Assembly (NCBI RefSeq): GCF_036867195.1
Contig: NZ_JBAJII010000001.1
Coordinates: 1 to 64,000 of the forward strand
Direction of reading: 5' to 3'
DNA length: 64,000 nt
From: Arthrobacter sp. Soc17.1.1.1
GTDB taxonomy: Bacteria; Actinomycetota; Actinomycetes; Actinomycetales; Micrococcaceae
Shown piece after piece: positions 1 to 64,000 of this stretch. The notes under the pieces are model-generated. The model was given only the letters and a program-made list of their open reading frames with translations, was not told where the DNA came from and made no database searches. The translations under genes and the position numbers were made by a program. Each line of letters begins with the position of its first letter. The stretch's first letter is position 1.

Positions 1-1413
1 GTGGGTACAGATGAGGTCAATGACGTCGGGAGCTCCTGGCGTAAAGTCATCCGGACCCTGGAACACGACGATCGGGTAACACCCCGCCAGCGGGGATTCA
101 TGGTGCTGGCCCAGGCCCAGGGGCTGATCGGCACCACCATGCTCATCGCCGTCCCGAACGAGCTGACCCGCGAGGTCCTGCAGACCCAGCTCAAGGGAGC
201 CCTCGACGAGGCACTGCGCGAGGTGTTCCGCGAGGACATCCAGTGCGCGTTCGTCATCGACCCCGAACTCACGCCCGTCCGGGAGGAGACCCCGGAGCAG
301 GAGCCCGTGCAGGTCTCGCCGGAACCGAAGGGCGAGACCAAGCCGTCCCCGACGCCGCCCAGCAACTCCTCGGAGTTCGGGCGGCTCAACCCCAAGTACA
401 TCTTCGACACGTTCGTGATCGGATCGTCGAACCGCTTCGCGCATGCAGCTGCGGTCGCGGTGGCGGAGGCGCCGGCGAAGGCGTACAACCCGCTGTTCAT
501 CTACGGTGACTCCGGGCTGGGCAAGACGCACCTCCTCCACGCCATCGGCCACTATGCCCGGCACCTCTATACCGGTATCCGTGTGCGCTACGTGAATTCC
601 GAGGAGTTCACCAACGACTTCATCAACTCGATCCGCGACGACGAGGGGTCGAGCTTCAAGCAGACCTACCGCAACGTGGACATCCTGCTCATCGACGACA
701 TCCAGTTCCTCTCCGGCAAGGACAGGACGATGGAGGAGTTCTTCCACACTTTCAATGCGCTGCACAACCACAACAAGCAGGTGGTCATCACCTCCGACAT
801 GCCGCCCAAGCAGCTGATCGGGTTCGAGGAGCGCATGCGGTCGCGCTTCGAGTGGGGCCTGCTGACGGACATCCAGCCTCCGGAACTCGAGACGCGCATC
901 GCGATCCTCCGGAAGAAGGCGATCAGCGACAGCCTGAGCGCACCCGACGACGTCCTCGAGTACATCGCCTCGAAGATCGCCACCAACATCCGCGAACTCG
1001 AGGGTGCCCTCATCCGCGTGACCGCCTTCGCGAGCCTCAACCGCCAGACGGTCGACGTGAACCTGGCCGAGATCGTCCTGAAGGACCTCATCTCGGACGA
1101 CGGCGCACAGGAGATCACGTCGACGGTGATCATGGCGCAGACGGCCGACTACTTCCAGATCAGCATGGAGGAACTCTGCAGCAAGTCGCGGACGAGGACG
1201 CTGGTGACGGCACGGCAGATCGCGATGTACCTGTGCCGGGAGCTGACGGACATGTCCCTGCCGAAGATCGGGCAGGAGCTCGGGGGCCGGGACCACACGA
1301 CGGTCATCCACGCGGATCGCAAGATCCGCGAGCTGATGGCGGAGCGCCGAGCGATCTTCAACCAGGTCACGGAGCTCACCAACCGCATCAAGCACAAGCA
1401 GCGCGAGGCCTGA
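1..1413 (+). CDS. dnaA: Chromosomal replication initiator DnaA
   Basis: AAA+ ATPase that binds DnaA boxes at oriC, melts the origin and loads the helicase. The protein has 470 residues in the usual four-domain layout: domain I about 1-90, a Pro/Glu-rich linker about 95-125, the AAA+ domain from about 130 with Walker A GDSGLGKT at 169-176 and Walker B LLIDDIQ near 229, and the C-terminal DNA-binding domain with the DnaA signature GGRDHTTVIH at 428-437. The GTG at base 1 is taken as the start because the N-terminus (SSWRKV, RQRGF) matches the family from there; the window begins exactly at this codon, so upstream signals are not visible. It is followed by the origin and dnaN. Identity is certain. 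Confidence 0.98.
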   Translation: MGTDEVNDVGSSWRKVIRTLEHDDRVTPRQRGFMVLAQAQGLIGTTMLIAVPNELTREVLQTQLKGALDEALREVFREDIQCAFVIDPELTPVREETPEQEPVQVSPEPKGETKPSPTPPSNSSEFGRLNPKYIFDTFVIGSSNRFAHAAAVAVAEAPAKAYNPLFIYGDSGLGKTHLLHAIGHYARHLYTGIRVRYVNSEEFTNDFINSIRDDEGSSFKQTYRNVDILLIDDIQFLSGKDRTMEEFFHTFNALHNHNKQVVITSDMPPKQLIGFEERMRSRFEWGLLTDIQPPELETRIAILRKKAISDSLSAPDDVLEYIASKIATNIRELEGALIRVTAFASLNRQTVDVNLAEIVLKDLISDDGAQEITSTVIMAQTADYFQISMEELCSKSRTRTLVTARQIAMYLCRELTDMSLPKIGQELGGRDHTTVIHADRKIRELMAERRAIFNQVTELTNRIKHKQREA

Positions 1414-1910
1414 CCGCACCGCTACCCGAATTCCACGGCTGTAATTAACAGGTGTGGACACAGCTGTGGATAACCAGGGGCGGATCGGCCCTCAACCTGA
1501 GGAAAACCCCCGTCCTGCCTGTGGATCCGCAGAATGACAAGGATTTCGCCCACAGTCGCCACCAGCCGGCCGTCGCCCGACCTCACACGTTATCCACAGC
1601 CCGGATCCGCGCCGGAGCCGCGATCAGGGCACTTATCCACAGTATCCACAGCAGTTATTAACACTACGAACCTTAAACTTCAAAAGTTCTTCAGATAACA
1701 CTCCACGTTCCGTTCGTCCCCCGCCCGGCCCGTCCTGCTTCGCCTCGTGCTGCCCGTCCTGCTGCGCCGGACGGCAACCCGGCTAAGCTGTCACGCAGTA
1801 GGGTTGTGGTTTCCGTGCCCGGGCACCTCCGTGGACGACCCCGACCCGACCATCCGCCGGTGATTCGCCGGGGGCTGTTTTTTTGATCTGGCGAAAGGCG
1901 GCACTGCTCC
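1414..1910. other. oriC: DnaA boxes and AT-rich unwinding element
   Basis: Gene-free 497-base interval between dnaA and dnaN. Perfect DnaA boxes (TTATCCACA or its complement) lie at 1465-1473 (minus), 1590-1598 (plus) and 1633-1641 (plus). Near matches lie at 1642-1650 (GTATCCACA, directly abutting the previous box), 1520-1528 (TGTGGATCC) and 1453-1461. The stretch about 1651-1700 is strikingly AT-rich for this genome and carries a small inverted repeat, AACTT-CAA-AAGTT at 1676-1688; it is the likely duplex-unwinding element. From about 1700 to 1890 the sequence is GC-rich with no gene I can support; it should hold the dnaN promoter. Placement between dnaA and dnaN is the classic actinobacterial arrangement. 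Confidence 0.93.
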
Positions 1911-3035
1911 GTGAAATTCAGAGTTGAGCGGGATGTACTTGCGGAGGCTGTGTCCTGGACCGCTCGATCGCTGTCCCCCCGGCCTCCCGTCCCCGTCCTC
2001 GCGGGACTGCTCATCAAGGCCGAGTCCGGCTCACTGAGCCTCGCCAGTTTCGACTACGAGATCTCGGCACGGCTCGAGATCGCGGCCGACGTCCTGGAGG
2101 AAGGCACCATCCTTGTCTCGGGCCGTCTTCTCGCCGATATCTGCAGGAGTCTTCCGTCCGCACCGGTCGAGGTCGCGACCGACGGGTCCAAGGTGACCCT
2201 GACGTGCCGGAACAGCCGCTTCAACCTGGCCACCATGCCCGAGGGCGAGTACCCGGAACTGCCGAAACTGCCCGCCGTCAGCGGTGTGGTCGACGGCGAC
2301 GCATTCTCGCAGGCCGTTTCGCAGGTGATCATCGCGGCGAGTCGTGACGACACCCTCCCGATCCTCACCGGCGTCCGGATGGAGATCGAGGACGACCTGA
2401 TCACCCTCCTGGCCACCGACAGGTACCGGCTCGCCCTCCGCGAGGTCTCCTGGAAGCCGTCCACACCCGGGATCTCGACCAGCGCGCTCGTCAAGGCGAA
2501 GACGCTCAACGAGGTGGCGAAGACACTGGGCGGGGCCGGCGACCTGAACATCGCGCTGTCCGACGATTCCGAACTCATCGGCTTCGAGTCCGGCGGACGC
2601 AGGACCACCTCCCTGCTGGTCGACGGTGACTACCCGAAGATCCGTTCGCTCTTCCCGGACAAGACCCCCATCCACGCAACCGTGCAGACGAGCACGCTCG
2701 TCGAGGCCGTCCGGCGCGTCTCGCTGGTCGCGGAACGGAACACCCCCGTGCGCCTGGCCTTCCAGCAGGGCCAGGTCACCCTCGACGCCGGCACGGGCGA
2801 GGACGCCCAGGCATCGGAAGCCATCGAGGCCACCCTCGACGGCGACGACATCACGGTCGCGTTCAATCCGCACTACCTCAGCGAGGGCCTCGGCGCGTTC
2901 AGCAGCCCCTACGTGCGGTTCTCCTTTACCTCACCTCCCAAGCCCGCGGTGATCTCGGCCCAGGATGACGCCTCGGGCGAGGACAGGGAAGACTATAGGT
3001 ACCTGCTGATGCCCGTACGGCTGCCCAACCAGTAG
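1911..3035 (+). CDS. dnaN: DNA polymerase III beta subunit (sliding clamp)
   Basis: Ring-forming clamp that tethers DNA polymerases and other clamp-binding proteins to DNA. The protein has 374 residues, the normal length for three clamp domains, and starts MKFRVERDVLAEAVSW as actinobacterial DnaN does. The C-terminus YLLMPVRLPNQ carries the conserved MPxRL-type end of the family. The GTG start at 1911 is preceded by a purine-rich AAAGGCGG about 10 bases upstream. It is rightward after oriC and followed 65 bases later by gnd. DnaE2 and ImuB encoded further on in this window would be expected to use this clamp. Confidence 0.97.
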   Translation: MKFRVERDVLAEAVSWTARSLSPRPPVPVLAGLLIKAESGSLSLASFDYEISARLEIAADVLEEGTILVSGRLLADICRSLPSAPVEVATDGSKVTLTCRNSRFNLATMPEGEYPELPKLPAVSGVVDGDAFSQAVSQVIIAASRDDTLPILTGVRMEIEDDLITLLATDRYRLALREVSWKPSTPGISTSALVKAKTLNEVAKTLGGAGDLNIALSDDSELIGFESGGRRTTSLLVDGDYPKIRSLFPDKTPIHATVQTSTLVEAVRRVSLVAERNTPVRLAFQQGQVTLDAGTGEDAQASEAIEATLDGDDITVAFNPHYLSEGLGAFSSPYVRFSFTSPPKPAVISAQDDASGEDREDYRYLLMPVRLPNQ

Positions 3036-3100
3036 CAGCCCCGGCAGGTATCCCGACCGGCCGGATCGCCGGTCGGTCCCATCGTCAGAAAGAGAAGCTC

Positions 3101-3991
3101 ATGCACATCGGCCTCATTGGACTCGGCAAAATGGGATTCAACATGAGGGAGCGTCTCCGCGGCAAGGGCATCGAGGTCACCGGCTTCGACCGCAACCCCG
3201 ACCGCACCGACGTGCAGAGCATCGAGGAACTCGTGGCGGCGCTTCCCGCGCCGCGCATCGTCTGGGTCATGGTCCCCGCCGGCCAGATCACCGATGCCGT
3301 GATCAAGGACCTCTCGGAGGCCCTGTCCGAGGGTGACCTCGTGATCGACGGTGGCAATTCCAAGTTCACGGACGACCAGATCCACGCCGCGCTGCTGGCG
3401 CAGAAGGGCATCCGGTTCCTCGACTGCGGCGTCTCCGGCGGGGTCTGGGGCCTCGAGAACGGCTACGGCCTCATGGCCGGCGGCGTGCAGGACGACGTGG
3501 AACGCGCCATGCCCGTCTTCGACGCCCTGCGTCCCGAGGGCGAACGCGCCGAGAGCTTCGTCCACGTGGGCGATGTGGGGGCCGGACACTACGCGAAGAT
3601 GGTCCACAACGGGATCGAGTACGGCCTGATGCAGTCCTACGCCGAGGGCTACGAGCTGCTCGAGGCCAAGGACATCGTCAAGGACGTCCACGGCACCTTC
3701 GCCGCCTGGCAGAAGGGCACCGTGGTGCGGTCGTGGCTGCTGGACCTCCTCGTCAAGGCCCTGCAGGAGGACCCGGGGCTGTCGCAGATCGCCGGTTTCG
3801 TCGAGGATTCGGGTGAGGGCCGGTGGACCGTCGAGGAAGCCATCGCCAACTCCGTGCCGGCTCCGGCCATCACCGCCGCGCTCTTCGCGCGCTTCACCTC
3901 GCGGCAGGAGGACTCGCCGTCCATGAAGATGGTGGCGGCGCTCCGCAACCAGTTCGGTGGCCACGCGGTGAAGCCCGCCCAGCCGAAGTAG
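3101..3991 (+). CDS. gnd: 6-phosphogluconate dehydrogenase, decarboxylating (short NAD-type)
   Basis: Oxidatively decarboxylates 6-phosphogluconate to ribulose 5-phosphate in the pentose phosphate pathway. At 296 residues it is the short, GndA-like form rather than the ~470-residue form. The N-terminus IGLIGLGKMGFNM gives the Rossmann GxGxMG motif. CGVSGGVWGLENGYGLMAGG and GAGHYAKMVHNGIEYG are the substrate-binding and catalytic blocks, with the expected Lys and Asn. A purine-rich AGAAAGAGAAG precedes the ATG. The position between dnaN and recF is characteristic of Arthrobacter-type chromosomes. A gluconokinase that would supply its substrate is encoded separately at 38.1 kb. Confidence 0.95.
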   Translation: MHIGLIGLGKMGFNMRERLRGKGIEVTGFDRNPDRTDVQSIEELVAALPAPRIVWVMVPAGQITDAVIKDLSEALSEGDLVIDGGNSKFTDDQIHAALLAQKGIRFLDCGVSGGVWGLENGYGLMAGGVQDDVERAMPVFDALRPEGERAESFVHVGDVGAGHYAKMVHNGIEYGLMQSYAEGYELLEAKDIVKDVHGTFAAWQKGTVVRSWLLDLLVKALQEDPGLSQIAGFVEDSGEGRWTVEEAIANSVPAPAITAALFARFTSRQEDSPSMKMVAALRNQFGGHAVKPAQPK

Positions 3992-4001
3992 GCAGCTCCC
4001 G

Positions 4002-5285
4002 GTGTACGTGGAGCACCTCTCACTCACCGGGTTCCGGAGCTACGAACAGCTCGACACGGCGATCGAACCCGGCATCACGGTGTTCGTGGGGCCCAACGGC
4101 GTGGGGAAGACCAACATCGTCGAGGCCATCGGGTACCTGGCCACCCTGTCCTCGCACCGCGTCAGCGCGGACAGGCCGCTGATCCGCTTCGGCCAGGACC
4201 GGGCGATCATCCGGGGCCGCTTCGTCCGCGGTACCCAGCGCACCGGCGTCGAGGTGGAGATCAACGCGGAGTCGGCGAACCGCGCCCGGATCAACCGGGC
4301 CAACCCCGTGCGTGCCCGGGACGCGGCCGGGATCCTGAAGACCGTGCTGTTCGCCCCCGAGGACCTGGCACTGGTCAAGGGCGATCCCTCCGTGCGTCGC
4401 CGCTACCTGGACGAAGTCATGGTGTCCCTGCTGCCGCACCAGTCGGCACTGCGGGCCGACTACGAGCGCGTCCTGAAGCAGCGCAACGCCCTGCTCAAGT
4501 CGGCCCGGGCCGCCGGGCGGTTCTCCACCGGGCACGAGTCCACCCTCGACGTCTGGGACCAGCACCTCGCCGAGGCCGGGGCGCGGCTGCTGTCCGCACG
4601 GCTCGTCCTCGTCGACCAGCTGCGACCCCATGTCCAGCGCGCCTACAAGGAGCTGACGGACGGATCGAAGACCGCCGACATCGCCTACGTCTCGTCCGTC
4701 TCGTCGTCCGGGCACACCGTGGACGACGACGGCGCGGAGACCGCCCATCCCGGATCCGCCGACGGGCTGCGCGACCTCGACCTGCCGGCCCTCACCGCAC
4801 TGTTCGTCGAGAGCCTCCTCCGCCACCGGAAGAAGGAGCTGGACCGCGGCATCTCGCTCGTGGGTCCGCACCGTGACGAACTGGGGCTCCTGCTGGGCCA
4901 GGCACCGGTCAAGGGATACGCCTCGCACGGGGAGACCTGGTCCATGGCCCTCGCCCTGCGCCTCGCCTCCTACTACCTGCTGCTCGAGGAGGACCACACG
5001 CCCGGCGGCGACCCCGTGCTGATCCTCGACGACGTCTTCGCCGAACTCGACACGCAGCGCCGCACGCGCCTCGCCGCCATCGTGGCGCCGGCCGAACAGG
5101 TGCTGGTCACGGCGGCCGTGGGCGACGACATCCCCGCGGCACTCCTGGGCCGTCAGATCCGCGTGGTCCCGGGCGCCCTGGCCGGAGCGGATGCCGGACC
5201 GGCGGACGACGACGGCCCCGACGAGGACGGTCCGCCCGCCGGGGACGAGACGGCGGCCCCCACCGCCGGAGACGCTCATGCCTGA
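4002..5285 (+). CDS. recF: DNA replication and repair protein RecF
   Basis: SMC/ABC-type ATPase that helps load RecA at single-strand gaps and stalled forks. The 427-residue protein has Walker A GPNGVGKTN at residues 30-38, a signature-type region near GYASHGETWSMALALRL, and Walker B LILDDVFAELD. The last ~40 residues form an acidic Gly/Asp/Pro-rich tail that makes it slightly longer than typical RecF. The GTG at 4002 gives the usual MYVEHLSLTGFRSY start; it lies 10 bases after gnd, with only a weak ribosome site, so translational linkage is plausible. The 3' end overlaps the next gene by 8 bases. Confidence 0.95.
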   Translation: MYVEHLSLTGFRSYEQLDTAIEPGITVFVGPNGVGKTNIVEAIGYLATLSSHRVSADRPLIRFGQDRAIIRGRFVRGTQRTGVEVEINAESANRARINRANPVRARDAAGILKTVLFAPEDLALVKGDPSVRRRYLDEVMVSLLPHQSALRADYERVLKQRNALLKSARAAGRFSTGHESTLDVWDQHLAEAGARLLSARLVLVDQLRPHVQRAYKELTDGSKTADIAYVSSVSSSGHTVDDDGAETAHPGSADGLRDLDLPALTALFVESLLRHRKKELDRGISLVGPHRDELGLLLGQAPVKGYASHGETWSMALALRLASYYLLLEEDHTPGGDPVLILDDVFAELDTQRRTRLAAIVAPAEQVLVTAAVGDDIPAALLGRQIRVVPGALAGADAGPADDDGPDEDGPPAGDETAAPTAGDAHA

Positions 5286-5904
5286 GGACCGCCCGGAGGA
5301 CACCGCGGGGCCGGACGGGGAGCGGCGGGTACCACGGCGCCGCGGCACGGAGGAGTCCCGTGGTCCCGATGACTCCGACGGCGGGGCCCGGCCGGAGGCC
5401 GAGGACTTCCCCGAACAGGATGCTCCCCAGGCCCTCCTCAACCGGCTGCGCAGCGCATCCGAGGCCCGGGGCACCCCCCGCGGTCCGGCACCGAAGCAGC
5501 AGGGGAAGACGTCCCGGCGCCGGTACTCACCCGAGCCGGTCTACGGGGGACGCGACCCGGAAGGCGTGGGGAACGTGTTCTCTCGGATGCTCGCGGAGCG
5601 CGGCTGGAAGTCCCCCGTGGCCATCGGGTCAGTGCTGACGCGCTGGGACGAGATCGTCGGGGCGGACATCGCCGCACACTGCGTGCCCGAGAGCTTCGAC
5701 GCCGACACGGTGCTCGTCCGCTGCGATTCGACCGCCTGGGCGACGCAGCTGCGGCTGATCACCCCGCAGGTGCTCCAGCGATTCGAGGCCGAGCTGGGCG
5801 CCGGCGTCGTGAAGCGCCTCTCCGTCGTCGGGCCCGCGGCGCCGAGTTGGCGCAAGGGTGGACGCACAGTCAAGGGGCGAGGTCCACGCGACACCTACGG
5901 GTGA
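5278..5904 (+). CDS. DUF721 (DciA-like) protein
   Basis: Small protein of the DUF721 family, of which DciA is a helicase operator or loader in many bacteria that lack DnaC. Of 208 residues, the first ~95 are disordered and rich in Pro, Arg, Glu and Gly. The conserved globular part (about 100-185) contains VFSRMLAERGWKSPVAIGSV and LTRWDEIVGADIAAHCVPES, followed by an LVRCDSTAWATQLRL-type core typical of DUF721. The ATG at 5278 overlaps the recF stop (ATGCCTGA), indicating translational coupling; an open frame extends upstream but lies inside recF. The helicase-loading role is inferred from the family and from the dnaA-recF-gyrB context. Confidence 0.88.
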   Translation: MPEDRPEDTAGPDGERRVPRRRGTEESRGPDDSDGGARPEAEDFPEQDAPQALLNRLRSASEARGTPRGPAPKQQGKTSRRRYSPEPVYGGRDPEGVGNVFSRMLAERGWKSPVAIGSVLTRWDEIVGADIAAHCVPESFDADTVLVRCDSTAWATQLRLITPQVLQRFEAELGAGVVKRLSVVGPAAPSWRKGGRTVKGRGPRDTYG

Positions 5905-6071
5905 GCTGACAGCGTAGCCGCCGGTCCTCTGGACGGCCTGTAGCGCAATCGGGGGTCCCCCCGGCGTATCGGTCCTCATGGAAGGACCCGCCGTGGGCTC
6001 TGAACCCGGTTTATTGGCCGGTGAGAGGCGGTTGGTGCGCTCCCGCAACCATCCGCAGGGTAGAATAGTAG

Positions 6072-8174
<2,103 letters not shown>

Positions 8175-8314
8175 CGGGTCGGCACCGGCATTCTGCCGGC
8201 GCAACGAAATTCGCTCGTTCCTCGCGAATATTAAAGCGCCTACACAGAACGCCGAGCCACCCTCGCTCGGATTCGCCATTACTGCGGGAAAAACATGACG
8301 AACGGAACTGATTC

Positions 8315-10980
<2,666 letters not shown>

Positions 10981-10984
<4 letters not shown>

Positions 10985-11517
10985 GCTCGGCCAACACCAA
11001 CCCGCGGTCCACCAGCGGACAAGTGCGGACGCCCGGTGCTCCTCCGCGCGTGAATGCCCCCGCACGCCCGACGCAGCGCCCGGCCTCGGCCGGTGGCCAG
11101 GCAGGGCGTCCCGCGCCGCGCCCGGGGCTCGTGAAGCCGGCTCCGAAGGCCAAGGCCCGCAAGGCCCGGCTGCTCGTCAGCAAGGTGGATCCCTGGTCCG
11201 TGCTCAAGATGTCCTTCCTGCTCTCGGTCGCGCTCGGCATCGTGACCGTCGTCGCGTCCTTCGTGATCTGGACGGTCCTGGACCTCACGGGCATCTTCGA
11301 CGGCGTCAACGCGCTCCTGCGCGAGATCGCAGGGTCGGAGAGCGGCGGGTTCGACCTCCGCCAGTTCGCCTCGCTGCCGCAGGTCCTGTCCTTCGCGACC
11401 ATCATCGCGGTGGTGAACGTGGTACTCCTGACGGCGTTGGCCATGCTCTCCGCCGTGCTGTACAACATCTCGTCCACCCTGGTCGGCGGTATCGGCGTCA
11501 CGCTGACCGACGACTAG
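10981..11517 (+). CDS. DUF3566 membrane protein
   Basis: Conserved actinobacterial membrane protein of unknown function that routinely follows gyrA. Of 178 residues, the first ~70 are a basic, Pro/Ala-rich cytoplasmic tail. Two transmembrane helices follow (about 77-100 and 134-160), separated by an extracytoplasmic segment with [13 protein letters not shown]. The motif [18 protein letters not shown] before the first helix is the family hallmark. The GTG start overlaps the gyrA stop by four bases, so the gene is probably translated from the gyrase transcript. Members of this family sit beside gyrA in mycobacteria as well; I do not know a biochemical function. Confidence 0.88.
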
Positions 11518-11603
11518 GAGACCGGCCCCTTCGGCGCCCATGGGCGATTTGAAGAATGCCGAGGCACTACTGTAAAGTCGTATCTCGGCCCGAAGAGGTA
11601 TCG

Positions 11604-11677
11604 GGGCGTATAGCTCAGGCGGTTAGAGCGCTTCGCTGATAACGAAGAGGTCCCAGGTTCAAGTCCTGGTACGCCCA
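11604..11677 (+). tRNA. tRNA-Ile (GAT)
   Basis: 74-base cloverleaf. The acceptor stem GGGCGTA (11604-11610) pairs with TACGCCC (11670-11676). The anticodon stem CTTCG/CGAAG encloses loop CTGATAA, placing anticodon GAT at 11638-11640. The T-arm CAGGTTCAAGTCCTG has a normal TTC loop. No CCA is encoded. It lies downstream of gyrA and DUF3566, the standard place in this group. Confidence 0.97.
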
Positions 11678-11714
11678 CGGATCCACCATCTCAGGGAACT
11701 GCAAGGAGACGAAT

Positions 11715-11831
11715 GTGAAGAAGTTGCTCATCGCGGCAGCGGCTGCAGCAAGTCTCCTCGTGTTCAAGCGGTGGCAGGATTCAGAGAAGAGCAAGAGCGT
11801 CTGGAGCAACGCGACGGACGACATAGCGTAG
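11715..11831 (+). CDS. DLW-39-type mini-protein (38 aa)
   Basis: Very short gene between the two tRNAs. GTG at 11715 gives a 38-residue peptide starting MKKLLIAAAAAASLLVF and ending WSNATDDIA. AAGGAGA at 11703-11709 is a good ribosome site. The start is a hydrophobic helix (about 4-17) followed by a charged cytoplasmic segment KRWQDSEKSKSVWSNATD. This matches the actinobacterial DLW-39 family, named for length and a D-L-W motif, which is found at this same locus; here the corresponding position reads VW rather than LW. The function is unknown; a single-pass inner-membrane peptide is the best description. Confidence 0.82.
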   Translation: MKKLLIAAAAAASLLVFKRWQDSEKSKSVWSNATDDIA

Positions 11832-11875
11832 CAAGGAACCCACGCCCGGCGGACGAGCCGGACAGGGTTCCACTC

Positions 11876-11948
11876 GGGGGCATGGCGCAATTGGTAGCGC
11901 ACCTGCTTTGCAAGCAGGGGGTTCGGGGTTCGAGTCCCCGTGCCTCCA
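11876..11948 (+). tRNA. tRNA-Ala (TGC)
   Basis: 73-base cloverleaf. The acceptor GGGGGCA (11876-11882) pairs with TGCCTCC (11941-11947) with one G-U. The anticodon stem CCTGC/GCAGG encloses TTTGCAA, so the anticodon is TGC at 11909-11911. The T-arm is CGGGGTTCGAGTCCCCG. No encoded CCA. Confidence 0.97.
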
Positions 11949-12035
11949 CCGACGGAAGTCCCGGTCATCGACCGGGACTTCCTGCGTTGGCGGGTGCATT
12001 GCAGAGTTGCCCGCGGCGTGCCCTAGGGTTGCCGC

Positions 12036-12953
12036 GTGACCATCTTCCTCTCGATCCTCGGTGTCATCGGGGTCTCGGCCTCCGGGCCGATCATGGCGGC
12101 GACCGCCGCCCCGGTCCTCGCGATCGCGTTCTGGCGCAACCTGCTCGGCGCACTCCTCATGGGAGGTCCGGCCGCCGTGTCCAAGAGAGCGGAGTTCGCA
12201 GCGCTCACCGCTGCGGACTGCCGGCGGCTGGCCGTCGCCGCCGTGGCCCTGGCCCTGCACTTCGCGTGCTTCATCACCGCGCTCAAGCTCACCTCCGTCG
12301 CCGCGGCCACGGCCCTCGTATGTCTCCAGGTCGCGTGGATCGCCCTGTTCGACGCGCTGCGGGGCTCCCGGCCACAGCGGGCGGTGGTCGCTGGGCTGGG
12401 GGTGGCGTTCGTCGGCGTCGTGATCATCACCGGGTTCGATCTCTCCCTCTCCCCGGACGCGCTCCTGGGGGACGTCCTCGCCCTCGCGGGGGGCGCCCTG
12501 GCCGGGGTCTACCAGATGGCCGGAGCCGCTGCGCGCCGGACGATGTCCACGGGCACCTACACGACGCTCTGCTACGGGGCCTGCGCCGTGATCCTGCTGG
12601 TGCTGTGCATCGTCACACGCCAACCCGTCGTCGGCTTCTCCACCGCGGCCTGGGTGGGGATCCTCGCGGTGACCCTGATGGCGCAGATCATGGGCCACTC
12701 GGTGTTCAACCATCTGCTCGCCGTGATGAGTCCGCTGGTCGTCTCCATGATCATCCTGCTCGAGATCCCCGGAGCGGCGATCCTCGCGGCCGTCTTCCTC
12801 GACGAGACGCTCCCTGCAGGCACCTACGGCGGACTGGCACTGATCCTCGTCGGCCTCGCCGTCGTGATCCGCGGGCAGCAGCGGCGCAGGTCGCGTCGAT
12901 CCCTGGCCGAGGAGGCCGCCGCCGGTCCACCGCCGGGCCTCGGCGGAGAGTAG
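12036..12953 (+). CDS. EamA/DMT-family transporter
   Basis: Membrane transporter of the drug/metabolite superfamily, probably an exporter of a small metabolite; the substrate cannot be told from sequence. The 305 residues contain about ten hydrophobic helices in two EamA repeats. The first begins at the N-terminus (ILGVIGVSASGPIMAATAAP). The second includes LAGGALAGVYQMAGAAARR and ends with GGLALILVGLAVVIRGQQRR. The C-terminal tail is basic and cytoplasmic. The GTG start at 12036 follows tRNA-Ala by about 90 bases. The neighbour on the other strand is convergent and separated by a strong hairpin. Confidence 0.85.
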   Translation: MTIFLSILGVIGVSASGPIMAATAAPVLAIAFWRNLLGALLMGGPAAVSKRAEFAALTAADCRRLAVAAVALALHFACFITALKLTSVAAATALVCLQVAWIALFDALRGSRPQRAVVAGLGVAFVGVVIITGFDLSLSPDALLGDVLALAGGALAGVYQMAGAAARRTMSTGTYTTLCYGACAVILLVLCIVTRQPVVGFSTAAWVGILAVTLMAQIMGHSVFNHLLAVMSPLVVSMIILLEIPGAAILAAVFLDETLPAGTYGGLALILVGLAVVIRGQQRRRSRRSLAEEAAAGPPPGLGGE

Positions 12954-13000
12954 TACCGCTTGAAGCATATGTTCAACATGGAATACGAGGGCACGAAAAA

Positions 13001-13033
13001 AAGGAACCCCCGGCACAATGCCGGGGGTTCCTT
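13001..13033 (-). terminator. Rho-independent terminator (minus strand)
   Basis: Perfect 15-base stem (13001-13015 with 13019-13033) around a three-base loop CAA. On the minus strand it is followed by a run of T (plus-strand A run 12996-13002), which is the expected polarity for the gene at 13049-13957. It may also stop readthrough from the EamA gene. Confidence 0.85.
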
Positions 13034-13048
13034 CCTCGAGCTCGGCGA

Positions 13049-13957
13049 TCAGACCTTCGGGTCCTCCGTGGGCTCCGCGGCGTGCTTGGCGCCGTCGGTG
13101 CCCTTGGCGGTGTCCGATGCTGACGGCGATGCGGCAGGGTCGGTATTGGCGGTGGCGGCCGGGACCTCGCCGGACGACGCCGCGGCACGGTCCGCTGCTT
13201 CCTTGATGCTGATCACGGCATTCTTCGCGTCCTGCGGCTTCTGGGTCGATGCCGGGCCCGCGGTGGCCTTGATCGGGGCCGGGGTCTTCCAGGGATCCTC
13301 GACGGGCCTGGACGCGCGCCACGCAGCGACTCCCGCGACGATCGCGGCCGCGATGATGCCGAAGACCAGCCAGCCCTTCCCGGACTTGCGGGCCTTGCTC
13401 TTCTTCAGGTCCTTCGACGCCTGCATGGTCGCGGCGACCAGGCGCTTCTGGGCGTTCTTGACGGCTTTCTTGTCACCGGTCACGCGGATCACGGCGTTCT
13501 CCACGGCCGGCGGCACAGTGGCGGCCGCCAGGGAGCGGGACGCCGAGTCGGCTGCCTCGCCGAGCCGGGTCGACAGGGCCGGCAGGTACTCGTCGACGAC
13601 CTTGCCCTTCGCGGTGGTCAGGGCAGGGGTCGCCTTGTCGAGGGTGCCCTGGATCTTCGGGGTGGTCTCGTCGATCGCGTGGGTGATCGAGGAGCCCACC
13701 TTGTCGATGCTCTCCTGAAGGATGGGCGTCACGACGGCGACGCCTCCGGCGATCCCCTCCGAGGCCTTGCGGACGGTGTCCTGCAGAGCGGGCTTCGCGG
13801 TCTCCAGGCCCTTCTCCCAGCGGGGCTTCGCCCAGCCGTAGGCGGCATCGACGCGCGGTGCCGCCCAGTCCCGTGCTGCTGCTACTCCGGCGGCTGCTGC
13901 CAGTCCGAGAGCAACGCCCTCCTCGAGCTCATGGGTGTTGCGTACGTTCTTCTTCAC
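13049..13957 (-). CDS. Single-pass membrane protein of unknown function
   Basis: I do not recognise a named family. The 302-residue protein has four parts: residues 1-30, an Ala-rich helix; 30-190, amphipathic Ala/Lys/Thr/Glu-rich helices (KPRWEKGLETAKPALQDTVR) that look apolipoprotein- or YtxH-like; a transmembrane helix about 196-213 (WLVFGIIAAAIVAGVAAW) preceded by a strongly basic KKSKARKSGKG; and a low-complexity tail rich in Ala, Thr, Asp, Lys and Pro. Just after the helix is RASRPVEDPWKTP, a motif I associate with other small actinobacterial membrane proteins. The start is GTG 13957 because TGGAGGT lies about six bases upstream; an open frame 48 bases longer lacks such a site. It is monocistronic, ends at a terminator, and is divergent from the cyclophilin gene across 177 bases that hold no gene. 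Confidence 0.7.
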   Translation of the reverse strand: MKKNVRNTHELEEGVALGLAAAAGVAAARDWAAPRVDAAYGWAKPRWEKGLETAKPALQDTVRKASEGIAGGVAVVTPILQESIDKVGSSITHAIDETTPKIQGTLDKATPALTTAKGKVVDEYLPALSTRLGEAADSASRSLAAATVPPAVENAVIRVTGDKKAVKNAQKRLVAATMQASKDLKKSKARKSGKGWLVFGIIAAAIVAGVAAWRASRPVEDPWKTPAPIKATAGPASTQKPQDAKNAVISIKEAADRAAASSGEVPAATANTDPAASPSASDTAKGTDGAKHAAEPTEDPKV

Positions 13958-14134
13958 AAAAACCTCCAGGGGGTGGTTGTTCGTTTTGATCAGCCTACGT
14001 TGCATGCGTGGGGGGTGCTATCCGATGCGGGCGCAGGTGCGGTTCCCGGGCCGTGTTTCGCGGTGTCCGTTTCACTGTGCGCGGAATGGGACCACTCCAG
14101 CTTATTGTCAGGGGCCGCGTGGAAGAATGGCCCA

Positions 14135-14677
14135 ATGACTGCTATTCCCACAGCAAAAGCGACCATCCACACCAACCAGGGCGACATCGAGGTGAACCTC
14201 TTCGGCAATCATGCCCCGAAGACGGTGAAGAACTTCGTGGGCCTCGCGACGGGTGAGATCACATGGACCCACCCGCAGACCGGCGAGGAGAGCAACGCGC
14301 CCCTCTACAGCGGCACGGTGTTCCACCGCATCATCAAGGACTTCATGATCCAGGGCGGCGATCCCCTCGGTCAGGGCATCGGAGGACCGGGCTACAAGTT
14401 CGACGACGAGATCAACCTCGACCTGACCTTCAACGAGCCCTACAAGCTGGCCATGGCCAACGCGGGTCTCCAGGGCGGACGCGGCACCAATGGTTCGCAG
14501 TTCTTCATCACCTCCGTGCCCACCACCTGGCTGCAGGGCAAGCACACCATCTTCGGCGACGTCACCGACGAGGAATCCCGCAAGGTGGTCGACAAGCTGA
14601 ACGCCATCGCCACGGACATGAGGGACAAGCCCCTCGACGACGTCGTCATCGAGAGCATCACCGTGGAACAGCTCTAA
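14135..14677 (+). CDS. ppiA: Peptidyl-prolyl cis-trans isomerase, cyclophilin type
   Basis: Cytoplasmic prolyl isomerase that assists folding. The 180 residues carry the cyclophilin core: ATIHTNQGDIEVNLF at the start, VFHRIIKDFMIQGGDPLGQG with the active-site Arg and Gln, MANAGLQGGRGTNGSQFFIT, and WLQGKHTIFGDV. There is no signal peptide. The ATG at 14135 is used because the family N-terminus begins there; a longer open frame upstream is GC-rich and unsupported. Cyclophilin followed by a rhomboid gene four bases later is a conserved actinobacterial pair near the origin. Confidence 0.94.
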   Translation: MTAIPTAKATIHTNQGDIEVNLFGNHAPKTVKNFVGLATGEITWTHPQTGEESNAPLYSGTVFHRIIKDFMIQGGDPLGQGIGGPGYKFDDEINLDLTFNEPYKLAMANAGLQGGRGTNGSQFFITSVPTTWLQGKHTIFGDVTDEESRKVVDKLNAIATDMRDKPLDDVVIESITVEQL

Positions 14678-14681
14678 CCGA

Positions 14682-15557
14682 ATGTCCTACGGTGTCCCTG
14701 CGCCCGACGCCGGCAGCCAGGAGGCGCCGGTCTGCCCCCGGCATCCGGATCGCGTCAGCTATGTGAGGTGTCAGCGGTGCGGCCGTCCGGCCTGCGCCGA
14801 GTGCCAGCGTCCGGCCGCGGTCGGGTTCCAGTGCGTCGACTGCGTCCGTGAGCAGGCCGCCGCCACGCCGGCCCGCAAGAACGCCTTTGGCGGCGTCGCG
14901 CGCGGGGACACCCCCGTAGTGACCTACACGCTCATCGGGCTCTGCGTGGTGGTGTTCCTCCTGCAGCTCGTGATCCCCGGGATCACCCGTTCGTTCACCT
15001 ACGCGCCCGTGTTCACCGCCGGTGCCGGGGGCGTGATCCCGGCGGAGCCGTGGCGGATGCTCACAGCCGCCTTCCTCCACTCGGAGCGCTCGTTCCTGCA
15101 CATCGCCTTCAACATGTACGCGCTGTACATCCTCGGCAAGGTGCTGGAGCCCGCGATGGGCAGGGCGCGATTCCTCGCGCTGTACCTCATCTCGGCCCTC
15201 GGCGGGTCGATCGGCGTCCTGCTGCTCACCGGGAACCCGCTCCAGGGGGTCGTCGGAGCATCCGGCGCCGTCTTCGGACTCTTCGGGGCGCTCCTCATCG
15301 TCCAGCGCAAGCGAGGCGGTGACGTCCGCCAGATCGTCGTCCTGATCGCGATCAACGCGGTGCTCGGGTTCGTGGTGCCGGGCATCGCCTGGCAGGCCCA
15401 CCTCGGCGGCCTCGTGGCGGGTGCCGCGTGTGCGGCGGCCATCGCCTATGCGCCGCGCGGGAGCCGGCAGGCGAGGACGCAGGTGCTCGGTCTGGGCGGC
15501 GTCGTCGTGCTGCTGGCCCTGCTGACCGTCGTGGGCGTCGCGCGCCTCCCGATCTAG
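14682..15557 (+). CDS. Rhomboid-family intramembrane serine protease with N-terminal zinc-finger
   Basis: Intramembrane protease or pseudoprotease of the rhomboid family, 291 residues. Residues 18-54 form a cysteine-rich B-box-like finger (C18, C30, C33, C38, C41, C51, C54 plus His21). Six or more membrane helices follow. The catalytic serine is S194 in GASGAVFGLFG and its partner His is H240 in WQAHLGGL; N144 in the HIAFNMYAL segment is the usual oxyanion residue, so it looks active. It begins four bases after the cyclophilin gene and is followed by a terminator hairpin. The substrate is unknown. Confidence 0.9.
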   Translation: MSYGVPAPDAGSQEAPVCPRHPDRVSYVRCQRCGRPACAECQRPAAVGFQCVDCVREQAAATPARKNAFGGVARGDTPVVTYTLIGLCVVVFLLQLVIPGITRSFTYAPVFTAGAGGVIPAEPWRMLTAAFLHSERSFLHIAFNMYALYILGKVLEPAMGRARFLALYLISALGGSIGVLLLTGNPLQGVVGASGAVFGLFGALLIVQRKRGGDVRQIVVLIAINAVLGFVVPGIAWQAHLGGLVAGAACAAAIAYAPRGSRQARTQVLGLGGVVVLLALLTVVGVARLPI

Positions 15558-15567
15558 CACTGCGAAG

Positions 15568-15603
15568 ACGAAGGAGCCGGTCCCTGCGGACCGGCTCCTT
15601 CGT
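15568..15603 (+). terminator. Terminator after the rhomboid gene
   Basis: A 16-base perfect stem (15568-15583 with 15588-15603) with loop CTGC, followed by CGTTTTC. It lies 11 bases past the rhomboid stop codon. Confidence 0.85.
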
Positions 15604-15605
15604 CG

Positions 15606-15754
15606 TTTTCCACAACCCTTATCCACACGGGGGATAACTTACACACATGTAATTCCACATCTGTGGATAAGCGGGGCCCGGAATCTCGCGGTGATCACCG
15701 AATGATCAACAATCCCATGCACATCTGTGGATAACTTCATACACAGCGTGTGTA
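15606..15754. other. DnaA-box cluster outside oriC
   Basis: Gene-free, AT-richer patch between convergent genes (rhomboid and crgA). Perfect DnaA boxes lie at 15619-15627 (TTATCCACA, plus), 15662-15670 and 15726-15734 (TGTGGATAA, minus). Near matches lie at 15606-15614 (TTTTCCACA) and 15629-15637 (GGGGGATAA). It also carries inverted repeats TTACA-N4-TGTAA (15639-15652) and TACACA-GCG-TGTGTA (15740-15754). Box number and density equal those of oriC, 14 kb away. Because both flanking genes point inward it is not an obvious promoter region. A DnaA-titration or DnaA-regulatory locus is an inference. Confidence 0.72.
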
Positions 15755-15794
15755 CAGAGCTCCTCGACCGTCCCCGCCCGCACTCCGTGCGGGG

Positions 15795-16043
15795 TCAGCG
15801 CCAGCGCGTCGTCATCAGGAAGCCGACGATCGCGATACCGAAGCCGGCGAGGATGTTCCAGGATCCCCAGGCGGCGACCGGCAGGGTGGCCTCGGAGATG
15901 TAGAACGTGATGATCCACAGCAGGCCGATGATCATGAGCCCGAACATCACCGGCTTGTACCAGACCGGGTTCGGTGTGGGCTGCGACTTCGCGGCGGGCG
16001 CCGCGGCGGCACCGGCTCTCTTGCGGGGCTTCGACTCAGGCAC
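15795..16043 (-). CDS. crgA: Cell division protein CrgA
   Basis: Small integral membrane divisome protein that in streptomycetes and mycobacteria interacts with FtsZ and the septal peptidoglycan machinery. It has 82 residues: a basic cytoplasmic N-terminus MPESKPRKRAG, then NPVWYKPVMFGLMIIGLLWIITFYI as the first helix, a short loop, and a second helix ending FLMTTRWR, the classic CrgA C-terminus. The GTG at 16043 is chosen because GAGGAGA lies just upstream; the longer upstream frame adds nothing conserved. It is divergent from the sortase gene across 173 bases and close to the pknB/pbpA/rodA operon, its functional neighbourhood in other actinobacteria. Confidence 0.93.
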   Translation of the reverse strand: MPESKPRKRAGAAAAPAAKSQPTPNPVWYKPVMFGLMIIGLLWIITFYISEATLPVAAWGSWNILAGFGIAIVGFLMTTRWR

Positions 16044-16216
16044 GGGTTCTCCTCGACGGGGTGCGACTGGGGTCAGTGGCACCGGTGGTTCGGTGGCGGC
16101 CCCGACGCGCTCCTCCCCGCAGGTTATCCTGTGGAGAGAATTTCATCCGGCCGGTTCTCCGAACGATTCTAGCCAAGATCGGTCGGGTACCGGTGCACCC
16201 AGCGGCAGGAGCGGTA

Positions 16217-17029
16217 GTGGCCAGGTCGACCATGGACGCCGCGCCCGACCGCGGCGTGCGACGCCCCGCACGGGCGCGCCCGCGCCGTACGCCGCTCCAG
16301 TTGGTCGGACAGGTGTTCGGGGAACTCCTGGTCACCGCCGGCATCGTGCTGCTGCTCTTCGTGGGCTGGGAGCTCTGGTGGACCAACATCGACTCCGGTA
16401 TCAAGCAGGAGCAGGCCCTCGAGGGGTTCTTCTCCGACGCACCGCCCGTCACGGCCCCCGATGCCTCCGGCCAGGGATCGGACGTGCCCCGACCCGAGGA
16501 CTTCGGTGAGCCCGCCGTCCTCCCGCAGCAGGATCTCGTGGGTACCTTCGGCGTGGTCTACATCCCCCGGTTCGGTGAGAACTACTCGCGGCCCGTCACG
16601 GCCGGCGTCGGCACCGACGTGCTCGACAACCTCGGGCTCGGCCACTACCCGGGGACGGGAGCGCCGGGCGAGGTGGGCAACTTCGCGCTGGCGGGTCACC
16701 GCCAGACCCACGGCCAGGTGCTCGACCAGATCCACACACTGGTCCCGGGGGACCGCGTCTACGTCCAGACACGCGACGGGTACTACACCTATGTCTTCCG
16801 GAACACCGAGATCGTCCTGCCCGACCGCGCCGACGTGATCGCGCCGGTGCCCACCCAGCCGGACGCACGGCCCGTGGACAGGATCCTGACCCTGACCAGC
16901 TGCAATCCGCGCTTCGGCGCCCAGGAGCGTATCATTGCGTACTCGGTGCTGGAGTCCTGGCGCCCCGCCGACGCGGGTCCACCCCCCGAGATCGCGGAGA
17001 ACGTGGCCCGCGCGGCAGGACAGGGGTAG
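16217..17029 (+). CDS. srtE: Class E sortase
   Basis: Membrane-anchored transpeptidase that joins surface proteins to peptidoglycan. Of 270 residues, the N-terminus is very basic (RGVRRPARARPRR) and followed by a transmembrane helix at about 34-52. A linker leads to the sortase barrel with catalytic H161 (LAGHRQTHG), C229 (LTLTSCNPRF, the TLTxC motif) and R232. The GTG at 16217 is chosen for AGGAG at 16207-16211; an ATG at 16232 is an alternative. Class E enzymes usually recognise LAxTG-type signals; no obvious sortase substrate is encoded in this window. Two more rightward genes follow at spacings of 5 and 3 bases. Confidence 0.92.
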   Translation: MARSTMDAAPDRGVRRPARARPRRTPLQLVGQVFGELLVTAGIVLLLFVGWELWWTNIDSGIKQEQALEGFFSDAPPVTAPDASGQGSDVPRPEDFGEPAVLPQQDLVGTFGVVYIPRFGENYSRPVTAGVGTDVLDNLGLGHYPGTGAPGEVGNFALAGHRQTHGQVLDQIHTLVPGDRVYVQTRDGYYTYVFRNTEIVLPDRADVIAPVPTQPDARPVDRILTLTSCNPRFGAQERIIAYSVLESWRPADAGPPPEIAENVARAAGQG

Positions 17030-17034
17030 CACGG

Positions 17035-17196
17035 ATGTACGGATGGATCTTCCGGGCCCTGCCCGGTCCGCTCTGGATGCGCATCATCCTGTCCGTGGTC
17101 CTGGTCCTCGCGGCCGTCATGGTGCTCATGGTCTTCGTGTTCCCCTGGGTCTCCCAGTTCAACCCGCTCACAGATTCAACGATTGGTTCCCCCTAG
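17035..17196 (+). CDS. Small single-pass membrane protein (53 aa)
   Basis: Short gene squeezed between srtE (5 bases before) and the amidotransferase (3 bases after). The peptide begins MYGWIFRALPGPLWMRIILS, has a hydrophobic helix about residues 17-37, then FVFPWVSQFNPLTDSTIGSP. Small proteins with the FPW-x(4-6)-NP ending are common between sortase E and trpG/pabA in actinobacteria, as I recall. The tight spacing suggests co-translation with the sortase. Function unknown; a sortase accessory factor is a guess. Confidence 0.75.
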   Translation: MYGWIFRALPGPLWMRIILSVVLVLAAVMVLMVFVFPWVSQFNPLTDSTIGSP

Positions 17197-17199
17197 CTC

Positions 17200-17844
17200 A
17201 TGGCTGACACCACCCGCATCCTCGTCGTCGACAACTACGACAGCTTCGTCTACACGCTGGTCGGCTACCTGCAGGAACTCGGCGCCGAGACGACCGTGGT
17301 CCGCAACGACGACGTCACCCTCGCCGAGGCGCAGGAGATGGCCGCATCCCGCGACGGGGTGCTCATCTCCCCGGGTCCGGGCACGCCCGCCGAGGCAGGC
17401 GTGTGCGTCGACCTCATCCGGTGGTGCGGCGACCACGGCAAGCCGATGCTCGGGGTCTGCCTCGGCCACCAGGCACTCGCCGAGGCCTACGGCGGTACCG
17501 TGACGCACGCACCGGAGCTCATGCACGGCAAGACGTCCCTCGTGGAACACGACGCGACGAGCGTCTTCGCCGGACTGCCCTCCCCCGTCACGGCGACGCG
17601 CTACCACTCGCTGGCAGCGGTGAGCGACGACGTCCCGGCCGAGCTCACCGTCACCGCACGGACGGCCAGCGGCATCATCATGGGTCTCGAGCACAGGACG
17701 GCACCCCTGTGCGGCGTGCAGTTCCACCCGGAGTCGGTGCTGACCGAGGGCGGCTACCGGATGCTGGGCAACTGGCTGGAGTCCCTCGGGCTCGAGGGAG
17801 CCGCGGCCACCGCCGCAGGGCTCAGCCCGCTCATCGCGCGGTAG
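17200..17844 (+). CDS. Glutamine amidotransferase, aminodeoxychorismate/anthranilate synthase component II
   Basis: Class I glutamine amidotransferase that releases ammonia from glutamine for a chorismate-utilising synthase (4-amino-4-deoxychorismate for folate, or anthranilate for tryptophan). The 214 residues hold the triad C87 (GVCLGHQALAEAYGG), H176 and E178 (VQFHPESVLTEGG), and the N-terminal ILVVDNYDSFVYTL typical of TrpG/PabA. No pabB or trpE partner is adjacent, so pabA versus trpG cannot be settled; the near-origin actinobacterial copy is commonly treated as pabA-like. It is the last gene of the srtE group, convergent with pknB, with a hairpin in between. Confidence 0.9.
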   Translation: MADTTRILVVDNYDSFVYTLVGYLQELGAETTVVRNDDVTLAEAQEMAASRDGVLISPGPGTPAEAGVCVDLIRWCGDHGKPMLGVCLGHQALAEAYGGTVTHAPELMHGKTSLVEHDATSVFAGLPSPVTATRYHSLAAVSDDVPAELTVTARTASGIIMGLEHRTAPLCGVQFHPESVLTEGGYRMLGNWLESLGLEGAAATAAGLSPLIAR

Positions 17845-17900
17845 CCGCCCTCGTTCCCGGTTACCGGCCGGCCGATGCGTGTCCGGACGTGACGCGCCGG

Positions 17901-17933
17901 GTTCCCGGCTGCAGCGCCGCGAAAGCCGGGAAC
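17901..17933. terminator. Putative shared terminator between convergent genes
   Basis: A 10-base perfect stem GTTCCCGGCT (17901-17910) with AGCCGGGAAC (17924-17933) and a GC-rich 13-base loop. It lies in the 105-base gap between the amidotransferase and pknB, which converge. There is no T run, so factor-assisted or weak termination is possible. Confidence 0.5.
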
Positions 17934-17949
17934 GACGGCCGGGCAGGTC

Positions 17950-19851
17950 CTAGTCGTCGCCCTCGGTGGGACGCGGGACGGACTGTTCGCCGGTGCCCTC
18001 GGTCGGCTGGGCGGTCGGTATGGCGGGGGGCTCGGGTGCCGGCGCGGCCGGCGGTGCCTTCGCGACCGTGAGCACGATCTCGGTGCCCTGGTCCACCTCG
18101 GACCGTGCCTGTGCGGACTGCGCGGTGACGATGCCCGGAGCGACGACGCTGTTCTCCACCTCGCGCACCGAGGACGGCAGCTTCACCGCCGGGTCGGCCA
18201 GCAGGGCCTGAGCCTGCTCGAGCGTGAGGTCCGTGAGCAGGGGTACGGTCACCTTCCCGTTGGACAGCACCAGGTCCACCGCACTGCCGACCGGCACCGA
18301 CTGGCCCGCCTGCGGGCTCGTGGTGATGACCCTGCCCTCGGCGACGTCGGCGCTGGTTTCCTCCGTGACCTGCCCGCCCCGCAGGCCGAGCTCCTCGAGC
18401 GCGTCGCGGGCCGACGATTCGGTGAGCCCGGCGAGTGTGCCGGGCAGCACCACGTTGGCCGGTCCCCGTGAGACGGTGATGTTGACGCGTGATTCCGGGT
18501 CCACGGACGTCCCCGCAGCGGGATCGGAGGCGATGACGTCACCCTCCTCCACGGTCGCGTTGAACTCCTCGTCGGTCGAGGGCCTCAGCCCGGCGTCCAC
18601 GATGGCGTCGGTGGCATCCGCCTCGGTCAGACCCACGAGCCCGGGCACGCTGACCGTCACGGCCTCCTGGGAGCCGCGGTCGTCCGCGACGTTGTTCAGG
18701 ACCACGTAACCGCCCGCGAGCACCAGCAGGACAGCCACGAAGAAGACGGTGATCCAGGCGGTCCTCGAGGACCTGCGTCGCCGGTCCTGCCGCGGGTCCA
18801 CGGTGTCGTCCGTCCCCAGGACGTCGAGCCGCCCGTCGTCGTCCTCCGGGCTGTACGGCAGGGCCTGCCCCGCGACCCTGTCCATCGCGCGCGTGTGCGG
18901 ATCGGCGGCGAACGCAGCGGTACCCGCGACGCCGGCACGGGTGCGGGGCGCCGTCGTGTCCAGTTCCGCCGTCGGCATGCCCGAGGCACCGGGCACGGGG
19001 ATGCCGCGGGCGGCGTCGAGCAGTGCCCGGCGGAAGGTGAGGGCGTCCTGGAAGCGGTGGCCGCGGTCCTTCTGGAGTGCCCGGGCGAGGACGGAGTCGA
19101 GGGCCGGCGTCACCTCGGGGTTGAGGCTGCTGGCGGCGGGGGGTTCCTCCCGCACGTGCTGGTAGGCGACGGACACGGGACTGTCCCCCAGGAAGGGCGG
19201 CCGGCCGGTGAGCAGTTCGAACAGCAGACAGCCCGCCGAGTACAGGTCGCTGCGGGCGTCCACGGTCTCGCCGCGGGCCTGTTCGGGCGAGAGGTACTGC
19301 GCCGTGCCGAGAACGGCCTGCGTCTGCGTCATCGTGGCCTGGGAATCGGCCATGGCGCGGGCGATGCCGAAGTCCATGACCTTCACCCCGCCGTCGGGCG
19401 TGATCATGACGTTGGCCGGCTTGATGTCGCGGTGGACGATCCCCGCCTTGTGGCTGTAGTCGAGGGCACCCAGGACACCGGCCAGGTAGGTGATGCTGTC
19501 CTCGGCCGTGAGGTCGCCGGCCTTCACGTGATCGCGCAGCGTCCGCCCGGCGAGGTACTCCATGACGATGAACGGGACCCTGACCTCGTGTTCCGGCCGG
19601 TCGGGGATCTCCTCCTCGCCCGTGTCGTACACGGCCACGATGTTGGGGTTGTTGAGCCCCGCCACGGCCTGGGCCTCCCGGCGGAACCGCGACTGGAACA
19701 GCGGATCGCGCGCCAGGTCCGCGCGGAGCACCTTGATGGCGACCGACCGCCCCAGGCGGAGGTCGCGGCCGAGGTGCACGTCGGCCATGCCGCCGCGCCC
19801 GATCAGCTCGCGTACCTCGTACCGCCCGTTCAGGATGCGGTCGGTGGTCAT
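17950..19851 (-). CDS. pknB: PASTA-domain Ser/Thr protein kinase PknB
   Basis: Transmembrane Hanks-type kinase that senses cell-wall fragments and controls growth and division. It has 633 residues. The kinase domain (about 8-275) has the glycine loop IGRGGMADV, Lys40 in VAIKVL, HRD at 140-142 (HRDIKPANV) and DFG at 160-162. A juxtamembrane linker with acidic patches leads to a transmembrane helix about 363-385, then three extracellular PASTA repeats from about 400 onward and a Pro/Ala-rich tail. The ATG 19851 is used; a GTG three bases earlier is in frame but overlaps the best ribosome-site bases. Last gene of the leftward operon; 34 bases separate it from the kinase before it. Confidence 0.95.
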   Translation of the reverse strand: MTTDRILNGRYEVRELIGRGGMADVHLGRDLRLGRSVAIKVLRADLARDPLFQSRFRREAQAVAGLNNPNIVAVYDTGEEEIPDRPEHEVRVPFIVMEYLAGRTLRDHVKAGDLTAEDSITYLAGVLGALDYSHKAGIVHRDIKPANVMITPDGGVKVMDFGIARAMADSQATMTQTQAVLGTAQYLSPEQARGETVDARSDLYSAGCLLFELLTGRPPFLGDSPVSVAYQHVREEPPAASSLNPEVTPALDSVLARALQKDRGHRFQDALTFRRALLDAARGIPVPGASGMPTAELDTTAPRTRAGVAGTAAFAADPHTRAMDRVAGQALPYSPEDDDGRLDVLGTDDTVDPRQDRRRRSSRTAWITVFFVAVLLVLAGGYVVLNNVADDRGSQEAVTVSVPGLVGLTEADATDAIVDAGLRPSTDEEFNATVEEGDVIASDPAAGTSVDPESRVNITVSRGPANVVLPGTLAGLTESSARDALEELGLRGGQVTEETSADVAEGRVITTSPQAGQSVPVGSAVDLVLSNGKVTVPLLTDLTLEQAQALLADPAVKLPSSVREVENSVVAPGIVTAQSAQARSEVDQGTEIVLTVAKAPPAAPAPEPPAIPTAQPTEGTGEQSVPRPTEGDD

Positions 19852-19885
19852 CACTCCGCGCCTTCCCGGCTCCGGTTCGTGCGGA

Positions 19886-21670
19886 TCACGAGGTGGGGGT
19901 CGCCGTGGGCGACGCCGACGGGCTCGGCGGCGGTGTGGTGGGCGCCTGGGTGGGTGGCGGGCCGGAGGAGACGATGTAGCCGACGTTCGACCCCGCCGTC
20001 AGGACGGTCCCGGCGCCGGGGCTGACGGACACGACCGTACCGGCCGGCAGCGGCGATTCCTGGGAGCCCGTGTTGACGGGCACCAGGCCCAGGTCCACGA
20101 GAGCGGCCTCGACGTCGGCGACGGTGCGTCCCTGCAGGCCGGCCGGCACGGTGGCCTGCTCGGGCCCGGCCGACGACGTCACGGTGATGGTCTCGCCGGG
20201 GCTGAGGGTGCCCACGGGGTCGATCCCGATGACATAGCCCTCGGCGATCTCCGCCGACGGCTCACGCTGGGTGATGACACGGAAGCCCAGCGAGCCGAGT
20301 TCCGCGGCGACCTCGGCCTCCGCCCGGCCCAGGTACTGGCTCGGCGTGATGACCACCTCGGCCGCCTCCGTGGTGCTCGGGGACGGGGCCGGCGAGGTGG
20401 ACGACGGCGACGGCGACGGCGTGGGCGTGCTGGACTGCGAGGGGGTGGCGCTCGCGGACGTGCTCGTCTCGACGGGCACGCTGTCCGGGTCGCCCGCCAG
20501 CAGGGGCTGGAGGATCAGGAAGGCGATCGCGGCCAGCGCCAGCAGGAGCAGGACGATGAGCGGGATCAGCCAGGGGCTCCGGCGGTTCTCCTCGTCCCGC
20601 CGGTACGGCTGGTCCGGTTCCGTGGCGTCGAGGTCCTCCTGGGACCAGTCCCGGGACGCGGCGATACCTGCCGCTGCTCCTGCCGCGGCTCCGGCGGCCG
20701 CGGGAGCCGCCACGGTGGGCAGGGCGGACGTGCTCGGCGCCGGGACCGCGGTGGTGGCCTGGGTGTCCTGGCGGGGGATGGCGGCCGTCGCGGCGCCGAC
20801 CCCGGTGCCGAAGGCGAGCATCCCGGGTACGGCCGCCTCGGCGGCGCGGATGTTCCCGGCGCGGATCGCGTCGACGGCACGCGCGAGCGACTCGGCGTCG
20901 CGCGGACGCTCGGCAGGGTCCTTGCCGAGCATGGAACCGATGAGGGCGCGGACCGGCCGCGGGATGGACTCGGGCAGGGGCGGAGGCGCGTCGTTGACCT
21001 GCGCCAGGGCGATGGCGATCTGTGATTCGCCGGAGAACGGCCGGCGTCCGGCCAGCAGTTCGTACCCGATGACGCCGAGCGCGTAGATGTCGGAGGAGCC
21101 GGTGGCGGGCTGGCCGGTGGCCTGCTCGGGCGCGAGGTACTGCGCCGTCCCCATGACCTGACCGGTGGCCGTCAGGGGAACCTGGTCGGCGAGCCGGGCG
21201 ATCCCGAAGTCCGTGATCTTCACCCGCCCGTCGGGCATCACGAGGATGTTGCCGGGCTTCACGTCGCGGTGCACGAGACCCTGCCGGTGCGCGACGGCGA
21301 GGGCCGTGGCGGTCTGCCCGATGATCGAGAGGGTGCGGTCGGGCGAGAGGACCTGCTCCTTCTCGATCACCGCGGACAGCGGCTGCCCCGGCACGAGTTC
21401 CATGACGAGATAGGCCGAGCCCGCCTCCTCGCCGTAGTCGAAGACGTTGGCGATGCCCTCGTGGTTCAGCAGGGCCGTGTGGCGCGCCTCGGCCCGGAAG
21501 CGGTTGAGGAAGGCCGGGTCGCCCGAGTACTCCTCCTTGAGGATCTTGATCGCGACGACGCGCCCGAGGATCTGGTCCCGCGCCTTCCAGACTTCGCCCA
21601 TACCGCCGATGGCGATGCGCTCGGTCAGTTCGAATCTGCCGCCCAGGGTGATTCCTGACGTGGGCCTCAT
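19886..21670 (-). CDS. pknA: Second Ser/Thr protein kinase (PknA-like) with PASTA repeats
   Basis: Transmembrane Ser/Thr kinase, 594 residues. Kinase features: [14 protein letters not shown], Lys42 in VAIKIL, HRD at 134-136 (VHRDVKPGN) and DFG at 154-156. A long Ala-rich linker (about 300-340) precedes a transmembrane helix near 366-388. The outside part has a Ser/Thr/Pro-rich stalk (about 400-436), two PASTA repeats (about 438-569) and another Pro/Ser/Thr tail. By gene order this is the PknA position, although mycobacterial PknA lacks PASTA repeats. The start overlaps the pbpA stop as ATGA, so the two are translationally coupled. Confidence 0.92.
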
Positions 21671-23109
21671 CTGTTCAACACCGCCTCTATGAGTCTCTTG
21701 GCACTGGGTGAGGTCAATTGCTGACCAGTAGGGATGTCCACGTTCTCCATCACGATCGAAATGGCCACCTGCGGGTCGTCCGCCGGCGCGAACCCGGTGA
21801 ACCAGGCGTTGTCACCGGTCTCGGAGACCTCCGCGGTGCCCGTCTTGCCGGCCACCTCGACGCCCGGGACCTGCGCCCCGGTCGCCGTGCCGTTGTCCAC
21901 GACGTTCACCATCCAGTCGGTGAGCTGGGTCGCCGTCGACCCGCTGACCGACTGCCGGAGCACCTCGGGCTGGGGCGACTCGATCAGTTCGAGGTCGGCC
22001 GCGCGGATCGACTTGACGAGCTGCGGCTTCATCAGCTGCCCGTCGTTGGCGATCGCGGAGGACACCATGGCCATCTGGAGGGGTGTGACGCGCGTGTCGA
22101 ACTGCCCGATGGCGGACTGCGCGAGTTCGGGTCCCGTCAGGTCCGAGGGGAAGCTGCTCGCGATCACCTGCGTGGGAATGGTGAGTTCCTCGCCGAAACC
22201 GAACTTGGCGGCCTGCTCCTGGAGGGCCTCCTCGCCGAGATCCAGGGCGATCTGCGCGAAGGGGGTGTTGCAGGACTGTTCCAGCGCGAACTCGAGGTCC
22301 GCCGTCGTCCTGCTGGCGCACCCTCCGGTCACGAAGTTGGGCAGCGCGTAGTCGATGCCGGGGAACTCCAGGGCGGCCGGGTTCGGGATTTCCGACCGGG
22401 CGTCGTACTTCCCGGACTCGAGGGCCGCGGCGGCGTCGATCAGCTTGAAGACCGATCCCGGCGCGACGAGTGACTCCGTGGCGGGATTCGAGTAGATGGA
22501 CAGGCCCGGCTGCTCGGAGAGCCGCGCGGCGTTCTCCGCGATCACGGCGGTGTCGTGGCCCGAGAGGAGGTTCGGGTCGAAGGTCGGCTTGGAGACCATC
22601 GCGAGGATGTTGCCGGTGGAGGGTTCCATGACCACGATCGAACCGCGCTGCCCGTCGGGGATGAGGTCCGAGGCGAGCTGCTGGATCTCCGGGTCGATCG
22701 TCAGCTCGACGGACGCCCCCTGGGAGTCGACGCCCGAGAACAGCCGCACCACCCGGTCGTAGAACAGGGAGCTGCTGGTGCCGGAGAGGATCTCCGACTG
22801 GTCGCGCTCGAGCTGCGTGGACCCCAGCGACAGGGAGTAGTAGCCCGTCAGGTGGGCGTACAGCTCGGGGTCGGTGTAGACACGCTGGTAGTTGAACTCG
22901 TCCTCGGAGGGCACGGACTCGGCGATGGCGCGCCCGTCGACCAGGATGGCGCCCCGCTGCCGGCCGAAGTCCTGGTACAGCTGGCGGCTGTTCCAGTCGT
23001 TGTTGTTCAGTTCCTCCGCCTGGAAGAACTGCACGTAGGTGAGCGCGCCGAGGATGAGGGCGAACATGCCGACTGCCACGACCCACGCACTGCGGATGGC
23101 CTGGTTCAT
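21667..23109 (-). CDS. pbpA: Class B penicillin-binding protein PbpA
   Basis: Membrane-anchored D,D-transpeptidase that cross-links peptidoglycan, here paired with an FtsW/RodA glycosyltransferase. It has 480 residues: N-terminal transmembrane helix about 8-28 ([17 protein letters not shown]), a PBP dimerisation-type region, then the transpeptidase domain with active-site SVFK at 219-222, SCN at 279-281 and KTG at 422-424. The ATG at 23109 overlaps the preceding stop by four bases. A frame extending 270 bases further upstream lies inside ftsW/rodA and is rejected. Likely a target of the kinases encoded beside it. Confidence 0.95.
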
Positions 23110-24527
23110 CGGGTTGCCTCCTTCTCGGACCTCTTCTTCACGGGCTTCCCGTTCACCCCGAGCACCTCGGGGAACGAATCCTTCATGGGCCCCGTCGGCG
23201 TCGGGCGCCGCGCCGTCTCGGAGATCAGCAGGAGCAGGGCCACAATGAGCCAGTTTGCCAGCAGGGAGGACCCGCCCGCGGACATGAACGGCGTGGTGAG
23301 TCCGGTGAGGGGGATCAGTCGGGTGATGCCGCCGATGACCACGAAGCACTGCAGGGCGATGGTGAAGGAGAGGCCGCACGCGAGCAGCTTCCCGAAGCCG
23401 TCCTTCGTACCGAGCGCGGCACGGATCCCGCGGGACACCAGGATGACGTACATCATCACGATGGCGACGACCCCGATGAGTCCGAGCTCCTCGCCCAGCG
23501 CCGCGATGATCATGTCGCTGTTGGCATAGGTGACGAGGTCCGGGCGCCCCTCACCGAATCCCGTGCCGATCAGGCCGCCGTTGGCGAGGCCGAAGAGGCC
23601 CTGCACCACCTGGCGGCTCCCGCCCGGCGCGCGGTCGTACACCTCGGGTGAAAAGGCGTTGATCCAGGAATCGAAGCGGAGCGCGACGTGGCTGAACAGC
23701 TCCAGTGCTACGAAGACGCCGGCCCCGATCATCGCGAGGCCGATCAGCACCCAGCTGACCCTGCTCGTCGCGACGTAGATCATGACCATGAAGAGGCCGA
23801 AGAAGAGGATCGAGGATCCGAGGTCGCGCTGGAAGATCAGCACGCCGATGCTGACCAGCCAGGCCGCCGCCATGGGGGCGAGGTCCCGGAAGCGCGGGAA
23901 CTGCAGGGGTCCGATCTTCTTGCCGGCCAGCAGGATCAGATCGCGGTTCGTCGAAAGATACCCGGCGAAGAATATTGCCAGCGTGATCTTGGCGATCTCG
24001 CCGGGCTGGAAGGTGCCCACCCCCACGGAGATCCAGATGCGTGCGCCGTTGATCTCGAGGCCGAGGGGCGTCAGGGGCAGCAGCAGCAGGATGGCGCTGA
24101 CGATCAGGGAGATGTAGGTGAACCGGCGGAGGATCCGGTGGTCCCGGAACAGGATCAGCAGGACCGCGGCCGCGCCGATGGCCACGGCCGTCCAGAGCAC
24201 CTGCTGCGGGGCGACGGGGGTGAAGCCGGAGGCCGCGGCGGCGGAGAGGTCGAGGCGGTGGATCATCGCCAGCCCGATCCCGTTCAGTGCGACGACCAGG
24301 GGAAGAATGACCGGATCGGCATATTTCGCCCGGAATCGGAGGATGAGGTGGATGAACAGGCTCATCAGGCCGAGCGTCAGGGCGGTCGACCAGAAGTAGT
24401 CGTTGAACGGTTCCTCCCGCCCGATCCCGGCCAGGTAGTTGGCGCCGACGGCCACGGCGAGGGCCAGGACCAGCAGCACGAGCTCGATGTTGCGCCGCGA
24501 CCGCGGCACGGTCAGGACGTCACTCAT
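23106..24527 (-). CDS. rodA: FtsW/RodA/SpoVE-family peptidoglycan polymerase
   Basis: SEDS-family glycosyltransferase that polymerises lipid II, working with the class B PBP encoded immediately after it. It has 473 residues and about 11-12 transmembrane helices. The conserved SEDS segments FQPGEIAKITLAIFFAGYLS and FQRDLGSSILFFGLFMVMIY are present, as is GLTTPFMSAGGSSLLANWLI near the C-terminus. The cytoplasmic tail is basic. The ATG at 24527 has GGAGGT seven bases upstream and overlaps the pstP stop by eight bases; an ATG 15 bases earlier lies on that ribosome site. The actinobacterial operon copy is usually called RodA or FtsW interchangeably. Confidence 0.93.
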   Translation of the reverse strand: MSDVLTVPRSRRNIELVLLVLALAVAVGANYLAGIGREEPFNDYFWSTALTLGLMSLFIHLILRFRAKYADPVILPLVVALNGIGLAMIHRLDLSAAAASGFTPVAPQQVLWTAVAIGAAAVLLILFRDHRILRRFTYISLIVSAILLLLPLTPLGLEINGARIWISVGVGTFQPGEIAKITLAIFFAGYLSTNRDLILLAGKKIGPLQFPRFRDLAPMAAAWLVSIGVLIFQRDLGSSILFFGLFMVMIYVATSRVSWVLIGLAMIGAGVFVALELFSHVALRFDSWINAFSPEVYDRAPGGSRQVVQGLFGLANGGLIGTGFGEGRPDLVTYANSDMIIAALGEELGLIGVVAIVMMYVILVSRGIRAALGTKDGFGKLLACGLSFTIALQCFVVIGGITRLIPLTGLTTPFMSAGGSSLLANWLIVALLLLISETARRPTPTGPMKDSFPEVLGVNGKPVKKRSEKEATR

Positions 24528-26145
24528 TGGCTGCACCTCCACAGTCGATGGCAGGGGACGGACTCGGTTGCGGCGAGGGAGCCGCCGACGCTGTCGGTGA
24601 GGCGGTCGGTGACGCTGTCGGCGACGCCTCCCCCGACGGAGCCGGTGAGGCGCTCGGCGAGGGCGCCGCCGAGCCGGATGCTCCCGCGGTCGGGGAGGGC
24701 GCCGGTCCGGCGGATGCTCCCGCGGTCCCGGACGGGCCCGGAGACGCGGTGGTCCCCGCGACCGGGGGGTCGCAGGTCACGGCCCGCAGTTCGCTGCGCA
24801 GATCGCTGACGATCCTCTCCGCCTCCTCCAGGCCGGCCGCGGGAAGCGTCTTGGCCACCTGCGACCGCTGGTACTGGGGAAGGTTGGAGACGGGGATGTC
24901 GGTCATCTCGTAGAGCTCACTGAGGTGGATGGGCCCCACCGTCTGGGGCACGCCGGTGAAGATGGCGACACGGTTCTCCGCCTCGGCCACGTAGTAGCGG
25001 GTCTGCGTCCACGTGTAGCCGAGGCCGAGCACCGCCACGAGGATGAGGGTCATGAGGGACAGGAACGCCGGGACGAGCCAGCGCCGTCTCGGCCGTCCCG
25101 TCTCCTGGCCGGAGTCCTCCCCGGCCTCGCCGTTCTCGGGCTCGGCCTTGTGCGTGAGCATCATCGCCGCGCGGCGCTCGGTGGAGCGCTGGGTCACGAT
25201 GGGGATCTGGCCGGTCTCCGTGGCGAGGGCCGCGGATCCCACGAGGACATGGGGCCGGGTGAGGAGGTCCTGGCGGATGACGTCGGCGCGGATCGCGGCG
25301 CCGGGGAGATCCCCGTTCCGGTCGATCTCGTGCGCCGCGGCCGCGTCGCCGGGCTTGTCGCGTTCACCGGCGGCCTGCCGCGCAGGAGGGATCACGGCCG
25401 GGGGCACGGCGTCGTCGTCGTCCGCCTCGATGACCTCGACGACCACGATGGTGATGTTGTCCGGCGAGCCGCCCGCGAGGGTGAGCTCGACGAGCGTGTC
25501 CACGCACGCCCGGATGTCCCTCGTCTCCCGCATGACCTGCTCGACGATGCGGTCGTTGAGCACCGCGTTCAGGCCGTCCGAGCAGAGCAGCCAGCGTTCA
25601 CCGGGCTCGGCGTCGAATTCCTCCAGGTCCAGTTCTGGGCTCGCGTCGACGTCGCCGAGAACGCGCATGAGCACGTTCTTGTGCGGGTGGATCTCCGCCT
25701 CCTCCGGCCGGAGGCGTCCCTCGTCGATGAGGCGCTGGACGAAGGTGTGGTCGGTGGTGACCTGGGCGAAGACCCCGTCCTTGAGGCGGTAGGCCCGCGA
25801 ATCGCCGATATGGGCGAGCTGCAGCTTCGCGTCCTCGAGCAGGATCGCCGTCACGGTGGTGCCCATGCCCGCGAGCTGCGGGTTGGTGGCGACGAGTTCG
25901 GACAGCAGCGAGTTGGCGGTCTGGATCTCGTCGGCCAGGTGGGTGGCGGCCTTGCCGCGGTGGGCGCCGTGGTCGAGGTGGACGAGGTCGAGGACGGTGG
26001 ATGCGGAGGCCACGTTGCCCCCGGCGTGTCCGCCCATGCCGTCGGCGACGACGGCGAGGTACCGGCCCACGTAGGCGGAGTCGTCGTTCTTGGCACGCAC
26101 CATGCCCACGTCGGAGCGGGCGGCGAACCTCAGGGCGAGCGGCAC
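24520..26145 (-). CDS. pstP: PP2C-type Ser/Thr phosphatase PstP with extracellular tail
   Basis: Metal-dependent phosphatase that reverses PknA/PknB phosphorylation. Residues 5-240 form the PP2C domain: RSDVGMVRAKNDDSAYVG, VVADGMGGHAGG with metal Asp35, LAHIGDSRAYRL, LLCSDGLNAVL and GGSPDNITIVVVEV. A linker of ~110 residues leads to a transmembrane helix about 356-377. The outer ~160 residues begin with a conserved-looking segment (QTRYYVAEAENRVAIFTG) and end in a Ser/Ala/Pro repeat region with Cys458 and Cys535 on either side. Total 541 residues. The start is GTG 26145, two bases after the fhaB stop; the 3' end overlaps rodA by eight bases. Confidence 0.94.
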   Translation of the reverse strand: MPLALRFAARSDVGMVRAKNDDSAYVGRYLAVVADGMGGHAGGNVASASTVLDLVHLDHGAHRGKAATHLADEIQTANSLLSELVATNPQLAGMGTTVTAILLEDAKLQLAHIGDSRAYRLKDGVFAQVTTDHTFVQRLIDEGRLRPEEAEIHPHKNVLMRVLGDVDASPELDLEEFDAEPGERWLLCSDGLNAVLNDRIVEQVMRETRDIRACVDTLVELTLAGGSPDNITIVVVEVIEADDDDAVPPAVIPPARQAAGERDKPGDAAAAHEIDRNGDLPGAAIRADVIRQDLLTRPHVLVGSAALATETGQIPIVTQRSTERRAAMMLTHKAEPENGEAGEDSGQETGRPRRRWLVPAFLSLMTLILVAVLGLGYTWTQTRYYVAEAENRVAIFTGVPQTVGPIHLSELYEMTDIPVSNLPQYQRSQVAKTLPAAGLEEAERIVSDLRSELRAVTCDPPVAGTTASPGPSGTAGASAGPAPSPTAGASGSAAPSPSASPAPSGEASPTASPTASPTASAAPSPQPSPSPAIDCGGAANE

Positions 26146-26147
26146 GC

Positions 26148-26636
26148 CTACGGCCTCAATTCGATGACCGTCTTACCGATCCGGATGGGGACGCCCGGTT
26201 CGACGGGCAGGGCGCGGGTGAGCTGGGTCCCCGCGAGGTAGGTGCCGTTGGTGGAGCCGAGGTCCTCGACGAACCACCGGCTGCCCTGCGGGAAGAGGCG
26301 CGCGTGGCGTCCCGATGCGTAGTCGTCCTCGAGGACGAGGGTGGCCTCCTGGGCGCGGCCGAGGAGGATGGGGCTCGCGGCGAGATCCAGCGTGGTCCCG
26401 GTGAGAGGGCCCTCCGTGACGACGAGGTGGCGCGCGGAGGGGCGTGCCGGTGCCGGTTCCTCCACGAGTTCGGGGTTCCTGCGGATCTCACGCGCCGTCG
26501 GTGTGCCGACCTTGTTGCGCCGGCCCACCACGAGGTCGCGACGCAGCGCTCCGACCGTGCTGAGGACGAGGACCCACAGCAGGAGCAGGAAGCCGAAGCG
26601 CAGGAGCGTGACGGTCAGTTCCCCGGCCTCGCTCAT
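26148..26636 (-). CDS. fhaB: FHA-domain membrane protein FhaB (FipA)
   Basis: Phosphothreonine-reading FHA protein anchored in the membrane; the mycobacterial counterpart FhaB/FipA works in division. It has 162 residues: an N-terminal transmembrane helix about 7-28 (TLLRFGFLLLLWVLVLSTVG), a basic linker RRDLVVGRRNKVG, then an FHA domain about 75-160 with ILLGRAQEATLVLEDDYASG, RHARLF and GSTNGTYLAG. The start overlaps the fhaA stop by four bases. Likely phosphorylated or bound by the kinases of the same operon. Confidence 0.92.
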   Translation of the reverse strand: MSEAGELTVTLLRFGFLLLLWVLVLSTVGALRRDLVVGRRNKVGTPTAREIRRNPELVEEPAPARPSARHLVVTEGPLTGTTLDLAASPILLGRAQEATLVLEDDYASGRHARLFPQGSRWFVEDLGSTNGTYLAGTQLTRALPVEPGVPIRIGKTVIELRP

Positions 26637-27373
26637 GGCTGGAGCCCTCCGTCCTGCGTGGCCACCAGGCGGAAGGTCAGGCGGGAGCGCCCCATCGTGA
26701 TGGTGGAGCCGTCCGTGAGTTCCGCACGCCCGTCGACACGCCGGCCGTTCACGTAGCTGCCGTTGGTGGAGCCGAGGTCGACGGCGTAGAAGCGTCCCTC
26801 GAGCGCCCGGATCTCGAGGTGGCGCCGGGAGACGCCGGTGTCGTCGACCGGGATGTCCGCCTCGGAGGACCGTCCGAGCACGATGGACCCGGTGTTGATC
26901 GAGTAGCGCTGTCCGTCGATCTCGAGGATGGGCTGGTAGCGCGTGGGCTGGCGCCGTGGCGCGGCGGGGGCGGCCGGTCCGGCCGGCCGGCGGGCGGCCG
27001 CCTGCTTCTCGATGGACGAGTCGATCTCGAAGACGCCCGCCTTCAGGTCAGGATCGTGCTCGAAGGAGACGCGGACCGGTCCCTGGAGGCTGTACTGCTG
27101 GCTGTTGACGTGCGCGATGACGACGTCGCACAGTTCCTCGGCGAGGGCCGACCCCCACTGCTGGGCGAGTTCGAAGTCGGAATCTGACAGGCGCGCCGTG
27201 AAGACGTTGGGGGCGAGGGTGCGGCCCTGGGACAGGACGAGGGACCTGGTGTCCAGTTCCTTGCGCAGGGCGCTGGCGATCTCGAGGGGTTGCACCTGGG
27301 ACCGGGAACCCGTGGTGAAGGCTCCCCGGACCAGCTTCTCGAGCCCGCGCTCCACGTTGTCGAGAATGCCCAT
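26633..27373 (-). CDS. fhaA: FHA-domain protein FhaA (DUF3662 + FHA)
   Basis: Cytoplasmic adaptor with an N-terminal DUF3662 domain (about 1-125) and a C-terminal FHA domain (about 150-240: IVLGRSSEADIPV, SRRHLEI, GSTNGSYVNG). In mycobacteria FhaA binds phosphorylated MviN/MurJ and regulates peptidoglycan synthesis. The 246-residue reading starts MGILDNVERGLEKLVRGAF, the family N-terminus; the ATG 27373 has GGAGG upstream. First gene of the seven-gene leftward operon. The 319-base interval 27374-27692 before tRNA-Leu holds no gene I can support and must contain the operon promoter. Confidence 0.93.
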   Translation of the reverse strand: MGILDNVERGLEKLVRGAFTTGSRSQVQPLEIASALRKELDTRSLVLSQGRTLAPNVFTARLSDSDFELAQQWGSALAEELCDVVIAHVNSQQYSLQGPVRVSFEHDPDLKAGVFEIDSSIEKQAAARRPAGPAAPAAPRRQPTRYQPILEIDGQRYSINTGSIVLGRSSEADIPVDDTGVSRRHLEIRALEGRFYAVDLGSTNGSYVNGRRVDGRAELTDGSTITMGRSRLTFRLVATQDGGLQP

Positions 27374-27692
27374 GCGTCGCCTCCTCCCTCGTGTCGCACT
27401 GTGGTGTGAGACCCCGCCAGCGGTGTGCTGCGGGGCTTGTCCCGGCCCTGGAGACGGCGATCTCCGGCCGGGCATGTCCCATCCGATACTACTGGGAGCC
27501 CTCGGGAATGGGCTTCACCGGCGGGCCCCGAGCATTACTTTGTCCTAACGATCCATGCTCACGGCCGCCGGGACGAAGGCGGCCCCGCCCGGGAGGACGG
27601 CGCCGTTTAGGTGATTCCAGCACGGCTCCGCTATGCTTGATTCTGCTGTTCACAACACCGGCGCCCTGCGTCTGGAGTTGGATCTCGAAATT

Positions 27693-27775
27693 GCGCGAGT
27701 GGCGGAACGGCAGACGCGCTGGCTTCAGGTGCCAGTATCCGAAAGGGTGTGGGGGTTCAAATCCCCCCTCGCGCA
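27693..27775 (+). tRNA. tRNA-Leu (CAG)
   Basis: 83-base class II tRNA. The acceptor GCGCGAG (27693-27699) pairs with CTCGCGC (27768-27774). The anticodon stem CTGGC/GCCAG encloses TTCAGGT, giving CAG at 27726-27728. The variable arm TATCCGAAAGGGTGT forms the expected long hairpin. The T-arm is GGGGGTTCAAATCCCCC. No encoded CCA. Confidence 0.97.
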
Positions 27776-27785
27776 CAGGTGGTAG

Positions 27786-27824
27786 ACGACGAAGGGCCCC
27801 CGCCCGGCGGGGGCCCTTCGTCGT
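27786..27824. terminator. Terminator between tRNA-Leu and dnaE2
   Basis: Nearly perfect 39-base palindrome (19 bases each side of a central C, so in practice a ~18-bp stem with a tiny loop). It sits 10 bases after tRNA-Leu and 30 bases past the dnaE2 stop on the other strand, so it can serve both. No T run follows on either strand. Confidence 0.75.
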
Positions 27825-27854
27825 ATCCCGGCCGGGGTGCTGGACCGGCACGCG

Positions 27855-30800
27855 TCAGCGGAAGTCGCGGGACCTGGTGGTCGCCTTGAGCTGCAGGACC
27901 TCGATGCGGTCGGCGACGACGTTGACGACCCCCTCCGAGGACCGCTCGAGGACGCCGCGCACGATCACGCTGCTGGCCTCCCGCGCCACCCGGCGGTAGC
28001 GCTGCCACACCCCCACGGAGCAGATGACGTTGACCAGCCCTGTCTCGTCCTCGAGGTTCATGAACGTGATGCCGCTCGCCGTCGCCGGCCGCTGCCGGTG
28101 CGTCACCACTCCCGCCACCTCGATCCGCCGACCGGACTCCGCCGTCCTCAGCTGCACGGCGGTCAGGGCACCGCGGCGCTGCAGCCGTCCCCTGGCGTGG
28201 CGTACCGGGTGGTCGTCCGGGGTGATGCCCGTCGACCAGAGGTCGGAGCCCACCTTGTCGATGTCGGAGAGCTCGGGCATCAGCGGGGGCTGGATGTAGA
28301 CGGCGGTCCCCTTGATCTGGCCTTCGCGCTCCGTGGCTGCGGGGCCGGCGTTCCACAGCGCCTCCCGGCGGCTGAGGCCCATCGAGTCGAAGGCGCCCGA
28401 CGCCGCCAGGGCCTCGAGCTGGCCCGTGTTGACGCCGGTGCGGCGCGCCAGGTCCGGCATGTCCTCGTAGGGCCCGTTCCGTTCCCGCTCCGCGACGATC
28501 CTCTCGGCGAGCTTCACCCCGAGGGATTCCACGCTGGCGAGTCCCAGCCGCACGGCGTAGTTGCCGTCGCGGCGGTGGGGCGTGGAATCGAACGGCGTGT
28601 CCGGGTCGAAGTACCCGACGGGCGCCTGCTCGTCCTCGACGCAGCAGTCCATGCCGGTGGTCCGCGCGCGGGGGTCCTCCGGCGGGTCGTAGCCCTCGAG
28701 CGGTTCGAGGTCGGCGTGCACCCCCGAGTGCAGGATGTCGGGGCGCAGGACGACGGCGCCGTGGCGTCGGGCGTCGGCCACGAGCGTCTGCGGCGAGTAG
28801 AACCCCATGGGCTGGGCGCGCAGGAGCGAGGCGAGGAACGCGCCCGGGTAGTGCAGGCGCAGCCAGGCGCTGACGTAGACCAGCAGCGCGAAGCTGATCG
28901 AGTGGCTCTCCGCGAAACCGAAGTTCGCGAAGGCATGGATCTTGTTGTAGATGGTGTCGGCGACATCGCCGGTGATGCCGTTGGACGCCATGCCCTCGTA
29001 CAGCTTCGCCTTGAGGGAGTCGATCCGCTCCTCGCCCCGCTTGGAGCCCATGGCGCGGCGCAGGAGGTCCGCGTCCGCTCCCGAGCAGCCGCCCACCACC
29101 ATGGCCATCTGCATGAGCTGCTCCTGGAAGAGCGGCACCCCGAGGGTCCGTTCGAGGACGGGCCTGAGGTCGGGGTGGATGTACCGGACCTCCTCCTCGC
29201 CCATCTTCCGCTTGATGTACGGGTGCACGGCGCCGCCCTGGATGGGGCCGGGCCGCACGAGGGCCACCTCGATCACGAGGTCGTAGAACTGGCGGGGCTG
29301 CAGGCGCGGGAGCATGCCCATCTGGGCGCGGCTCTCCACCTGGAAGACGCCCACCGAGTCCGCGAAGCACAGCATGTCGTACACGCCCTGCTCCTCCTTG
29401 GGGATGGTGTGCAGCTCCCACGCCTCGCCGAAGTGCCGCTCCGCGAGGTCGAAGTTGTACTGGATGGCCGCGAGGATGCCGAGGCCCAGCAGGTCGAACT
29501 TCACGAGTCCCATCCAGGCGCAGTCGTCCTTGTCCCACTGGAGCACCGTCCTGCCGTCCATGCGGCCGTGCTCGATAGGGCAGACCTCTCCCACCGGCCG
29601 GTCCGTGAGCACCATCCCGCCGGAGTGGATGCCCAGGTGGCGCGGGAACCTCAGGACCTCCTGCGCCAGGTCCACCACGGCGTCGGGGATGTCGTGGTCG
29701 CTGCTCGAGACGAGGCCGCCCCACCGCTCGATCTGCCGCGACCAGGCATCCTGCTGCCCGGGGCTGTGGCCCAGGGCCTTGGCCATGTCCCGGACGGCGA
29801 ACTTGGGACGATAGGTGATGACGTTGGCCACCTGCGCGGCGTTGAAGCGCCCGTACTTGCGGTAGACGTACTGGATGACCTCCTCGCGGCGGTCCGAGTC
29901 GAAGTCCACGTCGATGTCCGGTTCCTCGTCGCGCATGCTCGAGAGGAACCGCTCGAAGGGCAGCTGGTACTTGATGGAATCGACGGCCGTGATCCCGAGC
30001 AGGTAGCAGACCGCCGAGTTGGCCGCCGATCCCCGCCCCTGGCACAGGATCCCGTTGCGGCGCGCGTAGTGCACGAGGTCGTGGACGATCAGGAAGTACC
30101 CGGGGAAGTTCTTGTCCTCGATCACCGCCAGTTCGCGTTCGATCCGCTCGCGCACGTCGTCCCTGCCCCCGTAGAGCCTGTCGGCGCCCTGCCGGACGAG
30201 TTCACGGAGGTAGCTCATCTGGGTGTGGCCCTCCGGGAGGTCGATGTTCGGCAGTCCCGGCTTGACGCTCCGGAGGGTGAAGGCGAGATCGGCGGCGATG
30301 TCCACGGTGCGCTCCACCGCGCCGGGGTAAGCCCTGAACCGCCGCGCCATCTCCGCGCCGCTGCGCAGGTGCGCGGCACCGGCCGCGGGCAGCCAGCCGT
30401 CCATCTGGTCCAGGCTGCGGCGGGCCCGGACGGCGGCCAGGGCCGAGGCGAGGCGGTGCTGCTTCGGTGTCGCGTAGTGCACGTTGTTGGTCGCGACCGT
30501 GGGCAGGTCCAGGCGGGCCGCGAGCGCGGCCAGGGCGTCGTTGTGGGCGGTGTCGAGCGGGTTGCCCTGGTTGATGAGCTCGACGGCGACCGAGTCCCGG
30601 CCGAACAGGTCCACGAGTACCCGCAGCTCGGCCTCGGCCGCCGCCTCCCCGTCCGCGACGAGCGCCGAGCGGACCGCCCCCTTCCGGCAGCCCGTGAGGA
30701 TCAGCCACTGCCCGGCGGCATGCCCGGCCAGGCGCTCCAGGCTGTAGCGGGGCTTGCCCTTCTCGGCGTCAGCGGCCAGCTGGGCCTCGGTGATGGCCGT

Positions 30801-31274
30801 GGACAGGCGGTGGTAGCCGGCCGATCCACGGGCCAGGACCAGCAGGTGCCGCCCTTCCGGATCGGCTTCGCCGTTCTGCGGCTTGGACAGGCCGAGGGAC
30901 AGCTCCGTGCCGTACAGGGTCGAGAAGCCCGGGTACTTCTCGGCGGCCTCCGCGAAGTGCACCGCACCGTACAGGCCGTCGTGGTCGGTCAGGGCCATGC
31001 CGGTGAGCCCGAGCCGCTGGGCCTCCTCGGCGAGGTGCTCGGGACTCGAGGCGCCGTCGAGGAAGCTGAAGTTGGAGTGGACGTGCAGTTCGGCGTACGG
31101 CACCACCGGGCCCTCCGGGGCGGAGGCCTCCGCGGGAGCCGTGTAGGGCTGGCGCTTCCGCGACCAGGCGGGGCTGTCGCCGCCGTCGGCCCCGAGGGGT
31201 GGCGCTCCGGGCCGGGTGGCCGAAAGATTCCGTTCGAAATCCGACCAGGGGATCGGTGGATTGTTCCAGCCCAT
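27855..31274 (-). CDS. dnaE2: Error-prone DNA polymerase DnaE2
   Basis: C-family polymerase that performs damage-induced translesion synthesis with ImuA and ImuB. It has 1139 residues: a ~55-residue variable N-terminus, a PHP domain from about 60 (YAELHVHSNFSFLDG, TDHDGLYG), the palm with the catalytic acidic block PDIDVDFDSDRREEV, then fingers, helix-hairpin-helix region and a C-terminal OB fold (IEVAGVVTHRQRPATASG, FMNLEDETGLVNV). It ends LKATTRSRDFR, typical of DnaE2, which lacks the long tau-binding tail of replicative DnaE1. It is the third gene of the operon, 54 bases after imuB. Confidence 0.96.
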   Translation of the reverse strand: MGWNNPPIPWSDFERNLSATRPGAPPLGADGGDSPAWSRKRQPYTAPAEASAPEGPVVPYAELHVHSNFSFLDGASSPEHLAEEAQRLGLTGMALTDHDGLYGAVHFAEAAEKYPGFSTLYGTELSLGLSKPQNGEADPEGRHLLVLARGSAGYHRLSTAITEAQLAADAEKGKPRYSLERLAGHAAGQWLILTGCRKGAVRSALVADGEAAAEAELRVLVDLFGRDSVAVELINQGNPLDTAHNDALAALAARLDLPTVATNNVHYATPKQHRLASALAAVRARRSLDQMDGWLPAAGAAHLRSGAEMARRFRAYPGAVERTVDIAADLAFTLRSVKPGLPNIDLPEGHTQMSYLRELVRQGADRLYGGRDDVRERIERELAVIEDKNFPGYFLIVHDLVHYARRNGILCQGRGSAANSAVCYLLGITAVDSIKYQLPFERFLSSMRDEEPDIDVDFDSDRREEVIQYVYRKYGRFNAAQVANVITYRPKFAVRDMAKALGHSPGQQDAWSRQIERWGGLVSSSDHDIPDAVVDLAQEVLRFPRHLGIHSGGMVLTDRPVGEVCPIEHGRMDGRTVLQWDKDDCAWMGLVKFDLLGLGILAAIQYNFDLAERHFGEAWELHTIPKEEQGVYDMLCFADSVGVFQVESRAQMGMLPRLQPRQFYDLVIEVALVRPGPIQGGAVHPYIKRKMGEEEVRYIHPDLRPVLERTLGVPLFQEQLMQMAMVVGGCSGADADLLRRAMGSKRGEERIDSLKAKLYEGMASNGITGDVADTIYNKIHAFANFGFAESHSISFALLVYVSAWLRLHYPGAFLASLLRAQPMGFYSPQTLVADARRHGAVVLRPDILHSGVHADLEPLEGYDPPEDPRARTTGMDCCVEDEQAPVGYFDPDTPFDSTPHRRDGNYAVRLGLASVESLGVKLAERIVAERERNGPYEDMPDLARRTGVNTGQLEALAASGAFDSMGLSRREALWNAGPAATEREGQIKGTAVYIQPPLMPELSDIDKVGSDLWSTGITPDDHPVRHARGRLQRRGALTAVQLRTAESGRRIEVAGVVTHRQRPATASGITFMNLEDETGLVNVICSVGVWQRYRRVAREASSVIVRGVLERSSEGVVNVVADRIEVLQLKATTRSRDFR

Positions 31275-31328
31275 GGCGTCCCTCCCTGTCTGGATGTCCT
31301 GTAGTTGTCGCGGGTGGCGGGGCCCCCC

Positions 31329-32999
31329 TCAGTCGTAGCCGGCCTCCAGCCACCATGCGTGGTCCTCGAGCAGCAGCAGCCAGGCGGATCCCGAGTGGTC
31401 CACCAGCTGGAAGCGGTTGAGCACGCGCCCCTTCGGGTCCCACCAGCGCTCGTTGATCGGCCAGGGGCCGGCCCAGGAGTGCACGGGCCGGCGGCCGTCG
31501 TCGGGCCCCGCGCTGAAGAAGGCCGGATCGGCGCTCAGGAGGCCGCGCGGGTCCACGTCCACCGGGTTGCCGTGCGCGTCGACGACGGCGGCGGGTACGG
31601 GTTCGGCGAACACGGTGGCGGGGGCGGGGCCCGGCAGCCGCCCGGGCCAGGGCTGGTTGCGGTCCTTCACGGGCATCTTCACGGACCGGCCCGCCGGGGC
31701 GTCCCCCCAGGGGATGTACACGCGGCGGTCCGCCAGGAGGCGTCCTCCGGCGATGATCGCGGTGAGCACCGCGCCGTGGCCCAGCATGCTCTGCACACGG
31801 GCCAGCCCATGGTGGATCCCCTCGTCCGGTCCCGTCCCCCAGAGCCCGTCCGCATGATCGCCGAGGTCCTCGACGATGTCCGGGACGAGGTGGACCCGCG
31901 TGATGCCGGAGGTGAGTCCGTGGTCGGAGGCGTTGGTGCCCTGGAGCTGCCAGCGCACACGGTCCACGACGTCGTCGGCGTCGAACCAGCGCGGGTGCTG
32001 CCACCGGCGCGCGGACGTCTCGCCCTCCTCCGTGTGCAGCGAGACCTGCAGCGCCGTGCAGACGAGCCCGGCCTCGCGCAGGGCGTCGACGAACTCGCCG
32101 GCCCGGGCCCTGAGGGCGAAGGCGAGCTGGTCGATCCGGGCGAGGGGAGGCTCGAAATCGGCGCTGGTGTCGAGGTGGGGCGGGGGCGTCCGGGCCACCA
32201 CGCTCCGGTGGTCGAGCCCGCTGGCCTGGCGGTGGGCGATAGCCCCTTCGATGCCGAAGCGGTTGCGGACATCGGAGGCCTTGAGCGCCGCGAAGTCGCC
32301 GAGGGAGCGGATACCGAGGCGTTTGAGCAGCACGGCGAGTCTGGGCTGTTCGAGGACCTCCAGGGGGTAGCTGCCGAGGAACCAGGGCGAGCCGCCCGGC
32401 GGGATGACGACCAGCTGCTCGACGTCGTCGTCCAGCTGGTCGGTGGCCCGGGCCGCCTGCTCCGCGGCGAACGGCCCGTCCGCGATGCCGATCCGCACGT
32501 CGGTGAGGCCGATGGCGGCCAGCGTCTGCTGGACCACGGCCGCGGCGTCGCGCTCGCTCCCGTAGTAGCGCGCAGGGCCCTTGACCCTGATGGCGCACAG
32601 TCCCGGGCGGAGGACCTGCACGCCGGGCAGGATGGTCTCCACGGCCGCGGTCACGGGCTCGAAGGTGCGCTCGTCGAGCGACGGGTCGTACGGGAGGGCC
32701 ACGAGCGCTGTGCAGCGGGCCTGGGCCTCGCGGATGCGCAGCCCGCGCTTCACGCCGTCCTCCCGGGCCGCCGGGGAGGACGCGAAGACCTCCCCGCGGT
32801 CCACGAGGACGAGCGGGGTCTCGGCGGGCAACGCGTGCTCGCGCAGCGCCGCCGTGATGGGCCAGTCGGGGCACCAGAGCACCATGGTCCGGGTGGCAGG
32901 AGCGGGCCCGGCGGGCTCCGTGGGCCCGGCGGCAGGAACGGGCCCGGCAGGTTCTGTGGGTCCTGGGGGCTCCGGAGGCGTGGCCGGCGGGGACGTCAT
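31329..32999 (-). CDS. imuB: ImuB, catalytically dead Y-family polymerase-like protein
   Basis: Mutasome hub that links DnaE2, ImuA and the beta clamp during SOS mutagenesis. It has 556 residues with a Pro/Ala-rich N-terminal 35. The Y-family fold follows (VLWCPDWPITAALREH, LVLVDRGEVFASSPAARE, GLCAIRVKGPARYYGSE) with the usual metal-binding acidic motifs absent: the first motif reads VLWCPDWPI instead of an active DxDxFFA type. The C-terminus (EDHAWWLEAGYD) is as in other actinobacterial ImuB. The ATG 32999 overlaps the imuA stop by four bases. Clamp binding is known for the family. Confidence 0.93.
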   Translation of the reverse strand: MTSPPATPPEPPGPTEPAGPVPAAGPTEPAGPAPATRTMVLWCPDWPITAALREHALPAETPLVLVDRGEVFASSPAAREDGVKRGLRIREAQARCTALVALPYDPSLDERTFEPVTAAVETILPGVQVLRPGLCAIRVKGPARYYGSERDAAAVVQQTLAAIGLTDVRIGIADGPFAAEQAARATDQLDDDVEQLVVIPPGGSPWFLGSYPLEVLEQPRLAVLLKRLGIRSLGDFAALKASDVRNRFGIEGAIAHRQASGLDHRSVVARTPPPHLDTSADFEPPLARIDQLAFALRARAGEFVDALREAGLVCTALQVSLHTEEGETSARRWQHPRWFDADDVVDRVRWQLQGTNASDHGLTSGITRVHLVPDIVEDLGDHADGLWGTGPDEGIHHGLARVQSMLGHGAVLTAIIAGGRLLADRRVYIPWGDAPAGRSVKMPVKDRNQPWPGRLPGPAPATVFAEPVPAAVVDAHGNPVDVDPRGLLSADPAFFSAGPDDGRRPVHSWAGPWPINERWWDPKGRVLNRFQLVDHSGSAWLLLLEDHAWWLEAGYD

Positions 33000-33832
33000 G
33001 AGGACTTCATGAGCCGGGGCTCGAACAGGGTCCCGGCCGCCCCGGCCGCGTTCGGGGCGTCGTGCTGCAGCTGCTCGTGCGGGGTTCCCGGGAACGCCGT
33101 GCCCGGGAACGCGGTGTCCGCAGGGGTCCCCTGCAGGTCGGCGAGTCCCACATAGGCGTGGCGGAGCCGCCCCGAGGGCTGGGTGGCGGTGATCTTCATG
33201 GAGCGCGCCCGGAGGTGGCCCGTCCCCGCGCCGAGCCCCTCCCATGCGCTCTCGGCCACGCCGATCGTGGAGTCGCTCTGCTTCCAGTTGCCCAGGGTGA
33301 TCAGGGCCGAGCCGCGCTGGCGCAGCCTCGCCCTGAGGCGGGCCCATTCGGTGGGGGCGAGGTGTTCCGGGGAGCGGGTCAGGACGATCGAGACGACGTC
33401 CACGAGGGCCGCCGTGACGGTGAGCCACTGCGGCCCGGGATCGGGGACCAGGATGAGGCGTTCGAGGTTGATCCCGAAACCCTGCGCCGCCTCGACGCTG
33501 AAGTCCGGCATGCCGACCACGCTGCACCACGCGCCGGTCGCGGAAGGACCGGCGAGCAGGGCCATGGCGAGGAAGGTCGAGTTCCGGACGGTGTACGAGC
33601 CGCCGGACTGGAGGCCGCCGCCGGGCAGGATCCGCGCGAGGGCAGGGACCGTGGGCAGGAGGCGGGAATCGAGCTTGCGGGTCTGCATGCTGTTGATGCG
33701 GGCCTGGAGGCCGAGGGCGACATCCGCCGTGGATGCCCCCCGGCGGTCCGCGGGGTTCGGGTGGTGCGTGTCCTCGGAGTCGGGGGAAGGCTCATCCCAG
33801 GCGAGGGAATGGCCGGCGGCTGGAGGCGTCAC
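32996..33832 (-). CDS. imuA: ImuA-type RecA-like mutasome protein
   Basis: First gene of the SOS mutasome operon. The 278-residue protein is RecA-like in layout but its P-loop position reads GGGLQSGGSYTVRN (about 71-84), without the Lys-Thr/Ser of an active Walker A, as in mycobacterial ImuA-prime. Other parts (WCSVVGMPDFSVEAAQGFGI, RLILVPDPGPQWLTV) follow the actinobacterial family. The GTG at 33832 has no properly spaced ribosome site; a promoter -10 element ends six bases before it, suggesting a leaderless message. Translationally coupled to imuB. In mycobacteria ImuA-prime contacts ImuB through its C-terminus. Confidence 0.88.
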   Translation of the reverse strand: MTPPAAGHSLAWDEPSPDSEDTHHPNPADRRGASTADVALGLQARINSMQTRKLDSRLLPTVPALARILPGGGLQSGGSYTVRNSTFLAMALLAGPSATGAWCSVVGMPDFSVEAAQGFGINLERLILVPDPGPQWLTVTAALVDVVSIVLTRSPEHLAPTEWARLRARLRQRGSALITLGNWKQSDSTIGVAESAWEGLGAGTGHLRARSMKITATQPSGRLRHAYVGLADLQGTPADTAFPGTAFPGTPHEQLQHDAPNAAGAAGTLFEPRLMKSS

Positions 33833-33837
33833 TCCCT

Positions 33838-33867
33838 AATATTCGAATACGTGTTCGATTAAGTCAA
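33838..33867 (-). promoter_or_regulatory. imuA promoter with LexA (SOS) operator
   Basis: On the minus strand a -35 TTGACT (33862-33867), an 18-base spacer and a -10 AATATT (33838-33843) precede the imuA GTG at 33832. The spacer contains TCGAACACGTATTCGA (33843-33858), matching the actinobacterial LexA box TCGAAC-N4-GTTCGA at 11 of 12 fixed positions. LexA bound there would block the polymerase. The expected transcription start falls on or beside the start codon. Confidence 0.82.
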
Positions 33868-34019
33868 TCGGCGTGTCGGCGCAGGAAAACACGTCTTCCG
33901 TGGTAATCGGAATGCGCAATCAGGGGCCCGAGGCGGCGTGCTCCTCGCGCGTGCGACGCCCCCCGGCAGCTCCCCTGCCTGCGGAAAACGAGCAGCCGGG
34001 CGGCCCGGAGGGATCAACC

Positions 34020-34412
34020 TCAGGCGTCGGTCTCCTTGCGCGCGGTGTCGCGCTCCTTGACCCGTGCGGCCTCAGCGCGGACCGCGGCCTGCGTGGACCT
34101 CTCGGCGACCAGCCAGGCGGGCGGGTCCTGCAGCAGGGCGGTGATCTGCTCGCTCGTCAGGGGGTCGGTGATCCCGCCACGAGCCAGCCCGCCGATGGAG
34201 ATGCCGAGCTTCTGGGCGACGACGGGGCGTGGGTGCGGGCCGGTGCGACGCAACTCGGCGAGCCACTCGGGCGGGGTCTGCTGCAGTTCGTTGAACTCCG
34301 CGCGCGTCAGCTCGGTCTCCTGGAAGCCCTGGGGAGCGGCGGGCAGGTAGATGCCCAGTTTCTTGGCCGCGGTGGCGGGCTTCAGGGTCTGGGGGGTCTT
34401 CGGGGGATTCAT
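34020..34412 (-). CDS. DUF5997-family protein with internal duplication
   Basis: Conserved actinobacterial small protein of unknown function, 130 residues, no membrane segment. I place it in DUF5997 from its start (KTPQTLKPATAAKKLGIYLP) and its divergent LysR-like neighbour. Two ungapped copies of a ~42-residue unit lie exactly 50 residues apart (about 14-55 and 64-105). Aligned pairs include AKKLGI/AQKLGI, LTRAEF/LTSEQI and TPPEWL/DPPAWL. The xxKLGI segments resemble the recognition part of a helix-turn-helix, so DNA binding is possible. The C-terminal 25 residues are charged. It is divergent from the next gene across 55 bases, so they probably share a control region. Confidence 0.78.
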   Translation of the reverse strand: MNPPKTPQTLKPATAAKKLGIYLPAAPQGFQETELTRAEFNELQQTPPEWLAELRRTGPHPRPVVAQKLGISIGGLARGGITDPLTSEQITALLQDPPAWLVAERSTQAAVRAEAARVKERDTARKETDA

Positions 34413-34467
34413 GGTCCCAGCTTAACGGCCACGTCCGCGGCGCAGCGGCAGGCGCTACTGTGATGAG

Positions 34468-35181
34468 GTGCCCGCCGACCAGCCCCGAATCCTGTCCGTC
34501 GGCTTCGTCCCGGGTGTCACCCCCGGCAAGTGGGTGGCGCGGTGGCGCGAGCGGCATCCGGAGATCCCCCTGGAACTCCACCAGCACGACGACGCCCTGG
34601 CGGCACTCCGGGACGCATCCGACGACGTCGTCTTCGTGCGGTTGCCCGTGGACCGCACCGGGCTCCACCTGATCCCCCTCTACGAGGAACAGCCCGTGGC
34701 CGTCATGTCGCGGGAGAACGAGCTCTCGCTCTACGAGGACGTGCCGCTCGAGGAGCTCGAGGGGGAGACCCTGCTCGACGTCGTCGGGTGCGGTGGCCCG
34801 AGGACGGCCGTGGAGGTGGCGGCCTCGGGCGCCGGCGTCGTGGTCCTGCCGATGTCCCTGGCCCGCCTGTACGCGCGGAAGGACGCCGTCCACCGGCCCG
34901 TCCCCGGCCTGCCCGCCACCACGATCGGCATCGCCTGGCGCATGGAGGACGAGTCCGACGACGTCGAGGAGTTCATCGGCATCGTCCGCGGACGGACGGC
35001 CCAGAGCTCGCGGCAGCCCTCGCAGCGCGAGGCACCGAAGAAGAGCGCCTCGCAGAAGGCGGCAGCGAAGAAGGCCGCAGCCGGGAAGCAGCCGGGGAAG
35101 CAGCAGGGCGTGAAACAGCAGGCCGGGAAGCAGCCGGGGAAACCGGCCCGCCCGTCCGGCACGCGGGGCAAGCGGCGCTGA
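34468..35181 (+). CDS. LysR-type effector-binding domain protein without HTH, Lys-rich tail
   Basis: Resembles the substrate-binding half of a LysR transcription regulator (periplasmic-binding-protein type 2 fold): LSVGFVPGVTPGKWVARWRE, FVRLPVDRTGLHLIPLYEEQPVAVMS, and the GAGVVVLPMSLARLY loop. It starts directly with this domain at residue 8; the N-terminal winged helix that LysR regulators use to bind DNA is absent, and the 55 bases upstream cannot encode one. The last ~60 of 237 residues are Lys/Ala/Gln/Gly-rich with repeated AAKKAAAGKQPGKQ-like units, as in histone-like tails. GTG start at 34468. Paired divergently with the DUF5997 gene, which could supply the missing DNA-binding function (inference). 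Confidence 0.8.
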   Translation: MPADQPRILSVGFVPGVTPGKWVARWRERHPEIPLELHQHDDALAALRDASDDVVFVRLPVDRTGLHLIPLYEEQPVAVMSRENELSLYEDVPLEELEGETLLDVVGCGGPRTAVEVAASGAGVVVLPMSLARLYARKDAVHRPVPGLPATTIGIAWRMEDESDDVEEFIGIVRGRTAQSSRQPSQREAPKKSASQKAAAKKAAAGKQPGKQQGVKQQAGKQPGKPARPSGTRGKRR

Positions 35182-35233
35182 CCTCCCACGCCGGGGCTCC
35201 AGTGCAGAATGGACCTTCCGGTCACACCGTGCA

Positions 35234-36940
35234 GTGACCGCCCGCCACGACCCGGAGCAGCCCATGGACGCAGACGTTCTCATCATCGGTGCCGGGCTCG
35301 CGGGACTCGTCGCGAGCAACGAGCTGGTCAGGGCGGGCCTGAAGGTGGTGGTCGTCGAGCAGGAGAATGCCCGGAACCTCGGTGGGCAGGCGTTCTGGTC
35401 CTTCGGCGGGATCTTCCTCGTCGACACCCCGATGCAGCGGCGCCTCGGCGTGAAGGACTCGTTCGACCTCGCCTGGCAGGACTGGCAGGGTTCCGCCGGC
35501 TGGGACCGGCTCGACGGCGAACTGCCGGAGGACGAGTGGGCCGCGCAGTGGGGCCGCGCGTACGTCGAGTTCGCCGCCGGGGAGAAGCGGCCCTGGCTCG
35601 AGGAGCAGGGCGTGAAGTTCACGCCGCTCGTGGGCTGGGCCGAGCGGGGGAGCGGGACGGCGGCGGGCCACGGCAACTCCGTGCCCCGCTTCCACGTGCC
35701 GTGGGGTACGGGGACCGGGATCTCCGAGCCCTTCGCCGACAAGGCGCGGGCCGCCGCCGAGGAGGGGTCGCTGACCTTCCGTTTCCGCCACCGGGTGGAC
35801 GGTCTGATCCTCGACGGGGACACCGTGACCGGTGTGCACGGGACGGTCCTGGCGCCCGACGACGCCGCCCGCGGTATCTCCTCGAACCGCGAGGAGACCG
35901 GCGGCTTCGAGCTGAGGGCGCAGGCGGTCGTGATCGCGAGCGGCGGGATCGGCGGGAACCACGAGCAGATCCGCGCCTGGTGGCCGGCGCGCCTGGGCAC
36001 GCCGCCGTCGGCCATGATCACCGGTGTCCCGGAGCACGTGGACGGCAGGATGCTCGACATCGCGGCCGACGCCGGGGTCCGCCTGGTCAACCGGGACCGC
36101 ATGTGGCACTACACGGAGGGTGTGCGGAACTGGGATCCGGTGTGGCCGCAGCACGGCATCCGGATCCTGCCGGGCCCGTCGTCGATGTGGTTCGACGCCC
36201 TCGGGCGGCGCCTGCCCGCCCCGGGCCTGCCGGGACACGACACCCTGGGCACGCTGCGGATCCTCCGCACCACGCCCGACATCGCCGGGTACGACCACTC
36301 GTGGTTCATCCTCACCCAGACGATGATCGAGAAGGAGTTCGCCCTCTCGGGGTCGGAGCAGAATCCCGACCTCACGGACCGGGACGTCCGGCTGCTGCTC
36401 CGGAGCCGGCTCGGCAAGGGTGCGCCGCCGCCGGTGGAGGCGTTCAAGAGGAACGGCGAGGACTTCGTCGTCGCCGACACCCTGCAGGACCTCGTGGACG
36501 CGATGAACGCCCTGACCGACACCCCGCTGCTCGACCACGGGCTCGTCGAGCGGCAGATCCGGCAGCGGGACGCGGAGATGGACAACGCCTACTCCAAGGA
36601 CACGCAGGTCATGAGCATCCACAACTCGCGCCGTTTCCTGGGTGATCGGCTCACGCGGACCGCGCGCCCCCACCGGATCCTCGATCCCGCAGCGGGTCCG
36701 CTGATCGCCGTGAAGCTGCACATCATCACCCGGAAGACCCTGGGCGGCATCCAGACGGATCTGACCGGCAGGGCGTTCACTGCCGGAGGCGCACCGATCC
36801 ACGGGCTCTACGCCGCGGGGGAGGCCGCAGGGTTCGGCGGGGGAGGTGCCCACGGGTACAACGCGCTCGAAGGCACCTTCCTGGGCGGGTGCATCTTCTC
36901 CGGCCGCACCGTGGGCCGCTCCCTCGCGGCACTGCTGTAG
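35234..36940 (+). CDS. FAD-binding dehydrogenase (3-ketosteroid dehydrogenase-like family)
   Basis: Flavoprotein of the FAD_binding_2 family, 568 residues, related to fumarate reductase flavoproteins and 3-ketosteroid delta-1-dehydrogenases. The N-terminal dinucleotide fold VLIIGAGLAGLVASNELVRA is followed by VVVVEQENARNLGGQAFWS. The C-terminal FAD block reads GLYAAGEAAGFGGGGAHGYN and then LEGTFLGGCIFSGR. There are no membrane segments or heme motifs. The substrate cannot be assigned. The start is GTG 35234; ATG 35264 (MDADVLIIGAG) is an equally credible start closer to the Rossmann fold. It follows the LysR-like gene by 52 bases in the same direction. Confidence 0.85.
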   Translation: MTARHDPEQPMDADVLIIGAGLAGLVASNELVRAGLKVVVVEQENARNLGGQAFWSFGGIFLVDTPMQRRLGVKDSFDLAWQDWQGSAGWDRLDGELPEDEWAAQWGRAYVEFAAGEKRPWLEEQGVKFTPLVGWAERGSGTAAGHGNSVPRFHVPWGTGTGISEPFADKARAAAEEGSLTFRFRHRVDGLILDGDTVTGVHGTVLAPDDAARGISSNREETGGFELRAQAVVIASGGIGGNHEQIRAWWPARLGTPPSAMITGVPEHVDGRMLDIAADAGVRLVNRDRMWHYTEGVRNWDPVWPQHGIRILPGPSSMWFDALGRRLPAPGLPGHDTLGTLRILRTTPDIAGYDHSWFILTQTMIEKEFALSGSEQNPDLTDRDVRLLLRSRLGKGAPPPVEAFKRNGEDFVVADTLQDLVDAMNALTDTPLLDHGLVERQIRQRDAEMDNAYSKDTQVMSIHNSRRFLGDRLTRTARPHRILDPAAGPLIAVKLHIITRKTLGGIQTDLTGRAFTAGGAPIHGLYAAGEAAGFGGGGAHGYNALEGTFLGGCIFSGRTVGRSLAALL

Positions 36941-36995
36941 CACCGGGGCCGGGTCCTGTCGGCTCGTGTCGACTCCTGTCGACGTCGTGCACCCG

Positions 36996-37760
36996 TCAGG
37001 CCTGGGCCGGCTGCCCGTTGCTGGCCATCGTGCCGCCGTCCACGGGGAGCACCACGCCGGTGATGAAGCGCGCGTCGTCACTTGCGAGGAAGGTGATGGC
37101 GGCCGCGACCTCCTCCGGCAGGCCGCCGCGTCCGAGCGCGATGCGCGCGGCGAACTCGTCGGAGAGCTCGTGCGGCCCGCCGTCGCTCGTGAGGTCCGTC
37201 CAGATGAAACCGGGGGCGACGGCGTTCACCCGCACGCCGTCCCTGCCGTGGTCCAGGGCGACCGCGCGGGTGAAGTTGCTGACTCCGCCCTTGGCCGCGT
37301 TGTAGGCGCTCATGCGCCAGTCTGCGGCCAGGCCGGACACGGAGGAGACGTTGACGATGCATCCCCTGCTCTCCAGCAGGTACTCCAGGGCCGCCTTCGT
37401 CCCGTAGAACACGCCGGAGAGGTCGGTCTCGATGACGCGGTGCCAGTCCTCGACGCTCGTGTCCTGGACGGTGCCCTGCGTGATGGTGCCCGCATTGTTG
37501 ACGAGGACGTCGAGGCGGGCGTACCGCTGCACGGTCTCCTGCACCATGACGGCCACCTGCCCGTAGTCGGACGAGTCGGTGGCCACCGCCGTCGCCTGCG
37601 CGTCGGGCAGGGATGCGACGACGGCGTCGATCTTGTCCGCGACGGAATCCGTCAGGACCACACGGGCCCCCTCGGCGACGAACCGCCGGGCGGTCGCCTC
37701 GCCGATGCCCGAACCGGCGCCCGTCACGATGACGACCTTCCCCTCGAACCTCTGCTGCAT
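36996..37760 (-). CDS. Short-chain dehydrogenase/reductase (SDR)
   Basis: NAD(P)-dependent classical SDR of 254 residues. Cofactor motif TGAGSGIGEAT, structural NNAG (VLVNNAGTITQG), active-site Ser in VNVSSVSG and YxxxK as YNAAK are all present. TDSVADK after beta-2 has an Asp, which favours NAD over NADP. The ATG at 37760 is where family homology starts. It converges with the flavoprotein gene across 55 bases and is followed upstream by a small gene 11 bases away. Substrate unknown. Confidence 0.88.
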   Translation of the reverse strand: MQQRFEGKVVIVTGAGSGIGEATARRFVAEGARVVLTDSVADKIDAVVASLPDAQATAVATDSSDYGQVAVMVQETVQRYARLDVLVNNAGTITQGTVQDTSVEDWHRVIETDLSGVFYGTKAALEYLLESRGCIVNVSSVSGLAADWRMSAYNAAKGGVSNFTRAVALDHGRDGVRVNAVAPGFIWTDLTSDGGPHELSDEFAARIALGRGGLPEEVAAAITFLASDDARFITGVVLPVDGGTMASNGQPAQA

Positions 37761-37771
37761 GGCCGCGCCGC

Positions 37772-37963
37772 CTAGTCCGGGGTCTCGGACTGGAGGTCGA
37801 TGAACTGCCAGGCGTCGCCGTCGAGCCCGTCGCTCCCCGGTCCACCCGCTTCGGTGATCGCCGTCCTCACGGACTCCGGCAGATCCTCGGCACCGTTGTG
37901 CTCCCGGAGCCACTGCTTCGCCTCGATGTCCACGCGTGTCCACCACTGCTCTACGGGGTCCAT
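37772..37963 (-). CDS. Small hypothetical protein (63 aa)
   Basis: Short acidic soluble protein beginning MDPVEQWWTRVDIEAKQWL and ending DLQSETPD. I do not recognise the family. GAGAGGAG lies about seven bases before the ATG, a good ribosome site, and a GTG two codons earlier is also possible. It lies 11 bases from the SDR gene in the same direction, so the two may be co-transcribed. No membrane segment. Confidence 0.6.
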   Translation of the reverse strand: MDPVEQWWTRVDIEAKQWLREHNGAEDLPESVRTAITEAGGPGSDGLDGDAWQFIDLQSETPD

Positions 37964-38093
37964 TGCCACGCTCCTCTCGTTCCCTCCACCGTGGCATCGG
38001 GCCCATGCTCCCGCAACAACCGCAGGAGCCCTCCGCTGGAGCGCCGGACCTGCTAGCGGTCGTGCCGGAGGTCCTGCCGGCGGGTGCGGGGAG

Positions 38094-38618
38094 CTACCGG
38101 CACCCGGACCTGAGATCGAGCGTGTCGATGACGGTGGCCGTGACGGCGTCGGGCGTGCCGGTGTTCTCGATCCGGGCACCCCGCTCGTCCGGCTGCAGGG
38201 GTTCGAGGGTGCTGACCTGGGAGGGCAGGAGCGATTCGGGCATGAAGTGGCCGCTGCGCGTCTTCATGCGCTCGAGGATCAGGCCGGTGTCGCCGAGCAG
38301 GTGCACGAATCTGACGCTGCCCTCGGCCTGCACGAGGATGTCCCGGTAGGAGCGCCGCAGGGCCGAGCAGGTCACCACGGTGCTGCGGCCCGCATGGGCC
38401 TGGGCCGTCATCCAGTCCCGCAGGGAGCCCAGCCATGGCCAGCGGTCCTCGTCGGTGAGTGACGTCCCGGAGCTCATCTTCGTGATGTTGGCGGTCGGGT
38501 GGAAGTCGTCGGCCTCGGCGAATCTCCAGCCGAGCTGCTCGGCGAGGCGCGTGGCGATGGTCGTCTTGCCCGATCCGGAGATCCCCATGACGACCACGTG
38601 GCAGGGGGGTGCTTCCAT
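38094..38618 (-). CDS. gntK: Gluconokinase
   Basis: Phosphorylates gluconate to 6-phosphogluconate, the substrate of Gnd (encoded at 3.1 kb). The 174 residues match the short P-loop gluconokinase family: Walker A VVMGISGSGKTTIATRL, the FAEADDFHPTANITKMSSG substrate block, LTDEDRWPWL, and the lid-region RSGHFMPESLLPSQVSTLEPL, all standard. The ATG at 38618 starts MEAPPCHVVVMG. No gluconate permease or GntR regulator is adjacent. Leftward and probably independent of dps, from which a terminator separates it. Confidence 0.95.
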   Translation of the reverse strand: MEAPPCHVVVMGISGSGKTTIATRLAEQLGWRFAEADDFHPTANITKMSSGTSLTDEDRWPWLGSLRDWMTAQAHAGRSTVVTCSALRRSYRDILVQAEGSVRFVHLLGDTGLILERMKTRSGHFMPESLLPSQVSTLEPLQPDERGARIENTGTPDAVTATVIDTLDLRSGCR

Positions 38619-38673
38619 GTGCGGTGTCCTTCTCTGGTGGCGGGACGGGAGCGGGAACCCCACCGCGGATGCG

Positions 38674-38705
38674 GGAAGGGAGGCACCGGTCGGTGCCTCC
38701 CTTCC
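38674..38705 (-). terminator. Terminator after dps
   Basis: Strong hairpin with ~14-15 bp stem (38674-38688 with 38691-38705) and minimal loop, about 23 bases past the dps stop on the minus strand. It separates dps from gntK. Confidence 0.75.
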
Positions 38706-38728
38706 TATCGGACGAAGGATGCCGTGCG

Positions 38729-39223
38729 TCAGACGGTCGCGTTCTCCGTGCCGACGGGCGTGACGACCTCGGCGGTCGGCTCCATGTTCTCGGCGTCGAC
38801 CATCCAGGCGTACTGCTCGAGCTTCGCGATGAATCCGTGCAGCAGGTCCGCCGTCGTGGGGTCCTCCTCGTCGATCTGGTCGTGGACGCCCCGCATGGTG
38901 TTCACAGCGGCATTCAGCATGTTGACCACGAGGCCCACGGTGTCCTTGGTGGAGACGAGCCCGGCCGGGAACGGCTGGATCTTAGTGCCTTCGGCGACGG
39001 CGACGCTGCGGCCGTCGGGCACGGCGTGCAGGGCGCGCATGCGCTCCGCCATCTCGTCGGCGAAGGCGCGGGCATCGTCGATGATCTCGTCCAGCTGCAG
39101 GTGGAGGTCGCGGAAGTTCTTGCCGACCACGTTCCAGTGGGCCTGCTTGCCCTGCAGGTGCAGTTCGATGAGGTCGACCAGGACGGCTTGCATGTTGTCC
39201 GTGAGGGTGGGTGAAGCCTTCAT
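38729..39223 (-). CDS. dps: Dps-family ferritin-like DNA-protection protein
   Basis: Mini-ferritin that oxidises and stores iron and protects DNA under oxidative or starvation stress. The 164 residues have the intersubunit ferroxidase ligands: HWNVVGKNFRDLH (first His), then LDEIIDDARAFADEMAERM with the Asp/Glu ligands. The family helix LVVNMLNAAVNTMRGVHDQ follows. There is no long Lys-rich N-terminal tail, so DNA binding, if any, uses the short tails. The start is ATG 39223. It is divergent from the SRPBCC gene across 199 bases without other genes. Confidence 0.95.
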   Translation of the reverse strand: MKASPTLTDNMQAVLVDLIELHLQGKQAHWNVVGKNFRDLHLQLDEIIDDARAFADEMAERMRALHAVPDGRSVAVAEGTKIQPFPAGLVSTKDTVGLVVNMLNAAVNTMRGVHDQIDEEDPTTADLLHGFIAKLEQYAWMVDAENMEPTAEVVTPVGTENATV

Positions 39224-39422
39224 GAATCCTCCAGTGCTCGATTTCCTGCTCCGGACGGGCTCCGGACACGCCGATTCCCGCCGGGTGGACTCCTTTCACC
39301 CTAGACCTGCGCGTTGGTCAATTCCAACCGATCTGCCTACGCTAAGGGTACTTACGGTCAGCCGTGCCCGACCCCCGTCCAGGGACCGGGACGGCGCCGG
39401 AGTCTCTACGAGGAGGAACCTT

Positions 39423-39968
39423 TTGGCTTCAGTGCAGGAATCTATCGACGTAGCAGTACCGGTCAGCACGGCGTACAACCAGTGGACCCAGTTCGAGAGC
39501 TTCCCCCACTTCATGGGAGGGGTCGAGTCCATCACGCAGACCTCGGACACCCGCACCCACTGGGTGACGAGCATCGGCGGGGTCCGGCGCGAGTTCGACG
39601 CCGAGATCACCGAGCAGCACCCGGACGAGCGCGTGGCCTGGAAGAGCACCGACGGCGAGTCCCACGCCGGCGTGGTGACCTTCCACCGCCTGGACGCGAA
39701 CACGACGCGGCTCATGGTGCAGATCGACTGGCACCCCGAGACCTTCACGGAGAAGGTCGGTGCGGTGGTGAACGCCGACGCCGCCCAGGTGAAGGGCGAC
39801 CTCAAGAGGTTCAAGCAGTTCATCGAGAAGAGCGGCGGGGAGACCGGCGCCTGGCGCGGGAACGTCGACGCCCCGCCGACAGGTGGCGGGGACGCGGCGC
39901 CGGCGAACGATACGCTGCCCGACACGTCCACGAACGACCCCGATTCGGGTGGGCCGCGCGTCGGCTGA
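39423..39968 (+). CDS. SRPBCC (polyketide cyclase-like) family protein
   Basis: Protein of the START/Bet v1-like SRPBCC fold, 181 residues. SVQESIDVAVPVSTAYNQWT and FPHFMGGVESI are the usual N-terminal block. The fold runs to about residue 145 (KRFKQFIEKSGGETGAW), then a disordered Gly/Asp/Pro tail. Likely binds a hydrophobic ligand or acts as a coenzyme-Q-binding-like or cyclase-like protein; the ligand cannot be told. TTG 39423 is chosen because GGAGG lies six bases before it; GTG 39432 is the alternative. A terminator hairpin follows 15 bases later. Proteins of this type are often stress-induced with Dps-like genes (inference). Confidence 0.8.
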   Translation: MASVQESIDVAVPVSTAYNQWTQFESFPHFMGGVESITQTSDTRTHWVTSIGGVRREFDAEITEQHPDERVAWKSTDGESHAGVVTFHRLDANTTRLMVQIDWHPETFTEKVGAVVNADAAQVKGDLKRFKQFIEKSGGETGAWRGNVDAPPTGGGDAAPANDTLPDTSTNDPDSGGPRVG

Positions 39969-39982
39969 CGCACGTGCCGAGA

Positions 39983-40014
39983 ACGAGGCGGATCCCTGCG
40001 GGGGTCCGCCTCGT
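39983..40014. terminator. Bidirectional terminator
   Basis: Stem of about 13 bp (39983-39995 with 40002-40014) with one wobble pair, between the convergent SRPBCC and PstS-like genes; eight bases separate it from the latter's stop codon. Confidence 0.75.
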
Positions 40015-40021
40015 CCGTGTC

Positions 40022-41143
40022 CTAGGGGATCTCGCCGACCTCCACCGACGCGATCGCATCGGTGGCCAGCTGTGACAGTTCGGGCGAGAGGGGCGAGCTC
40101 CTCGCCGCGTCCGCGGCCGCGGCCTGCCCCTCCGCGCTGACCGCATAGGTGCCGAAGGCGCGGACGACGCCGGCCGTCGCCTCGTTCTCGTAGCGCGAGC
40201 AGTACACGTGATAGGACACGAGGACCAGCGGGTAGACGCCGGGGGCGGTGGTGGTCCGGTCGAGGTCGAGTGCGATGTCGTAGTCCGCGCGGCCCGGGAC
40301 GCGCCTCGCGAGGTCGACGGCGGCCGCGGCCGCTTCGGCGCCCGCCGGGACGTAGGCATCGCCGACCTTCAGGGACACGCGGCCGAGGGGATCCCCGACG
40401 GCGGAATCGTCCGCGTAGGTCACGGCTCCCGCAGTGGCTGCCACGGTACTGACCACGCCGGCGTTGCCCTTGGCGTTCTCGTTCCCGAGGGCGGACGGCC
40501 AGGAGCCGTCGGGCTCCTCGGTCCAGATTCCGGGCACCACGGCGTGCAGGTAGTCCGTGAAGTTCTCGGTGGTGCCGGAGTCGTCGGACCGGCTGACCGC
40601 CGAGACGGGCAGCGCGGGGAGGTCCACGTCCGGGTTCTGGGCCACGATGGCGGGATCGTCCCACGTCGCGATGTCGCCCCGGAAGATCCTCGCCACGGTG
40701 GCGGCGTCGAGCTCCAGTTCCGTGATGCCGGGCAGGTTGAACGCGATGCTGATCGGGGAGATGTAGGCGGGGATGTTGAAGGCGCCGCCCGGCCCGCAGG
40801 CCTGTGTGGACTCGGCGAGCTCCTCGTCGCTGAGGTAGGCATCCGAGCCGGCGAAGCCCACGGCCCCGGCGAGCAGCGCACCGCGTCCCGCGCCGGAGCC
40901 GTCGGGCGAGTACTGCACCTGCGCGCGCGGGTTGAGGGTGGTGAAGCCCGAGCGCCAGGCGTCCATGGCCGGTCCCTGGGCGGAGGATCCTGAGGCGGTC
41001 ACGGCGCCCTGCAGGCTCGTGTCCCCGCGCTGCGCCGCCGCTTCCTGCTCCGGGCCCAGCGGGTAGTCGGAGCCGCAGGCCGTGAGACCGAGGACGACGG
41101 CGAGGGACAGCGACAGGGGTGCACGGGTTCTCACCCCCGCCAC
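40022..41143 (-). CDS. pstS: PstS-like phosphate-binding lipoprotein
   Basis: Extracytoplasmic substrate-binding protein for phosphate, 373 residues. The signal peptide ends in a lipobox LTAC (about residues 20-23), so it is a lipoprotein. Phosphate-site motifs are GSSAQGPAMDAW, YSPDGSGAGRGALL, and SRSDDSGTTENFTDYL, as in PstS. The start is GTG 41143, with a second GTG three codons later equally possible. There is no pstC, pstA, pstB or phoU beside it, so it stands alone here; the transport genes may lie elsewhere, or it may be a secondary copy. Convergent with the SRPBCC gene. Confidence 0.88.
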   Translation of the reverse strand: MAGVRTRAPLSLSLAVVLGLTACGSDYPLGPEQEAAAQRGDTSLQGAVTASGSSAQGPAMDAWRSGFTTLNPRAQVQYSPDGSGAGRGALLAGAVGFAGSDAYLSDEELAESTQACGPGGAFNIPAYISPISIAFNLPGITELELDAATVARIFRGDIATWDDPAIVAQNPDVDLPALPVSAVSRSDDSGTTENFTDYLHAVVPGIWTEEPDGSWPSALGNENAKGNAGVVSTVAATAGAVTYADDSAVGDPLGRVSLKVGDAYVPAGAEAAAAAVDLARRVPGRADYDIALDLDRTTTAPGVYPLVLVSYHVYCSRYENEATAGVVRAFGTYAVSAEGQAAAADAARSSPLSPELSQLATDAIASVEVGEIP

Positions 41144-41208
41144 GTTACAGGTGACGAAAAGGTGAACCCAAGATGGACATCAGGTGGACGGGGTGTTCCG
41201 TCCGCGGA

Positions 41209-41430
41209 TCAGCCGCGGCGCAGGCGGTAGCCGTCGGCCCGGTGGACGAGCCGGCGGCCACCGCCGTCGTTCAGCTGGATCCACACCACGGACGCGTCGT
41301 CGGTCCTCATGTCCAGGACGCCGCGGAGCTGCGCCCCCGCCGCGTGCTGGAGCGTGACGTGCTCGCCGCGCTTGAAGCCCGACCAGTCCTGCAGGTCGGC
41401 ATCACTGGCCGGGGGGAGGGGGGAGTCCAT
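41209..41430 (-). CDS. Small hypothetical protein (73 aa)
   Basis: Soluble protein starting MDSPLPPASDADLQDWSGFK and ending GYRLRRG. The pattern of short beta-prone stretches (EHVTLQHAAG, AQLRGVLDMR, SVVWIQLND) looks like a small barrel or Sm/KOW-like fold, but I do not recognise the family. A GAAAGG sits about 8 bases before the ATG. It precedes the PstS-like gene in the same direction by 65 bases. Confidence 0.6.
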   Translation of the reverse strand: MDSPLPPASDADLQDWSGFKRGEHVTLQHAAGAQLRGVLDMRTDDASVVWIQLNDGGGRRLVHRADGYRLRRG

Positions 41431-41532
41431 GGCGGGCCTTTCGCAGGGGTACGGGACTCCCACGCTAGCCACCCCTCCTGAACGCGGCATGAACGTGCGC
41501 TGAAGACTGTGGTGTTCCTCACACTTTCCTGA

Positions 41533-42330
41533 TCAGAGGGTGCGCCAGTCCCCGCTCGTGAGGTGCGATCCGGCCTGCGGGCCCATCAGGAGCATGCCGC
41601 CGTCGACTACGAACGACGCACCGTTGACGTAGCTGGAGGCGCCGGATGCGAGGAACGCGACGACGTCGGCGATCTCCTCGGGCGCTCCCGGCCGGCCCAC
41701 GGGGATGCCGGGGCGGTCCATGGTGCGCGGGTCCTGGTCCGCCGACGCGTTCATGGGGGTGTTGATCTCCCCGGGCAGGACAGCATTCGCCGTGATGCCG
41801 CGGTCGGCCAGTTCGAGCGCGATGGTGCGGATCAGGCCGCCGAGGCCGTGCTTCGAGGCGTCGTAGGCCGCCGAGCCGACGCGCGGCTGCTCCTGGTGGA
41901 CGCTGGTGACGGCGATGATGCGCCCGCCCTTGCCGCCGTCGATCATGTGCCGGGCCGCGCGCTGGATGCAGACGAACGCGCCGTCGAGGTTGGCACCCAT
42001 GGTGCCGCGCCAGGTGTCCCAGTCGGTCTCCATGAACATGGTGCCGCCGTTGACGCCCGCGTTGTTGACGAAGACGTCGAGACCGCCGAGCTCCTGGGCG
42101 AGCCGGTCGACGACGTCCCCGCACGCCGGGGCGTCCGTGGTGTCGAGCTGCGCGACGGCGGACCGGACGCCCTTCTCCCGGACGAGGCGCGCGGTCTCCT
42201 CGGCGCCGTCCTGGTCCGAGTGCCAGGTGACGCCGACGTCGCAGCCGGCCGCTGCGAGGGCGATGGCCGTGGCGCGGCCGATGCCGGAATCGGAGCCTGT
42301 GACGATTGCCTTGCTGGGTGTGAAGTCCAT
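41533..42330 (-). CDS. Short-chain dehydrogenase/reductase (glucose 1-dehydrogenase-like)
   Basis: Classical SDR of 265 residues. Cofactor motif VTGSDSGIGRATAIAL, NNAG (DVFVNNAGVNGGTM), active-site Ser in AVTSVHQEQPR and YxxxK as YDASK. THHxD-like change: after beta-2 it has TWHSDQDGA, compatible with NADP. The C-terminal segment FLASGASSYVNGASFVVDGGM is typical of glucose 1-dehydrogenase or 3-oxoacyl-ACP reductase-like SDRs. Start ATG 42330. It is leftward and separate from hsp20 by a hairpin. Substrate unknown. Confidence 0.85.
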   Translation of the reverse strand: MDFTPSKAIVTGSDSGIGRATAIALAAAGCDVGVTWHSDQDGAEETARLVREKGVRSAVAQLDTTDAPACGDVVDRLAQELGGLDVFVNNAGVNGGTMFMETDWDTWRGTMGANLDGAFVCIQRAARHMIDGGKGGRIIAVTSVHQEQPRVGSAAYDASKHGLGGLIRTIALELADRGITANAVLPGEINTPMNASADQDPRTMDRPGIPVGRPGAPEEIADVVAFLASGASSYVNGASFVVDGGMLLMGPQAGSHLTSGDWRTL

Positions 42331-42381
42331 GACCCCATCCTTCGTGTCCGGTGCGTACCCCCGCAAGGGGGTTCACGACGA

Positions 42382-42412
42382 AGCACCCCCGGGCGGGAAG
42401 CCCGGGGGTGCT
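42382..42412 (-). terminator. Terminator after hsp20
   Basis: Perfect 13-bp GC-rich stem (42382-42394 with 42400-42412), loop GGGAA, 35 bases past the hsp20 stop on the minus strand. No T run. Confidence 0.6.
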
Positions 42413-42447
42413 GGTAGGGGTGCCGGTCGGGGGTACTCGCGGCGGGG

Positions 42448-42933
42448 TCAGGACTCGACGGCGCCCTGGGTGCCGGAGGCCGAGCCCTGGACGGTGCCGG
42501 CCTGGACGGTGCCCGACTGGATCGGGGTCGACGCCTCGCCGCTGACGACCTCGATCCGGCGCGGCCTGGCGCGCTCGCTGACGGGGATCATCACGCTCAG
42601 GACGCCGTTCTCGTACCGGGCGGAGATGCCTTCGGTGTCGACGCCCTGGCCCAGGCTGAGCTGGCGGAGGAACGAGCCGCTCTCGCGCTCGCGGGTCAGC
42701 CACTTGACGCCCTCGGCGCTGCGGAGGGTGCGCTCCGCACGGATGGTCAGGAGCTGGCCGTCCACGTCGATGTCGACCGATCCGGGGTCGATGCCCGGGA
42801 GATCCGCGGCGAGGACGTAGTGGTCCTTCTCGCGGTAGAGGTCCATCGGCATGAGGCGGAGTCCGGGACGGCTCTCGAGGAGGGCGCCGGCAACGCGGTC
42901 CAGCTCGCGGAATGGATCGAACTTCATGGCCAC
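42448..42933 (-). CDS. Hsp20/alpha-crystallin-family small heat-shock protein
   Basis: ATP-independent holdase chaperone. The 161 residues hold a short N-terminal part (MKFDPFRELDRVAGALLES), the alpha-crystallin domain about 35-130 (MDLYREKDHYVLAADLPGID, the GVLSVMIPV motif near its end) and a variable Ser/Gly/Thr-rich tail. The GTG 42933 is preferred: AAGGAG is nine bases upstream of it; ATG two codons on is the alternative. Upstream are two heat-shock operators, a CIRCE and a HAIR-like repeat. It is monocistronic, ending at a hairpin. Confidence 0.93.
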   Translation of the reverse strand: MAMKFDPFRELDRVAGALLESRPGLRLMPMDLYREKDHYVLAADLPGIDPGSVDIDVDGQLLTIRAERTLRSAEGVKWLTRERESGSFLRQLSLGQGVDTEGISARYENGVLSVMIPVSERARPRRIEVVSGEASTPIQSGTVQAGTVQGSASGTQGAVES

Positions 42934-42979
42934 TGGAAACAACTCCTTCGCGTATGCCACCGTTAGGTGGGTTCCTGGG

Positions 42980-43000
42980 GTTGAGCGTCCTTCGCTCAAC
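42980..43000 (-). promoter_or_regulatory. HAIR-like HspR operator before hsp20
   Basis: Perfect inverted repeat of 7+7+7 bases, GTTGAGC-N7-GCTCAAC. The HspR HAIR consensus is CTTGAGT-N7-ACTCAAG; spacing and the TTGAG/CTCAA cores match. It lies 47 bases upstream of the hsp20 start, between the CIRCE and the gene. Confidence 0.72.
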
Positions 43001-43010
43001 TACGAAAATA

Positions 43011-43037
43011 TTAGCACTCGGTCCCTGCGAGTGCTAA
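43011..43037 (-). promoter_or_regulatory. CIRCE (HrcA operator) before hsp20
   Basis: Perfect CIRCE element TTAGCACTC-N9-GAGTGCTAA, the operator of the HrcA repressor. On the minus strand a -35-like TTAGCA and a -10-like TAATAT, 18 bases apart, overlap it, so the repressor would sit on the promoter. Confidence 0.95.
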
Positions 43038-43090
43038 GCCTCGATGCGTTCGCCCAGAACGAACACCCGGTCCGGTGGGGTCCGGCAACG

Positions 43091-43128
43091 CAGAAGGCCC
43101 GCACCGACGAATCGGTACGGGCCTTCTG
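43091..43128 (-). terminator. Terminator after tRNA-Val
   Basis: Long hairpin (43091-43107 with 43112-43128, one internal mismatch, loop CGAA) 26 bases past tRNA-Val on the minus strand. Confidence 0.75.
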
Positions 43129-43153
43129 TGGTGCTGTCTCCAGCTGATCCTCG

Positions 43154-43227
43154 TGCCTGCGCGGGGCCTCGATCCCCGGGCCTTCCGCGTGTGAAGCGGA
43201 TGCTCTACCAGACTGAGCTACACAGGC
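43154..43227 (-). tRNA. tRNA-Val (CAC)
   Basis: 74-base cloverleaf on the minus strand. The acceptor GCCTGTG pairs with CGCAGGC (one G-U). The anticodon stem TCCGC/GCGGA encloses TTCACAC, giving CAC at 43191-43193. The D-arm is normal. The T-stem CGGGG/CCCCG encloses ATCGAGG, so position 54 is A instead of the nearly universal T. No encoded CCA. Confidence 0.94.
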
Positions 43228-43402
43228 AATTGGTTCTCCAACAGCTTAGGGCATCCGGGCGCCGCACCAAATTCCCCTGTGGTGCCCCCGGCTCCCGGCA
43301 CGTCGGTGATCGTGCTGGTCAACCGCCCGCGGCCTCAGTAGCCTGAAGGAAAGCCTGCTGATCATCCGGCACGCCGGGACGGCGACGACGAAGGGACGCA
43401 CC

Positions 43403-43654
43403 ATGGACAACCAGGACATCCTCCAGCGCATCCAGGCACTCGTGCAGGAGGAACACGAGCTCCGCGAGCAGCCTCAGGACGCCGGTGCCGCCGAGGCGCA
43501 CCAGGACCACGCCGCACGCCTGAGGAAGGTGGAGGAGGACCTCGACCAGTGCTGGGACCTGCTCCGCCAGCGGCGGGCGAAGGCCGACGCCGGCGAGGAC
43601 CCGAGCGACGCCGATGCCCGTCCCATCAGCCAGGTGGAGGGGTACCGCCAGTAA
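43403..43654 (+). CDS. DUF2630-family protein
   Basis: Small, highly charged helical protein of 83 residues: MDNQDILQRIQALVQEEHEL, a Glu/Gln/His-rich middle predicted as a long helix (RLRKVEEDLDQCWDLLRQRR), and the ending ISQVEGYRQ. This pattern is the DUF2630 family, common in actinobacteria and of unknown function. It overlaps the next gene as TAATG, so the two are translationally coupled. The 175-base gap before it contains no gene. Confidence 0.85.
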   Translation: MDNQDILQRIQALVQEEHELREQPQDAGAAEAHQDHAARLRKVEEDLDQCWDLLRQRRAKADAGEDPSDADARPISQVEGYRQ

Positions 43655-44322
43655 TGGTGTTGCCGGTGGTGCTGTTCGACGTCAACGGCACCCTGTCGGA
43701 CATGGAACCCCTGTCCCGGCAGTTCGAGGAGATCGGTGCGCCTCCGCAGCTGGCCGCGCTCTGGTTCACCTCGGTGCTCCGGGATGGTTTCGCGCTCACC
43801 GCAACCGGGCAGAATCCTGCCTTCAAAGAGGTCGCCGAGGGGTCGTTGCGAGCGGTCCTCGCGGACGGGATCCTCGACCGGGACCTCGACGACGCCGTCG
43901 CCCACATCATGTCGGCGCTTCAGGGGCTCGCGGTGCACCAGGACGTGGTGGAGGGTATTCGTGCCCTGGCGTCCGACGGCTTCGGTGTCGCAGTGCTGAC
44001 GAACGGCGCGATGGCGACGGCCGAGGCACTCCTGGACCGGGCAGGTGTCCGGGACCAGGTCTCCGCCGTCCTGTCGGTCGAGGACGCGCCGCGCTGGAAG
44101 CCTGCGCCCGAGTCCTACGCCTATGCCCTCGGTGCCCTGCAGCGGGAGGCGGGCGACGTCGTGCTCGTCGCCGTCCACCCCTGGGACATCGAGGGTGCCG
44201 CGCGTGCCGGGCTCCGGACCGCCTGGCTCAACCGCGACGGCTCGCCCTATCCTTCCGCGATGTCGGCACCCGATCATGAGGTGTCCGCGATCACCGACCT
44301 GCCGGGAGTCCTGCAGGTGTGA
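43654..44322 (+). CDS. HAD-superfamily hydrolase (haloacid dehalogenase type II-like)
   Basis: HAD-fold hydrolase of 222 residues. Motif I reads FDVNGTLSD: the nucleophile Asp9 is present but the second Asp of phosphatases is Asn11. Motif II is VLTNGAMATAE, motif III Lys is in RWKPAPESYAYAL, and the C-terminal acidic motif is VHPWDIEGAARAG. The Dx(N)GT form and the HPWD sequence are found in type II 2-haloacid-dehalogenase-like enzymes. A dehalogenase or other non-phosphatase hydrolase is likely, but the substrate is open. The ATG at 43654 overlaps the DUF2630 stop. Confidence 0.82.
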   Translation: MVLPVVLFDVNGTLSDMEPLSRQFEEIGAPPQLAALWFTSVLRDGFALTATGQNPAFKEVAEGSLRAVLADGILDRDLDDAVAHIMSALQGLAVHQDVVEGIRALASDGFGVAVLTNGAMATAEALLDRAGVRDQVSAVLSVEDAPRWKPAPESYAYALGALQREAGDVVLVAVHPWDIEGAARAGLRTAWLNRDGSPYPSAMSAPDHEVSAITDLPGVLQV

Positions 44323-44415
44323 GGTCCGCCGGTCACCAATGCACGGTGGCCGTCGCCGAATCCCCCACGACCGGTCCGCACCCTGCGGCCGTAGTTCCCA
44401 CCAGGAGGAGTACCC

Positions 44416-45024
44416 ATGCAGGACCTGACCGCGTTCGCTCTCATCTGCAGCCTCACGCCGTCCCCAGCACCGTCCAGTTCCGACCTGATGGCCCGGCACA
44501 TCCTCGACGGGTTCGCCGAACGGGGCATCGCCACCTCCAGCGCACGCGTGGTGGACCACGATGTGGCGCCCGGGGTGCAGAAGGACATGGGCAACGGGGA
44601 CGAGTGGCCGGTCCTCCGCGAGAAGATCCTTGCCGCCGACATCCTCGTCCTGTCCACCCCGATCTGGGTGGGCCACCCCTCCAGCCTCGCGCAGCGGGTG
44701 ATGGAACGGCTCGACGCCGATATCGCCGAGACGGACGAGGAGGGGCGCCCCGTCATGGCCGGCAAGGTCGCCGTCGTGGCCGTGGTGGGTAACGAGGACG
44801 GTGCCCACAAGACGGTCGCCGACATGATGCAGGGACTGAACGACATCGGCTTCTCCCTGCCGTCGCAGGGCTCCACCTACTGGGTGGGCGAGGCCATGCA
44901 GGCGGTCGACTTCAAGGACCTCGCCGAAGTGCCTGAGGTGGTGGCCACGACGACGGCGGGCGTCGTCCGGAACGCCGAGCACCTGGCGAAGTTGCTGCGT
45001 CGGGAGAACTTCCCGCTGGAGTGA
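44416..45024 (+). CDS. NADPH-dependent FMN reductase-like flavodoxin-fold protein
   Basis: Flavodoxin-fold protein of 202 residues, probably binding FMN and reducing it or quinones with NAD(P)H. The sheet pattern LTAFALICSLTPSPAPSSSD (phosphate-binding loop region), LAADILVLSTPIWVGHPSSL and VAVVAVVGNEDGAH fits the family. A GGAGGAG lies about 8 bases before the ATG. It lies 93 bases after the HAD gene in the same direction and converges with an ABC exporter. Physiological substrate unknown. Confidence 0.8.
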   Translation: MQDLTAFALICSLTPSPAPSSSDLMARHILDGFAERGIATSSARVVDHDVAPGVQKDMGNGDEWPVLREKILAADILVLSTPIWVGHPSSLAQRVMERLDADIAETDEEGRPVMAGKVAVVAVVGNEDGAHKTVADMMQGLNDIGFSLPSQGSTYWVGEAMQAVDFKDLAEVPEVVATTTAGVVRNAEHLAKLLRRENFPLE

Positions 45025-45037
45025 CGTACGGGCCCTG

Positions 45038-45850
45038 CTAGCGGCCGATGTCGCGACGTGACAGCCCGACGACGCCGGCCAGCACCAGGACCCCGCACAG
45101 GCCGAGGAGGAGGGCCATCCCGCCGCCTGCGCCGTTCCCGAGGCCGTTGGTGAGCGGCGCCGGGGAGAAGGCCCAGTCATAGGGTGAGAGGTTCTTCATC
45201 CATCGCGCGGCCTCCGCCTGGTTGCCGAGCGCGTTGAAGGCGTAGCCGAGGACGGCCACGGCGGCGCCCGCCGCGACCGACGCCGTGCGGGAGCCGGTCA
45301 GCGCTCCGGCGGTGACCGCCGCCAGCCCGCTCAGCAGGGTCAGCAGGTACAGGGCGAGCGTCCCGGCGACGGCATGGCCGGCCGGGATCCCGAGCTCCGC
45401 GGGGTCATCGAGCGCGAGGATGGCCACGAGCAGCACCGCGCACACGACGGCGAGCCGCAGGCCCAGTGCGAGGGCCGCCTCGAGTGCGACCTGCGCACGG
45501 GTGACACCGTGGGCGAGGGTGAGTTCGAGGGCGCCGCTCTCCTCCTCGCCGCCGATCGCCGCCGCCCCCCAGCCCACCGCGGCGATGGTCAGCAGGACGA
45601 AGCCGATCAGCCCCAGGAGGGTGGCCTGCGCGTAGCCCGCGCCGGTGGTGATCAGGTCGAAGCCGAGGGTGGAGACGAGTTCCGGCGGCAGGGACGAGAT
45701 CATGGACTCGAGCTGCCCCGAGGCGCCCATGGACGGATAGATCGGCAGGTAGAGCAGGCTCGCCGCCACCACCCCCGCGGACCAGCCGGCCAGCCCGACG
45801 CGGGAGCGCTGGAGGGTGTGGCGCACGAGGGGGAGGGTGTCAGTGGCCAT
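45038..45850 (-). CDS. ABC transporter permease (ABC-2 type)
   Basis: Membrane part of an ABC exporter, 270 residues, about six transmembrane helices (first near 17-37, last VLVLAGVVGLSRRDIGR at the C-terminus). A cytoplasmic GEEESGALELTLAHGVTRAQV loop after the second helix is typical of ABC-2 permeases of antibiotic or lipid exporters. It overlaps the ATPase gene by 11 bases, so the two form a unit. Substrate unknown. Confidence 0.85.
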   Translation of the reverse strand: MATDTLPLVRHTLQRSRVGLAGWSAGVVAASLLYLPIYPSMGASGQLESMISSLPPELVSTLGFDLITTGAGYAQATLLGLIGFVLLTIAAVGWGAAAIGGEEESGALELTLAHGVTRAQVALEAALALGLRLAVVCAVLLVAILALDDPAELGIPAGHAVAGTLALYLLTLLSGLAAVTAGALTGSRTASVAAGAAVAVLGYAFNALGNQAEAARWMKNLSPYDWAFSPAPLTNGLGNGAGGGMALLLGLCGVLVLAGVVGLSRRDIGR

Positions 45851-46787
45851 GGTGCGCTCCGGCCGGCACCGGGCCGGGCCGCCCGTACAGGCCGAGCACG
45901 GCCTGTTCGAGGTCCGGTTCCTCGATCACGATATCCTGCAGCGCGAGTCCGGCCACGAGCGGGATGAGGGCGGCCGGCGATCCCGACAGGCGGCCCTCCA
46001 CGACCACGCGTCCGCCGGGAGCAGCGGGTGCGCCCATCGAGAGGATCTCGAGACCGGCGAGGTCCAGCGCCCGGGTCTGCGCCTCGGTCAGGGTGTGGTC
46101 CAGCTCGATCCGCACCGAGCGGGGGGCCTCGTCCCGCAGGTCCGCGACCCGGGCGGAGCGGACGAGGCGTCCCTCGCGGAGGACGGCCACGTGGTCGGCG
46201 CCGTGCTGTATCTCGGAGATCACGTGGGAGGACAGGAAGACGGCCTGGCCGAGGCCCTTCGCCTCGCGGACGAGGGCGAGGAACTCGCGCTGCACGAGGG
46301 GATCGAGGCCCGAGGTCGGCTCGTCGAGGACCAGCAGCTCGGGCCGGTGCATGAGCGCCTGGACCAGGCCCAGCTTCTGCTTGTTGCCCCTGGACAGGGT
46401 GCCCACACGCCGTGACGGGTCGAGTCCGAGGCGTTCGACCAGTTCGCTCCGGAAGCGCCCGTCGACGGGTCCGGAGATGCGCCCGAAGTGCTCGAGCAGG
46501 TCGGTCCCCGTGATGCGGCTGTCCAGTCGCAGCTCCCCCGGGAGGTACCCGATGCGGCGGCGGAGGCCCGGCCCGGCGCGCCGGGGATCCTCGCCGAGGA
46601 CCGTCGCCGAGCCTCCGCCCGGCCGGATGAGCCCGAGGATGAGGCGCATGGTGGTGGTCTTGCCGGCACCGTTGGGCCCGATCACCCCCACCACGCTGCC
46701 GGGCTGCACGGTGAGCGACACGGCGTCCAGCGCTGTGCGCGTCCCGTAGTGCTTGGTCAGGTCCCGTAGCTCCAGTGCATGCTGCAT
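45840..46787 (-). CDS. ABC transporter ATP-binding protein
   Basis: ATPase of the same exporter, 315 residues. Walker A GPNGAGKTTTMRL, signature LSRGNKQKLGLVQAL, Walker B LLVLDEPTSGLDP, and the H-loop SSHVISEIQHG are intact. The last ~90 residues are a variable domain as in drug- or bacteriocin-export ATPases (DrrA-like). First gene of the pair. Function as a small-molecule or antimicrobial exporter is inferred from family. Confidence 0.9.
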   Translation of the reverse strand: MQHALELRDLTKHYGTRTALDAVSLTVQPGSVVGVIGPNGAGKTTTMRLILGLIRPGGGSATVLGEDPRRAGPGLRRRIGYLPGELRLDSRITGTDLLEHFGRISGPVDGRFRSELVERLGLDPSRRVGTLSRGNKQKLGLVQALMHRPELLVLDEPTSGLDPLVQREFLALVREAKGLGQAVFLSSHVISEIQHGADHVAVLREGRLVRSARVADLRDEAPRSVRIELDHTLTEAQTRALDLAGLEILSMGAPAAPGGRVVVEGRLSGSPAALIPLVAGLALQDIVIEEPDLEQAVLGLYGRPGPVPAGAHHGH

Positions 46788-46914
46788 GGTTCCTCCGACG
46801 GACGGATGATACCGGCGGCCGGGACATCGGGACCCTCGACGGTGGCGATGGAGCCGTCGAGGAGCATGCTAGACCCGCGGTGGGGACTGGACAAGGGCGC
46901 TGCCGCCCGTCGTG

Positions 46915-47166
46915 TCAGCGGGCCTTCCGCAGCAGCCAGGAGAGGGTCAGCGCACCGGAACTGCGCCGGAACCCGCTCTGCCCGGAGACCACCTCGAGCG
47001 CGGCCCAGACGGCCAGGCAGATCGAGCTGGCGAGGCGGAGGCGCTCGCGGTTCCGCTCCTCCAGTGCCATGAAGGACGCCGCACCGAGCAGGGCCCAGCC
47101 GAGGATCGGCGCGTTCGGCTTCTGGGCGATGGTCTGCCGGCCGAGGCTGTCTGTGAAGAAACCCAT
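46915..47166 (-). CDS. Small membrane protein coupled to ku
   Basis: 83 residues starting MGFFTDSLGRQTIAQKPNA, with two hydrophobic segments (about 21-35 and 47-61) separated by EERNRERLRL. No family recognised. The start codon overlaps the ku stop (TGATG), indicating translational coupling. A role with Ku is not evident. Confidence 0.65.
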   Translation of the reverse strand: MGFFTDSLGRQTIAQKPNAPILGWALLGAASFMALEERNRERLRLASSICLAVWAALEVVSGQSGFRRSSGALTLSWLLRKAR

Positions 47167-48005
47167 CACGCGCCCTTCTGCTTGGAGGTGCCGGCCGCCT
47201 TCTTGGCTCCGGCCTTCTTCTCGCGGTTCTTCTCGACGCTGCGGCGCAGGGCCTCCATGAGGTCGAGCACGTTGTCGCCGTCGTCGTCGTCCTTCACCGC
47301 ACCGAAGGTCTCCTCGGTGTCGATCGTGTCGCCCTTCTCGATCTTCGCGTCGATCAGCGTGCGCAGCTGGACCTGGTAGTCGTCGGTGAAGTTCTCGGGG
47401 TCGAAGTCGGTGGAGAAGGAGTCGACCAGCGCCGCGGACATCTGCTTCTCCTTGGCGGAGATGCGCACCTTCTCCTCGAGGGCCGGGAAGGATGCCTCCC
47501 GCACCTCGTCGTCCCACAGCAGCGTCTGGAGCATGAGCACGTCCCCGCGGACACGCAGCGCCGCCAGGCGGCTCTTCTGCCGGAGGGAGAACTGCACGAT
47601 CGCGGTGCGATCCGTCTCCTGGAGCGTGCGCCGCAGCAGGACGTAGGCCTTCGTCGAGGTGCTGTCGGGCTCGAGGTAGTACGCGCGGTCGAACATGACC
47701 GGATCGATCTGGTCGCTCGGCACGAACTCCACCACCTCGATCTCCCGGCTCCTCTCGACCGGCAGGGACGAGAGGTCCTCGTCGGTCAGCACCACCGTGT
47801 GCTCGCCGTCGTCGTACGCCTTGTCGATGTGTTTGAAGTCGACCACCTCGCCGCAGATCTCGCAGCGGCGCTGGTAGCGGATGCGGCCGCCGTCCTCGTC
47901 GTGGACCTGGTGGAGGGGGATGTCGTGGTCCTCGGTGGCGCTGTAGACCTTGACGGGCACGTTGACCAGCCCGAACGCGACCGCTCCCTTCCAGATGGCT
48001 CTCAT
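47166..48005 (-). CDS. ku: Ku protein (bacterial NHEJ end-binding)
   Basis: Homodimeric ring that binds DNA ends and recruits LigD in non-homologous end joining. The 279 residues start with the family opener MRAIWKGAVAFGLVNVPVKV, then YQRRCEICGEVVDFKHIDKAYD and YYLEPDSTSTKAYVLLRRTL. The C-terminus is a Lys/Ala-rich tail after about residue 255. Start ATG 48005. It is divergent from the AHSA1 gene across only 68 bases, and ligD is next on the plus strand, so the repair genes share a neighbourhood. Confidence 0.96.
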   Translation of the reverse strand: MRAIWKGAVAFGLVNVPVKVYSATEDHDIPLHQVHDEDGGRIRYQRRCEICGEVVDFKHIDKAYDDGEHTVVLTDEDLSSLPVERSREIEVVEFVPSDQIDPVMFDRAYYLEPDSTSTKAYVLLRRTLQETDRTAIVQFSLRQKSRLAALRVRGDVLMLQTLLWDDEVREASFPALEEKVRISAKEKQMSAALVDSFSTDFDPENFTDDYQVQLRTLIDAKIEKGDTIDTEETFGAVKDDDDGDNVLDLMEALRRSVEKNREKKAGAKKAAGTSKQKGA

Positions 48006-48073
48006 GGGTCAAGTCAACACCAAGCAGGCTTAGTGGGCCAGAGGGTGCCACCCGCCCGCCCTAGACTTGGGAG

Positions 48074-48580
48074 GTGACCTCCGAGACCGTAGAGCCCATC
48101 GTCAGCAAGACCACCAGCGACGACGGCGCCACCGTGCTGCGCCTGGAATTCCAGTTCGCATTCCCGCCGACCGTGCTGTGGAAGCACCTGACGGAGGCCG
48201 AGAAGCTGAAGTACTGGTTCCCCTGCGAGATGGAGTTCGAGCCGCGCGCAGGGGAGGAGATCCTGTTCCGGTACGCCGACCAGAAGCCCCTGCGCGGCGA
48301 GGTGCTGGAGGCCGAGCGGCCCACGGTGCTCGCCTACACGTGGGAGCGGGACAGCCTCCGCTGGGAACTCGCCCGGACCGCCGACAACGGCGCGCAGCTC
48401 GTGCTGCTCCTGACCCCGGGCAGCCCGCGGCACTCGGCCACCATGGCCGCCGGCTGGCACCTCACCATCGCCGGGCTCGACGACTTCCTGAACAAGCGCA
48501 GCCTCGGGCAGGACCCGGCGCTGTGGGACGTCTACGTGGCCCGGTACCGCGAGCAGTTCGAGGACCCGGACCAGGGCTAG
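48074..48580 (+). CDS. SRPBCC / AHSA1-like protein
   Basis: Single-domain START-like protein of the AHSA1 type (activator of Hsp90 ATPase-like or polyketide-cyclase-like), 168 residues. The AHSA1 pattern is clear: LRLEFQFAFPPTVLWKHLTE, LKYWFPCEMEFEPRAGEEIL, VLAYTWERDSLRWELAR and the C-terminal GWHLTIAGLDDFL. GTG start at 48074. It lies 75 bases before the chosen ligD start and in the same direction. Ligand and role are unknown. Confidence 0.83.
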   Translation: MTSETVEPIVSKTTSDDGATVLRLEFQFAFPPTVLWKHLTEAEKLKYWFPCEMEFEPRAGEEILFRYADQKPLRGEVLEAERPTVLAYTWERDSLRWELARTADNGAQLVLLLTPGSPRHSATMAAGWHLTIAGLDDFLNKRSLGQDPALWDVYVARYREQFEDPDQG

Positions 48581-48655
48581 GGGCCCGGCGGGCGCCGTCG
48601 GGTGCCCGCCGATTGGTACTGGACCGCCCCCGGGCCCGCGGTCGAGACTGGGGGC

Positions 48656-51199
48656 ATGGCTCCTCCGCGCACGGCCCGGCAGCAGACCGTCACCGTGGAC
48701 GGACGCACGCTGCGTCTCTCCAATCTCGACAAGGTGCTCTACCCGGTCACGGGTACCACCAAGGCGGACGTTCTCGCCTACTACGCCGCCGTCGCGCCGC
48801 ATCTCATCCGGCACGCGCAGCACCGGCCCGTCACCCGGAAGCGCTGGGTCCACGGCGTCGGGACCCCCGAGGCGCCCGGCGAGATGTTCTTCCAGAAGAA
48901 CATCGACGACAACGCTCCCGCCTGGGTGCCGCGCCGCGCGATCCAGCACAAGGACCACACGAACGTCTACCCCCTGGTGGAGGACCTCGCAACACTCACC
49001 TGGCTGGGGCAGATCGCCGCGCTCGAGGTCCACGTGCCGCAGTGGCGTTTCACCGCGGACGGCGGCCGGGGCAACCCTGACCGCCTCGTCCTGGACCTCG
49101 ACCCCGGGACGGATGCGGGCCTGGCAGAATGCGCGGCCGTGGCGCGGCTCGCGCGGCCGATCCTGCAGGGCATGGGCCTCGAGCCGTTCCCCGTGACCAG
49201 CGGGGCCAAAGGGATCCACCTCTACTGCGCCCTGGACGGCCGGCAGACCTCGGAGCAGGTGTCCGCCGTCGCGCGTGAACTCGCCCGGGCCCTCGAGGCC
49301 GACCATCCCGACCTCGCCGTCAGCGACATGAAGAAGGCGCTGCGTCCCGGCCGGGTGCTCGTCGACTGGAGCCAGAACAACGCGAACAAGACCACCGTGA
49401 GCCCCTACTCGCTCCGCGGGCGCTTCGAGCCCACCGTCGCCGCTCCACGGGCGTGGGAGGAGCTCGACGGCGAGGACCTGCGGCAACTGGACCACGCGGA
49501 GGTGGTGCAGCGCCTCCAGGAGTCCGGCGACCTCCTCGCCCCGGCGACCCCGCCCCCTCCACCCCCCACGACGGACGGCGGGCAGGTTCCCGGAGGCGCC
49601 GCAGCTGCGCCGTCGGACCGCCTGTCCACCTACCGCGCCATGCGGGACGCCGCGAAGACGCCCGAGCCCGTCCCCGATGCGGTGGGCCCTGCAGGAGGCA
49701 CCAGCTTCGTGATCCAGGAGCACCACGCACGCCGCCTCCACTACGACTTCCGCCTGGAGCACGATGGCGTCCTCGTCTCGTGGGCCCTTCCGAAGGGACC
49801 GCCGCTGACGCCGAGCAGGAACCACCTGGCCGTCCAGACGGAGGACCATCCGCTGGACTACGGCTCGTTCGAAGGAACTATTCCTGACGGGGAATACGGT
49901 GCCGGCGAGGTGACCATCTGGGATGCCGGGACGTACGAGCTGGAGAAGTGGCGCGAGGGCAAGGAGGTCATCTGCACGCTCCATGGGCGGGCGGACGGCG
50001 GCCTGGCCAGGGGTGGGACGGCGATCCGCCGCTACGCGCTCATCAACACGGGCGGCGGATCGAACGGCAAGAGCAACTGGCTGATCCACCTCATGAAGGA
50101 CCAGCCCGCGGAGGCGCAGCAGAACGGGGGCGACACCGGGGACACCGGGGACACCGGTGCGCCGGCGTCCCCGGCCACGGGAGCCCGCGAGACACGGAGG
50201 ACGCAGCAGGCGCCGGTTCCCGCCCGGCCCGGACCGGTGGTCCTGCGGCCCATGATGGCCACCCTCGGTTCCGAGGAGGCCATCCCCGACCCCGACGCCT
50301 GGTCCTACGAGATGAAGTGGGACGGGGTGCGCTGCATCGCCGTGGTCAGGGACGGTGCGGTGACCCTGACCAGCCGCAACGGCATCGACACCACGCCCGT
50401 CTACCCGGAGCTGCAGGACCTCGGGGACCTCGTCCATGCCGGGAGCGCCGTGCTCGACGGCGAGATCGTAGCCCTCGACCGCCGCGGCCGCCCGGACTTC
50501 GGCCTGCTCCAGACGCGGATGAAGCTCACGCACCGGGCCGAGATCGACGCCGCCCGCGAGGTGACGCCCGTGCGCCTCATGCTCTTCGACCTGCTCGAGC
50601 TCGACGGCACCGACCTGACCGGGCTGGAGTACCGCCAGCGGCGCGAGCTGCTCGAGAGGGCCGTGGATCCCGCGGAGGACGGTCACGTGCAGGTGCCCCC
50701 GGCCCTCGATGCGACCCTCCGGGAAGCCGTCGAGGCGAGCCGGCAGCTGGGGCTGGAGGGGATCATGGCCAAGCGCGTCACGAGCGACTACCAACCCGGC
50801 GCGCGCTCGTCGTCGTGGGTGAAGATCAAGCACCTGCGCACGCAGGAGGTCGTGGTGGTGGGCTGGCGGCCGGGCAAAGGGACCCGCGCCTCGAAGGTGG
50901 GGTCGCTGCTCGTGGCCGTGCCCGACGGCGTGGACCTGCGCTATGTGGGCCGCGTGGGCTCCGGCCTGACGGAGCGGGATCTCGCGGAGGTCGGCGCCCG
51001 CCTGAAGAAGCTGGGCCGGAAGACCGCGCCACTCGCCGACGTGCCCGGGATCGACGCGTCGGACGCGCACTGGGTCCGGCCCGCCCTCGTGGGCGAGGTC
51101 CAGTACAGCGAACACACCGGTACAGGCCGCCTGCGGCATCCCGTCTGGCGGGGCTGGCGGCCGGACAAGACGCCGTCCGACGTCGTCGTCGAACTCTGA
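48656..51199 (+). CDS. ligD: ATP-dependent DNA ligase LigD (POL-PE-LIG)
   Basis: Multifunctional NHEJ enzyme. With the ATG at 48656 it has 847 residues: primase-polymerase domain about 10-300 (RLVLDLDPGTDAG catalytic Asp pair), 3'-phosphoesterase about 351-480 (FVIQEHHARRLHYDFRLEHD with the catalytic His-rich block), and ligase from about 535 (Lys554 in YEMKWDGVR is the adenylated Lys; VKIKHLRTQEV closes it). The order POL-PE-LIG is the mycobacterial one. A GTG 54 bases earlier is in frame but adds no conserved sequence. A Gly/Asp/Thr low-complexity linker near 490-530 separates PE and LIG. Partner of Ku. Confidence 0.95.
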   Translation: MAPPRTARQQTVTVDGRTLRLSNLDKVLYPVTGTTKADVLAYYAAVAPHLIRHAQHRPVTRKRWVHGVGTPEAPGEMFFQKNIDDNAPAWVPRRAIQHKDHTNVYPLVEDLATLTWLGQIAALEVHVPQWRFTADGGRGNPDRLVLDLDPGTDAGLAECAAVARLARPILQGMGLEPFPVTSGAKGIHLYCALDGRQTSEQVSAVARELARALEADHPDLAVSDMKKALRPGRVLVDWSQNNANKTTVSPYSLRGRFEPTVAAPRAWEELDGEDLRQLDHAEVVQRLQESGDLLAPATPPPPPPTTDGGQVPGGAAAAPSDRLSTYRAMRDAAKTPEPVPDAVGPAGGTSFVIQEHHARRLHYDFRLEHDGVLVSWALPKGPPLTPSRNHLAVQTEDHPLDYGSFEGTIPDGEYGAGEVTIWDAGTYELEKWREGKEVICTLHGRADGGLARGGTAIRRYALINTGGGSNGKSNWLIHLMKDQPAEAQQNGGDTGDTGDTGAPASPATGARETRRTQQAPVPARPGPVVLRPMMATLGSEEAIPDPDAWSYEMKWDGVRCIAVVRDGAVTLTSRNGIDTTPVYPELQDLGDLVHAGSAVLDGEIVALDRRGRPDFGLLQTRMKLTHRAEIDAAREVTPVRLMLFDLLELDGTDLTGLEYRQRRELLERAVDPAEDGHVQVPPALDATLREAVEASRQLGLEGIMAKRVTSDYQPGARSSSWVKIKHLRTQEVVVVGWRPGKGTRASKVGSLLVAVPDGVDLRYVGRVGSGLTERDLAEVGARLKKLGRKTAPLADVPGIDASDAHWVRPALVGEVQYSEHTGTGRLRHPVWRGWRPDKTPSDVVVEL

Positions 51200-51261
51200 C
51201 TCCGCACGCACGATCCGCACGCACTCGGAAGCATCACCTGAATATTACCTAGGAGGCATAC

Positions 51262-53646
51262 ATGAGCGGTCTCGATGTCCAGGGCCTGGACGCGTGGTGG
51301 CGGGCAGCCAACTACGTCTCCGTCGGCCAGATCTACCTGCGGGACAACGCGCTGCTGACGCGCCCGCTCGCCGGTGAGGACGTGAAGGCGCGGCTGCTCG
51401 GGCACTGGGGCACCACGCCCGGGCTGAACTTCGTCTACACCCACCTGAACCGCGTGATCGCCGAGCGCGCGCAGGAGATGCTGTTCATCGCGGGTCCCGG
51501 CCACGGCGGACCCGCGGTGGTGGCCAACGCCTGGCTCGAAGGGACGTACTCCGAGGTCTACAGCAGCATCGGCACGGACGGTGCAGGGCTCAACGCCCTG
51601 TTCCGGCAGTTCAGCTACCCCGGCGGCATCCCGTCGCATGCCGCTCCCGAATCCCCCGGGTCCATCCACGAGGGCGGTGAACTGGGATACGCGCTCATGC
51701 ACGCCTACGGGGCCGTCTTCGACAACCCCGACCTCGTCGCGGTCGCGGTGGTGGGCGACGGCGAGGCGGAGACCGGACCGCTGGCCACGAGCTGGCACTC
51801 GCACAGCTTCGTGAACCCGGCGGTCGACGGCGCCGTACTGCCCATCCTGCACCTCAACGGCTACAAGATCGCCAACCCGACCGTCCTGGCCCGCATGCCC
51901 GAGGAGCAGCTCCGACAGCTGATGTACGGATACGGGTACGAGCCGCACTTCGTCACGGTGACCGACCCGTCCGCCACGGAGGCCGCGCACCGGGACTTCG
52001 CCGCCGTCCTCGACGCCTGCATCGACGACATCCACGCCATCCAGGACACGGCCCGCACCTCCCCGGCCGGGACCGATGCGGGCGCGGCCCGGTGGCCCAT
52101 GATCGTGCTGCGGTCGCCGAAGGGCTGGACCGGCCCGGCAGTGGTCGACGGGAATCCCGTGGAGGGGACCTGGCGCTCCCACCAGGTGCCGCTCACGGAG
52201 ATCCACAGCAACGAGGAGCACCTGCACCAGCTCGAGGACTGGATGCGGTCCTACGATCCGGGGTCGCTCTTCACGGAGGCCGGGGAACTGCGACCCGAGA
52301 TCGCCGCGCTCGCCCCGGACGGCGACCTGCGGATGAGCGCCACGCCCTACGCCAACGGTGGCCGGCTCCTCCGCGACCTCGTGCTGCCCTCCTACGCCGA
52401 CCACGCCGTGGAGGTGTCGCATCCGGGCACGGAGAAGGTGAGCCCGATGATCACCGTGGGCGGCTACCTCCGCGACGTCATCGAGCGCAACCCGCACAAC
52501 TTCCGCCTGTTCGGTCCGGACGAGACGGCGTCGAACCGCCTCTCGGCCGTGTACGAGGTGACGGACAAGGTCTGGCAGCCGCGCCTCGAGGACGTCGACG
52601 AGCACCTCGCGCGGGCCGGCCGGGTCATGGAGGTGCTGAGCGAACACCTGTGCCAGGGATGGCTCGAGGGCTACCTGCTGACGGGACGCCATGGGGTGTT
52701 CAACTGCTACGAGGCGTTCGTGCACATCGTCGACTCGATGTTCAACCAGTTCGCGAAGTGGCTGAAGGTGCACCGCACCCTGCCGTGGCGGCAGCCCATC
52801 GCCTCGTTCAACTACATGCTCTCCAGCCACGTCTGGCAGCAGGACCACAACGGCTTCTCCCACCAGGACCCCGGCTTCATCGACCACGTGATGAACAAGA
52901 AGGCGGACATCATCCGCGTCTACCTGCCGCCGGACGCGAACACGATGCTCGCGGTGACCCGGCACTGCATGACGACCCGGGACACCGTCAACGTGATCGT
53001 CACGGGCAAGCAGCCGACCCCGACCTGGCTCGGCCCCGAGGAGGCGCTGCTGCACGTCACCCGCGGCATCGGCATCCTCGACTTCGCCGGTTCCGAGGAG
53101 TCCGGCGTGGAGCCCGACGTCGTCCTGGGCTGCGCGGGTGACGTGCCCACACTCGAGGCCGTGGCCGCCGCGGGACTGCTGAAGGCGGCCATCCCCGGGC
53201 TGAAGATCCGCGTGGTCAACGTCGTGGACCTCATGCGCCTGCAGGACAGCTCCGAGCACCCGCACGGACTGTCCACCCGGGACTTCGACACGCTGTTCAC
53301 GACGTCGAAGCCCGTGGTCTTCGCGTACCACGGCTATCCGTGGCTCATCCACCGGCTGACCTACCGGCGCACCAACCACGCGAACCTGCACGTGCGCGGG
53401 TACAAGGAGGAAGGGACCACCACCACGCCGTTCGACATGGCGATGCTGAACCAGATCGACCGGTTCCAGCTGGCCATGGACGTGATCGACCGCGTGCCGG
53501 CCCTCGGCGCCACCCAGGCCCGGTTCCGGCAGGACCTCCAGGACCAGCGGCAGCGCGCCTGGCAGTACACGCGCGACGCCGGGAAGGACCTCGGGTCCAT
53601 CACGGGATGGACCCTCGACGAGTCCTCACCCGACGACGCCACGTAA
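51262..53646 (+). CDS. xfp: Phosphoketolase (xylulose-5-P/fructose-6-P)
   Basis: Thiamine-diphosphate enzyme that cleaves xylulose 5-phosphate (and often fructose 6-phosphate) with phosphate to acetyl phosphate. The 794 residues match the family length. Features: [20 protein letters not shown] early, the ThDP motif [36 protein letters not shown], the C-terminal [17 protein letters not shown] and the substrate block [14 protein letters not shown] strong AGGAGG lies seven bases before the ATG. Next downstream, 93 bases later, is the MatC-CoA transferase cluster in the same direction; co-transcription is possible but unproven. Confidence 0.95.
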
Positions 53647-53739
53647 CCCCGTGACGGCCCGGCGGGGGACCGGCCGCCGTCGTGTAGCGTGCAACAGACC
53701 CCACCTGACCACCTGCTCATCGCCCGCCGGAGGATAACG

Positions 53740-55104
53740 ATGTCCGCTCCACTGCTCTCGATCATCATCCTCGCGGCGATGTTCCTGATCGCCACGCTCC
53801 TGCCCATCAACATGGGAGCCCTCGCCTTCGTGGGGGCCTTCCTGCTCGGCGCCGTCGTCCTCGGGATGGACACCGACGACATCATCGCCGAATTCCCCGG
53901 CGGGCTGTTCCTCACGCTCGTGGGGGTGACCTACCTGTTCGCCATCGCGCAGAACAACGGCACCATCGACCTCCTCGTGCAGGGCGCGGTGAAGCTCGTC
54001 CGCAACCGCGTGGCCCTCATCCCGTGGGTCATGTTCCTCATCACGGCCGTCATCACCGCCGTCGGTGCGCTCGGCCCGGCAGCGGTGGCGATCATGGCGC
54101 CCGTGGCGCTCGGCTTCGCGGCCCGCCACAGGATCTCCCCGCTGCTCATGGGCATGATGGTGGTCCACGGCGCGCAGGCCGGCGGCTTCTCGCCCATCGC
54201 CGTGTACGGCGTGATCGTCAACGACATCGTCGGCGAATCGGGCTTCGAGTCGAGCCCGCTGGCCGTCTTCCTCGCCAGCTTCATCTTCAACCTGCTGATC
54301 GCCGTCGTCCTGTTCGTCGTCCTCGGCGGACGCAAGCTCATGTCCTCCCGGATGGGCGAGTTCATCGAGGAGGCCGCCGAGGCCCGCCTCAACGCGAGCC
54401 CCGGCATGCGCCGCGCGGACGTCGCCTACAAGGGCACCGGCAGCGGGACGTACGGACCCCGCGACCCCGCGGGCGACGGCGTGGTGGCCACGAAATCACG
54501 CGAGGACCGCATCTCGCAGCCCGCCACCATCCTCGGCCTGATCGCGCTCGCCGTGATCGCCCTCGGGTTCAAGGTCGACGTCGGATTCGTCGCCATCACG
54601 ATCGCCGTGATCCTCGCGCTCATCTCCCCGAAGGCCCAGAGCGGTGCGGTCAACAAGATCGCCTGGTCCACCGTCCTGCTCATCTGCGGCATGCTGACCT
54701 TCGTCGGGGTGCTGCAGGCCGCGGGAACCATCGAGTACGTGTCCGACGGCGTCGCGAACCTCGGCATGCCGCTGCTCGCCGCGCTGCTCATCTGCTACAT
54801 CGGCGCCGTCGTCTCGGCCTTCGCCTCCTCGACCGCCATCCTCGCCGCCCTCATCCCGCTGGCCATCCCGTTCCTCGAGACCGGGGCCGTGGGAGCCGTC
54901 GGCGTGGTGTGCGCCCTGGCGGTGTCCGCGACGATCGTGGACGTCTCGCCGTTCTCCACGAACGGCGCCCTCGTGCTCGCCAACGCACCCGAGGGTACCG
55001 ACAAGGACCGCTTCTACCGGCAGATCCTCGGGTACGGAGCCATCGTCGTCGTGGCTGGGCCGCTCATCGCATGGCTCGTCCTCGTGGTGCCCGGCTGGCT
55101 CTGA
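53740..55104 (+). CDS. MatC-type dicarboxylate (malonate) carrier
   Basis: Membrane carrier of 454 residues with about 12 helices. The N-terminal half is the recognisable MatC_N pattern: INMGALAFVGAFLLGAVVLG, DDIIAEFPGGLFLTLVGVTY, ALIPWVMFLITAVITAVGA, MGMMVVHGAQAGGFSPIAVY. MatC from Rhizobium trifolii transports malonate. GGAGG at 53729-53733, six bases before the ATG, fixes the start; a frame extending 51 bases earlier is not supported. It is followed 65 bases later by a CoA-transferase and then a fused carboxyltransferase. Substrate is inferred; other C3-C4 dicarboxylates are possible. Confidence 0.85.
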   Translation: MSAPLLSIIILAAMFLIATLLPINMGALAFVGAFLLGAVVLGMDTDDIIAEFPGGLFLTLVGVTYLFAIAQNNGTIDLLVQGAVKLVRNRVALIPWVMFLITAVITAVGALGPAAVAIMAPVALGFAARHRISPLLMGMMVVHGAQAGGFSPIAVYGVIVNDIVGESGFESSPLAVFLASFIFNLLIAVVLFVVLGGRKLMSSRMGEFIEEAAEARLNASPGMRRADVAYKGTGSGTYGPRDPAGDGVVATKSREDRISQPATILGLIALAVIALGFKVDVGFVAITIAVILALISPKAQSGAVNKIAWSTVLLICGMLTFVGVLQAAGTIEYVSDGVANLGMPLLAALLICYIGAVVSAFASSTAILAALIPLAIPFLETGAVGAVGVVCALAVSATIVDVSPFSTNGALVLANAPEGTDKDRFYRQILGYGAIVVVAGPLIAWLVLVVPGWL

Positions 55105-55169
55105 GCCCCCGGCCCCACCCCGCAAGCCCCCCCCGCAAGCACCCCCACAGCACCCCCTTCGGAGGAAGC

Positions 55170-56387
55170 ATGAGCGCCGAACCGACCGCCACCACCACGA
55201 CCCACCGCGGGGGGCCCCTGGCCGGCCGCCTCGTCGTCGACCTCAGCCGGGCGCTCGCCGGGCCGCACGCCGGCATGATGCTCGGGGACCTGGGCGCGCG
55301 GGTGATCAAGGTCGAGACGCCGGGCACGGGCGACGACACGCGCGGGTGGGGGCCGCCGTTCGTTGGTCCCGAGGACGACCGCCAGGCCACCTACTTCCTG
55401 TCCTGCAACAGGAACAAGGAATCCATCGCCCTCGACCTCAAGAGCGACGACGGCAGGAGCGTCCTCACGGAACTGCTGCGCCGCGCGGACGTGGTCGTCG
55501 AGAACTTCCGCCCCGGCGTCCTCGACCGCCTCGGTTTCTCCACCGACGCCATGCTCGAGCTCAACCCGGGCCTCGTCATCCTCTCCATCACCGGGTTCGG
55601 CCACGACGGCCCCGAGGCGACGCGCAGCGGGTACGACCAGATCGTGCAGGGCGAGGCCGGGCTGATGTCCGTCACGGGGCCGGACCCGGACAATCCGCAG
55701 CGCGTCGGGGTGCCCATCGCCGACCTGCTGTCCGGCATGTACGGGGCCTACGGCGCCGTCGCCGCACTGCTGGAGCGGGAACGCACCGGCAGGGGACAGG
55801 TGGTCCGCACCTCCCTGCTGGCCGCGATCATCGGCGTCCACGCGTTCCAGGGCACCCGCACCACCGTCGCGGGGGAGGTGCCGCGCGCGCAGGGCAACCA
55901 CCACCCGTCGATCGCACCCTACGGGCTGTTCAACTGCCGCGGCGGCAAGGTACAGATCAGCGTGGGCAGCGAGCGGCTGTGGTCCACGTTCTCCAGCACG
56001 TTCGGCATCGCTGCCCGCCCCGAGTTCGCGTCCAACGCCGACCGCGTGCGGAACCGGGACCAGCTGATCGGCGTCGTCGAGGACGCGTTCTCGGCCTACG
56101 AGGCGGAACCGCTGCTCGCGAAGCTCAATGAGGCGGGCATCCCCGCGGGCAAGGTACGGACCCTCGACGAGGTCTACGCCTGGGACCAGGTGCACTCGCA
56201 GGGCCTCCTCCTCACCGTGCAGCACCCGGTCCTCGGTGACATCGCCCTGCCCGGGCCGCCGCTGCGGTTCTTCGACGGCGCCGCCGAGACCACTCCGGCC
56301 GGCCATACCGCGCCGCCCCTGCTCGACGGCGACGGCGACGCCATCCGCGCCTGGCTCGCCTCCACCTCCGGCGGACCCAGGGCGTGA
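55170..56387 (+). CDS. CaiB/BaiF-type (class III) CoA-transferase
   Basis: Moves CoA between acids, here likely onto a dicarboxylate. The 405 residues carry the class III pattern: LVVDLSRALAGPHAGMMLGD, ARVIKVETPGTGDDTRGW, FLSCNRNKESIALDLKS, VENFRPGVLDRLG, GFGHDGPEATRSGYD and the catalytic Asp185 in VPIADLLSGMYGAYG. GGAGG four bases upstream supports ATG 55170. The 3' end overlaps the next start as GTGA. In context it may activate malonate or a related dicarboxylate brought in by the carrier. Confidence 0.88.
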   Translation: MSAEPTATTTTHRGGPLAGRLVVDLSRALAGPHAGMMLGDLGARVIKVETPGTGDDTRGWGPPFVGPEDDRQATYFLSCNRNKESIALDLKSDDGRSVLTELLRRADVVVENFRPGVLDRLGFSTDAMLELNPGLVILSITGFGHDGPEATRSGYDQIVQGEAGLMSVTGPDPDNPQRVGVPIADLLSGMYGAYGAVAALLERERTGRGQVVRTSLLAAIIGVHAFQGTRTTVAGEVPRAQGNHHPSIAPYGLFNCRGGKVQISVGSERLWSTFSSTFGIAARPEFASNADRVRNRDQLIGVVEDAFSAYEAEPLLAKLNEAGIPAGKVRTLDEVYAWDQVHSQGLLLTVQHPVLGDIALPGPPLRFFDGAAETTPAGHTAPPLLDGDGDAIRAWLASTSGGPRA

Positions 56388-57880
56388 GTGCTCCGGCACG
56401 GCACCTCACCGCGCGCGAGCTCATCGGCGCCGTGCTCGACGCCGGGTCCTTCACCTCGTGGGACGGCCCCGCCCCGACCTCCGCCGGCCCCGCCTACGGG
56501 GAGGAGCTGCGACGGGCCCGGGAGAAGAGCGGTGAGGACGAGTCGGTATTGACCGGGGAAGGCCTCATCCACGGCCGCCGGGTGGCCGTCATCGTCTCGG
56601 AGTTCACCTTCCTGGCGGGCTCGATCGGTGCCGCCGCGGCGCACCGCATCACGGCGGCCGTCCGCCGCGCGACCGCGGAGCGGCTACCCCTGCTCGCTGG
56701 CCCGGCGTCGGGCGGCACACGCATGCAGGAGGGGACACCCGCGTTCCTGTCGATGGTGGAGATCACCGGGGCGGTCCGCGCGCACCGGCAGGCCGGGCTC
56801 CCGTACCTCGTGTACCTCCGGCACCCGACGACGGGGGGCGTCATGGCGTCCTGGGGCTCGCTCGGCCACGTCACCGTCGCCGAGCCGGGGGCACTCCTCG
56901 GCTTCCTCGGGCCGCGCGTGTACGAGGCGCTCCACGGGGAGCCCTTCCCGGCGGGCGTGCAGACCGCGGAGAACCTCTTCGACCAGGGCCTCATCGACGC
57001 CGTCGTGCCGCCCGGGCAACTGGCCGGGATCGTGGACACGGCGCTCGCCGTCCTGCTCGCCGACCCGCCGGAGCTTCCCGAGGAACCCTCGACGTCGTCC
57101 GTGCAGCCCGGCACCGCGGACGCCTGGACCTCCATCCTGATCTCGCGCAACCGCCGCCGACCTGACCTCCGCCGCCTCCTCGCCTACGGTGCCCGGGACG
57201 TCCTGCCCCTCAACGGCACGGGCCAGGGGGAGAAGGACCCCGGACTGCTGCTCGCGCTCGCCCGCTTCGGGAGCCGGCCCTGCATCGTCCTCGGGCACCA
57301 GCGGCCCCGGAAGCCCGGCGACCCCGGGATGGGCCCGGCGTCGCTGCGCGAGGCACGCCGCGGGATGAAGCTCGCCGAAGAGCTCGGGCTGCCGCTGCTG
57401 ACCGTCATCGACACCGCAGGCGCGGATCTCTCCAAAGCGGCGGAGGAGGGCGGGCTCGCCGGGGAGATCGCCCGGTCCCTGCACGATCTCATCGGTCTGG
57501 CCTCACCGTCGGTGTCCGTGCTGCTCGGGCAGGGCGCCGGCGGAGGGGCGCTCGCGCTGCTGCCGGCGGACAGCACCATCGCCGCGGAGCACGCCTGGCT
57601 CTCGCCCCTGCCGCCCGAGGGTGCGAGCGCCATCGTGCACCGCACCGTGGACCGGGCGCCGGAGATGGCGGAGGCGCAGGGCGTGAAGGTCGCGGCGCTC
57701 ATGGCGCGCGGCGTCGTCGACCACGTGGTGGACGAGCGCCCCGATGCCGCCGAGGAGGGACGGGCGTTCTGCGAGCGGATGGCGACGGCGATCGAGTACG
57801 AGCTGGCGCGGGTCGGGGCCCTGCCGGCCGCCGACCGCCTCGAGCGGCGTGCGGGGAAGTACCGGGCAGGGGCGGGCTGA
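56384..57880 (+). CDS. Fused acyl-CoA carboxyltransferase (AccD + AccA-like)
   Basis: Carboxyltransferase of 498 residues with both halves of the fold in one chain: the AccD/beta-like part about 10-225 (oxyanion loop SGGTRMQEGTP; HPTTGGVMASWG) and the AccA/alpha-like part about 255-495 (VIDTAGADLSKAAEEGG; LGQGAGGGALALLPAD). It lacks the N-terminal Cys4 zinc finger of AccD. No biotin carboxylase or biotin carrier gene is adjacent. Two readings are possible: a carboxyltransferase subunit that uses a biotin protein encoded elsewhere, or a biotin-independent decarboxylase like the MdcD/MdcE pair of malonate decarboxylase. The start overlaps the CoA-transferase stop. Confidence 0.82.
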   Translation: MSAPARHLTARELIGAVLDAGSFTSWDGPAPTSAGPAYGEELRRAREKSGEDESVLTGEGLIHGRRVAVIVSEFTFLAGSIGAAAAHRITAAVRRATAERLPLLAGPASGGTRMQEGTPAFLSMVEITGAVRAHRQAGLPYLVYLRHPTTGGVMASWGSLGHVTVAEPGALLGFLGPRVYEALHGEPFPAGVQTAENLFDQGLIDAVVPPGQLAGIVDTALAVLLADPPELPEEPSTSSVQPGTADAWTSILISRNRRRPDLRRLLAYGARDVLPLNGTGQGEKDPGLLLALARFGSRPCIVLGHQRPRKPGDPGMGPASLREARRGMKLAEELGLPLLTVIDTAGADLSKAAEEGGLAGEIARSLHDLIGLASPSVSVLLGQGAGGGALALLPADSTIAAEHAWLSPLPPEGASAIVHRTVDRAPEMAEAQGVKVAALMARGVVDHVVDERPDAAEEGRAFCERMATAIEYELARVGALPAADRLERRAGKYRAGAG

Positions 57881-57901
57881 CGCGGGGCGTCACCGGACCC
57901 G

Positions 57902-59011
57902 TCAGCGCACCGGGTGCTGCGCCCGGTACAGCTCCATCTGCCGGTGCCGGCGCTGCAGGCTGTCCCGGCGGGGTGTGTTCTCCGCGTCGGCCGGCTCGGC
58001 GGTCAGGTCGATGTGCCGCTCGCCGTAGTGCCAGAGCAGCATGTCGTCGAGGAGCCGATCGGGGCCTGGCGAGTACCGGTGGTCGAGGGCCTTGCGCACC
58101 GTGGTGATGGTGTCCGCCTGCAGCAGCGACACCAGTTCCAGCGTGGTCTTGAGGCCGTGCGCGGCGAGCAGCTCTGCCGCCCAGCCCCAGTTGTCGTCCG
58201 TCTTCCGGTCCACGTGCGGCAGCAGGGTCTGCCAGATGTCCCGGATGCGGTTCGGCGTCAGGGGCGCACTGCCCTCGCCGTCCTCGTCCCAGAACCCCGT
58301 GACCGTCTCGTACCGCTCGTGGAGTTCCGCGAAGGCCGACTCGACGGTCTCGAGCATGGCGGCCGTGCCGGTGAACTGCCGGTCGAAGTAGGGGCTCCAG
58401 GCCTTCGGGTTGGAGGCCTTGAAGCGGATGTCGTGCTCGATCTCCGACCAGGCGTGCGCGAGCACGGTCCGCACCTGCACCTCGAACAGGTAACTGCCGG
58501 CGGCCTTCGTCTCGGGGTCAACGGTCTGCTGGAATGCACGGACCACGTCGCTGTGGATGGTGCGCATGATGAGGTGGCGGCTCGAGTAGCCGTAGGTGCC
58601 GGACTCGATGGACCCGATGTCCTTCTCCCGGTCGCCACGGCAGTCGAACTCCTGGCGCTGCCGCTTGAGCAGGTTCGCCGCGAGATCCACCTCGTGCGGG
58701 AGCGTGGTGATGATGCGCACGCCCACCAGGTCGGTGAGGTTGCGCAGGGGATCCGGGAACACGAGGATCGGTGTTGCCCCGGCGTCGGGGGACGGCAGGG
58801 TGCGGGAGGCCTTGTCGCGGAAGGACTCCACGGTCTTGGTGCGGGCCGTGACGAACAGCGGCTTGAGGTCCGTGCCGTCGAAGATGCGCTCGATGCTGTC
58901 CCGCATGGCCGAGGTGACGCGGTCGAGGGCCGGCCGGACGCGCTCGTACTCACGCGTATGCGCCTCGACGGCCGGCCTCAGCCGTTCGTCGAGATCATCC
59001 CATGCGCCCAT
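57902..59011 (-). CDS. RelA/SpoT-domain (p)ppGpp synthetase-like protein
   Basis: Single-synthetase-domain alarmone enzyme of 369 residues without HD hydrolase or TGS/ACT domains. The synthetase core is about 50-200: KTVESFRDKASR, LTDLVGVRIITTL, GYSSRHLIMRT (the Tyr that stacks on GTP), and EVQVRTVLAHAWSEIEHDIR. About 170 C-terminal residues follow, with an extra helical region and a basic tail. It transfers pyrophosphate from ATP to GDP/GTP if active; related stand-alone enzymes can also be toxins. No antitoxin-like partner is adjacent. ATG 59011. It converges with the carboxyltransferase gene across 21 bases. Confidence 0.85.
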   Translation of the reverse strand: MGAWDDLDERLRPAVEAHTREYERVRPALDRVTSAMRDSIERIFDGTDLKPLFVTARTKTVESFRDKASRTLPSPDAGATPILVFPDPLRNLTDLVGVRIITTLPHEVDLAANLLKRQRQEFDCRGDREKDIGSIESGTYGYSSRHLIMRTIHSDVVRAFQQTVDPETKAAGSYLFEVQVRTVLAHAWSEIEHDIRFKASNPKAWSPYFDRQFTGTAAMLETVESAFAELHERYETVTGFWDEDGEGSAPLTPNRIRDIWQTLLPHVDRKTDDNWGWAAELLAAHGLKTTLELVSLLQADTITTVRKALDHRYSPGPDRLLDDMLLWHYGERHIDLTAEPADAENTPRRDSLQRRHRQMELYRAQHPVR

Positions 59012-59076
59012 GCACCGTGCCTTTCCGAAGGGGAGACTTCATCGTAGCCAACGCGGGCGACGGTTACGCTTCAGCT

Positions 59077-59985
59077 GTGAATCCGGTGAGGCCCGTGGGC
59101 CGACGCTCCCTCCTCGCCCTGCTCGCCGCCGCGGGGGCCGCCGTCCTGACAGCCTGCGGCATCAGGGGCACCGGGGCCGGGAGCGGGTCCGCCGGAGGTG
59201 CGGCTCCCCAGCGGTACGGCTACGGCGAGGACCCCAGTCAGTTCGCCGATCTCTACCTCCCCGACCGCGGGGTCCGCGGCGTCGTCGTCATCATCCACGG
59301 CGGGTACTGGCGTTCCACCTACGGTGCGGAGCTGGGGGAGCCGCTCGCCCGTGACCTCGCGGGCCGCGGGTACGCCTGCTGGAACCTGGAGTACCGGCGC
59401 GCGGGCAACGGAGGCGGCTGGCCCGCCACGTTCGACGACGTCGCCGCCGGCATCGACGCGCTCGGGAGGGCCGCGGCGGAGCACGGCCTGGACCTCGGGT
59501 CGACGACAGCGCTCGGCCACTCGGCGGGCGGGCACCTCGCGGTCTGGGCCGCAGGCAGGGCCCGGCTGCCCTCCGGAGCGCCCGGCTCCGGGATGCCCGC
59601 CGTGCCGCTGACCGCCGTGGTCAGCCAGGCAGGGGTACTGGACCTCGGCGAGGCGCGGGAGCTGCGACTGAGCGACGGCGCCGTGGAGAACCTGCTGGGA
59701 GCCCCCGGGGACGCGGAACGGTACCGGCTGGCGGACCCGATGACGGCGATCCCCCTCGACATCCCCGTCTACGCGGTCCACGGCACGGAGGACACCACGG
59801 TGCCGCCCAGCCAGGCCGAGAACTACGTCGCGGCGGCGACCGCGGCGGGCGCGGCGGCAGAACTGGTCCTCGTCCCCGGGGACCACTTCGACGTCATCAC
59901 CCCGGGAACCGAGGCCTGGGAGCGGATCGTGGGCCTGCTCGACGCCGCCGCCGGCGCAACGGACCCCGGCCCGCCCGAGGGCTGA
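59077..59985 (+). CDS. Alpha/beta-hydrolase lipoprotein (kynurenine formamidase-like)
   Basis: Exported hydrolase of 302 residues. The N-terminus VGRRSLLALLAAAGAAVLTAC is a signal peptide with twin Arg and a lipobox (Cys27), so a membrane-anchored lipoprotein, possibly Tat-exported. The hydrolase fold has HGGYW (74-78), nucleophile S149 in GHSAGG, and the later acid and His (HGTEDTTVP, PGDHFDV). HGGYW and GHSAGG resemble the kynurenine formamidase/BD-FAE esterase group. Start GTG 59077; a longer frame starts inside the divergent gene region and has no support. Substrate unknown. Confidence 0.82.
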   Translation: MNPVRPVGRRSLLALLAAAGAAVLTACGIRGTGAGSGSAGGAAPQRYGYGEDPSQFADLYLPDRGVRGVVVIIHGGYWRSTYGAELGEPLARDLAGRGYACWNLEYRRAGNGGGWPATFDDVAAGIDALGRAAAEHGLDLGSTTALGHSAGGHLAVWAAGRARLPSGAPGSGMPAVPLTAVVSQAGVLDLGEARELRLSDGAVENLLGAPGDAERYRLADPMTAIPLDIPVYAVHGTEDTTVPPSQAENYVAAATAAGAAAELVLVPGDHFDVITPGTEAWERIVGLLDAAAGATDPGPPEG

Positions 59986-60015
59986 CCGGGGTCCGCTGCG
60001 TCCGTCGAGGCGCGC

Positions 60016-60804
60016 TCAGTTGAGCGGGAGCGTGCCCTCGGGCAGGGCGCCGCCGGCGAGCAGCTCCCGTGCGGAGTCCGCCAGGGCGGTGAGCGCGACG
60101 CGCTGCGTCCACGGCCCGTAGGAGATGCGGGCCACGCCGAGCTCCTGCAGGCGCGACGGCGCGAGGCTGCCCGGGACGTTGATGACGCTCAGGCGCTGCG
60201 GGCCGAAGGCCTCCACGAGGGCGGTCACGGCGCGCTCGTCGAGCAGGCCGGGGACGAAGACGTTCGTGGCGCCGAGGTCGAGGTACGCCTTGCCACGCTC
60301 CACGGCGTCGGCCAGGACGTCCGCCGGATCGCGGTCTCCAGCCTTCACGAAGGCATCCGTCCGCGCGTTCAGCACGAAGTCGACACCCTCCGACGTCCCG
60401 GCCTTCAGGACCGCCTCCATCTGCGTGACGGCGTCTGCCAGCGGCCGCATCTGGTCCTCGATGTTCGCGCCGACGATCCCGACGCCGATCGCGCGGCGGA
60501 CCGTGTCCCCGGGGTCGCCGTAGCCGGCTTCGAGGTCGGCGGAGACCGGCAGGTCCGTCGCGGCGGCGATCCGCCCGACGGCGGTGATCATCTCCTCGAG
60601 CGGGATGTTCTCGCCGTCCTCGTAGCCGAGCGACGCGGCGATGGAGTGGCTCGCCGTGGCGAGCGCCTTCGTGCCCGGGATGCCGGCGATCGTCTTCGCA
60701 CTGATGACGTCCCAGACGTTGACGACCTGGAGGATCTCCGGGGCGGAGTGCAGCCGGGCGAGCGTGGTGGCCTTCGCCGCGGTATCGGTGCGTATTTCAG
60801 TCAT
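60016..60804 (-). CDS. Isocitrate lyase/PEP mutase-family protein
   Basis: 262-residue TIM-barrel enzyme of the ICL/PEPM superfamily (C-C or P-C bond lyases and mutases). Family motifs are VVNVWDVISAKTIAG, the Asp/Glu block SADLEAGYGDP, IGVGIVGANIEDQ and VLNARTDAF. The catalytic KKCGH loop Cys of isocitrate lyase itself is not present, so it is not isocitrate lyase; PEP phosphonomutase-like or oxaloacetate/2,3-dimethylmalate-lyase-like function is possible. It overlaps the esterase gene by eight bases. Last of a three-gene leftward operon. Confidence 0.84.
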   Translation of the reverse strand: MTEIRTDTAAKATTLARLHSAPEILQVVNVWDVISAKTIAGIPGTKALATASHSIAASLGYEDGENIPLEEMITAVGRIAAATDLPVSADLEAGYGDPGDTVRRAIGVGIVGANIEDQMRPLADAVTQMEAVLKAGTSEGVDFVLNARTDAFVKAGDRDPADVLADAVERGKAYLDLGATNVFVPGLLDERAVTALVEAFGPQRLSVINVPGSLAPSRLQELGVARISYGPWTQRVALTALADSARELLAGGALPEGTLPLN

Positions 60805-61438
60805 TGAGTACCTTCCGGGTATGCGAGGCGATCCAGGCGGCTGCGCCGTCCACCTCGGTGGGATGGATCCCGTGACCGCCCTCGCGGACGTTCCGGTCTA
60901 CTTCGGCGCCGCGGCTCTCGAGGATCGAACCGACACGGATCACGCTGTCGATCGGCGCCATGGCGTCGGACTCCCCGTTGAACAGGGCGATCGACGAGCC
61001 GGAGAGGTCCGCGTCGATGGTACGCCCCTCCAGCGGGAACATGCCCGAGAACGCGACGGCGCTCCGGACGGCGTCCGGGTGGAGCAGCGCCGTGGCGAGC
61101 GCGATGTTCGCCCCGTTGGAGAAGCCGACGGCGACGAGCGGCCGGTCGGTGATCCCGTGGTGGTCGCGCGCCCAGCCGATGAAGGCCGCGAGTTCACCCG
61201 CTCGGCGCACCACGTCGTCGACGTCGAACACGCCTTCGCCGAAGCGGCGGAACCAGCGGTTCAGCCCGTGTTCCTGCACGGGTCCTCGCGGGGCGAGGTA
61301 GCCCGCGCCGGGGGCGAGGCGCTCCACGAGCGGCAGGAGGTCGTGCTCGGTACCGCCCGTGCCGTGCAGGAGCAGCAGCACGGGCGTGCCGGCCGCTCCT
61401 GCCGCGAACAGGTGCGGCCAGTCGGAGGGTGTGCTCAT
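60797..61438 (-). CDS. MhqD-like carboxylesterase (alpha/beta hydrolase)
   Basis: Serine hydrolase of 213 residues in the carboxylesterase/phospholipase group: LLLHGTGGTEHDLLPLVERL, APRGPVQEHGLNRWFRRF, nucleophile Ser in VGFSNGANIALATA, then NGESDAMAPID with the Asp and GGHGIHP with the His. B. subtilis MhqD, part of the hydroquinone-resistance regulon, is of this type, and it sits directly next to an MhqO-like gene as in that regulon. One base separates it from the preceding gene's stop. Function inferred from context. Confidence 0.82.
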   Translation of the reverse strand: MSTPSDWPHLFAAGAAGTPVLLLLHGTGGTEHDLLPLVERLAPGAGYLAPRGPVQEHGLNRWFRRFGEGVFDVDDVVRRAGELAAFIGWARDHHGITDRPLVAVGFSNGANIALATALLHPDAVRSAVAFSGMFPLEGRTIDADLSGSSIALFNGESDAMAPIDSVIRVGSILESRGAEVDRNVREGGHGIHPTEVDGAAAWIASHTRKVLND

Positions 61439-61439
61439 G

Positions 61440-62420
61440 TCAGCTCCTGAAGAAGGCCTGGACGGCGGGGTTGTTCTCGGCCGGCAGGTCGATCTTCGCG
61501 ACCGAGTGCGCGATGGCCTCGCGGTTGGGCTCGAGCCACGGCGGCAGCTTCAGGGAGCGGCCGAGCTCCAGCAGGGGCTCGTCGATGTCGAACCCCGGGG
61601 TGTCGGTGGCGATCTCGAGGAGCGTGCCCCCCGGCTCGCGGAAGTAGATCGAGGTGAAGTACTGCCGGTCGAGGATCGCCGTCACCCCGTAGCCGCGCTC
61701 GGCGAGCTCCTGGCGCCAGAGCTCCTGTGTCTGCTGGTCGGGGACGCGGAACGCGATGTGGTGCACCGTGCCGCCGGCCACGAGGCCGCGCTCGCCACGC
61801 GGGTCAGTGACGACGTCGACGACCGTGCCGGGCTCGCCGGCATGCGTGCTGAGGCGGTAGCGGCCGTCCTTCTCGGCGAGGACCGTCATGCCGAGGTCGC
61901 GGGTGAACGTCTCGAGGGTGGCGGTGGGGTCCTGGACGGTCAGGACGGAGGAGTGCTGGCCGCGCACCGCGTACTCGGCGGGCACGGAGGCGGAGTCCCA
62001 GGGGTTGCGCGGGTCGGAGAGGGAGGAGGCCACGAGGTCGATCTGCAGGCCGTCGGGGTCGCGGAGCGAGAGGCGCTCCTCGACGGATGACGCGCGGGAG
62101 ACGGTGGACTCCACGCCGAGGGCCTTGAAGTGCTCCTGCCACCAGCCGAGGGTGCCCTGCGGCACGGAGAAGGCCGTGGTGGTCGACTGCCCGCTGCCGA
62201 TGCGCCCGCTGCGGATGCCCTGCCACGGGAAGAACGTCAGGAGTGAGCCGGGGCGGCCTGATTCGTCGCCGTAGTACAGGTGGTAGGTGCCGGGGTCGTC
62301 GAAGTTCACGGTCTTCTTGACGAGCCGCAGGCCCAGTCCCCTGATGTAGAAGTCGATGTTCCTCTGGGGGTCGCCGGCGATCGCGGTGACGTGGTGGAGA
62401 CCTTCGGTTTGTACAGTCAC
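61440..62420 (-). CDS. MhqO-like ring-cleaving dioxygenase (VOC family)
   Basis: Vicinal-oxygen-chelate-fold enzyme of 326 residues with two repeats: the N-terminal GLHHVTAIAGDPQRNIDFYI and the central HSSVLTVQDPTATLETFTRD. Metal ligands are consistent: His in HHVTA, His in GTVHHIAFRV and Glu in GGTLLEIATD. Such proteins are annotated as ring-cleaving dioxygenases acting on hydroquinones (MhqO, LinE-like). GTG 62420 has AAGGAGGA five bases upstream. First gene of the mhqO-mhqD-ICL operon. Confidence 0.86.
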   Translation of the reverse strand: MTVQTEGLHHVTAIAGDPQRNIDFYIRGLGLRLVKKTVNFDDPGTYHLYYGDESGRPGSLLTFFPWQGIRSGRIGSGQSTTTAFSVPQGTLGWWQEHFKALGVESTVSRASSVEERLSLRDPDGLQIDLVASSLSDPRNPWDSASVPAEYAVRGQHSSVLTVQDPTATLETFTRDLGMTVLAEKDGRYRLSTHAGEPGTVVDVVTDPRGERGLVAGGTVHHIAFRVPDQQTQELWRQELAERGYGVTAILDRQYFTSIYFREPGGTLLEIATDTPGFDIDEPLLELGRSLKLPPWLEPNREAIAHSVAKIDLPAENNPAVQAFFRS

Positions 62421-62574
62421 GCTGTCCTCCTTGGTGGGGCCGGCCGGGCGGGCGCCGGCATGTCCATGCAAACGCATGAATTCTGGGTTTTGTTCCCCGC
62501 CCCGGGGAGCCGTGCGCCGATCGGCAGCCTGCTGACCGTCGTGGGCTATCGGCTTCCTGTGTCATCCTGTTCGC

Positions 62575-63057
62575 ATGGCAGCGAGAGAGCGGGTCTCCGG
62601 ATGGGTCCGCCGCACCGGCATCGAGGTGGTCGGCTGGACCCTCGTGGTACTCGGTGTCGCGGCCCTGGTACTGCCCGGCCCGGGGCTCCTGATGCTCGCC
62701 GCCGGCCTCGCGGTCCTGTCGCAGCAGTACCACTGGGCCCGCCGCTACCTGGCGCCCCTGAAGCGGAACGCCTACCACGCGGCCGCGCTCGGGGTGAAGA
62801 CCATCCCCCGGATCGCCGTCAGCTGCGTCAGCGCGCTCGTGATCATGAGCCTCGGCGTGGTCTGGATCCTGCAGCCCGGCGTGCCGGCCTGGTGGTTCCT
62901 CGCGGACAGGTGGTGGCTGTTCGGGGGAGCGGGGACCGGCATCAGCCTCATCGCCTCCTCGATCATCGCCCTCGTGCTGATTGTGTACAGCGTCCGCCGG
63001 TTCCGCGGCCGCCCGATCCCCGCACGCCCGCACGGACTGCGCGCCGGGACGGAGTAG
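62575..63057 (+). CDS. PGPGW-family (TIGR02611-type) membrane protein
   Basis: Small membrane protein of 160 residues in the TIGR02611/PGPGW group. The hallmark VLGVAALVLPGPGLLMLAAG is in the first helix pair, and two further hydrophobic segments follow (SCVSALVIMSLGVVWI; GISLIASSIIALVLIVYSV). Cytoplasmic ends are basic. The ATG at 62575 is clear. The 154-base gap before it (62421-62574) holds no gene and should contain the two divergent promoters. Function unknown. Confidence 0.85.
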   Translation: MAARERVSGWVRRTGIEVVGWTLVVLGVAALVLPGPGLLMLAAGLAVLSQQYHWARRYLAPLKRNAYHAAALGVKTIPRIAVSCVSALVIMSLGVVWILQPGVPAWWFLADRWWLFGGAGTGISLIASSIIALVLIVYSVRRFRGRPIPARPHGLRAGTE

Positions 63058-63187
63058 GCCCGCTCCGCCCACCCGGGACGGTGGCCGCGGAACGCCGGTC
63101 CTCCCGTCCGAGCCGCAGCGTCCGCGAGGCGGGGCCGAGGCGAAGCTGCCCCGATGACGGGGGTGCGGCGGCTGGTACGTTGAGGGG

Positions 63188-64000
63188 GTGCTCACCGTGA
63201 TCGGGGAAACCCTCATCGACGAAGTCGTCAGCGACACCGCTCCCATGCGCGCGCACGTGGGCGGCAGTCCGATGAACGTGGCAGTGGGGCTCGCGCGTCT
63301 CGGGCATCCCGCCCAGTTCGTGGGCCGGTACGGGGACGACGCGTACGGGCGGATGATCGAGAAGCATCTCCGCGACAACTCGGTCCCCTTCCCCGTGAAG
63401 CCGGATGCCTCGCCCACGAGCGTGGCCACCGCGCGCCTCGGCCCCGCGGGAGGGGCGTCCTACGAGTTCCGGCTCGTCTGGGACCTGCCGGGCCTCGCGG
63501 CGCAGAAGGACAGGCTCCTCGACGGCACCACCCTCCTGCACACCGGGTCCATCGCCACGATGCTCACCCCCGGGGCCGATGACGTCCTGGCCCTCGTGAC
63601 GGCCGCCCACCCCCTTGTCACCGTCACCTACGACCCGAACTGCCGGCCCACGATCATCCGTGATGTCGCGTTCGCCCGGGCCCAGGCCGAGAGATTCGTC
63701 GCCCTGGCCGACGTCGTGAAGGCCTCCGACGAGGACCTCGAGTGGCTCTACCCCGACCGCAGCGCCGAGGACACCGCCCGTGCCTGGCTGGCCGCCGGCG
63801 CCGCCGTCGTCGTGGTGACCCGTGGCTCCTCCGGACCCTGGGGCGTGAGCCGGGCCGGCGAGGCCTCCGTCCCCGCCCCCGTCACCAGCGTGGTGGACAC
63901 CGTGGGCGCCGGGGACTCCTTCATGGCCGCCCTGGTGGGATCCCTCGTGGACCTCGAGCTCGACGGCGCCCATCGCCGGGAGGAGCTGCGCCGAATCACC
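63188..64000 (+). CDS. PfkB-family carbohydrate kinase (partial)
   Basis: Ribokinase-like sugar kinase, cut by the window end after 271 codons. The start VLTVIGETLIDEV, the sugar-binding HVGGSPMNVAVGLARLG and QFVGRYGDDAYGRMI, and the C-terminal PfkB signature DTVGAGDSFMAAL with the catalytic Asp are all intact, so only the last part is missing. Fructokinase is the most common activity of this sequence type. GTG 63188 is chosen; GTG 63197 is an alternative. The 130 bases before it have no gene. Confidence 0.9.
   Translation, partial: MLTVIGETLIDEVVSDTAPMRAHVGGSPMNVAVGLARLGHPAQFVGRYGDDAYGRMIEKHLRDNSVPFPVKPDASPTSVATARLGPAGGASYEFRLVWDLPGLAAQKDRLLDGTTLLHTGSIATMLTPGADDVLALVTAAHPLVTVTYDPNCRPTIIRDVAFARAQAERFVALADVVKASDEDLEWLYPDRSAEDTARAWLAAGAAVVVVTRGSSGPWGVSRAGEASVPAPVTSVVDTVGAGDSFMAALVGSLVDLELDGAHRREELRRIT

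What the first reader, a model, noticed from the sequence alone, without database searches (positions are those of the whole stretch)
53740..57880. Possible malonate or dicarboxylate route: MatC carrier, CoA-transferase and fused carboxyltransferase
A MatC-type carrier, a class III CoA-transferase and an AccD-AccA fusion lie in one direction; the last two genes overlap. No biotin carboxylase, biotin carrier, MatA/MatB or Mdc acyl-carrier gene is adjacent. The fused protein lacks the AccD zinc finger. Malonate decarboxylase subunits MdcD and MdcE use this same fold without biotin. I infer import of malonate, CoA transfer to it, then biotin-free decarboxylation of malonyl-CoA. That combination would be a variant of the known Mat and Mdc pathways.
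Basis: partly seen in the sequence, partly recalled or inferred. Interest (0 to 1): 0.74.

Follow-up and report, generated by a model that had tools for sequence, protein, structure and literature searches.

The report
Malonate-use operon with repurposed carboxyltransferase
Soil bacteria of the Arthrobacter group carry a small operon that probably imports malonate, attaches it to coenzyme A and removes CO2 with an enzyme derived from the fatty-acid-making carboxyltransferase, a combination we did not find described; a mycobacterial relative of that enzyme has had no known role.

Summary
The three genes are real: MatC carrier 53740-55104, class III CoA-transferase 55170-56387, and a 498-aa AccD-AccA-type fusion 56384-57880 without zinc finger, overlapping by 4 bases. 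Searches found no biotin, MatA, MatB or MdcA gene in the window. Of 75 related loci with enough upstream sequence, 67 keep regulator-MatC-CoA-transferase-fusion. This genome has lost the regulator.

Context points to malonate. Our MatC is 53-57% identical to carriers beside MatA-MatB, MatA or Mdc genes in five of five proteobacterial plasmids fetched. In a second genus, 27 of 30 fetched MatB loci are followed by a related fusion; that MatB matches a solved malonyl-CoA ligase.

The fusion is not MdcDE. It lies outside the ACC clade, and its biotin-side half has diverged more than its CoA side (ratio 0.74), as expected if biotin is no longer used; this is indirect and the intervals just touch. 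Mycobacterial AccD3, which found no partner in published pull-downs, probably belongs to the same clade.

Best reading: malonate import, CoA transfer, decarboxylation of malonyl-CoA; biotin independence likely but unproven. New variant of a known kind.

The parts
53740..55104 (+). MatC-type dicarboxylate carrier, 454 aa
   Evidence: Pfam PF07158 and PF03600; 53-57% identical to carriers in Rhizobium, Bosea, Paracoccus and Variovorax malonate gene clusters
55170..56387 (+). class III CoA-transferase (CaiB/BaiF family), 405 aa
   Evidence: PF02515 379 bits; nearest solved relatives a CaiB/BaiF protein (4ed9), succinate-hydroxymethylglutarate CoA-transferase (9br7), formyl-CoA transferase (10uh) and YfdE (4hl6)
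55722..55724 (+). codon of Asp185, candidate catalytic Asp of class III CoA-transferases
   Evidence: aligned with the Asp of 4ed9 and 9br7; catalytic role recalled from the family
56384..57880 (+). fused AccD-AccA-type carboxyltransferase without zinc finger, 498 aa, GTG start overlapping the CoA-transferase stop by 4 bases
   Evidence: PF01039 and PF03255; tree
56708..56731 (+). beta-half motif SGGTRMQE (acyl-CoA side), retained
   Evidence: conserved across groups
57410..57433 (+). alpha-half motif DTAGADLS (ACC rows: DT-GAY-G)
57527..57550 (+). alpha-half motif GQGAGGGA (ACC: GEGGSGGA); Gly for Ser in 110 of 110 clade rows, Gln for Glu in 104 of 110
57599..57622 (+). alpha-half motif LSPLPPEG (ACC: YSV-SPEG)
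53647..53739 (.). 93-base gap where seven close relatives have 0.9-1.5 kb with a divergent GntR/FCD regulator; regulator absent here

Best explanation
The operon is a malonate-degrading unit. MatC imports malonate. The class III CoA-transferase moves CoA from acetyl-CoA (or succinyl-CoA) to malonate, giving malonyl-CoA without ATP. The AccD-AccA-type fusion then removes CO2 from malonyl-CoA, giving acetyl-CoA, probably without biotin. With acetyl-CoA as donor the cycle needs only catalytic acetyl-CoA and yields acetate and CO2, the same logic as Mdc but on CoA instead of a carrier protein. Shown: genes, conservation, contexts, tree, diverged alpha half. Inferred: substrate, CoA donor, direction, biotin independence.
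For: Set conserved in 67 of 75 loci with room. Our MatC is 53-57% identical to carriers beside MatA-MatB, MatA or Mdc genes. In a second genus, MatB is followed by a related fusion in 27 of 30 loci fetched; G246 and G128 of that genus show regulator-MatC-MatB-fusion with a regulator about 50% identical to the Arthrobacter-group one. G171 of the same genus has MCD beside MatB instead. The MatB of G246 matches malonyl-CoA ligase 3nyq at 880 bits. The fusion lies outside the ACC clade. No biotin carboxylase or carrier match in the 80 related loci (E 1e-8) or in the 24 further loci with fusions at 44-76% identity (E 1e-6). Alpha half diverged more than beta half (ratio 0.74, bootstrap 0.61-0.91, against 1.00, 0.89-1.11, within ACC). 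Published pull-downs: AccD3 interacted with no partner used (PMC4347857 passages). MdcDE, of the same fold, decarboxylates malonyl-CoA without biotin (PMC5534430 sections).
Against: The alpha half still scores as AccA (149-153 bits) and keeps a Gly-Gly-Ala core in most rows. MdcE's Gln100 and Ser142 are not conserved. The MatB-linked lineage keeps the AccA motifs and shows no asymmetry (1.04, 0.84-1.29), so a malonate context does not by itself imply loss of biotin; bootstrap intervals of our clade overlap those of that lineage and of other fusions (0.80-1.11) and just touch that of ACC. PrpF-linked MatCs fall in the same 100-support MatC clade as ours, and the MatB-linked MatCs form another, so MatC alone does not fix the substrate. 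One genome with the operon (G074) also has an MdcD over cut-off. The fusion occurs without a CoA-transferase nearby in L027, L055, L061, L086 and in 10 of 12 unnamed-genome loci at 56-65% identity (L123, L125, L127-L134; L125 is a short contig with a MatC piece and a MatB).
Confidence: 0.5

Rival explanations
1. Same malonate pathway, but the fusion is still a biotin-dependent carboxyltransferase: it moves the carboxyl group of malonyl-CoA to a biotin carrier encoded elsewhere, from which CO2 is released, or ATP is regained by running biotin carboxylase backwards.
For: AccA-like alpha half; four biotin carboxylases in this genome; MatB-linked relatives keep the AccA motifs.
Against: No biotin carboxylase or carrier match beside the close members examined. 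In this genome one BC sits with a carrier in a 5-oxoprolinase-like cluster (assigned by eye), one is pyruvate-carboxylase-sized, and two lie about 1 and 8 kb from other CT genes. AccD3 interacted with no partner used in published pull-downs. Alpha half diverged.
Confidence: 0.25
2. The operon degrades another dicarboxylate that forms a 1,3-carboxy-acyl-CoA, such as methylmalonate, or a mixture; the fusion decarboxylates that thioester.
For: MatC relatives below about 47% identity have other neighbours (PrpF, tartrate-type, aromatic); two PrpF-linked ones fall inside our MatC clade. The carrier in line with CoA-transferase and fusion is TctABC in L135, and a GntP-type permease lies near L124's pair. 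Two remote fusions lie near genes that look like a B12-binding mutase subunit or succinyl-CoA synthetase (L170, L179, assigned by eye).
Against: The same type of regulator (about 50% identical) and a MatC recur with MatB, a malonyl-CoA ligase by match to 3nyq.
Confidence: 0.15
3. The fusion works in the carboxylating direction to supply malonyl-CoA or another carboxy-acyl-CoA for lipid synthesis, and the neighbours are incidental.
For: Sources name such proteins acetyl-CoA carboxyl transferase.
Against: A carrier, a CoA-transferase and a regulator are conserved with it. The genome has two other CT genes. AccD3 of M. smegmatis is not essential for fatty and mycolic acid synthesis (PMC5311964 passages).
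Confidence: 0.07

Closest known systems
Rhizobial Mat pathway (MatA malonyl-CoA decarboxylase, MatB malonyl-CoA synthetase, MatC carrier, GntR regulator)
   Same: Divergent GntR-type regulator in relatives; homologous MatC; malonyl-CoA as presumed intermediate
   Different: MatB replaced by a class III CoA-transferase and MatA by an AccDA-type fusion; the regulator is only 27-32% identical to the proteobacterial ones
Biotin-independent malonate decarboxylase Mdc (MdcA, MdcC, MdcD-MdcE)
   Same: Same crotonase-type alpha/beta carboxyltransferase architecture; exchange-then-decarboxylate logic; one Variovorax Mdc operon uses a homologous MatC
   Different: No MdcA match in the window; CoA-transferase of another class; MdcE contact residues absent; does not group with Mdc in the tree
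MatC-MatB-fusion operon of a Streptomyces-like genus (counterpart in S. coelicolor around SCO2443-2445 is my inference)
   Same: Related regulator, MatC and a zinc-finger-less AccDA-type fusion
   Different: Uses the ATP-dependent ligase MatB; its fusion is a separate lineage and keeps AccA motifs
Mycobacterial AccD3
   Same: Probable same clade: the AccD3-like gene of G074 is 58-60% identical to ours; AccD3 interacted with no partner in published pull-downs
   Different: Stands next to an enoyl-CoA hydratase gene; orthology to M. tuberculosis AccD3 rests on recalled gene order, not on its sequence

Membership tests
Mdc malonate decarboxylase | MdcD and MdcE family scores over curated cut-offs | tested here: not met
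   51-52 and 23 bits against cut-offs of 228-278 and 237
Mdc malonate decarboxylase | MdcE malonyl-contact residues Gln100 and Ser142 | tested here: not met
   Ala and Gly at the aligned positions; residue roles from PMC5534430; mapped by hand through the L142 homolog, whose Gln-Ser spacing is also 42
Mdc malonate decarboxylase | MdcA and acyl-carrier protein genes nearby | tested here: inconclusive
   no match to an MdcA-like piece in the window; no MdcC query was searched
Mat pathway | MatC carrier homolog | tested here: met
   PF07158; 56.5% identity to a MatC beside MatA-MatB
Mat pathway | MatA (MCD) and MatB genes | tested here: not met
   none in the window; no MCD match in the own genome; MatB elsewhere in the genome not searched
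Mat pathway | malonate-dependent growth or malonyl-CoA activity | not testable with these tools
   needs an experiment
Bacterial acetyl-CoA carboxylase carboxyltransferase | AccD zinc finger | tested here: not met
   no CxxC in the fusion; zinc-finger pattern in 4 of 45 loci, the same 4 that have a BC gene near
Bacterial acetyl-CoA carboxylase carboxyltransferase | groups with ACC carboxyltransferases | tested here: not met
   ACC clade support 97, all other fusions together 100 (only 5 ACC rows: four BC-linked and one AccD/AccA pair)
Bacterial acetyl-CoA carboxylase carboxyltransferase | complex with a biotinylated subunit | not testable with these tools
   needs pull-down or assay
Class III CoA-transferase | PF02515 with catalytic Asp | tested here: met
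   379 bits; Asp185 aligned
Class III CoA-transferase | malonate as CoA acceptor | not testable with these tools
   needs an assay

The most novel reading that the evidence does not exclude
A further class of malonyl-CoA decarboxylase exists besides MCD and MdcDE: a fused AccD-AccA descendant that has lost its zinc finger and its use of biotin. It is fed by a class III CoA-transferase, so that malonate is used at no ATP cost, and it includes mycobacterial AccD3, whose function would then be malonyl-CoA removal rather than synthesis.
Probability: 0.42. Interest if true: 0.8.

Novelty: new variant of a known kind. Interest (0 to 1): 0.64.

Why it matters
If true, genes now named acetyl-CoA carboxylase subunits in many Actinomycetota would consume malonyl-CoA instead of making it, which changes metabolic models of Arthrobacter, Streptomyces and mycobacteria. 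It would give the orphan carboxyltransferase AccD3 a testable role and add an ATP-free malonate route as an engineering part. It also offers a case for studying how a biotin-dependent carboxyltransferase can become a biotin-free decarboxylase.

Tried and rejected
Membership in Mdc was rejected on scores, residues and tree. The loop DTAGADLS alone was rejected as a sign of biotin loss because the ACC alpha chain 9m70_B carries a similar loop. MatC phylogeny was tried as a substrate test; several deep nodes have support 19-55 and PrpF-linked carriers fall inside our clade, so it does not decide. The PCCB rows of the tree were wrong reading frames and were dropped; the tree was rebuilt without them. 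The half-by-half comparison was first made on the alignment that still held those rows (ratio 0.73) and was redone without them (ratio 0.74). In one search the CoA-transferase query was out of frame; counts come. L158, L173 and L176 were left out of the trees (frameshift or truncation). The 296-genome surveys are an even draw from the phylum, not a census. The L191 and L192 records carry no annotation there, so their neighbours come from my own searches.

Papers: PMC5534430, abstract and sections 4, 6, 12, 13, 14; PMC4347857, PMC5311964, PMC8307300, PMC12303837, PMC5447737, PMC10302056 and PMC4367926, passages only; PMC3920632, one reference-list passage; other papers, search listings only. 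I saw no description of this operon or of AccD3 as a decarboxylase in the listings; some searches listed 20 of 65, 20 of 54 and 8 of 12 papers, and subscription papers and preprints are mostly not in that library.
Full report
WHAT IS THERE. Three genes lie in one direction: a MatC-type carrier at 53740-55104 (454 aa), a class III CoA-transferase at 55170-56387 (405 aa) and a fused AccD-AccA-type carboxyltransferase at 56384-57880 (498 aa, GTG start). The last two overlap by four bases. The fusion has two cysteines and no CxxC pair, so the AccD zinc finger is absent. Protein searches of the window with a biotin carboxylase, a biotin carrier, MCD, two MatB proteins, an MdcA-like piece and the GntR regulator found none of them (regulator hits have E above 1). 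Upstream, 93 bases away, is a phosphoketolase; downstream, on the other strand, is a protein with a RelA/SpoT domain.

CONSERVATION. Five have too little upstream sequence. Of the other 75, 67 have a divergent GntR/FCD regulator, MatC, CoA-transferase and fusion in this order. Among these, MatC survives only as fragments in L077 and L085 and is split in L038. One locus (L020) lacks the regulator, one (L044) lacks MatC, two (L018, L053) have only the CoA-transferase with the fusion, and four (L027, L055, L061, L086) have the fusion alone; L027 keeps a 42-residue piece of the regulator. In the window the regulator is missing: the gap between phosphoketolase and MatC is 93 bases, against 0.9-1.5 kb in seven close relatives. 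The best match to the regulator in the own genome is about 30% identical.

CONTEXT OF THE CARRIER. MatC relatives were found on 115 plasmid records; I read ten annotated regions. Five proteobacterial ones, 53-57% identical to ours, lie beside malonyl-CoA decarboxylase and malonyl-CoA synthase (L154, L155, L237), beside malonyl-CoA decarboxylase (L160) or at the head of an Mdc gene cluster (L238); identities are. A Tsukamurella case (51%) has no malonate gene nearby. A tree of 29 carriers does not separate these groups cleanly: several deep supports are 19-55, two PrpF-linked carriers fall into our 100-support clade, and the MatB-linked carriers form a clade of their own. The carrier alone suggests, but does not prove, malonate.

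THE FUSION BESIDE MALONYL-COA LIGASE. Of the 30 best MatB loci fetched, 27 are followed by a related zinc-finger-less fusion (at least 40% of it within the stretch held), one shows a short piece and two show none within the 1.5 kb held. G246 and G128 of this genus have regulator, MatC, MatB and fusion together. The regulator there is about 50% identical to the Arthrobacter-group one, whereas the proteobacterial regulators are 27-29% identical to it. The MatB of G246 matches the solved malonyl-CoA ligase 3nyq with 880 bits. In the same genus, G171 has MCD beside a MatB that is 59% identical to the rhizobial one, with no MatC or fusion match in the 10.5 kb held. So MCD and the fusion can take the same place beside MatB, and in our operon a CoA-transferase takes the place of MatB.

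HOW OLD THE PAIR IS. Of six unnamed-genome members 44-50% identical to ours, three have the CoA-transferase beside or near the fusion (L135, L136; L138 with the regulator between), and one (L140) shows part of it at the contig end; L137 and L139 do not. In L135 the carrier in line is TctABC, and a GntP-type permease lies near the L124 pair. Of twelve unnamed-genome members at 56-65% identity, ten stand without a CoA-transferase nearby (L123, L125, L127-L134). Across the 45 further loci I chose to fetch, a biotin carboxylase lies near the fusion in four only (L141, L171, L182, L183). These are 33-36% identical to ours and are the only ones with a zinc-finger pattern. These 45 are picked from two surveys and plasmid hits, not a random sample.

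TREE AND ACTIVE SITE. In a tree of 63 sequences rooted on Mdc, the five ACC rows (four BC-linked, one AccD/AccA pair) form one clade (support 97) and all other fusions another (100). Our clade of 28 has support 89, with the 44-50% group 85, and the MatB-linked lineage 100. Against the five ACC rows, our CoA-transferase-linked rows are 41.5% identical in the beta half but 30.7% in the alpha half, a ratio of 0.74 (column bootstrap 0.61-0.91). The AccD3-like rows give 0.75 (0.61-0.91), the 44-50% group 0.79 (0.66-0.95), ACC against itself 1.00 (0.89-1.11), the MatB-linked lineage 1.04 (0.84-1.29) and the remaining fusions 0.94 (0.80-1.11). The intervals overlap with the last two and just touch that of ACC. 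In the alpha half three active-site motifs differ: GEGGSGGA becomes GQGxGGGA (Gln in 104 of 110 rows, Gly for Ser in 110 of 110), YSV-SPEG becomes LSPLPPEG, and DT-GAY-G becomes mostly DTAGAxLS (the 110 rows include genes fetched twice). The 44-50% group shares the Ser-to-Gly change in six of six rows but keeps Glu; the MatB-linked and remaining fusions keep Glu and Ser in 18 of 18 rows. The structure paper on MdcDE argues that MdcE is poorly conserved against AccA because the two recognise different compounds, AccA carboxybiotin and MdcE not (PMC5534430, section 14); our pattern is of that kind but weaker. Against: the alpha half still scores as AccA, MdcE's Gln100 and Ser142 have no counterpart, and the MatB-linked lineage shows no such divergence.

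BIOTIN PARTNERS IN THIS GENOME. Four biotin carboxylases were found. One lies with a biotin carrier and genes that look like PxpA, PxpB and PxpC (by eye). One lies in a 1190-codon frame, the size of pyruvate carboxylase. Two lie about 1 and 8 kb from other carboxyltransferase genes. None is an obvious spare partner, but use in trans is not excluded. No MCD match and no MdcD over cut-off was found in the genome. In the 296-genome survey MCD occurs in 3 and MdcD over cut-off in 4; one of the four (G074) also carries our operon type.

ACCD3. Genome G074, matched to Mycolicibacterium rutilum by an identical protein, has two members: one in a regulator-MatC-CoA-transferase-fusion operon (L126) and one alone next to an enoyl-CoA hydratase gene (L127). 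The second agrees with the recalled gene order at M. tuberculosis accD3; I did not compare the M. tuberculosis sequence. [quoted passage not shown] smegmatis, and that M. smegmatis has a further homolog, MSMEG_2169 (PMC5311964). For S. coelicolor, SCO2445 is listed in print with acetyl-CoA carboxylases (PMC10302056 and PMC4367926), while another paper names sco2443 and sco2445 as the counterparts of a malonate carrier and a malonyl-CoA synthetase and reports that malonate feeding did not significantly raise flavonoid production in S. albus (PMC5447737). That SCO2445 is the MatB-linked fusion is my inference.

VERDICT. My odds: malonate as substrate about 0.75, decarboxylation of malonyl-CoA about 0.65, without biotin about 0.5. 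The pathway is a new variant of known malonate routes; the enzyme may be a new kind of malonyl-CoA decarboxylase, which a simple assay would decide.

Noticed in passing
window 53647-53739: The dedicated GntR/FCD regulator present in 69 of 80 related loci is absent from this locus and no close copy was found in the genome; MatC now starts 93 bases after a phosphoketolase gene.
   Followed up: yes
L014: A contig labelled Vibrio cholerae strain 35D (WNZI01000003.1) carries the Arthrobacter-type gene order at 75-96% protein identity (CoA-transferase excluded); the label is probably wrong.
   Followed up: no
L088 (own genome C1:703000-720000): A stand-alone biotin carboxylase and biotin carrier lie with PxpA/PxpB/PxpC-like genes; why a 5-oxoprolinase-type cluster should need biotin genes is unclear.
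   Followed up: partly
L137 5411-8152: A remote fusion (45% identity) lies directly behind a citrate synthase gene instead of a CoA-transferase.
   Followed up: partly
L170, L179: Other zinc-finger-less fusions lie near genes that look like a B12-binding mutase subunit (L170) or succinyl-CoA synthetase (both), hinting at methylmalonyl-CoA.
   Followed up: partly
L177 5202-7432: A GntR regulator of the same type overlaps the start of a fusion gene, with a class III CoA-transferase about 3 kb away on the other strand.
   Followed up: partly
L233 (own genome C1:1896743-1898110): A second MatC-type carrier (34-36% identity) near genes that look like sugar-acid metabolism.
   Followed up: partly
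window 60016-60804: A PEP mutase/isocitrate lyase family protein, not matching any named NCBIfam model over cut-off.
   Followed up: no
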